From Desulfobulbaceae bacterium (GTDB lineage: Bacteria > Desulfobacterota > Desulfobulbia > Desulfobulbales > Desulfobulbaceae): a stretch of 38,881 nt of DNA. Location of the stretch: positions 1-38,881 of the forward strand of contig JAMJFO010000032.1 of the NCBI GenBank assembly GCA_023544645.1, in the 5' to 3' direction. A model generated the notes under the pieces. It had not been told where the DNA came from, made no database searches, and saw only the letters and a program-made list of their open reading frames with translations. The position numbers and the translations under genes were made by a program. This document shows, one piece after another, positions 1-38,881 of this stretch (the first letter of the stretch is position 1; each line of letters starts with the position of its first letter).

Positions 1-33
1 ACTTAACCAAAGAAGGCTAAGTGCTTGATTTTC

Positions 34-79
34 TGGTACGCCAGGAGGGATTCGAGCCCCCGACCTACGGATTCGTAGG
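34..79 (-). other. 3' half of a tRNA-Arg gene (probable attachment-site remnant)
   Basis: Read on the minus strand this stretch has an Arg-type anticodon loop (CTACGAA, anticodon ACG), a variable loop, a T-arm with GGGGG/CCCTC around a TTCGA-like loop, an acceptor strand and an encoded terminal ACCA. The 5' half is missing: the bases that should pair with the anticodon stem and acceptor do not, and no matching acceptor strand follows. Identity that starts at the anticodon loop and runs to the CCA end is the usual shape of a tyrosine-recombinase att core, so this is probably the duplicated 3' end left by an integrated element. Assignment to Arg rests on the loop alone. Confidence 0.6.
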
Positions 80-440
80 CAAATTACTCCGAGCTCACAC
101 AACCTCCAACACTCGACAACATGATGAAATTACTAGGTTTAAAATTTACACATTTTTTCCGATTTTATACAAAACAGCTCATTTTGGAATATTTTTCTCA
201 CACGGATTCTCACACGGAAAATGGAATTTTTCGAGATTACTGAATTCACTTTTTACAGTGATAATTGAGTGAGGTGCCCTCAGGATTTTCTTTGAGAAAA
301 CAAAAGCCAACAGTCGATCTTTTTTCATTGTCTCCTCACCATCAACAATTCTGAAAAAGCTGAAAACCGAAGGCTCCTACCGCTCTATTCCATAAAAGTG
401 GATAACAGTGGGACTTCGCCAGGAATGGAGAGAATTCCCC

Positions 441-571
441 ATCGCCATAGTTTATCCCGACTTGTCGGGACTGCGGGCCCGGCCTCGGCAGGCTGCGGAG
501 CTGCGGTCACTCAACCGGCGGGAACGGAATTTTCCACCGTTGTCAGGTGGGCTTGCCAAGGCACGTCGCTT
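441..571. repeat. Diverged intergenic repeat, copy A
   Basis: Shares ordered blocks with the copy at 695-811: a left block around TAGTTTATCCCGAC, a following GTCGGGACTG-like block, and a right block GTGGGCTTGCC...GTCGCTT. The middle is rearranged or diverged. It is not coding in any supported way. Confidence 0.5.
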
Positions 572-694
572 AATGGCGCCATTATACGACGTGGCCAGCT
601 GGCACTCCGCCTGCAGTTAAAGAGAAAAGAAAGAGCAGGCAGACCGCCAGCCGCCGCACCTTGCCCGCTTTACATAACCCGGTGATGTAAAGCT

Positions 695-811
695 CCCACC
701 GCTATAGTTTATCCTGACACAGTAGGGATTGCCTCCGCCCTCAACCACCTCGGGCAGACTCGCACTTTATCCCCACCCCGGCAGTGTGTGGGCTTCGCCT
801 GGCGTGTCGCT
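695..811. repeat. Diverged intergenic repeat, copy B
   Basis: Second copy of the family at 441-571, with TAGTTTATCCTGAC on the left, GTAGGGATTG next, and GTGGGCTTCGCC...GTCGCTT on the right, in the same order and orientation. Origin unknown. Confidence 0.5.
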
Positions 812-901
812 TGCGGCGAGATTAACACCGGAATTTGACACTCACCGACAAGTAATCTTGATAATATCAAATAGTTGAAAAAAAACAGGTCTGTTTTTGT
901 A

Positions 902-1240
902 CTACAATTCTTTTGCCGGCAGTGGATTGGCAGTGGCGGCACTTCTAATGTTTTTAACAACTGTTTTTGTTCCGTTGATGACCTGGTGAGGATGTGGGGT
1001 TTTCTTCGCACCCATTTCCAGTTCGACGATTTTTATTCTTTTCATGATTCTCAAGGCCCGGGAAACCGAAGTTACCCCTTCGAGCTTCCACCGCATCCAG
1101 CGTTCCAGCTGTAAGACAAGCACACAGATGAAAACATGTGCCTGAATTCTCTTTTTAGTCCAGTGATAGACCGGTCGCAACAGAAGTGTGCTCTTTAAGG
1201 AACGCCAGCCCCGCATAATCTCGGCTAGTTCCTTATAGCG
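902..1240 (-). pseudogene. C-terminal relic of a DDE (IS1634/IS4-like) transposase
   Basis: The minus-strand frame reads YKELAEI, MRGWRSLKSTLLLRPVYHW, then RIQAHVFICVLVLQLER. This series, residues of the type 'FRSLKS-L-RPVYH--E-RI-AH-F-C-LAL-LER', is typical of the C-terminal part of IS1634-type DDE transposases. Only about the last 110 residues remain. The frame is closed by a TAG just upstream, and neither the catalytic Asp residues nor terminal inverted repeats are seen. Family assignment is from motif memory. Confidence 0.65.
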
Positions 1241-1279
1241 CTAAAAGTTGGTTCAAGGAAAAAAACAAAATTATTAAGA

Positions 1280-1308
1280 TTGACAGGTTGAATAACAATA
1301 AATAAGTA
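1280..1308 (+). promoter_or_regulatory. Candidate sigma-70 type promoter
   Basis: TTGACA at 1280-1285 and TAAGTA at 1303-1308 are 17 bases apart in AT-rich DNA, about 55 bases before the GTG of the HTH/MEDS gene. The -35 is perfect and the -10 is weak. Confidence 0.4.
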
Positions 1309-1364
1309 TATCAAAGTATAGCAAACATTAATAAAGTTGCAATTTAAGCGGGGGCGAAAGTCTT

Positions 1365-2099
1365 GTGGAAAATTTATTGAATGTCAAAGAGGCTGCGGAA
1401 TTTTTGAACGTTTCAGAAATGACGATACGGCGCTGGACCAATTCCGGCACCCTCAATTGTTACCGGGTCGGCGGGAAACGTGAGCGGCGTTTCAGGGCAC
1501 AGGATCTTCAGATGTACCTTGAAAGACAGACCCGTCAGAGCACGGAGATTAATAACATGATTCCATTGGGAGGAGGCAATCCATTGGCGCCTGACGGAAC
1601 GCATCTGACCCATTTGTGTATGGGTATTTCCGAGTCACTTGATATTGGAAGCACCTATCTTGGTGAAGGGCTGGCGCGACAGGAAACCGTACTGCTGGTC
1701 GCCGGCAAGGATAACCTGGACAAAATGCTTAATCGTCTTGAATCGAGCGGAGTGGATGTTGGAGTGGCCAGGAATCAGTGCCGATTGCATCTCAGCTAGG
1801 GAGCCGACACTCCCCACGCTATGGCGGCTCTAATTTCACAATCAATGGGTGCGACTAAAGGGCGTTTCAGGCTTTTTGGAGACATGACATGGGTCAAGGA
1901 AAAACAATGGCGGTTGGAGGCAATCCGCCAGCTCGAGGACATGGGAAACAATTTTCTGAATACACCCGGGCGTCTTTGTTTATGCCAATATCCGCTTGCC
2001 TCCTTTTCCGGGGAGGAGCTTATGATGGTCGCCGAGACACACAAATACACGCTGTACAAAAGCGCCCTACGGGAAAGTCCATACTTCTCACCACATTGA
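1365..2099 (+). pseudogene. HTH (excisionase/MerR-like) + MEDS-type sensor regulator, interrupted by in-frame TAG
   Basis: One frame runs from the GTG at 1365 to 2099 (about 244 codons) but has a TAG at 1797-1799. Residues 1-55 form a helix-turn-helix of the excisionase/BldC type (NVKEAAEFLNVSEMTIRRW, then a GGKRERRF wing). From about residue 78 the sequence follows the MEDS (DcmR sensory) fold: HLCMGISESLDIGSTYLGEGL, ETVLLVAGKDNLD, and after the stop RLFGDMTWVKEKQW and LCLCQYPLASFSGEELM. Both halves are needed for one MEDS domain, so the stop splits a single gene. The upstream piece (144 residues) would keep the DNA-binding part and half the sensor. MEDS proteins are known as sensory or regulatory proteins in methylotrophs and methanogens; the ligand here is unknown. 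A recent nonsense mutation or sequence error is likelier than recoding. Confidence 0.7.
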
Positions 2100-2131
2100 G
2101 GAGGATATTTTTTCTGCTGAATGGAATAGCG

Positions 2132-2169
2132 CTTGCATGTTGCAGTGCAAGTCAGGCGAAATCGCCTGA
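2132..2169 (+). promoter_or_regulatory. Two tandem hairpins upstream of the cytochrome gene
   Basis: CTTGCA (2132-2137) pairs with TGCAAG (2146-2151). Directly after, TCAGGCGA (2152-2159) pairs with TCGCCTGA (2162-2169). They lie 34 bases before the start of the cytochrome gene. No T-run follows, so a strong terminator is unlikely. They may be 5'-UTR or termination structures of the broken regulator. Confidence 0.35.
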
Positions 2170-2202
2170 AATATCCCATTCACTCTACAAAAGGAGCATA
2201 TT

Positions 2203-2547
2203 ATGAAAGAAAAAATGTTCATCCTGGCAACAACACTGGTAATGGCGGGGACTCTCTCCCTCGCTTATGCGGCTGATGCCGACAAAGGCAAAGCTTTGTT
2301 TGAAAGCCCGACTTTTGCCGGCGGCACCACCGGCAAGAGCTGTGTAACCTGCCACCCTGGCGGGAAAGGTCTTGGCTCTGATCTGTTTGATCGTAAAAAG
2401 CTTACCATCATGGGCATGGAGAAAGACAGTGTTGAGGAGGTTGTTAATGTCTGTATTGAAAACCCCTTGGGAGGTACTGCCATCGACCCCCAGGGCGAGG
2501 AAATGCAGGACCTGATTGCTTATCTAAAAACACTGGTAGCCAAATAG
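2203..2547 (+). CDS. Periplasmic monohaem c-type cytochrome
   Basis: A 114-residue protein with a Sec signal peptide (residues 1-24, basic start, hydrophobic core, cleavage near AYA-AD). It has one haem-binding CVTCH motif at residues 47-51. A Met near the C-terminus (GEEMQDLIAYLKTL) sits where class I cytochromes place the axial ligand, followed by the typical final helix. It should carry electrons in the periplasm; the partner is not evident. The start is set by AAAGGAG seven bases upstream. The gene stands between the broken MEDS regulator and the arsenic operon. Two further Cys (one in NVCIENP) are not part of a second haem motif. Confidence 0.85.
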   Translation: MKEKMFILATTLVMAGTLSLAYAADADKGKALFESPTFAGGTTGKSCVTCHPGGKGLGSDLFDRKKLTIMGMEKDSVEEVVNVCIENPLGGTAIDPQGEEMQDLIAYLKTLVAK

Positions 2548-2662
2548 GGAAAGAAAACACCGAAAAAGCTGAAAGGCTGCTGATCTGCAAAAATTGCAAA
2601 AGACTTTTGCCCCCTTGCCGGCAATGGGGCGCGTTGTCTGCCATGCAGTACGGGACAGAGAT

Positions 2663-3652
2663 ATGGAAGATCTTTTAGAGAACAACGATTTCACCGGGAC
2701 TCTGGAAAAAAACGGCAGGTTTCCCCTCTGCGCCGCGGAAATCGATATTCTGCAGGTGAATCTCGGCTACCGATGCAACCTTGCCTGCAAACACTGTCAT
2801 GTTCAGGCCGGGCCGCTGCGGACGGAAATGATGGCCAGGGAGAATGTTGAATCAATTATTCATACTCTGGAAAATTCCCCGATCAGGATTCTTGATGTAA
2901 CCGGCGGCGCGCCTGAACTTCATTCCAATTTCCGTTTTTTGGTCACTGCCGCAAGAGCTATCGGGTGCCATGTCATGGTCCGCAGCAACCTGGCCATCTT
3001 TTTCGAGGAGGATCAAGCCTCCCTCCCCTCATTTTATAAGGAATGCGGGGTTGAAATTGTCGCGTCCCTGCCATATTTCCGTATCGCCAACGTCGATGCG
3101 GTCCGGGGGAACGGTGTCTTCGAGCGGTGCATCAAAGCGCTGCAAATTCTGAATGAGCATGGTTATGGACAAGAAAACGGCGGGTTGAAAATCCATCTTG
3201 TCCATAACCCTCGGGGTGCCTTTTTACCTCCGTCCCAGGAATCCCTTGAGGCCCAGTACCGCAAGGAGCTTCTGGAAAACTTCGGGGTCCGTTTCAATCA
3301 GCTCTACACCCTGGCCAATATGCCCTTGGGGCGTTTCAAGGATTTCCTCGTCAGATCGAACGGGTATGATGCCTACATGGAAAAATTGAGGAAAGCTTTC
3401 AACCCTTCGACCCTTGACGGCATAATGTGCCGGCGACTTGTGAGTGTCGGCTGGGACGGTATCCTTTTCGACTGCGACTTCAACCTTGTCGCGGGACTGT
3501 CTGTGGAAGAAGGCTGTCCAAGGCACATACGGGATTTTGATTATGAGGCACTCTCGCGGCGGAAGATCGTTTTAAGCGAGCACTGCTTTGGGTGCACAGC
3601 CGGTCAGGGGTCCACCTGAACGGGTGCGGTGGCAGGCGGTCCGCCTGCATAA
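2663..3652 (+). CDS. arsS: Arsenosugar biosynthesis radical SAM selenoprotein ArsS (UGA-coded Sec at 3617)
   Basis: Radical SAM enzyme of the ArsS family, which acts with ArsM on methylated arsenic to form arsenosugar-type products. From the ATG at 2663 the cluster motif C-x3-C-x2-C is at Cys38, 42 and 45 (NLGYRCNLACKHCH). Family landmarks follow: DVTGGAPELH, NMPLGRFKDFL, MCRRLVSVGWDG and the C-terminal HCFGCTAGQGST. The first in-frame stop is a TGA (3617-3619) where the family has a conserved Cys or Sec. Reading it as Sec adds ten residues (TGAVAGGPPA) before TAA at 3650-3652, giving 329 residues. A hairpin fits a bacterial SECIS. An upstream ATG at 2594 exists, but its extension (MQKTFAPLPAMGR...) crosses a palindrome and does not look like the family. 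arsM follows directly. Confidence 0.85.
3617..3648 (+). promoter_or_regulatory. Bacterial SECIS hairpin of arsS
   Basis: After the TGA, GCAGGC (3632-3637) pairs perfectly with GCCTGC (3643-3648) around a GGTCC loop (3638-3642). Counting the U of UGA as 1, loop G and U fall at positions 23 and 24, the positions SelB contacts in the E. coli fdhF element. The bulged U17 of fdhF is not obvious here. Confidence 0.75.
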
Positions 3653-3667
3653 AAAAATAGAGGCGAC

Positions 3668-4735
3668 ATGCGTTTTTCAAGCCCTACTCATGAACAGCTT
3701 CAGAAACATTACGGCAGGATTCTCGCCGGCTCGAAGGATCTGAAAACCAATGCCTGTTGTTGCAGCGAAGAATCCATGCCGCACGCGATCCGGCAGATCC
3801 TTAAGGAACTCGATGAAGAGATCATAAAGCGTTTTTACGGCTGCGGCTCTCCAATTCCTCCGGCACTGGGCGGCTGCACGGTGCTCGATCTCGGCTGCGG
3901 CTCAGGACGGGATGTCTATATCCTGTCCAAACTGGTCGGTGAAAACGGCTCTGTCATCGGTGGCGACATGACCGACGAACAACTTGAAACAGCCCGGAAA
4001 CACATGGACGCCCAGACAGCAAGGTTCGGCTACCGGAAGGCAAACGTCGATTTCCGGCAGGGATATATCGAAAACCTGAAAGAGCTCGGGATGGAAGACA
4101 ACTCGGTGGATGTGGTGGTTTCCAACTGTGTTATTAACCTCTCTCCTGACAAACGGTCGGTTTTCAGCGAGATTTTCCGGGTGCTTAAACCGGGCGGCGA
4201 GCTTTATTTTTCCGATATTTTTTCAAGGCGACGGGTCCCCGAACAGTTCAAGGACGATCCAATTTTGCATGGAGAGTGCCTGGCCGGTGCCATGTATACC
4301 GAGGATTTTCGACGACTGCTGCGCGAGGTAGGTTGTCCCGATTACCGAGTCGTCTCCGGAAGTCCGGTCACCATTGACAATCACTGCATCGAGGAAAAAA
4401 TCGGCATGGTGGGCTTCTCCTCCATGACAATTCGTGCTTTCAAGCTGAATGATCTCGAAGATATTTGTGAAGACTACGGCCAAGTGGCGGTCTATAACGG
4501 CAAGATCAACGAACATCCGCACTTCTTCGATCTGGACGACCACCACCGGTTTCTCACCGGCAAGCCCATGCTTGTCTGCGGAAATACGGCCTCCATGCTC
4601 CAGACCAAGCGTTTTTCCAGATACTTCGAAATTACCGGCGACCGCTCGGTGCACTACGGCGCTTTTGACTGCGCCCCGGCATCGGTTAAAGCGGATGACC
4701 CGAGCGGCAACTGCAGCGGTGGGGCCTGTTGTTAG
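3668..4735 (+). CDS. arsM: Arsenite S-adenosylmethionine methyltransferase ArsM
   Basis: A 355-residue cytosolic class I methyltransferase that methylates As(III) using SAM. The SAM motif VLDLGCGSGRDVY is at residues 72-84. Arsenic-binding cysteines are visible: a CCC cluster at 30-32, Cys154 in VVSNCVINL and Cys204 in HGECLAGAMY, which matches the ArsM pattern. The usual ArsM C-terminal domain follows and ends in GGACC. The start is preceded by a short GAGG. It lies 15 bases after the Sec-extended arsS end, which supports one operon making methylated or sugar-linked arsenic. A 69-base relic of another arsM 3' end lies at 7034-7102. Confidence 0.92.
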   Translation: MRFSSPTHEQLQKHYGRILAGSKDLKTNACCCSEESMPHAIRQILKELDEEIIKRFYGCGSPIPPALGGCTVLDLGCGSGRDVYILSKLVGENGSVIGGDMTDEQLETARKHMDAQTARFGYRKANVDFRQGYIENLKELGMEDNSVDVVVSNCVINLSPDKRSVFSEIFRVLKPGGELYFSDIFSRRRVPEQFKDDPILHGECLAGAMYTEDFRRLLREVGCPDYRVVSGSPVTIDNHCIEEKIGMVGFSSMTIRAFKLNDLEDICEDYGQVAVYNGKINEHPHFFDLDDHHRFLTGKPMLVCGNTASMLQTKRFSRYFEITGDRSVHYGAFDCAPASVKADDPSGNCSGGACC

Positions 4736-4799
4736 GGCGGCAACTTGTTCGCAATGCAGTGTTGATAATGGATTTTTTCAGTCTTGGAAGGGAAAAATT

Positions 4800-6210
4800 A
4801 TGGACCAGAAATACGACCTGATCGTTATTGGCGGCGGCTCGGCTGGTTTTGCCGCCGCCATTCAGGCACATGAGTTGGGCAAGACGGTGCTGATGGTGAA
4901 CGCCGGTATCATTGGCGGCACCTGCGTCAATGTCGGCTGCGTCCCCTCCAAGACCTTGATCCGGGCCGCCGAGGCGCTGCACCGGGGAGGCCATCACGCC
5001 TTCGCCGGAATCAGGGGTGAAGCCGAGCTGGTTGATTTCGAGTCCGTTATCGGGCAGAAGGACGAACTTGTCTTGCAGCTCAGGCAGGCCAAATATGTGG
5101 ATGTACTGCACGCCTACGACCGGGTCAGGTTGATCGAGGGCAAGGCCAGGCTGGACCCCCCCCCGCACGGTCAGGGTGAACGGGGTGACTTATGAAGCAT
5201 CGAGCATCCTTGTCGCCACCGGTTCCCGCCCCTGGCTGCCGGATATTCCGGGCCTTGCAGACAGTAGACCGCTCAACAGCACCTCGGCCTTCGAGCTTAC
5301 CCGACTGCCGGAATCGATGATCGTGCTGGGCGGTCGCTATATCGCCCTGGAGGTCGCCCAGATGTTCGCGAGACTCGGCGCCAGAGTCACCCTGCTCCAG
5401 CGTAGCGGGCGGATTCTCCCCACCGAAGACGCGGATCTGACCGAGGCGTTGACCGGTTATCTGCGAGAGGAAGGTCTGCGCATCGAAACCTCGGTGCGGG
5501 TCCGCGAGGTGAAACGCGAAAGTTCTAGAGTGGTTATCCACGCTCTCGTCGGCGACGGTGACGAGGAGCAAGAGTTTTCCGCAGAACAGATTCTGTGCGC
5601 CACCGGCAGACGGGCCAACACGGAGAATCTTGGTCTGGAGGAGGCTGGCGTGCGCCTTTCCGGACAGGGCGAGGTCCTGGTGGACGAACATCTGCAAACA
5701 TCTCGGCTTGGAATCTTCGCCGCCGGGGACGTCATCGGCGAACCCGCTTTCGTCTACACGGCGGCCTACGAGGGGCGTCTGGCCGCCGCCAACGCCTTGT
5801 CACCGGAGCTTCGCCAGCGCGATTACCTGGCGCTTCCGTGGGTCATCTTTTCCGACCCGCAAGTGGCCGGTGTCGGTCTGAATGAACTGGAAGCGTCCCG
5901 CGCCGGAATCGAAGTGGACGTGGCCAGGCTCGATCTCAAAAACGTGCCACGGGCGCTGGCGGCGCGGGACACCCGTGGGTTCATCAAGCTGATCCGCCGC
6001 AAGGATTCGGATGAACTGATCGGGGCACGCATTCTGGCGCCGGAAGGCGGCGAGCAGATCATGGAGGCCGCGCTGGCGATCCGGCACACCATCGGCGTAT
6101 CCGACCTGGCATCGGCTTTCCACCCCTATCTGACGCAATCCGAAGGGATCAAGCTCTGCGCCCAGACCTTCGGCAAGGATGTCGCCAAGCTGTCATGCTG
6201 CTCGGCGTAA
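4800..6210 (+). pseudogene. merA: Mercuric reductase-like flavoprotein MerA, frameshifted in a C9 tract
   Basis: FAD/NAD(P) disulfide oxidoreductase of the MerA branch, reducing Hg(II) to Hg(0) in the cytosol. The N-terminal piece (4800 to about 5164) has the FAD motif GGGSAGFAAA and the redox-active pair CVNVGC followed by VPSKTLIRAA. The rest (to 6210) has the second Rossmann motif, the ATGRRANTENLG and AAGDVIG motifs, the dimerisation domain and a C-terminal SCCSA. That vicinal Cys pair is the MerA hallmark. No N-terminal HMA domain is present. The two pieces are in different frames. Removing one C from the nine-C run at 5156-5164 joins them as LDPPRTVRVNGVTYEASS, about 469 residues, the normal core length. 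It may be a sequence error, a true mutation, or a slippery tract giving phase variation. Confidence 0.8.
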
Positions 6211-6233
6211 ACAACAAGAAATGGAGATAACAA

Positions 6234-6746
6234 ATGCGAATTCTCCTTTTGACCATGCTGTTGATCGTCTCGGTTGTCGTCCTGCCTGCTTTTGCGGTCG
6301 AGCAAACCGGAAAAACATTTCTCATTCACGCCAAGACATCTTTAAAGATCGATGACGCACAGATCTGCGCCGTGCCCAATGTTGCCTGGACCGCTCTGGA
6401 AAAAGGGTATGCAGTGGCAATCCTTTTCGATGCCAGTGGGGTAACGGCCCTTAAAAAAGGCGGGTTGTTCGGGGGTGACAAGTCGCCGTTGGACAAAGCG
6501 GCGCTGCCCGAACGCGAGCGTCAATCCCTTACCCGGCAACTGAACGCGCCCCTGGAAACCATTCCCCATGACTACGGCGAGTACATTCGTTTTCTGAAGC
6601 AGAAAGGCGTTCGTCTCTTTGCCAACCGGACAATGATGCAGCTGTACAAAATTGACGAAAAGGAAATCGAACAGGCAGTCTCACCGATCAGCCTGGAGGA
6701 GATGCTTAATCTGATCGAAACAGCCTACATTTACGTGGCCTATTGA
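6234..6746 (+). CDS. Secreted DsrE/F-like protein
   Basis: A 170-residue protein with a Sec signal peptide (residues 1-21, MRILLLTMLLIVSVVVLPAFA) and a DsrE-like fold: an early strand-loop with Cys (DDAQICAVPNVAWTALEKGY), a central AVAILFDASGV strand, and a late VRLFANRTMMQLYKI segment. Relatives of DsrE carry sulfur on a Cys or act as small periplasmic accessory proteins; the single Cys here could hold a thiol-bound substrate. It follows merA by 23 bases and is followed by the small [2Fe-2S] protein, so it is probably part of the As/Hg operon. The specific function is not known. The stop is a TGA-TAA tandem. Confidence 0.7.
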   Translation: MRILLLTMLLIVSVVVLPAFAVEQTGKTFLIHAKTSLKIDDAQICAVPNVAWTALEKGYAVAILFDASGVTALKKGGLFGGDKSPLDKAALPERERQSLTRQLNAPLETIPHDYGEYIRFLKQKGVRLFANRTMMQLYKIDEKEIEQAVSPISLEEMLNLIETAYIYVAY

Positions 6747-6774
6747 TAATAGGGATTTTAGCGGGAGGTGTTTT

Positions 6775-7011
6775 GTGAGTAGCATGATCTGTTACTGCTT
6801 CGGTTACACGGCGTCCGATATCGAGGAGGATGCCCGTCTCAACGGTAAGTCCACGATACTGGAAAGAATTCTTAACAAAAAGAAAGCTGGCGCATGCCAG
6901 TGCACCGTCAAAAATCCCAAGGGCCGCTGATGTGTTGGTGATGTCCGCCAGTTGGCGGGCAGGGCCATGAAAACAAAAAACTGCGGCCAATTAAATAAGT
7001 TAAGGGGCTGA
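6775..7011 (+). CDS. Small BFD/CopZ-like [2Fe-2S] protein, probable selenoprotein (UGA at 6928)
   Basis: A tiny gene starting at GTG 6775 with GGGAGGTG just upstream (an internal ATG is at 6784). It reads ICYCFGYTASDIEED, a helical linker, then GACQCTVKNPKGR before TGA (6928-6930). Cys6/Cys8 and Cys41/Cys43 match the 2Fe-2S ligands of BFD-like domains such as the N-terminal part of CopZ. From recollection of that family, NPKGR is followed by a CC-LGDV-like segment. Reading TGA as Sec gives GR-U-CVGDVRQLAG, so Sec replaces the first Cys of that pair; the frame ends at TGA 7009-7011 (78 residues). A SECIS-like hairpin is present. Without recoding it would be a 51-residue protein lacking the conserved tail. 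Role inferred: electron or metal handling in the As/Hg operon. Confidence 0.65.
6928..6960 (+). promoter_or_regulatory. Candidate SECIS hairpin of the BFD-like gene
   Basis: Downstream of the TGA, GTCCGCC (6943-6949) pairs with GGCGGGC (6954-6960) around an AGTT loop. With U of UGA as 1, loop G and U are at 24 and 25, one base from the fdhF positions. Fewer constraints than the arsS hairpin but in the correct place. Confidence 0.55.
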
Positions 7012-7033
7012 CGGCAGCGAAGGACAACGGACC

Positions 7034-7102
7034 TTTGACTGCGCCCCAGCATCGGTAAAAACGGATGACCCGAGCGGCAACTGCGGCGGCACCTGTTGTT
7101 AG
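7034..7102 (+). pseudogene. Relic of a second arsM 3' end
   Basis: The frame reads FDCAPASVKTDDPSGNCGGT then CC and TAG, almost the same as the last residues of the arsM at 3668-4735. The DNA is nearly identical over about 69 bases, with a few substitutions. No start or upstream arsM sequence remains, so it is the tail of a lost duplicate, or a fragment copied here. Confidence 0.8.
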
Positions 7103-7136
7103 AAACTTTTGAAAACCTATAACTAAGGAAAAAAAG

Positions 7137-7544
7137 GTGAGAATCGTACGAAAACTGAGTGGCGCATTTACAGGCGGTGCTTTAGGTGGCTTAGCGGATA
7201 GCATTAATTTCTGGGTTCTTTCCCACGTAGGCATTACCGGCATGCTGGGAGTCACCATGAAACCGGAATTCACTCCCTCATGGCTTTACCAGCGCATGGT
7301 TTGGAGTGGGATATGGATGTTACTGTTGCTGCTTCCCTTATGGCAAAAACGAATTGTGTTGCGGGGATGCGTTTTCAGCTTGCTGCCATCCTCAATGATG
7401 CTCTTTATGGTTTTTCCAGATATGGGAAAGGGAATTCTCGGACTGGGTTTTGGAACAATGACTCCCGTGGTAGTAATAGCTCTTAATTTTGTCTACGGAA
7501 TCATAGCGGCATTTTGGTACGAATTTACCGTGCAAAACTATTAA
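7137..7544 (+). CDS. Small inner-membrane protein of unknown function
   Basis: A 135-residue hydrophobic protein from a GTG preceded by AAGGAA. It has a glycine-rich N-terminal segment (SGAFTGGALGGLADSINFW) and about three further membrane segments: WSGIWMLLLLLPLW, a stretch around SLLPSSMMLFMVF, and MTPVVVIALNFVYGIIAAFWY. No catalytic or ligand motif is recognised. It begins 34 bases after the arsM relic and ends shortly before the DUF547 gene. I do not recognise a named family. Confidence 0.6.
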   Translation: MRIVRKLSGAFTGGALGGLADSINFWVLSHVGITGMLGVTMKPEFTPSWLYQRMVWSGIWMLLLLLPLWQKRIVLRGCVFSLLPSSMMLFMVFPDMGKGILGLGFGTMTPVVVIALNFVYGIIAAFWYEFTVQNY

Positions 7545-7566
7545 CATCAAAATCATTAGGTATGTG

Positions 7567-8430
7567 ATGAAGAATATCAACCTTTCACATGGAATATCCC
7601 GACATTTCCCGCTTTCTGTTTTCCCGGTTATTCTTTCAATATTCTGGCTCTCCTGCGCCAACGCGGCACCATCCCCAGATCTCTGGCCGCGCTGGCAGGC
7701 ACAGACGTCAGACAGCACAACCACCGTCGACCATCGTTCCTGGAACCTGGTACTGCAAAAGTATCTGGTCACCGACCATCCTTCCGGGATTAACCTGTTT
7801 CGTTATGGAGATGTCTCGCAGGAGGACGGGAAAAAGCTTACGGAATATCTTGAACATCTGCAGCAGGTCGAGGTTTCCTCGCTGAACAGGAAGGAGCAAT
7901 TGGCCTACTGGATAAATCTGTACAATGCTCTCACCATACAGGTCATCCTGGACCACTATCCGGTAAAAAGCATCATGGACATCGACATATCGCCCGGCTT
8001 TTTCAGCAACGGCCCGTGGGATGCCAAGTTGCTCACCATCGAAGGAGAAAAGGTCAGCCTGAACGATATCGAGCACCGCATCCTGCGGCCGATTTTCAAG
8101 GACAACCGTATCCATTATGCTGTGAACTGCGCGAGCATTGGCTGCCCGAACCTGCAGCCCGTGGCTTTTACCGCCGCTAACACGGAAGAGCTGCTACAGG
8201 CCGGCGCCAAAGCGTATGTCAACAGCCCCAGGGGGGCGCGGATGGTTAATGGCAAATTGCTCGTTTCCAGTATTTACAAGTGGTTCCGAGTGGATTTCGG
8301 CGGCTCCGCGGAGGGCGTGATCCAGCACTTGCGGCAATATGCGGAAGAAGACCTGGCCGAGTCCCTGCGGACATACAGCAAGGATTTGCGCTATGACTAC
8401 GACTGGAGTTTGAACGAGCCGTATTCATAA
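7567..8430 (+). CDS. Secreted DUF547-domain protein
   Basis: About 287 residues. The N-terminus has a Sec-type signal (FPLSVFPVILSIFWLSCANA). The rest is a DUF547 domain with its usual landmarks: EQLAYWINLYNALTIQVIL, GPWDAKLLTIEGEKVSLNDIEH, HYAVNCASIGCPNLQPVAF, AKAYVNSPRG and VSSIYKWFRVDFGG. The conserved Cys pair in NCASIGCP and the YKWF segment are intact. The biochemical role of DUF547 is unknown. The start is placed at ATG 7567 with AGG six bases upstream; a GTG at 7564 adds one residue. A second DUF547 domain occurs fused to a GH15 enzyme at 31489-34137. Confidence 0.8.
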   Translation: MKNINLSHGISRHFPLSVFPVILSIFWLSCANAAPSPDLWPRWQAQTSDSTTTVDHRSWNLVLQKYLVTDHPSGINLFRYGDVSQEDGKKLTEYLEHLQQVEVSSLNRKEQLAYWINLYNALTIQVILDHYPVKSIMDIDISPGFFSNGPWDAKLLTIEGEKVSLNDIEHRILRPIFKDNRIHYAVNCASIGCPNLQPVAFTAANTEELLQAGAKAYVNSPRGARMVNGKLLVSSIYKWFRVDFGGSAEGVIQHLRQYAEEDLAESLRTYSKDLRYDYDWSLNEPYS

Positions 8431-8449
8431 CTCGCATCACCTGACAGGA

Positions 8450-9118
8450 ATGAAAATGAAAAAAACAATCATCTGTATCGACCGGGACGGAACACTTATC
8501 CATGATTCAAAAGAACACCTCTTTCTGGGCAGTGATAATAATTGGCATGAGAAAGTAAAGATCCTTCCAAATGCCATTGAGGGAGTACGCCGGCTCAACA
8601 CCATTGCCGGGGCCGGAATCTACATGATCACCAATCAGCCTGGCGTTGCCATCAGCGATTTCGCCCTGCTGACCGAGGAAAGGGCCCATGAGGTCTGCCG
8701 GTTCGTGGTTGAAATGTTCAAAGACGGTGGAGCCCGCCTTGACGGTTACTTTCTCTGCCCTCACGCCACCCCGGAATATGTCAGCCGGAAACCGGGCACA
8801 AATTTCCATCCTCATCTGGTCCATGATTGCCATTGCCTGAAACCCAGCCTCGGCATGGTCTTCAATGCCCTGCAGGCCCAAGGAGTCACTCCGGACAATG
8901 CCGATGTCTACGTCATCGGCGACCGCGCAAGCGATGTCCGGACCGCGCTCAACATCGGGGGCACCGGCATTCTCATCCCCTTCGTCAACGAGCCTGGTGA
9001 ACTCGACAAGGTGAAAAGGCTCGGGAATCGGAACCGGATCCATGTGGCGGAAAACATGCTGGCTGCCGCGGAATATATCGTCTCTCATCCCGATGATGTC
9101 GGCAGCGGCGACCTGTGA
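8450..9118 (+). CDS. HAD phosphatase of the GmhB/HisB-N type
   Basis: A 222-residue HAD hydrolase. The nucleophile motif is DRDGT (Asp11 and Asp13), followed by a TNQPGVA motif, a Zn-type Cys/His loop (CPHATPEYVSRKP to CHCLKPSLGM) and the GDRASDV acidic motif. This is the layout of D,D-heptose-1,7-bisphosphate phosphatase and of the histidinol-phosphatase half of HisB. The loop is longer than in E. coli GmhB, so the substrate is uncertain; a sugar phosphate fits the location just before transketolase. The start ATG 8450 has CAGGA upstream. Confidence 0.75.
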   Translation: MKMKKTIICIDRDGTLIHDSKEHLFLGSDNNWHEKVKILPNAIEGVRRLNTIAGAGIYMITNQPGVAISDFALLTEERAHEVCRFVVEMFKDGGARLDGYFLCPHATPEYVSRKPGTNFHPHLVHDCHCLKPSLGMVFNALQAQGVTPDNADVYVIGDRASDVRTALNIGGTGILIPFVNEPGELDKVKRLGNRNRIHVAENMLAAAEYIVSHPDDVGSGDL

Positions 9119-9154
9119 AACGGGGCTATGAACTTATGGTTGGAGGTGTCTTGA

Positions 9155-11170
9155 ATGAAACAGAGCATTGATGAACTGAGTATCAATACTTTAAGGATGC
9201 TGTCGCTGGATATGGTGGAAAAAGCACAGTCGGGTCATCCCGGCCTGCCTCTGGGCGGGGCCGCCATGGTGTATGTTCTGTATTCACGAATTATGAATCA
9301 CAACCCCAATAATCCAAAATGGCCCAACCGTGACAGGTTTCTGCTGTCCGCCGGACATGGGTCCGCACTTTTGTACTCGGTATTGCATCTTTGCGGCTAC
9401 GGCCTGACACTTGAAGATTTAAGACAGTTCAGGCAGGCCGGCAGCATTACCCCGGGCCACCCGGAATACGGCATGACCGCGGGCGTTGAGGCTACCACCG
9501 GGCCGCTCGGTCAGGGTTTTGCCATGGGAGTGGGCATGGCGATTGCCGAAAAGGCACTCGCTGACCGCTACAATACCGAGGAGTTTAATATAGTAGACCA
9601 CTATACCTATGCGTTTGTGTCAGACGGAGATCTGATGGAAGGACTCACCTCTGAAACGGCATCACTGGCCGGAACCTTGAAGCTGGGAAAACTTATCTAC
9701 CTCTATGATGACAATCATATTTCACTTGAGGGCCCCACAAAGGCGGCTTTTACCGAAGATGTACAGCAGCGTTTCGACGCCTACGGCTGGCATACCTTGC
9801 GGGTTGATGATGGCAACGATATTACGAAACTGACGGAAGCACTGCATCAGGCACAAAAGATGATCGACAAACCAAGCCTTATTCTGGCGCGGACCCATAT
9901 CGGTTTCGGTTCACCAAAACAGGATACCGCCGCGGCTCACGGTGAACCGCTTGGCGCGGAAGCGCTTGAAAAAACAAAAGCGTTTTTCGACTGGCCTTCT
10001 GATAAAAGCTTTTACATCCCAAAAGAAGTCGCCTGGCATTTTGAGCGACTACAGGAAGAGGGAAAGCGAAAAGAGGCGGAGTGGAAGAAACTGTTTGCAG
10101 AATATAGACAAAAATTACCAGAAATGGCCGAGCAGTATGAACAGGATCAGGCTGGAAAAATCAAGGAGAAGCTATGGGCCGGATTGCCGGTTTTCCCAGT
10201 GGACGAGAAGCCAATAGCGACCCGAAGCGCATCCGGCACGATCATGCAGGTCATCGCGGAGCACATGCCGGGATTCATCGGAGGTTCCGCCGATCTTAAT
10301 CCCTCGACCAAGACCTACCTTTCCGGCCAGGGTGATTTCGGGACAACGGACCACGCCGCCCGGAACATTCACTACGGGGTCAGGGAACACGCCATGGGCG
10401 CCATCACCAACGGGATTGCCCTGCATGGCGGCTTGATGCCGTACTCAGCCACCTTCTTTGCCTTTTTCGATTATATGAAGCCTGCCATAAGGCTTGCCGC
10501 TCTGATGAACGCACATGCCATTTTTGTCTTTACCCATGACAGTATCGGTCTTGGGGAGGACGGGCCCACCCATCAGCCGGTGGAGCAACTCATCTCGGCC
10601 CGGGCAGTGCCGAACCTGACGGTCATCCGGCCGGCGGACGCAAACGAAACCGCAGCGGCCTGGTACATGGCAATTGCCAGAAAAAGTCCCACTGTGCTGG
10701 TTCTTACCAGGCAGAACCTGCCTATATTCGACGCGGAAAAACACGGAACGTTTGAAGGTGTTTCAAAAGGAGCGTATACGGTGTTCGACTGTGCGGGAAT
10801 CCCTGACCTGCTTCTTATTGCCACTGGGTCGGAAGTTCACCTTGCCGTTGAGGCGTATAAGCAACTTGCCAAACAAGGGATAATGGCAAGGGCCATCTCA
10901 ATGCCGTCCGTCGAAATCTTCAATGAACAGGATGATGCCTATAAGATGTCCGTGATCCCTCCTGCCGTTAAAAAAAGATTGGTTATTGAAGCGGGTTCTT
11001 CTGTCGGGTGGTGGAAATTGGCTGGCGATGGCGGCGATGTAATCGGCGTAGATGTGTTCGGGGAATCCGGGCCGGGAAAAATCGTTTTTGAACGGCATGG
11101 TTTCACAGTGGAGAACATTGTGGCGAGAGCGTTACAGTTGTTGGGTGATAATCCTGCTGGCAGAAATTAA
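9155..11170 (+). CDS. tkt: Transketolase
   Basis: A 671-residue cytosolic transketolase, the usual family length. It moves two-carbon units between pentose phosphate pathway sugars using thiamine diphosphate. Landmarks include [12 protein letters not shown] near residue 25, the ThDP/Mg motif [24 protein letters not shown], and the pyrimidine-domain [20 protein letters not shown] segment with its catalytic His. GGAGG lies upstream of the ATG. It opens the run of sugar-oxidation genes and zwf follows by 61 bases. Confidence 0.97.
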
Positions 11171-11231
11171 CACGTCCTCGGCCTTTTCATCCATTACGAG
11201 GAGACAGCGGGTTGCTATCGAGAGGTTTGCA

Positions 11232-12794
11232 ATGGAAATCAAGTTGAGTTCAGAGATCAGTGAGGCCGGTGCCGAATCCTGCGAAATCGGTGCTGGAGGC
11301 CCCTGCGGTTATGTGATCTTCGGCGCTTCCGGCGACCTTACACACCGGAAGTTGCTGCCGGCCGTTTTTTCTCTGTTCAGGACAAAAAGGGTGCCGGAGG
11401 AGTTTTTTGTCGTCGGGTTTGCCCGTTCCAAAATGGATGACACTGCATTCAGGCTGAGGGTAAAAGATTCACTCCGGCAGGCGGATGGGAACATCCCGGA
11501 ATCGGAAGTCGAAAACTTTGCCGCTCGATGCTTCTATGTGGCCGGAGGGTATGACCTGGATGACGGGTATAAGCAGTTGCAGAGGGTTGCTGAAGAGCTT
11601 GACCAAAAATACAACACCGGCGGTAATTTCGTTTTCCACCTGGCCACGCCGCCTAGCCTTTATGCTACCATCGTTTCCGGCCTGGCGAGGAACAAGCTGG
11701 TCGGAAAACATCAGAACAACGCGCCGTATCACCGGGTGATCGTTGAAAAGCCCTTTGGTCATGATTTTGACAGCGCCAATTCCTTGAACCGCGAGCTTCT
11801 GGAACATCTATCCGAAGACCAGATCTTTCGGATAGATCACTACCTGGGCAAGGAGACCGTTCAGAATATTCTGATGTTCAGGTTTGCGAACCGGCTTTTC
11901 GAGCCGGTCTGGAACAGTCAGCATATCGACCATGTGCAGATTACGGTTGCCGAAGAACTCGGGGTGGAGGGTCGGGCCGGATATTTCGAACAGACGGGGC
12001 TGCTACGGGATATGTTCCAAAACCATATGCTGCAGTTGGCGGCGCTGGTAGGCATGGAACCGCCAGTGGATCTTTCCGCGGACAGCGTGCGGGATGAAAA
12101 AGTCAAATTCATGAAATCGATTCGGCCGTTTGACATGGATTCACTTGATAAGCAACTGGTCAGAGGGCAATACGGAACCGGAAAAAGCGGCGAACTGCCG
12201 TTGAAAGCCTATAGGGAAGAGGAGGGGGTTGCGCCGGCCTCGTGCACCGAGACCTACTTTGCCATGAAACTTCTGGTGGATAACTCGTGCTGGAAAGATG
12301 TGCCCTTTTACCTGCGGGCCGGAAAAAGGCTCGAAAAAAAACAAACAAGGATTGCCGTCATTTTCAAACAGGTTCCCCACTGCATGTTCGCCAGGAAATC
12401 GTTCGTCGTCACTCCCGATCCGAATGTGCTGGTTTTCGATATCCAACCGCAACAGAGAATCTCGCTTCTCTTCCAGGCAAAAGTTCCCGGCGCCAGGATA
12501 TGCCTCACCCCCCTGAACATGTCCTTTGATTATCGGGAAATATACGGCCCCAAGATGGATGAGGACTATTCCACTCTGATTCTGGACTGCATGCTTGGCG
12601 ACCAAACCTTGTATTGGCGCAAAGATGGCGTGGAAACGTCCTGGAAACTTCTAAGCCCGGTTTTAAAGAAATGGGAGGCCTGCAGCCAAGCGGAGAAGAA
12701 CAGCATGCTTGAATTGTATGCGGCGGGAAGCCGGGGACCGGAAGGTGGCAACGCATTAATAGAAAAGGACGACAGAGCCTGGATTGCATCATGA
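11232..12794 (+). CDS. zwf: Glucose-6-phosphate 1-dehydrogenase
   Basis: A 520-residue enzyme that oxidises glucose-6-phosphate to 6-phosphogluconolactone with NADP, the entry to the oxidative pentose phosphate pathway. The N-terminal Rossmann motif is [17 protein letters not shown], the active-site motif is RIDHYLGKE, and the C-terminal half includes YEVDYR-like and FYLRAGKRL segments. The ATG at 11232 follows GAGAGG and gives a normal length; earlier in-frame codons would overlap tkt. No 6-phosphogluconolactonase gene is seen nearby. Confidence 0.95.
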
Positions 12795-12893
12795 CATGAG
12801 GAAAAACTTGCCGAGGGTATTCGTAATTTCACCAAGGACCTGCGTAAGCTGGAAGAATACGTCCATGAACGACTCGTCCATGGCGCTGAATAA
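12795..12893 (+). pseudogene. Orphan coding fragment between zwf and the selenoprotein gene
   Basis: In the zwf frame, just past its stop, the DNA reads EEKLAEGIRNFTKDLRKLEE and then YVHERLVHGAE before TAA. It has the look of a helical C-terminus, with no start codon or ribosome site of its own. It may be the end of a deleted gene; transaldolase, often next to zwf, is a guess I cannot confirm. Confidence 0.35.
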
Positions 12894-12938
12894 AATATTT
12901 TGATACATGCATCTCATTTTCGCCCAGGAGGATACAGT

Positions 12939-14156
12939 ATGGCAAAGCTCGAAGAAATGCAGGAACCCATGCGCTCGCATCTGGCCAACCTTCCCTGCCC
13001 AACTTTTGGAACCAGTCCATGGGTTTCCGGGCCGCCCCTCGCTCAGCGACGGGTGGCGATCATTTCAACCGCCGGAATCCACCGGCGCAGAGACCGCCCC
13101 TTTGAGGGCATGGCTGGAGATTATCGGGTAATACCAAAGGAAAGCACTGCCAAGGATCTTGTGATGACCCATCTTTCCACCAACTTCGACCGCACCGGCT
13201 TTCAGCAGGACTGGAACGTGGTGTTTCCCCTGGACCGGCTGCGGGAACTTGCTTCGAACGGCTCCATAGGGAGCGTTGCCGATTATCATTACTCCTTCAT
13301 GGGGGCCGCCGATCCGGCGGAGATGGAGGACGCCGCCCGCAGGCTTGCCGGCCTGCTGAAAGGCGATCGCGTCGATGCGGTTCTGCTTGTACCGGTCTGA
13401 CCGTTCTGCACGCGCGCCGTGGGCGCGCTGGCCCATTACCTGGAAGCGGAAGGCGTCCCGACGACCCAGATCAGTCTGATTCGCGAGCATACCGAGACAA
13501 TCAAGCCGCCAAGGGCGCTCTGGGTTCCCTTTGAACTGGGCCGTCCCCTGGGGCTCCCGGACGAACCCGCTTTTCAGCGGCGGGTGCTGCTGGCGGCGCT
13601 GGACCTGTTTGATCTCCCGGACGGACCGGTGCTGGTCGATTTTCCCGAGGACATTCCGGAACAGGCTGCCGGTGCCGGGGACTCTTTGGATCATATGGCG
13701 TGTCCGGTGAATTTTCCTTCTTCTTTCAAGGAAAAATCAGATATCGAGAGACTCCTGTCCGCCTTCAGGAGTGAAGTCGCCGAACTTCGCTCCTGGTACG
13801 ATCTGGGTCTTGATAAACGCGGCTATTCCTCGGTGGCCTATTTTAAACCGGATGCTGCCGGCAAGCTACTGAGCGACTTTATCCTTGGCGAACCCCTGGA
13901 ACTTCCCTCGGACATCTCCTCGCCGGCGGCGGCCCTGCGCTTTGCCGCCCAGGACCTCAAGGCATTCTATTTCGAATCAGTCATGTCCCGGCCGGATTTG
14001 ACCCTGCCGACAGATGAGGCATTTAACCACTGGTTTTGGCAGAAGACCGCGGCGAGTAATGTTCTCCGGCTTATCAAGGAAACCTGCCTGGCCTCGGACG
14101 ATGAACAGCTCCGGATGACCGGCGGCATGCTGCTCGTCCCACTGGACCAGGCGTGA
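12939..14156 (+). CDS. GrdB-family selenoprotein (selenoprotein B-like reductase), UGA-coded Sec154
   Basis: One frame from ATG 12939 (CAGGAGG eight bases upstream) to TGA 14154-14156 is broken only by TGA at 13398-13400. With that codon as Sec the product is 405 residues. The Sec lies in LLVPV-U-PFCTRAVGALAHYLE, the U-x-x-C-T motif of the B subunit of glycine, sarcosine, betaine and D-proline reductases. Other family-like segments are RRVAIISTAGIHRR, DRTGFQQDWNVVFPLDRLREL, YSFMGA and IREHTETIKPPRALWVPFELGRPLG. Known GrdB proteins are near this size and attack a substrate C-N bond via Sec. Here no GrdA or GrdC partner is nearby; neighbours are zwf and an iron-sulfur flavoprotein, so the substrate is unknown. 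Conventional calling would give two truncated genes (residues 1-153, and from GTG 13419). Confidence 0.88.
13398..13428 (+). promoter_or_regulatory. SECIS hairpin of the GrdB-family gene
   Basis: GCGCGCC (13412-13418) pairs perfectly with GGCGCGC (13422-13428) around a GTG loop. The loop G and U lie at positions 22 and 23 from the U of the TGA, matching bacterial SECIS spacing within one base. Confidence 0.7.
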
Positions 14157-14175
14157 ATTTTATAAGGAGCACGAC

Positions 14176-14814
14176 ATGACGGTACAGGTACTGGGAATTT
14201 CAGGGAGCCCCGTTCACAACAGCAATACGGACCGCCTTGTCCGAGCAGTTCTTGATGCGACCGGCCTTGACACGGACTTCATCAAGCTCAGCGATTTCAC
14301 CATCCGACCGTGCCGGGCCTGCCTGGGCTGTGCCGCCGACAATATCTGCAGGCAGGGTGATGATTTTGCGGCCCTGGCACCGAAAATAAGGGCGGCCCGG
14401 GCCCTGGTGGTGGGCGGCTATCCGCCCTACGGCATGCTTGACGGCTTTACCAAGGCGTTTCTGGAACGGCTTTACTCCATGCGCCACCAAAACATGCTCA
14501 ACAAAGGCAAGCTAGGGGTGGCGGTCACCACCGGCATGGGCGGCGATGCTCCCGGCCTACAGGAGGCCAACGACCAGATCGCCCGGGTCATGGAGATGGA
14601 GGGCATGAAAGTGGTCGGCAGGTTGCAGGCCCGTGGCAACCTGACCTGCCTGGTCTGCGGCCAGGGCGAAACCTGCCCCATCAGTGCCGTGCCCCATTTT
14701 TTCGGTGACCGAGAGATATGCGAAGACAGACTTACCCGGGTGGAACAGCAGCCCGTCTGGCAGGAAGCTCTTGCTGCGGGGAGGGAGATCGGTCGACGTT
14801 TGAAACAGGGATAA
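14176..14814 (+). CDS. NAD(P)H-dependent FMN reductase / iron-sulfur flavoprotein
   Basis: A 212-residue flavodoxin-fold protein. The FMN-binding loop is GISGSPVHNSNTD. A Cys cluster PCRACLGCAADNIC, C-x2-C-x2-C-x5-C, occurs where Isf-type iron-sulfur flavoproteins carry a 4Fe-4S site. A second Cys-rich stretch (LTCLVCGQGETCP) is near the C-terminus. It likely moves electrons from NAD(P)H or ferredoxin to a partner. It starts 19 bases after the selenoprotein gene with AAGGAG upstream, so the two are probably co-transcribed and may work together, which is inference. Confidence 0.8.
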   Translation: MTVQVLGISGSPVHNSNTDRLVRAVLDATGLDTDFIKLSDFTIRPCRACLGCAADNICRQGDDFAALAPKIRAARALVVGGYPPYGMLDGFTKAFLERLYSMRHQNMLNKGKLGVAVTTGMGGDAPGLQEANDQIARVMEMEGMKVVGRLQARGNLTCLVCGQGETCPISAVPHFFGDREICEDRLTRVEQQPVWQEALAAGREIGRRLKQG

Positions 14815-14939
14815 AAATCGGAAAGTGCCATTGCCGATTTCCTGAAAGTTCAGTGTACCCTCGCCTCCCAATTGCTGGTGGATTGAGTGCGCTTTACAGG
14901 AGAAAACTTTCCCGCTAATCCAACATTCTGGAGAGACCT

Positions 14940-15344
14940 ATGAAAACAGAAAAACGCCTTGAAATTTCACTGCTTGCCCTGCGCGTCACCGTGGCCCTGG
15001 TGATGCTGGTCTGGAACCTGGACAAATTCATTAATCCCGAGCATGCCGCCAAGGTGTATGAGGGCTTCTATTTACTGGGCGGCCTGGGCCGGGAAGTCAT
15101 GTATGCCATCGGCGCGGTGGAGATTATCATTGTTGCCGCTTTTATCTTCGGATTTATGAAACGGTTTTCCTATGGGACAGTGCTGGTGCTGCATGCCATA
15201 TCGACATTTTCATCCTACAAGCAGTATCTGGCGCCCTATGACGGCCCGAACATTCTTTTTTTCGCTGCCTGGCCGATGCTGGGGGCCTGCCTTGCCCTCT
15301 ATCTGCTGCGGGATAGGGATGTTCTCTTCACGGTGAGCAAATAA
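14940..15344 (+). CDS. DoxX-like inner-membrane protein
   Basis: A 134-residue protein with four hydrophobic segments: ALRVTVALVMLVWNLDKF, YAIGAVEIIIVAAFIFGFM, a middle helix around VLVLHAISTF, and ILFFAAWPMLGACLALYLL. Length, four helices and the early helix ending in a charged WNLDKF turn suit DoxX/DoxD-like proteins, which are linked to quinone or sulfur redox. No redox motif is visible. It follows the flavoprotein by 125 bases. Confidence 0.65.
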   Translation: MKTEKRLEISLLALRVTVALVMLVWNLDKFINPEHAAKVYEGFYLLGGLGREVMYAIGAVEIIIVAAFIFGFMKRFSYGTVLVLHAISTFSSYKQYLAPYDGPNILFFAAWPMLGACLALYLLRDRDVLFTVSK

Positions 15345-15349
15345 ACATC

Positions 15350-15467
15350 AACCGTAACTGCCACAGGGTACCGAATCTTCTTCGTTATCGCCCTGCTCAC
15401 GTACAGGGAGTACGCTTCACAGGACGATGCCTCAAATCTCCGGCACCCTGTAGACAGTTACAACCGG
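15350..15467. repeat. Palindromic intergenic element between the DoxX-like gene and gnd
   Basis: The ends form an imperfect inverted repeat: ACCGTAACTG with CACAGGGTACCG on the left, matched by CGGCACCCTGTAGACAGTTAC on the right. The middle carries CTCACGTACAGGGAGTACGC. A similar core (CTTACGTACACCGGGTACGC) is inside the element at 21038-21145. It probably folds into a long hairpin in RNA and belongs to a dispersed intergenic family. Confidence 0.7.
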
Positions 15468-15537
15468 GGTGGTTAGCGTACTTTTATTGGCATGGGATGA
15501 GTAGTTACAATCAACTGAAAAGAGAAAGGAGAAGATT

Positions 15538-16986
15538 ATGTCCCAAGCAGATATCGGCTTGATCGGCCTGGCGGTCATGGGCCAGAATCTGGTGCTGAAT
15601 ATGGATGACCATGATTTCAGCGTGGCGGTTTTTAACCGGACAACCTCAAAGGTCGATGACTTCATGGCCGGCCCGGCCAAAGGGACAAAAATCATCGGCA
15701 CCCATTCTCTGGAGGAACTGGTCGGCAGGTTGAAGAAACCGCGCCGGGTGATGCTGATGGTCAAGGCCGGAGCAGTGGTCGATTCCTTTATCGATACGCT
15801 GCTGCCGCACCTTGACTCCGGCGACATCATCATCGACGGCGGCAACTCGCTCTATACCGATACCAACCGCCGGACCCGCGCCCTGGCCGAGAAAGGTATC
15901 CTCTTTGTCGGCACCGGCATTTCCGGCGGCGAGGAGGGCGCCCGGACGGGGCCGTCCATCATGCCGGGGGGCAATCCCGAGGCCTGGCCGCTGGTTAAGG
16001 ATATCTTTCAGGCGATTGCCGCCCGGGTCGATGGCCAACCATGCTGTGACTGGATCGGAGAAGAGGGTGCCGGGCATTTCGTCAAGATGGTGCATAACGG
16101 CATCGAATACGGCGACATGCAGCTTATCTGCGAGGCCTACGATTTCATGCGCCGGGGACTCGGCATGAGCATCGAAAAAATACAATCCGTGTTCAGTGGG
16201 TGGAACAAAGGAGTCCTCGATTCCTATCTCATGGAAATTTCCGCCGATATACTTGATTACAAGGATAAGGACGGCGCCCCCCTGGTGGACAGGATTCTCG
16301 ACGCCGCCGGTCAGAAAGGCACCGGCAAATGGACCGGCATTAATGCACTCGATCTGGGCATTCCATTAACCTTGATCGTTGAGGCGGTGTTTGCCCGCTC
16401 CCTGTCGGCTATGAAAGATGAAAGGGGCAGGGCCGCCGGCCTGCTTGCTGGGCCGTCGGCGGTTTTCACGGGAGATGCCGACGAAATGGCCGATGCGGTG
16501 CGAGACGCCCTGTATGCCTCGAAAATTATCTCCTATGCCCAGGGATATATGCTCATGCGGGAGGCAGCCAACCAATACGGCTGGAAACTCAATTACGGCG
16601 GCATCGCTCTCATGTGGCGCGGCGGCTGTATTATCCGCAGCGTCTTTCTCGATAACATCAAAGGAGCCTATGAAAAAAATCCAGCCCTGGAGAATCTGCT
16701 GTTTGACGATTTTTTTCGGCAGGCGGTGCAGTCAGCCCAACCCGGCTGGCGCAAGATTGTGGCAAAGGCCGTCGAACTGGGGATTCCGACCCCGGCTTTT
16801 TCCTCGGCCCTCGCCTATTACGACGGCTACCGGAGCGGAAGTCTCCCCGCCAACCTGCTGCAGGCCCAACGGGATTACTTCGGCGCCCACACGTACGAAC
16901 GAATCGACCGGCCCCGCGGTGAATTTTTTCACACCAACTGGACCGGCAAGGGCGGCAAGGTTTCGTCGAGTACTTATGAAGTATAA
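15538..16986 (+). CDS. gnd: 6-phosphogluconate dehydrogenase, decarboxylating
   Basis: A 482-residue enzyme converting 6-phosphogluconate to ribulose-5-phosphate and CO2 with NADP. The N-terminal motif IGLAVMGQNLVLN, the GISGGEEGARTGPSIMPGG loop, the catalytic Lys/His segment GAGHFVKMVHNGIEYGDMQ, and the C-terminal YFGAHTYERIDRPRGEFFHT with WTG are all intact. Length is that of the dimeric long form. GAAAGGAG precedes the ATG. glk follows within 14 bases. Confidence 0.97.
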   Translation: MSQADIGLIGLAVMGQNLVLNMDDHDFSVAVFNRTTSKVDDFMAGPAKGTKIIGTHSLEELVGRLKKPRRVMLMVKAGAVVDSFIDTLLPHLDSGDIIIDGGNSLYTDTNRRTRALAEKGILFVGTGISGGEEGARTGPSIMPGGNPEAWPLVKDIFQAIAARVDGQPCCDWIGEEGAGHFVKMVHNGIEYGDMQLICEAYDFMRRGLGMSIEKIQSVFSGWNKGVLDSYLMEISADILDYKDKDGAPLVDRILDAAGQKGTGKWTGINALDLGIPLTLIVEAVFARSLSAMKDERGRAAGLLAGPSAVFTGDADEMADAVRDALYASKIISYAQGYMLMREAANQYGWKLNYGGIALMWRGGCIIRSVFLDNIKGAYEKNPALENLLFDDFFRQAVQSAQPGWRKIVAKAVELGIPTPAFSSALAYYDGYRSGSLPANLLQAQRDYFGAHTYERIDRPRGEFFHTNWTGKGGKVSSSTYEV

Positions 16987-17000
16987 GGAAAATGGGGGAT

Positions 17001-17966
17001 ATGTTGGTTAAAACAATTCTGGCGGCGGATATCGGCGGCACCAACAGCCGCTTCGCCCATTTCACGACCGGGAACGGGTCATCCCTGGAGATGGTCGAGA
17101 CAAAATGGCTGCCCACTACCGAGGCTGAATCTTTTGTGCAATTGCTCGAACAGCTTCGTGACAGTAGTTTCACACTGTCACCGGACAAGGCCGACATAGC
17201 GGTCATCGCCGCGGCCGGGCCGGTTGAGCATAACTCCTATTGCGCTCCGCCATATATTTCCTGGGATATCGATCTGGGCAGAGATCGATCTGGGAAACTC
17301 CCCGACAATTCGTATCTGATTAATGATTTTGTCGCCCAGGCTTATGCCTGCAGATCACCGGTCGGGCTATCGGCTCGTGCTATCCTTCCAGGGAAAATTG
17401 TGGAGGATGGGGTTATTGGAGTCCTCGGGGCCGGCACTGCGCTTGGCAAAGCCATGCTGGTTCCGGTTCCCGGTCAGGGCTATCTGGCGCTGCCTTCCGA
17501 AGGGGGGCATGCCGCTTTTCCTTTTGTTTCGTCCGAGGAATTCTCTTTTCGAAAGTTTTATCAGGAAAAAAGTGGCCGGCAGCACATTACCGGCAACTTG
17601 GTGGTTTCCGGCCGGGGCCTCCATTACCTCCACTGGTTTCTTTCCGGCGAGGAGCTGGAACCGCGGGAAGTGACCGCCCGATTTACCCCGGAATCCGAAA
17701 CCCTGGCTTGGGCCGCGAGATTTTATGGCCGGGCCTGCCGGGACTTTGCCCTTGAGGTCCTGGCCCTTGGCGGACTGTATATTGCCGGTGGAGTCGCCGC
17801 CGGAAATCCGGAAATTCTCACGCACGAAAATTTTCAGAAAGAGTTTTTGAATTCACCTACCATGGGGCATCTTCTGGCTGAGATCCCCGTTTTTCTCATC
17901 GATAACCAGGACAGCGGGCTCTGGGGCGCTGCTTTTCATGGCCAACAGATTCTCCAGAAAGGATAA
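17001..17966 (+). CDS. glk: Glucokinase
   Basis: A cytosolic sugar kinase of the proteobacterial Glk (ROK-independent) family, about 321 residues. The phosphate-binding motif is ADIGGTNSRFAHF, followed by INDFVAQAYA, the GVIGVLGAGTALGKAML loop, PSEGGHAAFPF and a C-terminal GGLYIAGGVA segment. It phosphorylates glucose released by the glucan-degrading enzymes downstream. ATG 17001 has a suitable AAGGA 11 bases upstream; an in-frame ATG at 16992 is too close to it. It is closely spaced with gnd and the TVP38 gene. Confidence 0.93.
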   Translation: MLVKTILAADIGGTNSRFAHFTTGNGSSLEMVETKWLPTTEAESFVQLLEQLRDSSFTLSPDKADIAVIAAAGPVEHNSYCAPPYISWDIDLGRDRSGKLPDNSYLINDFVAQAYACRSPVGLSARAILPGKIVEDGVIGVLGAGTALGKAMLVPVPGQGYLALPSEGGHAAFPFVSSEEFSFRKFYQEKSGRQHITGNLVVSGRGLHYLHWFLSGEELEPREVTARFTPESETLAWAARFYGRACRDFALEVLALGGLYIAGGVAAGNPEILTHENFQKEFLNSPTMGHLLAEIPVFLIDNQDSGLWGAAFHGQQILQKG

Positions 17967-17972
17967 ATAATT

Positions 17973-18707
17973 ATGGCAGAGAAGAAGAGCAGAAACATTA
18001 TTCAAAAGATCGGCATTGGTTGTATCATCATCCTCGGGATTATCGCCTTCCGTTATTTCGATCTGGGGCAATATCTTTCCCTGGATTATCTCAAGGCCTC
18101 GCAGGCGAAGTTCCAGGCTCTCTATCTTGAGCACCGCGTCCTTGTTATCGCAGCTTACATGGGAATCTACGTCGTGGTCACCGCCCTTTCGCTGCCGGGG
18201 GCCGCGGTGATGACCCTGGCCGGAGGCGCACTGTTCGGTTTCATCCTCGGCACGGTGGTGGTCTCGTTTGCCAGTACCATCGGGGCAACCCTGGCCTGCG
18301 TGGTATCCCGCTTTCTGCTGCGGGACTGGGTGCAGAACAAGTTTGCCAAACGGCTTGAGAAAATCAACCAGGGCATCGAAAAAGAAGGAGCTTTTTATCT
18401 TTTTTCCCTGCGGTTGGTGCCGGTTTTCCCTTTTTTCGTCATTAACCTTGCCATGGGACTCACCGGGATGCGGCTGTTCACCTTTTTCTGGGTATCGCAG
18501 GTCGGCATGCTCCCCGGCACCATGGTGTATGTCAATGCCGGCAAGGAACTGGCCCAGATCGACTCTCTGTCGGGAATCATGTCGCCGGGGGTCTTGATTT
18601 CCTTTGCCATACTTGGCCTTTTCCCGATCACCGCGAAGAAGCTGCTGGCTTTTTACAAGAGGAAATTAAAGCCGGTTTCGGCGCAGAACGATATCGAACC
18701 TTCATAA
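17973..18707 (+). CDS. TVP38/TMEM64-family (VTT/DedA-like) inner-membrane protein
   Basis: A 244-residue membrane protein with an N-terminal helix (residues 11-28) and a VTT domain: YVVVTALSLPGAAVMTLAGG, the GFILGTVVVSFASTIGATLAC segment, FSLRLVPVFPFFVINLAMGL and the QVGMLPGTMVYVNAGKEL motif. The F-x-x-R-x-x-P core is present. Members are implicated in lipid or small-molecule movement across membranes. AAAGGA lies upstream of the ATG, six bases after glk. Its next neighbour is a MerA-like disulfide reductase, a recurrent pairing. Confidence 0.87.
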   Translation: MAEKKSRNIIQKIGIGCIIILGIIAFRYFDLGQYLSLDYLKASQAKFQALYLEHRVLVIAAYMGIYVVVTALSLPGAAVMTLAGGALFGFILGTVVVSFASTIGATLACVVSRFLLRDWVQNKFAKRLEKINQGIEKEGAFYLFSLRLVPVFPFFVINLAMGLTGMRLFTFFWVSQVGMLPGTMVYVNAGKELAQIDSLSGIMSPGVLISFAILGLFPITAKKLLAFYKRKLKPVSAQNDIEPS

Positions 18708-18732
18708 CATCCAGGACATACAGGAGAACAAA

Positions 18733-20217
18733 ATGGCAGACTATGATTATGACATCGGCATTATCGGCGGCGGCGCGGCTGGACTTACCGTGGCCTCCGG
18801 GGCGGCTCAGCTTGGCGCCAAAACCCTTTTGATCGAAAAGGAAGAAGCTCTGGGCGGCGACTGCCTCCATTACGGCTGCGTGCCGAGCAAGACCCTGATC
18901 AAGACCGCCCATGTCTACCATCTCATGAAAAACGGGCCGCGCTTCGGACTCCCGGCCCTGTCGCCGCCGCCGGTGGACTTTCGGGAGGTTTCAGCTCGTA
19001 TCCGCTCGGTGATCGGGGTTATCCAGGAGCACGATTCGGTGGCGCGCTTCTGCGCGCTTGGCGTTAAGGTTGAGTTTGGCGATCCCCGGTTCAGTGACGA
19101 ACATGCCGTTTCCCTGGGCGGGAAATCCTTTTCCGCCCGTACCTGGCTCATTGCCACCGGATCGTCCGCGGCGGCGCCGCCGGTGGAAGGCCTCGACGCC
19201 ACACCTTACCTGACCAATCGCGATATCTTTTATCTCGATAAACTCCCCGGTTCGCTGATCGTGCTCGGCGCCGGCCCTATTGCCGTTGAAATGGCCCAGG
19301 CCTTCTGCCGGCTCGGCACGAAGGTGACGGTGATCCAGCGCAGCGGCCAGATCCTGAGCAAGGAAGACAAGAATATGGCGGATATCGTCAAACAGGAGCT
19401 TGAGAGAGAGGGCGTATCGTTTCAGATGAACGCTTCGGTGGTCCGGGTTGCTGATCTTGGCCGTGAACGTGAGGTGGTGATCAAAAACGAGGCAGGTGAA
19501 ACCCAGACCCTCAGGGCTGAAGCGATCCTGGTGGCGCTGGGTCGTTCTCCCAACGTGGCCGGACTAGGGCTGGAAGAAATAGATGTCCCTTTCGATAACA
19601 AGGGGATCAAGGTAAATGATCGGCTTCGCACCAGTCACAAGCATATCTATGCTGCCGGTGATGTCATCGGCGGCTACCAGTTTACCCATGTGGCCGGGTA
19701 TGAGGGAGGTGTTGTGCTGAGCAACGCTGTTTTTCATCTACCGAAGAAAGTGGATTACACCCATGTGCCTTGGTGCACCTATACCCATCCGGAACTGGCC
19801 AGCATCGGCATGAACGAGAAAAGCGCCCAAAAGGCCGGCATCGACTATTCGGTCTGGAGCGAAGAGTTCCAGGGCAATGATCGTGCTCTTGCCGAGGGAG
19901 AGAGTGTCGGCCGGATCAAAATGCTGCTGGATAAAAAGGAAAAACCCCTCGGCATCCAGATCCTCGGCCCCCAGGCCGGCGATCTCTTAAGCGAGTGGGT
20001 CGCTATCATGAACGGCGGGGTGGGGCTATCGAAAATCGCATCAAGCATCCACCCGTATCCGACGCTTGCTGAAATCAATAAAAGAGTGGTGGGCGACGTT
20101 TTCGCACCAAAAATTTTTTCCAGTACGATCAAAAAAGGCCTCAAATTTTTCTTCAGTTTCAAAGGCCGTGCCTGCACCTGCGGTGAGGATGTTGCCTGCG
20201 ACGAGGAGGTGAAATGA
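18733..20217 (+). CDS. FAD-dependent pyridine nucleotide-disulfide oxidoreductase (MerA/Lpd-like)
   Basis: A 494-residue flavoprotein. FAD motif GGGAAGLTVASGAAQLG, redox-active disulfide CLHYGC followed by VPSKTLIKTA, NAD(P) motif GAGPIAVEMAQ, and the YAAGDVIGGYQFTHVAGYEG motif are intact, with a dimerisation domain containing SIHPYPTLAE. It lacks the HMA domain and SCC tail of MerA; instead the C-terminus has CTCGEDVACDEE, a Cys-rich tail. The substrate is unknown, and a mercuric reductase label would be over-specific. It is coupled to the TVP38 gene upstream and overlaps the SDR gene by four bases (ATGA). Confidence 0.85.
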   Translation: MADYDYDIGIIGGGAAGLTVASGAAQLGAKTLLIEKEEALGGDCLHYGCVPSKTLIKTAHVYHLMKNGPRFGLPALSPPPVDFREVSARIRSVIGVIQEHDSVARFCALGVKVEFGDPRFSDEHAVSLGGKSFSARTWLIATGSSAAAPPVEGLDATPYLTNRDIFYLDKLPGSLIVLGAGPIAVEMAQAFCRLGTKVTVIQRSGQILSKEDKNMADIVKQELEREGVSFQMNASVVRVADLGREREVVIKNEAGETQTLRAEAILVALGRSPNVAGLGLEEIDVPFDNKGIKVNDRLRTSHKHIYAAGDVIGGYQFTHVAGYEGGVVLSNAVFHLPKKVDYTHVPWCTYTHPELASIGMNEKSAQKAGIDYSVWSEEFQGNDRALAEGESVGRIKMLLDKKEKPLGIQILGPQAGDLLSEWVAIMNGGVGLSKIASSIHPYPTLAEINKRVVGDVFAPKIFSSTIKKGLKFFFSFKGRACTCGEDVACDEEVK

Positions 20218-21038
20218 CCGCGAATCATTCTTCCGGCGAGAAAATCCTGGCCGGTCAAACCGCCATTGTCACCGGTTCAAGCTCCGGCATCGGTGCCGGT
20301 ATTGCCAGGGAGCTGGGGGCAGCCGGGGCCAATGTGGTGGTGAATTATGCCGGCAACCGGGAGGGAGCTGATGGAGTTGTCCGCCGGATAACCGAAGGCG
20401 GCGGCCGAGCTATTGCCGTCCAGGCCGATGTCAGCCGTGAAGAAGATGTCGCCGTTATGTTCAGAAAGTCAATCAGCACCTATGGCAGCGTCGATATCCT
20501 GGTCAGCAATGCAGGGGTGCAGAAAGATGCCCCGTTTGTCGATATGACCATCGACCAATGGAACAGAGTTATCGGCATTAACCTGACCGGCGCCTTTCTG
20601 TGCGCCCGGGAGGCGGCAAGGGAGTTTATCCGGCGCGGGCCGGTCCCGGAACGTTCCAGCGCCCTTGGGAAAATAATCTTTATCAGCTCCGTCCATGAGA
20701 TCATCCCCTGGGCCGGGCATGTGAACTACGCCGCCTCTAAAGGCGGAGTCATGCTGTTCATGAAAAGTATTGCCCAGGAATTGGGGCCTCAAAAAATCCG
20801 GGTCAACAGTATCGCCCCGGGGGCAATCAAAACCCCGATCAACAGGTCGGCCTGGGAAACGTCCGAAGCTGAGGCAGACCTTCTGACCTTGATACCTTAT
20901 AAACGAGTAGGCGAGCCGGTGGACATTGCCCGGACAGCGGTCTGGCTTGCCTCCGATGCTTCCGATTACGTGCATGGCACAAGTCTCGTGGTTGACGGCG
21001 GCATGACCCTCTATCCCGGTTTTGCGGCCGGGGGATAG
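20214..21038 (+). CDS. Short-chain dehydrogenase/reductase, glucose 1-dehydrogenase-like
   Basis: A 274-residue SDR. The cofactor motif is TGSSSGIGAGI, followed by NAGVQKDAPF, a catalytic Ser in FISSVHEIIPWAG, the YAASK motif and PGAIKTPINRS, with a C-terminal SLVVDGGMTLYPG. The whole resembles NAD(P)-dependent glucose 1-dehydrogenases. Glucose oxidation fits the surrounding sugar genes, but SDR substrates cannot be read from sequence with confidence. The start codon overlaps the stop of the upstream flavoprotein (ATGA), so translation is coupled. Confidence 0.85.
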   Translation: MTANHSSGEKILAGQTAIVTGSSSGIGAGIARELGAAGANVVVNYAGNREGADGVVRRITEGGGRAIAVQADVSREEDVAVMFRKSISTYGSVDILVSNAGVQKDAPFVDMTIDQWNRVIGINLTGAFLCAREAAREFIRRGPVPERSSALGKIIFISSVHEIIPWAGHVNYAASKGGVMLFMKSIAQELGPQKIRVNSIAPGAIKTPINRSAWETSEAEADLLTLIPYKRVGEPVDIARTAVWLASDASDYVHGTSLVVDGGMTLYPGFAAGG

Positions 21039-21145
21039 TAAACGTTCAGCAGCACCACACCTTCGGGTGATCAGTCAGGCTTACGTACACCGGGTACGCG
21101 GCGCTCGGCTGCTTGCCCGAAATCACGGCACTGCTGAACGTTTAC
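21038..21145. repeat. Palindromic intergenic element after the SDR gene
   Basis: A perfect 15-base inverted repeat, GTAAACGTTCAGCAG (21038-21052) and its complement at 21131-21145, encloses about 78 bases with CTTACGTACACCGGGTACGC. That core resembles the one in the element at 15350-15467. It could act as a bidirectional terminator or a REP/MITE-like sequence. Confidence 0.75.
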
Positions 21146-21237
21146 GAGGGAGATTCCTGTTTCGCATCTGGATGGCATCCAATTTCCCGTGCCGGCAACG
21201 AAAATACAGTTAATCAACTTGATCAGAGGTGCACACC

Positions 21238-23934
21238 ATGTTGGGAATGAAAAAAAAACGCAATCAGGAACAGAAACGTCTCGAAGCGCAGCGGCTCAAA
21301 AAAGAAGACTGGCGGCTCTGGGGACCATACCTGAGTGAACGGGCCTGGGGCACGGTACGGGAGGACTACAGTCCTGCCGGCGAGGCCTGGGAATATTTCG
21401 ACCACGAGCAGGCCCGCTCCCGCGCCTATCGCTGGAGTGAAGACGGTCTGGGAGGCATATGCGACGCCGGGCAACGGCTGTGCCTGGCCGTATCGCTCTG
21501 GAACGGGAGCGATCCCATTCTCAAGGAGCGCATGTTCGGGCTCACCGGCAATCAGGGGAATCACGGCGAAGACGTCAAGGAATGCTTTTTTTATCTGGAC
21601 GCCACCCCCAGCCACAGCCTTCTCAAATACCTTTACAAATATCCGCATGCGCCCTTTCCCTACTCTTCCCTTGTTGCAGAAAACAGAGGCCGTTCACGCA
21701 CCGACCCGCCGTTTGGCATCATCGACACCGGAGTTTTTGAGGAAAACCGTTACTGGGACGTGGAAATTACCTATGCCAAGGAATCCCCGGAGACCATTTT
21801 CGCCCGGATAAAGGTCAGTAACCGGGGGCCGGAGGCCGCTACTCTGCACCTGCTGCCGAATCTCTGGTTCCGGAATACCTGGTCCTGGGGAGATGCGGAG
21901 CAAGGCGAAAAACCGCGCCTGCAATTAGCCGATGCGGGGAGGGCTGCCTGGGCTGTTGAAGCAAAGCATCAAACGCTTGGCAGTTATTTTCTCTATGGCG
22001 GGCAAAAGGCGAAAAGCCTGTTTACCGATAACGAAACGAATATGGCGCGGCTTTTCGGCGCAGCCAATCCTTCGCCATATGCAAAGGATGCCTTTCATCG
22101 ATTGCTTATCCAGGGAGAACAGGAGGCGGTCAACCCGGCCCAAACGGGGACCAAATTCGCCGCCTGGCATGAGATTACCTGCGGCCCTGGTGAAGAGAGC
22201 ATCGTGGAACTGGTTCTGACGCACCAGGCCGACAAGGAGCCCTTCTCCCGCGGCAACTCCATCTTTACTGCTCGACAACAGGAAGCAGACGACTTTTATG
22301 CTGCATCGGCTCCCGGTGCGGGTCGTGAAGACGCCATGATTTTTCGGCAGGCCATGGCCGGGATGATCTGGGGCAAGCAGTTTTATAATTTTGATGTCAA
22401 TCGCTGGCTGGCCGGCGACCAGCTTCCTCCTCCCGAAGAGCGTAGGCAGGGGCGCAACCGGAGCTGGCGGCATTTGCAGGCCGCCGACATAATTTCCATG
22501 CCCGACAGCTGGGAGTATCCCTGGTTCGCCGCCTGGGACCTGGCGTATCACTGCATGGTGTTTGCCCACCTTGATGTGGATTTCGCCAAGGACCAGATCG
22601 AATTGCTCCTCAGCCATCGCTATCTGCATCCCAACGGTCAGATCCCTGCCTATGAATGGGCCTTTGGCGATGTCAATCCACCGATTCATGCGGTGGCCGC
22701 TTTAAAGGTCTTTCGCGCTGATCGCAAACAGAACGGAGTCGGAGATCTCCACTATCTGCGCCGAGTCTTTAACAAACTGATCATGAACTACACCTGGTGG
22801 TTGAATCGAAAAGACAGCGATGGCTTGAACGTGTTCGAGGGCGGTTTCATGGGGCTGGACAATATCTCCGTTTATGACCGTTCCCGGCCGCTGCCGCCGG
22901 GGTTCAGCCTGAAACAGGCCGACGCCACCGGCTGGATGGCCATGTTCGCGCTGAACATGACGGCCATGGCCCTTGAACTGGCGCAGGAGCAGGGTGAGTA
23001 CGAGGACATGGCCATCCAGTGCTACCGGCAATTTCTGGCAATCGCCAATTCCATCGCCGGACATACACCAAACAAGCTCTCTCTTTGGGACCCGGTAGAC
23101 GGTTTTTTCAAGGATCTTCTCATCACCCCGGATGGCGAGTGTCACCGTATCGATGTCTATTCCTATGTCGGAGTTATCCCCCTGTTTGCCACGGAAATCG
23201 TGGCCCCGGCTATCCTCGAAAAGACCCCCAGGTTCAAAGCCCTGCTGGAAGACCATAAGGGCGGCATGTTCGACGGCCATACTATTTGCGCCTGTCCGTT
23301 CACGACCAATGAACATGGTGAACGACTGCTCGCCCTGGTCGACCATACTATGATTCGACATATTCTCAGGCGGCTTCTCGACGGGAATGAATTTTTTTCC
23401 GATCATGGTATCCGCGGACTCAGCCGAATTCATACCGAGAAACATCCATTGCATGACCTGCCCGGTGTGGGTCAGGCTTTTATTGAATATGAACCGGGAG
23501 AATCGCAATCCGGTCTTTTCGGCGGCAACTCAAATTGGCGGGGCCCGGTGTGGATGCCGATCAACTATTCCATTCTCCAGGCTTTGACCAAGTTTTATCG
23601 TTATCTCGGCCCCAATTTCACGGTGACGATTCCGGGAATGGCGGAGGAGGAATTGAACCTGCGGCAAGTTGCCAACGTACTCGCCGAGCGCCTGATCGAC
23701 ATATCCCGTCGGGACGAAAAGAGCAGAGTTCCCGGCCTGCCCGCGGAAAGCCCTTTTCAGGCCGATCCCTACTGGCGGGAACTGCGGCTCTTCCATGAAT
23801 ATTTCCACGGTGAGACCGGCCTCGGATTAGGGGCTTCGCACCAGACCGGCTGGACCGGCCTGGTGGCCAACCTTATCAAACGCCGATATGAACTACAGGT
23901 TGAGGGCAAAAAGTTGATGCCGGGGACAGAATGA
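21238..23934 (+). CDS. GH63-family glucosidase-like glycoside hydrolase
   Basis: About 898 residues, the usual length for the bacterial GH63-like group related to mannosyl-oligosaccharide glucosidase. The N-terminal domain has WGPYLSERAWGTVREDYSP, ARSRAYRWSEDGLGGICD and EDVKECFFYLDATPSHS. The (alpha/alpha)6 domain has YPWFAAWDLAYHCMVFAHLD, GDVNPPIHAVAALKVF, FEGGFMGLDNISVYDR and GNSNWRGPVWMPINYSILQ. Expected to release glucose from alpha-glucans or glucosides in the cytosol; no signal peptide is seen. ATG 21238 is chosen because CAGAGG lies eight bases upstream. The last codons (KKLMPGTE and the stop) come from the dispersed repeat at 23913-24006, so the native C-terminus was replaced. A broken second copy is at 34186-34629. 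Confidence 0.88.
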   Translation: MLGMKKKRNQEQKRLEAQRLKKEDWRLWGPYLSERAWGTVREDYSPAGEAWEYFDHEQARSRAYRWSEDGLGGICDAGQRLCLAVSLWNGSDPILKERMFGLTGNQGNHGEDVKECFFYLDATPSHSLLKYLYKYPHAPFPYSSLVAENRGRSRTDPPFGIIDTGVFEENRYWDVEITYAKESPETIFARIKVSNRGPEAATLHLLPNLWFRNTWSWGDAEQGEKPRLQLADAGRAAWAVEAKHQTLGSYFLYGGQKAKSLFTDNETNMARLFGAANPSPYAKDAFHRLLIQGEQEAVNPAQTGTKFAAWHEITCGPGEESIVELVLTHQADKEPFSRGNSIFTARQQEADDFYAASAPGAGREDAMIFRQAMAGMIWGKQFYNFDVNRWLAGDQLPPPEERRQGRNRSWRHLQAADIISMPDSWEYPWFAAWDLAYHCMVFAHLDVDFAKDQIELLLSHRYLHPNGQIPAYEWAFGDVNPPIHAVAALKVFRADRKQNGVGDLHYLRRVFNKLIMNYTWWLNRKDSDGLNVFEGGFMGLDNISVYDRSRPLPPGFSLKQADATGWMAMFALNMTAMALELAQEQGEYEDMAIQCYRQFLAIANSIAGHTPNKLSLWDPVDGFFKDLLITPDGECHRIDVYSYVGVIPLFATEIVAPAILEKTPRFKALLEDHKGGMFDGHTICACPFTTNEHGERLLALVDHTMIRHILRRLLDGNEFFSDHGIRGLSRIHTEKHPLHDLPGVGQAFIEYEPGESQSGLFGGNSNWRGPVWMPINYSILQALTKFYRYLGPNFTVTIPGMAEEELNLRQVANVLAERLIDISRRDEKSRVPGLPAESPFQADPYWRELRLFHEYFHGETGLGLGASHQTGWTGLVANLIKRRYELQVEGKKLMPGTE
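23534..23907. repeat. 374-bp perfect direct repeat, left copy
   Basis: By eye identical, base for base, to 34235-34608, 10,701 bases away in the same orientation. It covers the last part of the GH63-like gene, from ATTGGCGGGGCC to TTGAGGGC. Sequence on both sides is clearly diverged between copies, so this block has been recently copied or homogenised. Confidence 0.9.
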
Positions 23935-24006
23935 TTTTCACTCAAATACCGTGAAAAAAATTCAGTCCTTTGTATCGTAAAAATTAAATCAGTCTCCCGG
24001 GGTATT
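23913..24006. repeat. GGGGACAG-type dispersed repeat, copy 1
   Basis: Starts GTTGATGCCGGGGACAGAAT, continues with a CTCAAATACCGTGAAAAAAATT segment, and ends near AATTAAATCAGTCTCCCGGG. It matches copies at 34668-34807 and 36955-37092, but lacks their left arm (GACTGATTTCGA...CTTATC). The facing GGGGACAGAAT and ATTCAGTCC arms resemble REP sequences associated with Y1-type transposases. The GH63 stop codon lies inside it. Confidence 0.8.
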
Positions 24007-24024
24007 TGAGTTCATGATAGGAAT

Positions 24025-24327
24025 ATAAAATTAAACGAAACGATCCTTTGCGAAGAGCAGAGATATGAACTGGCCTGCAATTATTATTCAGGCACCGTGT
24101 ATCCGACCGGATACAACTATCTGCAAAGCTTTGCCAAGGATCTTTTCCCACAGTTCACATACAGTGCCGGTGGTATACGGGTTCAAAAAACCATTGCCGA
24201 CATCAATGGCGAAAATACCACCCTGATACTTTACGAAGTCCTGGAATCTCCTGTTCGGTTTATGCTCGAACTGCAGCACAAGAATTTGATAATTCTGTAT
24301 GGGGAAAGTGATGAAGTAATTGACTAA
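24025..24327 (+). pseudogene. Truncated copy of the glycogen-debranching enzyme gene
   Basis: The frame IKLNETI, then LCEEQRYELACNYYSGTVYP, TGYNYLQSFAKDLFP and so on matches the N-terminal region of the intact gene at 34815-36770 at roughly 90% or better. An in-frame deletion equivalent to 177 bases (59 codons) joins two GAAACGATC repeats that in the intact gene lie at 34833 and 35010. The homology stops at about 24276 and the frame ends at 24327, losing more than 500 residues. The ATG is also out of frame. Not expected to make an active enzyme. Confidence 0.88.
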
Positions 24328-24517
24328 ACAAACTGGCTACCTTTATCATGTTTCTGCCCTCTCTGGTGTTTGTGATGTTTTTTTGGTTGGCGCTAAAAAT
24401 CTACACCACATTTCACCAGGAGGGTATTCAGTGAAAAACTATTTTGGACAAGAGTGATTGATTCTATTGAATTTTCTGTTTCTGGATAAACACTAATTAA
24501 TGACAGGAGCGAATGGC

Positions 24518-25789
24518 ATGACAAATTCAAATGACAATAGGGTGAAAGCGGACTTGCGAACGGCGCAGAACAGGATGCTTCCCGAAGTCGAAAAAAAATC
24601 GGTAGAGTGGAGAGAATCGGGCCTTATTGAGACCCTGGCCGGCAGCCCGGAAGAGCTGCGAGCCCTGTTCTTTGCCGTCAGACAGAAACTGTTCGACCTC
24701 CTGCATATTTCTGCCTCCAATCGGAATGATTGGCACATGGGGATAACCGATTCCGGTAAAAGGACAATCGAAATGATGGTGAATGCCTTCTGCGCCCCGG
24801 AAGAGGGGAAAAACGTGGTGGTGAACACCGAAAACTATGTTGCCTTCAATAAGTTCTCGGCTGTCAATGCCTTGGCGACCCAGAAAGGTGTTGAATTTGA
24901 ATGGCCCTTTGATATCGCTCTCGGCCGAGCTTTGACGGTGAATTCAGAAAGCGAGTTTGAAAAAGCCAGACAATGCCTCGGCGACAACGGCGTGGAAGTG
25001 TTGTGGATCGCCTGGAACAGCACCTCCACAGGGGTGAGGGAACGGGTGGAGAGGCTGGTTGAGTTTCGCAACGCCAACGGCAGCCCCACCCTGATCGTGG
25101 CCGACGCCGCCTCACTCAGTCTTTTTACCCAGGCCTGGCAGGAGATTCCAGCAGCCAATCTGCCGGATTCCTTCTACTTCTCTCTGCGCAAACAAGGGCT
25201 GCCCTATGAAGGGCCCCAGGATGAAGCGAATCAGGCGAAAAACTCCGGAGCGGTATTTGTCTTTAACGACCGGGCCAGAGCGCGCGCCCAGGTAATCGGG
25301 GCCAAACCGGTTTACGACCTCCCGTCTCTTGAAGAGATGGTCAGAGGAGAGATCACCACAGGGGAACAGCGCCGGAACCATGTACATCACCTGCTCAAGC
25401 TGCGCTGCGCGCTTGATCTTTTCGCGGCCGACGCCGGGAGTCGGCTGGCCGCCAATGACGAAGTTCGCCGGACCTTTCAAGAGGCCGTAATCAACGCTTT
25501 TGCCAGCCGCGGCAAGCTTGGTCGCCTTGGCTTTGCGTTGCTCGCCGACACGGAGGCCCAGTCCGAGACCTCCTATATCGTCGAGGTGCCCGACGGTGTT
25601 TCCACAACCGAAATCATCAACGATCTCAAGACAAAGGGTGTTGAGATCTCCAAGAATATGCATCCAAAACTCGACAGCAAGAAGTTGATCCGCTTTGCAT
25701 GCTACCCCGGCAACCAAAAAGAAGAGGTCCATGCCCTTATCGAGGGGCTGGCCGAATGTGTGGAACATCAGGGCAAGGCACTTGCCTGA
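24518..25789 (+). CDS. PLP-dependent class V aminotransferase-like enzyme
   Basis: About 423 residues with the fold-type I, class V layout. Segments include HMGITDSGKRTIEMMVNAF, VNTENYVAFNKFSAVN, EVLWIAWNSTSTGVRERVE (the substrate/PLP region), LIVADAASLSLF with the PLP-binding Asp, and FYFSLRKQGLPYEGPQ, whose Lys is the likely Schiff-base residue. The C-terminal small domain has SYIVEVPDGVSTTEIINDLKT. Closest in feel to phosphoserine aminotransferase-like proteins, but the substrate is not readable. ATG 24518 follows AGGAG; an upstream in-frame ATG (24500) lacks a site. It is the first intact gene of the block between the two GH63/debranching copies. Confidence 0.75.
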   Translation: MTNSNDNRVKADLRTAQNRMLPEVEKKSVEWRESGLIETLAGSPEELRALFFAVRQKLFDLLHISASNRNDWHMGITDSGKRTIEMMVNAFCAPEEGKNVVVNTENYVAFNKFSAVNALATQKGVEFEWPFDIALGRALTVNSESEFEKARQCLGDNGVEVLWIAWNSTSTGVRERVERLVEFRNANGSPTLIVADAASLSLFTQAWQEIPAANLPDSFYFSLRKQGLPYEGPQDEANQAKNSGAVFVFNDRARARAQVIGAKPVYDLPSLEEMVRGEITTGEQRRNHVHHLLKLRCALDLFAADAGSRLAANDEVRRTFQEAVINAFASRGKLGRLGFALLADTEAQSETSYIVEVPDGVSTTEIINDLKTKGVEISKNMHPKLDSKKLIRFACYPGNQKEEVHALIEGLAECVEHQGKALA

Positions 25790-25944
25790 TATTCGCCTGT
25801 GGCGGGTGACAGACACCATTCACTTCAAAGCTTTGAAGAGGAACTCACATCGGATGACGAAAAGGACTGTGCGCCATAGAGACCATTGCCAGACTGCTCA
25901 AAACATGCGGGGGAGCCAATCCGCCACTCTACGAGGTCGCTCTC

Positions 25945-27807
25945 TTGGTTGAAAACCATAAAGAAGATCCCATTTTTCAAATTCCCAATCCGTACAACGA
26001 TCCTGTGCGCAGGAGACTTCTTTCCCCCGTTCTCCGTTTTGCCGGTGGCCTTCTCTCTCTTTCCCCCCTGGAAAGTCTTTATCAGCAGCTGCAAACGAGC
26101 GATTCTGATTCAAGTTTTGCTGAAAGAGTGCTTGCCGCCATGGGGGTAACCCTGCAATTCGACCACAATGAGCTGGAACGTCTGCCCGCCAGCGGGCCAT
26201 TGGTGATTATTGCCAATCATCCCTTTGGCGGCCTTGAAGGCATCATACTGGCGGCCGTGCTGGAAAGGCGAAGGCCAGATGTGAGGATAATGGCCAATAA
26301 TCTTCTACAACGCATCCCACCGCTGAGGCATCTTTTCATTTCCATTGACCCGTTCGAGCATAATAGGTCGAAATTGAAAAATATTCGCGGTGTCAGGGAA
26401 AGCATGCGCTGGCTGGGGAACGGCGGAGCGCTGGTGATCTTTCCGGCGGGCGAGGTTTCGCACCTGCAGTTTCAGAGCGGCGAAATTACCGATTCGGCCT
26501 GGAATGAAAAAATTGCCCGCCTGATTCGTCTTGCAAAAGCCAATGTCGTGCCCATATTTTTTCATGGCGCCAATGGCCCTTTTTTCCAGATTATGGGGAT
26601 GATTCACCCTCGTCTGCGCACCGTTCTGCTCCCGCGTGAATTAGCCAACAAGAAGAATCGGCAAATTCGATTTCGTATCGGCGCCATGATCTCGAGGCAA
26701 AAGATCGCCTCTTTTGCATCGGATTCCGCATTGATCGAATATCTGCGCCTGCGCACCTACCTTCTTGAAAAGGCCAACCCACGGAACATAGCTCCTGAAG
26801 ATCACAATGCCGGACCGCAAGAAGCTGGGTTCCACCCGATCCACTCCCCCCCTCGCAGCGCGGAGAAAATGTGTGCCGAGGTGGCGCGGCTTGCCCACCG
26901 GCAGCTTTTAGCACACAATAAGGCCCAGAAAGTTTATTACGCCCGCGCCGATCAAATTCCTGCAGTGCTCAAGGAGATCGGACGCCTGCGAGAGATCACT
27001 TTTCGCGCTGCGGGGGAAGGCACCGGCAAAGCCTGCGACCTCGATCGGTTTGATGACGACTACCTGCATATTTTTATCTGGCAGGAGCATACCTCCGAGG
27101 TGGTCGGCGCTTATCGCCTCGGCCAGGTTGATACAATTCTGGAAAAATCGGGGCTGGCGGGATTATACACGAGTACGCTTTTTAATTATGAACCAACAAT
27201 GTTTGAGCGTATCGGGCCCGCGCTTGAGCTCGGGCGCTCCTGGGTTCGGCCCGAGTTTCAGCGCAGCTATTCGCCGCTCTTGCTGCTGTGGCAGGGAATC
27301 GGTCATTATGTTGTCCGTAATCCCCAATACCGGGTGCTGTTTGGCCCGGTCAGCGTCAGTCAGCAATACAGCCCGGTATCAAGACAGATCATTGCCGCCT
27401 CCCTGCAGCATTCCATGTTTATCCCCGACCTTGCCAGGATGATCAAGCCTAAAACGCCTCTTCGGGTTAAGCCCTTGAAAATAAAAGGGTGCAGCGATCA
27501 TGCCGCCATGCGCATTTGTGAAGATTTTGACGAAGTCTCGACTATGATTGCCGATATAGAACTGGAACACAAAAGCATACCGGTTTTACTCAAACTCTAT
27601 CTCAAGCTTGGCGGTAAGTTTCTGGCTTTCAATGTCGACCGGCACTTCAGCAATGTATTGGACGGCCTGGTTCTCGTCGATCTGTGCAGGACAGATAGCA
27701 AAACCCTTGAAAGGTATATGGGCAAAGAGGGGAGCGCTCAATTTCTGGCTTATCACCAGGACCGGTCTGGCAGAGCTGAGAATGACTTGGACGCAATGAC
27801 TGAGTGA
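25945..27807 (+). CDS. Two-domain acyltransferase: PlsC-like + OlsB-like GNAT (OlsF-like)
   Basis: About 620 residues. Residues 60-260 form a PlsC/LPLAT domain with VIIANHPFGGLEG (the NHPFGG variant of the H-x4-D block), then SIDPFEHNRSK and FPAGEVSHLQF. Residues 325-520 form an OlsB-type N-acyltransferase: LREITFRAAGEGTGKACDLD, YLHIFIWQEHTSEVVGAYRL, ELGRSWVRPEFQRSYSPLLL and VLFGPVSVSQQYSP. This order and size match OlsF, the bifunctional ornithine-lipid synthase, which N-acylates an amino acid and then O-acylates the product. The head-group amino acid cannot be inferred. The start is uncertain: TTG 25945 with GAGGT upstream is used, and the open frame extends about 87 bases further upstream without a good start codon. 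Membrane-associated product expected. Confidence 0.78.
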   Translation: MVENHKEDPIFQIPNPYNDPVRRRLLSPVLRFAGGLLSLSPLESLYQQLQTSDSDSSFAERVLAAMGVTLQFDHNELERLPASGPLVIIANHPFGGLEGIILAAVLERRRPDVRIMANNLLQRIPPLRHLFISIDPFEHNRSKLKNIRGVRESMRWLGNGGALVIFPAGEVSHLQFQSGEITDSAWNEKIARLIRLAKANVVPIFFHGANGPFFQIMGMIHPRLRTVLLPRELANKKNRQIRFRIGAMISRQKIASFASDSALIEYLRLRTYLLEKANPRNIAPEDHNAGPQEAGFHPIHSPPRSAEKMCAEVARLAHRQLLAHNKAQKVYYARADQIPAVLKEIGRLREITFRAAGEGTGKACDLDRFDDDYLHIFIWQEHTSEVVGAYRLGQVDTILEKSGLAGLYTSTLFNYEPTMFERIGPALELGRSWVRPEFQRSYSPLLLLWQGIGHYVVRNPQYRVLFGPVSVSQQYSPVSRQIIAASLQHSMFIPDLARMIKPKTPLRVKPLKIKGCSDHAAMRICEDFDEVSTMIADIELEHKSIPVLLKLYLKLGGKFLAFNVDRHFSNVLDGLVLVDLCRTDSKTLERYMGKEGSAQFLAYHQDRSGRAENDLDAMTE

Positions 27808-27835
27808 CCAGCGCTTTTTGTGGGGTTTAATCGAA

Positions 27836-29476
27836 ATGGAACAAAGCATAAGTGACCTCTTTCAAGCCCTTGACGGCAATACTTTTCTCCAGGGCCTGCT
27901 GATTGTTTTTTCAACGTTCATATTGGAAGACCCGACAACCATCGGCAGCGGTCTTCTGGTGGTGGATGGGAAAATAGCTTACGCAACGGCATTTTCGGCA
28001 CTCGCCTTCGGGATCGCCGCAGGTGATCTGGGGCTTTACTGGCTTGGCCGGTTCATGCAGAAAGGTGTCATGAGTCTCGGCATGGTCAACGAAAAAAAGC
28101 TTCATAAAGCCCAATCGTGGTTCAACCATAACATTATTCTCGCCGTAGCCAGTTCTCGTTTTCTGCCGGGGATGCGATTGCCCACCTATATTGCTGCGGG
28201 CATGCTCCGCGTCTCGGTTTGGAAATTTCTTTCCTGCGCCATCGCCGCCTCAATCGTCTGGACGCTTTTTCTTCTTCAGTTGACGGTGATGGTTGGCGAG
28301 GCGGCTTTCGATGTTCTGGGGCGCTGGAAGTGGCCCGTCGGCCTTGGTGTTGTCATGCTGATCGCCTTCAGCCAGTGGCGCCTGGGTAGAACTGTCGAGG
28401 CTAAAAAACATGACGAAGCACAGGTGTCCTTTTTTGAGTTCTGGCCGCCAGCCCTTTTCTATTTCCCGGTGGCTCTCTACTGCCTCTTTTTAGCGCTCCG
28501 GCACCGGAGCATCATGCTGCCGACCGCAGCCAACCCCGGCATCTATTCCGGCGGCATGATCATGGAATCAAAGTCGGCCATTCTCTCGCTTGTCGATCAG
28601 GCGCACCAACACTATGTGGCGCCATGGCTCCTTTTTTCAATGCCTCAAAACGAAGCGGGACTAGCGCAAACCGTGAAGCCGGCCCTTGACGCGCTTGGTG
28701 AGACAGGGCTCTCTTTTCCCCTCGTTGCCAAACCGGATACCGGCCAGCGCGGCGCCGGCGTCCAGCCGATCCATGATGAAAAACAATTGGCCTCCTATCT
28801 TCATTTTTATCAGCCGGAGTCGGAAATTATATTGCAGAAGCTTGTTGACTATCAGCATGAGGCCGGTGTCTTTTATTACCGGCGCCCCGAAGAAGAGGCC
28901 GGCAGAATATTTTCGATTACCTTAAAACGGTTTCCCGAGGTGATCGGCGACGGGGAAAGCCGTTTGCGGGAACTCATTCTTGCCGATGCCAGAGCCCGGA
29001 AGATCAGGAAGGTCTATTTTAAAAGGCACAAGGCCAATCTGGATCGAATTCTGAAAAAGGGGGAACGCTACCGGCTTGTATTCGCCGGCAACCATTGCCA
29101 GGGCGCGATCTTTAAGGATGGAAGCCATCTGGCTACCCCGGAGCTGCTGCGGACCATCAATGCCATTGCCGTCAACATGCCGGGTTTCTATTTCGGGCGT
29201 TTTGATCTGCGCTTCAAATCCATGCAAACCTTCAGGGAAGGCAGAGAGCTGCAGATTATCGAAATTAATGGCGCCAGTGCTGAAGCGACCCATATCTGGG
29301 ACGGCCGCACCTCGCTTCTACAGGCGTATCAAACGCTCTTTGCGCAGTTTGCGATACTTTTTGAGATCGGCGCCGCCAATCGTAAAAATGGGACCCGGCT
29401 GCTGCCGGCCGGGCAATTTGCGCGCGATATGTATCAGTACCGCCGCCGGGCGCAGAAATATCCTCCCGCTCTGTAA
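27836..29476 (+). CDS. VTT/DedA membrane domain fused to an ATP-grasp-like ligase domain
   Basis: About 546 residues. Residues 1-200 are a VTT domain: FSTFILEDPTTIGSGLLV, FGIAAGDLGLYWLGRFM, the ASSRFLPGMRLPTYIAAGML core (an R-x-x-P-G motif) and following helices. Further hydrophobic helices lie near residues 195-225. From about 230 the sequence resembles an ATP-grasp ligase: FPLVAKPDTGQRGAGVQ (nucleotide loop), EIILQKLVDYQHEAGVFYY, FSITLKRFPEVIGDGESRL, and a C-terminal GRFDLRFKSM with QIIEINGASAEATHIWD carrying the Mg ligands Asp, Glu and Asn. ATP-grasp enzymes join a carboxylate to an amine or similar. A membrane-anchored ligase is unusual. ATG 27836 is preferred to a TTG at 27818. No good Shine-Dalgarno is seen, and it lies 28 bases after the acyltransferase. 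Confidence 0.75.
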   Translation: MEQSISDLFQALDGNTFLQGLLIVFSTFILEDPTTIGSGLLVVDGKIAYATAFSALAFGIAAGDLGLYWLGRFMQKGVMSLGMVNEKKLHKAQSWFNHNIILAVASSRFLPGMRLPTYIAAGMLRVSVWKFLSCAIAASIVWTLFLLQLTVMVGEAAFDVLGRWKWPVGLGVVMLIAFSQWRLGRTVEAKKHDEAQVSFFEFWPPALFYFPVALYCLFLALRHRSIMLPTAANPGIYSGGMIMESKSAILSLVDQAHQHYVAPWLLFSMPQNEAGLAQTVKPALDALGETGLSFPLVAKPDTGQRGAGVQPIHDEKQLASYLHFYQPESEIILQKLVDYQHEAGVFYYRRPEEEAGRIFSITLKRFPEVIGDGESRLRELILADARARKIRKVYFKRHKANLDRILKKGERYRLVFAGNHCQGAIFKDGSHLATPELLRTINAIAVNMPGFYFGRFDLRFKSMQTFREGRELQIIEINGASAEATHIWDGRTSLLQAYQTLFAQFAILFEIGAANRKNGTRLLPAGQFARDMYQYRRRAQKYPPAL

Positions 29477-29535
29477 GAACAAGAACGGCAGGATTCATCC
29501 TGGCCCATTGAGAAAAAAAAAGAACAGGAACGAAA

Positions 29536-30951
29536 ATGGATGCCGACACTATTTTACCAAACCTTTTAGGGCGGCTTGAAAAATATCGCCAGACCCAAAC
29601 CCAGGGGACTTTTGTCGACTATCACCATCCTGAAGATCTTAAAGAGTTGCTCGCTCTCGACGATCACGAAGGCACCCGGGATTGGCAGCATATTTTTGAG
29701 TGGGTGGAAAAATATCTCAACTACTCTGTAAAAACAGGTCATCCGGGCTTCGTCAACCGGATGTGGACCGAAGCGAACCTGCCCTCAATCGTGGGAGAAA
29801 TTGTCGCCGCCGTTGCCAATACTTCCGCCTGCACCTACGAGGCCGCTCCAGTGGCCACCCTGGTCGAAAAATATATGATTGCCCAGATGCTCGACATGGT
29901 CGGATTTGAATCCGGCGAGGGGCAGATGACCACGGGCTCGAGCAATGGAAATATGATTGCCATGCTGGCCGCCAGGAACAGCGCCGACGCCAAGATCAAA
30001 AGCGAGGGGCTGTTCGGCCGGCCCGCCCTTTTTGCCTTTGTCAGCGCTGACGCCCATTATTCTATGGACAAGGCGGCCAATATTATCGGCATTGGCCTGG
30101 ATCACCTCGTAAAAATTCCCGTTAACGCTGACGGCGCTCTGGACTGCGCGGTTCTCGAAAAAGCGCTGGCTGACGTTATGGAACATGGCGGGATACCTTT
30201 CTTTGTGGGGGGAACGGCCGGTACGACCGTGCGCGGCGCTTATGATTCAATTGCCCGACTGCTCGCCCTGCGGTCAAGGTATCCCTTCTGGCTCCATATT
30301 GACGGCGCCTGGGGCGGTAGCGTCGTTTTGAGCCAGACCCTGAAAAAGGCCTATATGCCCGGAATCGAACAGGTTGATTCATTTACCTGGGATTTTCACA
30401 AGATGCTCGGCGTGAACCTGATGGCTAACGTGCTTCTGATCAACAACAGGCCGAATGAATTCGCCCGGGTCTGCGGCGCCGGCGACAACAGTTATATCTT
30501 TCAGCAAGAACAGGCGGAGGCGGTTGACCTGGGCAGCTCTTCCCTGCAATGCGGGCGCCGGGTCGACAGCCTCAAATGGTTCCTGGATTGGAAATTTTAC
30601 GGCCGTCGCGGTTACGCGGATCGGGTTGAACGATTTTTGGATCTGTGCGCTTATGCCGAAAAAGTTGTCAATAATGCTCCAGACCTGGAAATGGTTGTCC
30701 CTCGCAAGTCTTTTAACGTCTGCTTTCGTTTCAAGACACCCGGCCATATTGATGCCAACGTTTTCAATCTGGCCCTGCGCACCGCTCTGCATCAGGAAGG
30801 CCTCGCCCTAGTCGGCAAGGCTTATGTCAACGACATCCTGGTCCTGCGCCTGCTTATCACCAACCCCGCCTTTAACGAATCCGCCGTCGAGCAGTTTTTT
30901 GACACACTCGTGGAAAAAGGCAAAACCCTCTTGCAAAGGCATGGATCATGA
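29536..30951 (+). CDS. Group II PLP-dependent decarboxylase (cysteine sulfinate/glutamate type)
   Basis: A 471-residue fold-type I decarboxylase. Landmarks: GHPGFVNRMW near residue 75, EGQMTTGSSNGNMIAMLAAR (PLP phosphate contacts), AHYSMDKAANIIGIG, GTTVRGAYD, LHIDGAWGGS (PLP-binding Asp) and FTWDFHKMLG with the Schiff-base Lys289. The animal-type group II family includes cysteine sulfinate, glutamate and aspartate decarboxylases. Its TGA overlaps the ATG of the cysteine-dioxygenase-like gene, which favours cysteine sulfinate as substrate and hypotaurine as product. That is inference from context. AGGAA precedes the ATG. Confidence 0.85.
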   Translation: MDADTILPNLLGRLEKYRQTQTQGTFVDYHHPEDLKELLALDDHEGTRDWQHIFEWVEKYLNYSVKTGHPGFVNRMWTEANLPSIVGEIVAAVANTSACTYEAAPVATLVEKYMIAQMLDMVGFESGEGQMTTGSSNGNMIAMLAARNSADAKIKSEGLFGRPALFAFVSADAHYSMDKAANIIGIGLDHLVKIPVNADGALDCAVLEKALADVMEHGGIPFFVGGTAGTTVRGAYDSIARLLALRSRYPFWLHIDGAWGGSVVLSQTLKKAYMPGIEQVDSFTWDFHKMLGVNLMANVLLINNRPNEFARVCGAGDNSYIFQQEQAEAVDLGSSSLQCGRRVDSLKWFLDWKFYGRRGYADRVERFLDLCAYAEKVVNNAPDLEMVVPRKSFNVCFRFKTPGHIDANVFNLALRTALHQEGLALVGKAYVNDILVLRLLITNPAFNESAVEQFFDTLVEKGKTLLQRHGS

Positions 30952-31484
30952 TCAACAACACCATCGCCCCCCAGACCTACCTGGCCCATCCAAATCACAA
31001 CCACCTGCGGGAGTTTTTTCAAGCCCTTTTCCAGGCGCCGTTCTCCCATGATATTGCCGCTGAGGCCGCGGCCTGCTTTGGTAAATATCCACTGCCCATG
31101 GCGGATTTCCCCAGAGTAAGGGGGGCCTACTCAAGGACGATTCTTTACCGGGCCGACAATAAATTCGAAGCGTTGGCGGCACGCTGGAGCAAGGGCTACA
31201 CCACGGTCATTCACGGCCACCCTGACTTCCTGTTCGATTATATTGTCGACGGAGACCTTGCGGTGCAGAATTTTGCCCTTCTGGATGGCAAGCTGCAAAA
31301 AACGGTGGCACGGCGCTATCGCACCGGCGAACATTTTTCTGTTTCCGGCCGGGAGGGCGCCTTTGCTAACGGCATCCACCAGGTCACTGTGCTCAAAGAG
31401 AGTCTCAGCCTGCATATTTATTCGGATAACGCCTTGCTTGGCCGCGTCTTCGACGAGCAAGATGACCATGTCGATAGGCCTTAA
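30948..31484 (+). CDS. Cysteine dioxygenase-like cupin
   Basis: A 178-residue cupin of the cysteine dioxygenase type. The 3-His iron site is visible: His89 and His91 in GYTTVIHGHPDF and His144 in ANGIHQVTV. An Arg at 63 (YSRTILY) and Tyr158 in SLHIYSD match the substrate Arg and Tyr of cysteine dioxygenase. The crosslinking Cys of mammalian enzymes is absent, as is common in bacteria. It would oxidise L-cysteine to cysteine sulfinate with O2 and Fe(II). Oxygen dependence is notable beside anaerobe-style selenoproteins. It overlaps the decarboxylase stop by four bases (ATGA), so the two are coupled. Confidence 0.82.
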   Translation: MINNTIAPQTYLAHPNHNHLREFFQALFQAPFSHDIAAEAAACFGKYPLPMADFPRVRGAYSRTILYRADNKFEALAARWSKGYTTVIHGHPDFLFDYIVDGDLAVQNFALLDGKLQKTVARRYRTGEHFSVSGREGAFANGIHQVTVLKESLSLHIYSDNALLGRVFDEQDDHVDRP

Positions 31485-31488
31485 GCAG

Positions 31489-34137
31489 ATGACCTATAAA
31501 AAAATAAGTGACTACGGGATTGTCGGCAATGGGCTGACCCTGGCACTGATCGGCAATGACGGCGCACTTGATTGGATGTGCCTGCCGTATATGGATTCGC
31601 CCTCTATTTTCGCCGCTAATCTCGACTATGACAGAGGTGGTCGATTTCTCGTGCAGCCCGACGGTGACCCGGATGCAGTTCAGACCTACATCCCGCGTAC
31701 CAATATCCTCAAAACCCTTTTCCGCACCGGCCGCGGCGAAGTTGAACTGCTCGATTTCATGCCGGCAGGGCCGGCGCTTGAGGCGGACAAAGACAACCGC
31801 ACCAGGCTGCTGCGCCGAATCCGCTGCCTGCAGGGCCAGGTATCCATAAGAATTGAATGTAAACTCCGTTTTGAATACGGCCTCATTACACCGATTTGGT
31901 CGGATATAGGCCCGGCAATGTGGTCTTGCCAGGGCAGAGAAGAACAGGTAACCTTGTTTGCCAGCCGGCAACTGCGCTGGCACGACGAGCAGACTTCAGT
32001 ACGCCTTGCCGAGGGTGAGACGCTATGGATCGGCCTGAATTACGGTGCCCTGACGACAGTCCCGAACGTCGGCGAAATGGAAAACATGCTGCGCCAGACC
32101 AAAGGCTATTGGGTCTCTTGGACCCGAGCCCAGGAGACAGGCAAGTATCCACGCCGCGGCTTGTGGCAGGATGCGCTGGACCGGGGTGCTCTGGTCTTGA
32201 AACTCCTGCAGTTTCGTGATACCGGCGCTATCGCGGCGGCGGCCTCCTGTTCCTTTCCCACCATTGTTTACGGCGAGCGCAACTGGGATTATCGTTTCAG
32301 CTGGATCCGCGACACCTCGATGACGCTGACCGCCCTTTACGAACTCGGGCACGTCCAGGAAGTCTCGCTGTACCTGGACTGGCTGAAGAAATTGGCCTGC
32401 CGGGATGAAGGCGCCAGCCTCGAAGTTCTCTACACCCTGCGGGAACCAGTGGCGCCTTCCGGCGAGCAGACACTCGAACACCTTTCCGGGTATAAAAATT
32501 CACGCCCAGTGCTTACCGGTCAATACAATATCGGCCAGCACCAGCACGACATTTACGGCGAAATCCTGGAAATGATATTTGCCATTTCGCGTCTGGTGGG
32601 CAAAATCGATCCTGATTACTGGAAATTTGTCCGCGCTCAGGTCAATCATGTCGTCAAAATATGGCGCCAGAAGGACAACGGCATCTGGGAGCTCCGCACC
32701 GGCCCCCATCATGTTACCCACTCAAAGGTGATGTGCTGGGTTGCCCTTGATCGAGGCATAAAAATAGCCGAACACTATGGTTTTCCGGCAGAACTTGAGG
32801 TGTGGAAAAAAGAGCGCCAGGCGGTTCATCAGGACGTCCTGGCCCATGGATACAACCAGGCCCGGCAGTGCTTTACCCAGCATTACGATACAGACGCGGT
32901 GGATGCGGCTCTGCTGCTTTTGCCGCTGGTGGGCTTTCTGCCCTTTGATCATCCGATGATATCAAATACCATTCGAGCCATTGAAGAGGATTTGCTGGTC
33001 GACGGGATTCCCCTGCGCTATAGAAACGACGATGGCCTGCCCGGCCAGGAACACGGCTGGCTGATCTGTCTATTCTGGTACCTGCGCTGTCTTATCGGCC
33101 AGGAACGATTTGAGGAGGTGGACGACTATCTGCGCCGCGCCGAGCATTACGCCAACCACCTGGGTCTTTTTGGTGAAGAATATGACACCCGGTTTCAGGA
33201 GATCACCGGCAATTTCCCCCAAGCCTTCTCGCATATCGGTTTTATCACCACGGTGCTGGAGTATCTTGATGCCGGAAGAATCCGCAAGCCCGCCTTGCCG
33301 GTGACCTTGAGCACCAAAATATCCCTGCTGGTCAAGCCGCGTCTGCTCACCCCTTTAGAAGCCGAAAATAAAACAGAAAGGACTGCCGACCCGGGCGTGC
33401 AGGTCAAACATATTATGAATACGTTGCGGGGCCAGTTTTATGACGGCCACGAACAGCGGGTCAACTACGGGCTTATCCGCGCCAGCGATTATTACGGCGA
33501 TTTTCAAAAGGCTGTAGGCGCGCTGGCCTCTTTCGAGTTGGAATCCCTGGGCCCGGACCAGCAGCGAATCGCCTTCTGGACCAATGTTTTTAATGCCCTG
33601 GTAATCCATGCGGTCATTGAGCTTGGCATTGAGGAATCAGTCAAAGAAGTCCCGTTTTTCTTTCAACGGTCTCAGTACGACATCGGCGGCTACCGGCTAA
33701 GTTTAAGTGATATTGAACATGGTCTTCTCCGTGGCAATGCCGTGCCGCCGTATCTCTTGTTCAGGCCATTTGCAAGGCGCGATCCCCGACTTGCCTTGCG
33801 TATACAAAAACCGGATCCGCGAGTCCATTTCGCCCTGGTCTGCGCCAGCCGCACCTGCCCGCCCATTGAGGCTTATGAGGCCGACAAACTCGAGGAGCAG
33901 CTCGATACTTCGGCCCTTGTTTTTATCAATGCCACCACCAGAATCGATCAAAAGGCCGGCTGGATCGCCATTTCTAAAATCTTTAAATGGTACCAGGCGG
34001 ATTTTCAGATGAGCGCCGCGGAACTGCTCCGCTACATCGCCTCCTATCTCTATGATGCCCAAGCTTCAGAATGGCTTGCCGGGCATGCCGATATCCCTAT
34101 CAATTACCTCGATTATGACTGGCGGCTGAACAGATGA
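31489..34137 (+). CDS. GH15 glucoamylase-like enzyme fused to a C-terminal DUF547 domain
   Basis: About 882 residues. Residues 1-600 are a bacterial GH15 (glucoamylase/trehalase-like) protein: KKISDYGIVGNGLTLALIGN, DGALDWMCLPYMDSPSIFA, YGERNWDYRFSWIRDTSMTL, GQYNIGQHQHDIYGEILEM, GIWELRTGPHHVTHSKVMCW and GQEHGWLICLFWYLRC. From about 650 it switches to a DUF547 domain: RIAFWTNVFNALVIHAVIEL, HFALVCASRTCPPIEAYEAD and AISKIFKWYQADF. I do not recall this fusion as a common architecture. The frame is open across the junction with no stop. The start is ATG 31489 (MTYKKISDYG) or ATG 31468; both give coupling to the upstream cupin gene. No signal peptide on the GH15 part. Confidence 0.83.
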   Translation: MTYKKISDYGIVGNGLTLALIGNDGALDWMCLPYMDSPSIFAANLDYDRGGRFLVQPDGDPDAVQTYIPRTNILKTLFRTGRGEVELLDFMPAGPALEADKDNRTRLLRRIRCLQGQVSIRIECKLRFEYGLITPIWSDIGPAMWSCQGREEQVTLFASRQLRWHDEQTSVRLAEGETLWIGLNYGALTTVPNVGEMENMLRQTKGYWVSWTRAQETGKYPRRGLWQDALDRGALVLKLLQFRDTGAIAAAASCSFPTIVYGERNWDYRFSWIRDTSMTLTALYELGHVQEVSLYLDWLKKLACRDEGASLEVLYTLREPVAPSGEQTLEHLSGYKNSRPVLTGQYNIGQHQHDIYGEILEMIFAISRLVGKIDPDYWKFVRAQVNHVVKIWRQKDNGIWELRTGPHHVTHSKVMCWVALDRGIKIAEHYGFPAELEVWKKERQAVHQDVLAHGYNQARQCFTQHYDTDAVDAALLLLPLVGFLPFDHPMISNTIRAIEEDLLVDGIPLRYRNDDGLPGQEHGWLICLFWYLRCLIGQERFEEVDDYLRRAEHYANHLGLFGEEYDTRFQEITGNFPQAFSHIGFITTVLEYLDAGRIRKPALPVTLSTKISLLVKPRLLTPLEAENKTERTADPGVQVKHIMNTLRGQFYDGHEQRVNYGLIRASDYYGDFQKAVGALASFELESLGPDQQRIAFWTNVFNALVIHAVIELGIEESVKEVPFFFQRSQYDIGGYRLSLSDIEHGLLRGNAVPPYLLFRPFARRDPRLALRIQKPDPRVHFALVCASRTCPPIEAYEADKLEEQLDTSALVFINATTRIDQKAGWIAISKIFKWYQADFQMSAAELLRYIASYLYDAQASEWLAGHADIPINYLDYDWRLNR

Positions 34138-34185
34138 CCAGAGGTGAATCCCCTATACATACGACCCTGGCTTTGGAGAGAAAAA

Positions 34186-34629
34186 ATGCGGCAGGAAATG
34201 AAACGCCTTGAGGCGCAACGGCTCGACAAAGAAGATTGGCGGGGCCCGGTGTGGATGCCGATCAACTATTCCATTCTCCAGGCTTTGACCAAGTTTTATC
34301 GTTATCTCGGCCCCAATTTCACGGTGACGATTCCGGGAATGGCGGAGGAGGAATTGAACCTGCGGCAAGTTGCCAACGTACTCGCCGAGCGCCTGATCGA
34401 CATATCCCGTCGGGACGAAAAGAGCAGAGTTCCCGGCCTGCCCGCGGAAAGCCCTTTTCAGGCCGATCCCTACTGGCGGGAACTGCGGCTCTTCCATGAA
34501 TATTTCCACGGTGAGACCGGCCTCGGATTAGGGGCTTCGCACCAGACCGGCTGGACCGGCCTGGTGGCCAACCTTATCAAACGCCGATATGAACTACAGG
34601 TTGAGGGCGAGAAGGAAGGAAGCAACTAG
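34186..34629 (+). pseudogene. Internally deleted second copy of the GH63-like gene
   Basis: Begins MRQEMKRLEAQRLDKEDWR, similar to the start of the gene at 21238, then jumps directly to RGPVWMPINYSILQALTKF and the rest of its C-terminus. The joint is at TGGCGG, present at both ends of the missing part in the intact gene (near 21311 and 23536), so about 2.2 kb was lost between short direct repeats, and the frame stayed open (147 residues). The 374-bp 3' part is identical to the intact gene, whereas the first 50 or so bases are diverged. The catalytic domain is almost wholly absent, so no activity is expected. Confidence 0.9.
34235..34608. repeat. 374-bp perfect direct repeat, right copy
   Basis: Right partner of 23534-23907, same orientation, no difference found by eye. 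After it the two copies diverge at once (GAGAAGGAAGGAAGC here, AAAAAGTTGATG on the left). Confidence 0.9.
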
Positions 34630-34667
34630 TTTTGTGATTACCACCAAAGCTCAGTCTTCAGCATGAG

Positions 34668-34807
34668 GTTACGGAGACTGATTTCGAGGTCTGCGCTTAT
34701 CTATTTTTCCTTGTTGATGCCGGAGACAGAATGATTTTCTCTCAGATACCGTGAAAAAAATTCAGTCCCCTGAGGTTATCGAAAAATTAAATCTGTCTCC
34801 CAGGGTA
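34668..34807. repeat. GGGGACAG-type dispersed repeat, copy 2
   Basis: Full-length form. The left arm GTTACGGAGACTGATTTCGA and CTGCGCTTATCTATTTTTCC is shared with copy 3 (36955-37092). The right part GGAGACAGAATGATTTT to AAATCTGTCTCCCAGGG is shared with both other copies. It lies between the broken GH63 copy and the intact debranching gene. Confidence 0.8.
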
Positions 34808-34814
34808 TGATGAT

Positions 34815-36770
34815 ATGACTATAAAATTAAACGAAACGATCACCCAGGATCTGAACGCAGCCAGTCGTCGCGAATGGCTTGAATCCAACGGCCTGGGTGG
34901 CTGGGCGGGTTCCACGATTTGCGGTGCCCACACCCGTCGTTACCATGGTCTGCTGGTGGCGGCTACCCGACCGCCGGTTGGACGAATGGTGCTGCTCTCC
35001 AAGCTTGATGAAACGATCCTCTGTGCTGGCAGGAGATATGAACTGGCCTGCAATTATTATCCAGGCATTGTATATCCGACCGGATACAACTATCTGCAAA
35101 GTTTTGCCAAGGATCTTTTCCCACGGTTCACCTACAGTGCCGGTGGGATTCGGGTTCAAAAAACCATTGCCGCCATCAATGGCGAAAATACCACCCTGGT
35201 ACTTTACGAAGTCCTGGAATCCCCTGCTCCGTTTGTGCTTGAGCTACAGCCCTTTGTGGCTTACAGGGAGTATCACGGCCTGGCCCATGCCAATGATTCT
35301 ATTCAAAGGCATGGCCATTTTCAGGAAGGTATTTTCCGGGTTCGGCCCTATGACGGAGTGCCGGAGCTTTTTATCAGCATTCCCGGCGCGGAATTCGTTC
35401 CTTCACCCGACTGGTATTTCAACTATGAATATCCGGTTGAGCAGCAGCGTGGCCTGGATTTCCACGAAGATCTCTTTACCTATGGAATGTTCAAGCTGAA
35501 GCTGGAAGCAGGCCAACGCATTGGAATTATCATTTCCACCAGGGACCCTGCCGGCCGGGATGCCTTCGAACTGCGCTGCCGGGAGGAGAAGCGGCGCCAG
35601 GATCTCCTCCATTTTCTACCCAATAGAGATGATTTTCCGGTCATGCTGACCCTGGCCGCAGACCAATTCCTTGTCCAGCGGTCGGAGAAGCTGCGCACCA
35701 TTATCGCCGGTTATCATTGGTTCACGGATTGGGGACGGGACACGATGATTGCCCTTCCGGGAATAACGCTTGTCACCGGCAGGCACGAGGATGCCGGGAA
35801 AATCCTGCAGGCCTTTGCACGAAGCGTCAGCCAGGGCATGCTCCCCAACCGTTTCCCCGACGCAAATGAAGAACCGGAGTTCAACACTGTTGACGCAAGT
35901 TTATGGTTTTTCGTGGCGGTCCATCAATACCTGCAATACACCCGGGACAAGGTTTTCGTCCGGGATCAGCTGCTGCCGGTTCTGGAAGAAATTCTGTCCT
36001 GGCATGAGAAGGGCACCAGGTATGCCATCCAGGTGGATACGGATGGGCTTTTGTCAGCCGGTGAGCCAGGCGTACAACTCACCTGGATGGATGCCAAAAT
36101 TGGCGATTGGGTGGTTACACCGCGAAAGGGCAAAGCCGTGGAAATAAATGCGCTCTGGTACAACGCATTGCGGATATTTTCTCACCTGCTGCACGAATTC
36201 GACAGAGACCAGGAGGCAGCGGCATACGAGCACAGGGCTGCGTTGACAAAAAAACGTTTCAATAAAGTTTTTTGGAATCAAGACGGACAGTATCTCTACG
36301 ACTACATTGACGGGAATTACAAGGAAAGCGCCATTCGTCCCAACCAGGTTTTTGCCATCAGCCTCCCTTTTCCTCTCTTATCCGTCAAAAGGTCAACAAT
36401 GGTTTTAACGGTTCTCGAAGAAAAGCTCCTGACCCCGTGTGGTTTGCGGAGCCTCAGCCCAGACCACCCCGACTATCGGTCACGCTATGAAGGTGATCCT
36501 TTGTCGCGCGATAGCAGCTATCATCAGGGGACTGTCTGGCCTTGGCTGTTGGGTCCCTTTGTAACCGCGTTGGTGCGTATAAGGGGAAAAGCGGGAAAAA
36601 AACAGGCCAAGACCATCCTCGAAAAAATGGCCACGCACTTGGGCGATGCGGGGGTCGGCGCCATTTCCGAGATATTCGATGCCGACCCGCCACATACTCC
36701 AAGGGGTTGCATTTCTCAAGCGTGGAGCGTCTCGGAGCTTCTGCGCGTTTACCTGGAGGAAGTAATCTGA
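34815..36770 (+). CDS. Amylo-alpha-1,6-glucosidase (glycogen debranching enzyme)
   Basis: A 651-residue protein of the archaeal/bacterial debranching type. The N-terminal domain has EWLESNGLGGWAGSTICGAH, TRRYHGLLVAATRPPVGRMV and NYYPGIVYPTGYNYL. The (alpha/alpha)6 catalytic domain has YHWFTDWGRDTMIALPGITL, NTVDASLWFFVAVHQYL, PGVQLTWMDAKIGDWVVTPR, KGKAVEINALWYNAL and SSYHQGTVWPWLLGPFV, with GCISQAWSVSELLRVYLEE at the end. It would hydrolyse alpha-1,6 branch points of glycogen-like glucans, complementing the GH15 and GH63 enzymes. The initiator ATG directly follows repeat copy 2. A truncated paralogue lies at 24025-24327. Confidence 0.92.
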   Translation: MTIKLNETITQDLNAASRREWLESNGLGGWAGSTICGAHTRRYHGLLVAATRPPVGRMVLLSKLDETILCAGRRYELACNYYPGIVYPTGYNYLQSFAKDLFPRFTYSAGGIRVQKTIAAINGENTTLVLYEVLESPAPFVLELQPFVAYREYHGLAHANDSIQRHGHFQEGIFRVRPYDGVPELFISIPGAEFVPSPDWYFNYEYPVEQQRGLDFHEDLFTYGMFKLKLEAGQRIGIIISTRDPAGRDAFELRCREEKRRQDLLHFLPNRDDFPVMLTLAADQFLVQRSEKLRTIIAGYHWFTDWGRDTMIALPGITLVTGRHEDAGKILQAFARSVSQGMLPNRFPDANEEPEFNTVDASLWFFVAVHQYLQYTRDKVFVRDQLLPVLEEILSWHEKGTRYAIQVDTDGLLSAGEPGVQLTWMDAKIGDWVVTPRKGKAVEINALWYNALRIFSHLLHEFDRDQEAAAYEHRAALTKKRFNKVFWNQDGQYLYDYIDGNYKESAIRPNQVFAISLPFPLLSVKRSTMVLTVLEEKLLTPCGLRSLSPDHPDYRSRYEGDPLSRDSSYHQGTVWPWLLGPFVTALVRIRGKAGKKQAKTILEKMATHLGDAGVGAISEIFDADPPHTPRGCISQAWSVSELLRVYLEEVI

Positions 36771-36954
36771 TGTCAATGCATTACTGGTTTCTGTTTCCAG
36801 TCGCCATAATTAATAGCGAACCGAATTCCCCAGCAAATCCTGGACCGGACATTGGGCATTTTATTTATTTTTATTGCAGCGTTAACGCTTGGCGGAACCT
36901 TTTTTAATTAATAGAAACTGGTAACAAACCTGGGTAGGGATCAATTAAAAAGAA

Positions 36955-37092
36955 GTTAAGGGGACTGATTTCGAAGTCTGCGCTTATCTATTTTTCCTGG
37001 TTGATCAGGGGACAGAATGATTTTCGCTCAAATACCGCCAAAAAAATTCTGTCCCCTGGGGGTTATCGTAAAAATTAAATCTGCCGGGGGTA
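36955..37092. repeat. GGGGACAG-type dispersed repeat, copy 3
   Basis: Complete form with a perfect 11-base inverted pair: GGGGACAGAAT (37008-37018) and ATTCTGTCCCC (37046-37056). The left arm GTTAAGGGGACTGATTTCGA matches copy 2. It lies inside the 358-base stretch 36771-37128, which otherwise holds no gene I can support. The LOG gene starts 36 bases further on. Confidence 0.82.
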
Positions 37093-37128
37093 TATTAACA
37101 GCGGCAGCGAAAAAGGAGAATTACGGAG

Positions 37129-37788
37129 ATGATAATAGACGAACATTACCGGGTGGCAATCTTCGGCTCCGCCCGGATTAAGGAAGGAGACAAAATTTAT
37201 CAGGATGTCTTTGCGATTGCCAAGGCAATGGGCGAACAGGGATTCGATGTTGTAACCGGCGGCGGTCCCGGGCTCATGCTGGCCGCCAACTCCGGTCACA
37301 AAAGCGCCAATTCCGGGACTCATTCATTGGGTTTGAACATCAGACTGACCCACGAACAGATTGCCAACTCCTATCTTGACATCAATCATGATTTTGACCG
37401 ATTCAGTGACCGTCTGGACACCTTTGTCTCTCTTTCCGATGTCGTCGTGGTCTGTCCGGGCGGTATAGGAACTTTGCTGGAACTCTTTTATACCTGGCAA
37501 TTGGTGCAGGTGAAGCACCTCTGCGAAACCCCGATCGTTCTGTTCGGTGAAATGTGGTCGGACCTTCTTGACTGGCTGCGTCGGGAAGTCATGACCAACG
37601 GTCTTTTCGATCTTCAGGACATGAATCATATATTTCATCTCACAAACCGGGACGATGTTATTCAGCTTGTCACCAAAATCCATGATGACAGAATAAATAT
37701 TGAGCACGTCTGTCATAATTTCGAAAAGTACCGGGTGGAATTCAAATCAGACAAAACTGATTTGCGTCCGAAAGACCTGTCAGTATAG
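37129..37788 (+). CDS. LOG-family (lysine decarboxylase-like) protein
   Basis: A 219-residue Rossmann-fold protein. The glycine motif [14 protein letters not shown] and the signature [17 protein letters not shown] (PGGxGTxxE) define the LOG family, whose studied members release free cytokinin-type bases from their ribotides or act as nucleotide 5'-monophosphate phosphoribohydrolases. Old 'lysine decarboxylase' labels are misleading. The C-terminus is longer than in minimal members (about 30 residues after [12 protein letters not shown]). AAGGAG is upstream of the ATG. No functional link to its neighbours is visible. Confidence 0.85.
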
Positions 37789-38174
37789 GATGTATTATCT
37801 CTTTTCGGGGCAATCGATTGGCTGGATTAACTTCCCTTCACTTGGAAATAAGTGCTGGTATTTTTCATTCCTGCATATCTGCGCTTCGGCAACCCTGCTA
37901 CCAAAATCTATATTGTTAGACCCGTGATTTTGCGTCACGATCGGTGACATGTAAACAAAAAAAACTGCGTCATTACGCTCCGACCAAAGGATATGACTTC
38001 ACCGGATTAGGCAGACAGGCTGGTGAAAACGATTTCTTGCCAACATCACATATCAACCACCTGGCATTATCACCTTATCCGTGATATGTAAATTAACTAA
38101 TTGGTTATTTTTCCTCGATTAAATTAGTAAATAAGTTAATTTACATGAAAAATAATTAAGCAAAAGGCTAAAAA
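37789..38174. other. AT-rich gene-free stretch before the mobile mystery pair
   Basis: No supported gene. It holds two imperfect direct copies of GTGACATGTAAAC (37944-37956; 38081-38093 as GTGATATGTAAAT) and the inverted repeat listed separately. Low GC compared with the genes to the left suggests a junction with horizontally acquired DNA. Confidence 0.5.
38088..38144. promoter_or_regulatory. Inverted repeat, candidate operator of the mmpA/mmpB pair
   Basis: GTAAATTAACT (38088-38098) and its perfect complement AGTTAATTTAC (38134-38144) flank an AT-rich region with inner TTAACTAATT and AATTAGTAAA arms, 30 bases before the start of the HTH gene. HTH members of toxin-antitoxin-like pairs often repress their own operon at such sites. 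Confidence 0.5.
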
Positions 38175-38651
38175 ATGAAGGCTTCCCGTAAACGTTTAAT
38201 TCAGGAACAGCTTGACATGACCTTGGAGCGTCTCGCCTGCATGCGGGATGTGCAGCGTCCGGCCAAGGGATGGTTGCGCGCTGTCCGCGAGGCCCTGGGG
38301 ATGTCGGGGAAGCAGTTTGCCCGGCGCCTGGGTGTTTCGGCACCCTGGGTGTCGACTCTTGAAAAGAAAGAATCGACCGGTTCCGTTACTATCAAGACCA
38401 TGCGTCAGGCTGCTGAAGCCCTGGATTGTGTTTTTGTCTATGCTGTTGTTCCCAGAAAAAGTCTGGCTGATATTGTGCGCAGACGAGCTGAAATTGTGGC
38501 TGAGAAGAAGCTTGGGCGAGTGTCGCACTCAATGTTGCTTGAAGCGCAGCAACTCTCGCAAACTGAATTGAGAAATGCTTTTGAAGCAGAGGTGGAGACT
38601 TTGATACGGGAGATGCCGAAAGAATTGTGGGACAATCAGGATGAACTATGA
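38175..38651 (+). CDS. Mobile mystery protein A (XRE-type HTH)
   Basis: A 158-residue protein of the 'mobile mystery protein A' family. The N-terminal region (LIQEQLDMTLERLACMRDVQ) and an XRE-type HTH at residues 35-90 are clear: GWLRAVREALGMSGKQFARR, LGVSAPWVSTLEKKE, then TIKTMRQAAEALDCVFVYAV. The family is always found with protein B, a Fic-domain protein, and behaves like the antitoxin/regulator half of a mobile toxin-antitoxin-type pair. Its TGA overlaps an ATG (ATGA at 38648) that would start B. Confidence 0.88.
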   Translation: MKASRKRLIQEQLDMTLERLACMRDVQRPAKGWLRAVREALGMSGKQFARRLGVSAPWVSTLEKKESTGSVTIKTMRQAAEALDCVFVYAVVPRKSLADIVRRRAEIVAEKKLGRVSHSMLLEAQQLSQTELRNAFEAEVETLIREMPKELWDNQDEL

Positions 38652-38881
38652 GTATCGACTCCCCTCGACCCTGACGAGGCGGATGGACTCCTTCTACCTC
38701 ATATAACCAATCGTGCAGAGCTGGATCGGTGGGAACAGGACAATATTACCGAAGCTGAGACCTGGGCATTCCGAAGAAAACCGAAGGACCTGCTCAGTAT
38801 CGATTTCGTTTGTCGACTTAACGCGCGAATGTTCGGCAACGTTTTGCGGTGGGCAGGAGAGTTTCGCATAAGCGGAAAGAA
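38648..38881 (+). pseudogene. Mobile mystery protein B (Fic-domain), frameshifted near its start and cut by the window end
   Basis: The expected ATG at 38648 gives only MSIDSPRP before TGA. From 38664 another frame carries the recognisable protein: LDPDEADGLLLPHITNRAEL, DRWEQDNITEAETWAFRRKP, KDLLSIDFVCRLNARMFGN, VLRWAGEFR. That frame has no start codon before 38828, so a small indel between codons 4 and 6 has broken the gene. The Fic HPFx[D/E]GN motif would lie beyond the window. An inactive partner B would leave A as an orphan regulator. Confidence 0.75.

Follow-up and report, generated by a model that had tools for sequence, protein, structure and literature searches.

In the window analysed here, a stretch of 38,881 nucleotides from a Desulfobulbaceae bacterium, a small gene in an arsenic/mercury operon almost certainly encodes a selenoprotein, as judged from sequence comparison. 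Its product is best explained as a cytosolic protein of 78 residues which consists of a BFD/CopZ-type [2Fe-2S] domain only and lacks the zinc domain found at the N terminus of CopZ. Taken as a whole, our preferred reading, to which we assign a probability of roughly 0.7, is that of a BFD/CopZ-only selenocysteine (Sec) protein that passes a metal or metalloid to adjacent detoxifying proteins. The gene, the elements within it and the genes leading into it are the following:

2594 to 3652, forward strand: arsS (radical SAM, TIGR04167); in-frame TGA at 3617-3619, hairpin at 3632-3648
3668 to 4735, forward strand: gene of an arsM-like arsenite methyltransferase with the C-terminal motif NCSGGACC
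4800 to 6210, forward strand: gene of a merA-like mercury(II) reductase with the C-terminal motif KLSCCSA and a frame break in the C9 run around 5151-5165
6234 to 6746, forward strand: gene of a DsrE-like protein (weak match); 28 bp separate it from the selenoprotein gene that follows
6775 to 7011, forward strand: predicted CopZ/BFD-type selenoprotein gene (78 aa), from a GTG start to its last stop, the TGA at 7009-7011
6928 to 6930, forward strand: in-frame TGA, predicted Sec residue 52, at the first position of the Cys-Cys pair
6943 to 6960, forward strand: putative bacterial SECIS hairpin with a 7-bp stem and the 4-nt loop AGUU, based on folding, covariation and published model constraints

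A preliminary description of this DNA had proposed a 51-codon frame with CxC...CxC spacing that ends in NPKGR-TGA, with TGT and GDV-like residues behind it, and that yields 78 residues on read-through, together with a 7-bp hairpin after the TGA. All of these elements were recovered in place. The frame (6775-7008) starts with the GTG at 6775, upstream of which a ribosome-binding site GGGAGGT is located, and the four residues ahead of ICYCF agree with the starts of relatives. The 51 codons before the TGA at 6928-6930 encode MSSMICYCFGYTASDIEEDARLNGKSTILERILNKKKAGACQCTVKNPKGR, including the two CxC motifs (C6, C8 and C41, C43); from this TGA, with TGT and then GDV directly 3' of it, to the TGA at 7009-7011 the frame encodes CVGDVRQLAGRAMKTKNCGQLNKLRG. 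Standard gene calling probably cuts the gene at codon 51, and it is likely to stand without annotation as a selenoprotein.

The strongest evidence comes from the homologues, which were searched for by reading through every stop codon, so that a TAA or TAG at the Sec position would have become visible. The TGA at 6928-6930 aligns with the first Cys of the Cys-Cys pair in the CopZ-type BFD domain. Among 69 distinct homologues, 67 carry TGA at this position, one carries TGC and one TGT, while TAA or TAG, and thus a homologue ending at this point, was found in none. Both homologues with a Cys codon are longer proteins from mercury operons. A read-through search in 96 related genomes returned 33 matches, 31 of them with a single in-frame TGA (one of these with an additional TAA) and the other two weak. 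Our survey of Sec forms covered the phylum of the source bacterium, and in 395 genomes of this phylum almost every strong match has a single TGA; a single-protein scan of named genomes gave 15 loci.

Codon conservation downstream of the TGA, a further point raised by the preliminary description, is that of a protein. In all 67 TGA-containing sequences the frame stays open for at least 13 codons after the TGA, whereas the other two frames do so in 28 and 41 of them. Counting the TGA as codon 1, codon 2 is Cys in 67 out of 67 sequences, codon 5 is Asp in 60 and codon 6 is Val in 63; variation is highest at the third codon position, and from the TGA onward the pattern U-C-L-A-D-V-R-x-V-V-D/N is conserved. 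The U and the C of the GRUC motif are invariant throughout these sequences.

The hairpin behind the TGA is in good agreement with a working bacterial SECIS element, a reading that is supported by the following comparisons. Its letters are GTCCGCC-AGTT-GGCGGGC (6943-6949, 6950-6953 and 6954-6960), which places the stem 12 nt and the loop 19 nt from the TGA, and the hairpin agrees with all four constraints of the bacterial SECIS model given in PMC13188914. Folding of 6928-6977 gave -21.7 kcal/mol (z -3.8) and of 6940-6964 -14.7 kcal/mol (z -3.9). In 40 ungapped sequences, 91% of the cells in the stem are paired, a value that drops to 30-60% when the stem position is slid, and five of the seven stem pairs show two-sided changes, e.g., from C-G to U-A or from C-G to A-U. 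At most 3 out of 500 shuffles match the stem on any measure; these counts are not to be read as probabilities because the relatives are not independent of each other. At least five of the seven stem pairs are formed in each of the 67 TGA sequences. The window protein has L-A-G in place of the V-V-D of its relatives, and its stem is nonetheless complete. Stability and compensatory changes thus bear out the proposed hairpin.

These comparisons also decide on the possibility that the TGA is an ordinary stop, which leaves a truncated BFD domain of 51 residues and a downstream frame that is open by chance. Gene callers would terminate at this codon, and the 51-residue part alone matches the family. 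We nevertheless rejected this reading as very improbable, given that the downstream codons are conserved in 67 sequences, that TAA or TAG never occurs at the position, that Cys homologues carry a Cys codon there, that the SECIS stem covaries and that the genome holds the full Sec machinery. The source genome has SelA, SelB and SelD as well as a tRNA-Sec with anticodon TCA (UCA), so that the UGA at 6928-6930 would be decoded as Sec via the hairpin at 6943-6960 by SelA/B/D and tRNA-Sec. Even less probable is a suppression of the stop in which UGA is read as Cys or Trp. The Cys homologues do indicate that Cys is tolerated at this position, but a conserved SECIS hairpin is not expected from suppression, the tRNA-Sec is present and another genetic code is not indicated. 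Two SelD sequences of the genome score above the cut-off, and one of them, the second copy (L162, G000:C98:54936-55865), has an in-frame TGA and is probably a selenoprotein itself.

The assignment to the CopZ/BFD family rests on several profile and structure comparisons. The profile NF047645 (CopZ_Nterm_CC) matches the read-through protein with E 3.8e-15 and the 51-residue part with E 1.9e-11; since E improves on read-through, the residues after the TGA contribute to the match. The alignment covers profile positions 86-137 of 138, i.e., the last 52 positions, and has the Cys-Cys pair in the same place. With 56.3 bits for this C-terminal half only, the score is below the curated cut-off of 100 bits; NF045877 (CopZ_Nterm_CU) scores 19 bits, below its curated cut-off of 190 bits, and Fer2_BFD (PF04324) scores 18.5 bits with the 51-residue part and 14.9 bits with the read-through protein, below the gathering score of 26 bits. 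The curated cut-offs are missed because the zinc half of CopZ is absent and the BFD-type half alone is present. A search of the family profile against the PDB retrieved 2hu9, the N-terminal domain of Archaeoglobus fulgidus CopZ, with E 4e-5, with CxC and NPSGRCC aligned. An AlphaFold model built from 43 sequences has a pLDDT of 88. Comparison of this model with VIA-align 2 gave Bfd [2Fe-2S] proteins, whose fold the window protein may share, as best rows (PDB 4e6k, Z 5.5 over 53 residues, and 6e6r, Z 5.3 over 52 residues), compared with 3.5 for unrelated rows and 3.1 for 2hu9; Foldseek found no significant match of the model in the PDB. Bfd proteins differ from the window protein in having no Sec and another spacing of the last two ligands, and they deliver electrons to bacterioferritin.

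The idea that Sec-Cys replaces the Cys-Cys pair of a CopZ/BFD-type domain is therefore well founded in the homologue codons, the downstream conservation and the SECIS hairpin. The accompanying suggestion that a Sec form of this family was undescribed had to be given up, because GRUC (residues 50-53) corresponds to an already catalogued motif, GxUC. The listed "(2Fe-2S)-binding protein (copper chaperone CopZ family) form 1" (cd10141, motif GxUC, WP_245779778.1) and a form 2 of the CopZ family (motif CU) are both catalogued (PMC13188914; PMC9312934). As compared by motif, form 1 belongs to the same domain family as the window protein and has Sec at the same position; the catalogue entries for form 1 themselves give neither function nor gene context (PMC13188914; PMC9312934), and the main text of the 2008 paper which the review cites for form 1 makes no mention of it. 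Form 2 is NCBIfam NF045877, the Csac_0668 family. It likewise has a domain of the CopZ N-terminal type with Sec at the Cys-Cys pair, but there Sec is second in the pair and the model spans 161 positions, whereas Sec comes first in the window protein; a search for form 2 in the phylum gave no match with TGA. NF047645 combines the Cys-Cys pair with the N-terminal zinc part, whereas the window protein has Sec-Cys and lacks the zinc part. The copper chaperone CopZ of A. fulgidus (2hu9) is homologous including CxC and NPSGRCC, but it has a zinc site and Cys in place of Sec, and it has no equivalent of C41. To a kind of selenoprotein that reviews list without a function, our analysis adds a large clade of 67 sequences that is nearly all Sec, and it ties this clade to arsenic and mercury genes. 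A limited literature search found no account of three points: the link to arsenic operons, the almost complete lack of Cys forms among the single-domain proteins, and the ligand question taken up below.

With arsS, arsM and the merA-like gene as neighbours, the arsenic/mercury setting proposed for the gene is indeed present; the gene order into it is arsS, arsM, merA-like, dsrE-like. The operon probably encodes two selenoproteins, since Sec forms are known for the ArsS family (TIGR04167) and both a TGA and a hairpin are found in arsS. The arsS frame ends in GCTAGQGST-TGA and continues on read-through as U-TGAVAGGPPA; its hairpin at 3632-3648 has the loop GUC and, by itself, an ordinary folding energy (z -0.8). 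Within the merA-like gene the reading frame shifts at nine consecutive C (window 5145-5180); either the gene is broken, or the shift is an artefact of sequencing or assembly.

The association with arsenic genes extends to relatives. ArsC, ACR3, ArsP or ArsM is encoded near 21 of 50 other Sec loci, whereas among 20 segments of comparable length, taken arbitrarily from related genomes, just one has such a gene (Fisher p 0.003). ArsC is frequently the gene immediately ahead of the Sec gene, sometimes preceded by ACR3, and in several relatives the gap between both genes is 4-13 bp or replaced by a short overlap; other relatives have ArsR-ArsP or ArsC-ArsP ahead of the Sec gene. The Sec copies in genomes G031 and G023 lie between MerR on the upstream side and MerA sequence on the downstream side, with MerA reduced to a C-terminal piece in G031. 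At the loci L085 and L117, MerR and the Sec gene are followed by the last ~70 codons of MerA only, ~200 bases past the match start, and the rest of merA seems to have been lost there. In over half of the sampled relatives no arsenic or mercury gene was recognised nearby, and the role may therefore be wider than these two elements.

While the single-domain version shows no Cys form among its 67 sequences, the longer Cys forms are found in mercury or heavy-metal operons. In one of them, MerT is followed by a single frame that unites the CopZ domain and MerA. One lies beside MerF and another beside a P-type ATPase; a further one is immediately followed by a gene that carries the annotation dihydrolipoyl dehydrogenase, with merA/merB near. 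L132 (CP036351.1 37939-39174) is a fusion of three parts, namely a CopZ_Nterm_CC-like domain, a membrane part resembling MerT, and a heavy-metal-associated domain; this gene is annotated as mercuric reductase (MerA) although it is really this fusion.

Taken together, a role in metal or metalloid handling appears fairly probable. How such a role would be exerted is a more tentative matter: a selenol/thiol carrier of As(III)/Hg(II) with a [2Fe-2S] cluster, as suggested by the gene neighbours, has in our estimate slightly less than an even chance. In this mechanism, the [2Fe-2S] cluster would probably be held by three cysteines, C6, C8 and C43, together with either Sec52 or Cys53, so that the other residue of this pair is left free. 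The free residue, or both when the cluster is absent, might bind As(III)/Hg(II) or pass electrons; the selenol/thiol pair would bind or reduce As(III) or Hg(II), with the cluster as electron source or sensor. The metal or metalloid might then be handed to proteins encoded by neighbouring genes, i.e., the ACR3/ArsP exporters and ArsC in relatives and ArsM/ArsS/MerA in the window.

A rather unlikely alternative is that the selenoprotein serves as an electron donor, in which electrons pass from the [2Fe-2S] cluster to the Sec-Cys pair and this pair reduces a partner, for instance ArsC, MerA or the DsrE-like protein. Electron donation is established for BFD proteins, Bfd among them, and the vicinal Sec-Cys next to a BFD cluster, the Bfd-type structural match of the model and the close upstream position of ArsC in several relatives all fit this picture. 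The Cys relatives, by contrast, occur with or fused to MerT, MerF, a heavy-metal-associated domain or a P-type ATPase, and not with reductases alone. Because exporters and metal-transport parts are nearby, we favour the carrier over a pure electron donor, although not strongly.

Which residues would hold the cluster can be narrowed down. C41 is an unlikely ligand, because it has no equivalent in 2hu9 and is Ser in the natural Sec copy L111. With C6, C8 and C43 as likely ligands, the fourth must be residue 52 or 53. That Sec52 itself ligates the cluster is doubtful for this particular protein. Sec occupies the first position of the pair in form 1 and the second in form 2; if both bind a cluster through the same ligand position, Sec would be a cluster ligand in one of them. 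If the reading holds, the Sec-ligated [2Fe-2S] cluster would here belong to a protein linked to arsenic/mercury handling. At 78 residues, the window protein provides a test case for Sec as iron-sulfur cluster ligand or as metalloid-binding selenol.

Two observations concern the region downstream of the gene. At 7137-7544 a small membrane protein without family is encoded, which may be linked to the selenoprotein, since in genome G082 a relative with 35% identity (L087, -439) shortly precedes the selenoprotein gene. The selenoprotein gene is directly followed, at 7005-7101 and in a different frame, by a degenerate second copy of the arsM 3' end (4637-4735), which keeps the tail FDCAPASVK-DDPSGNC-GG-CC and its stop and looks like the remnant of a duplicated arsM.
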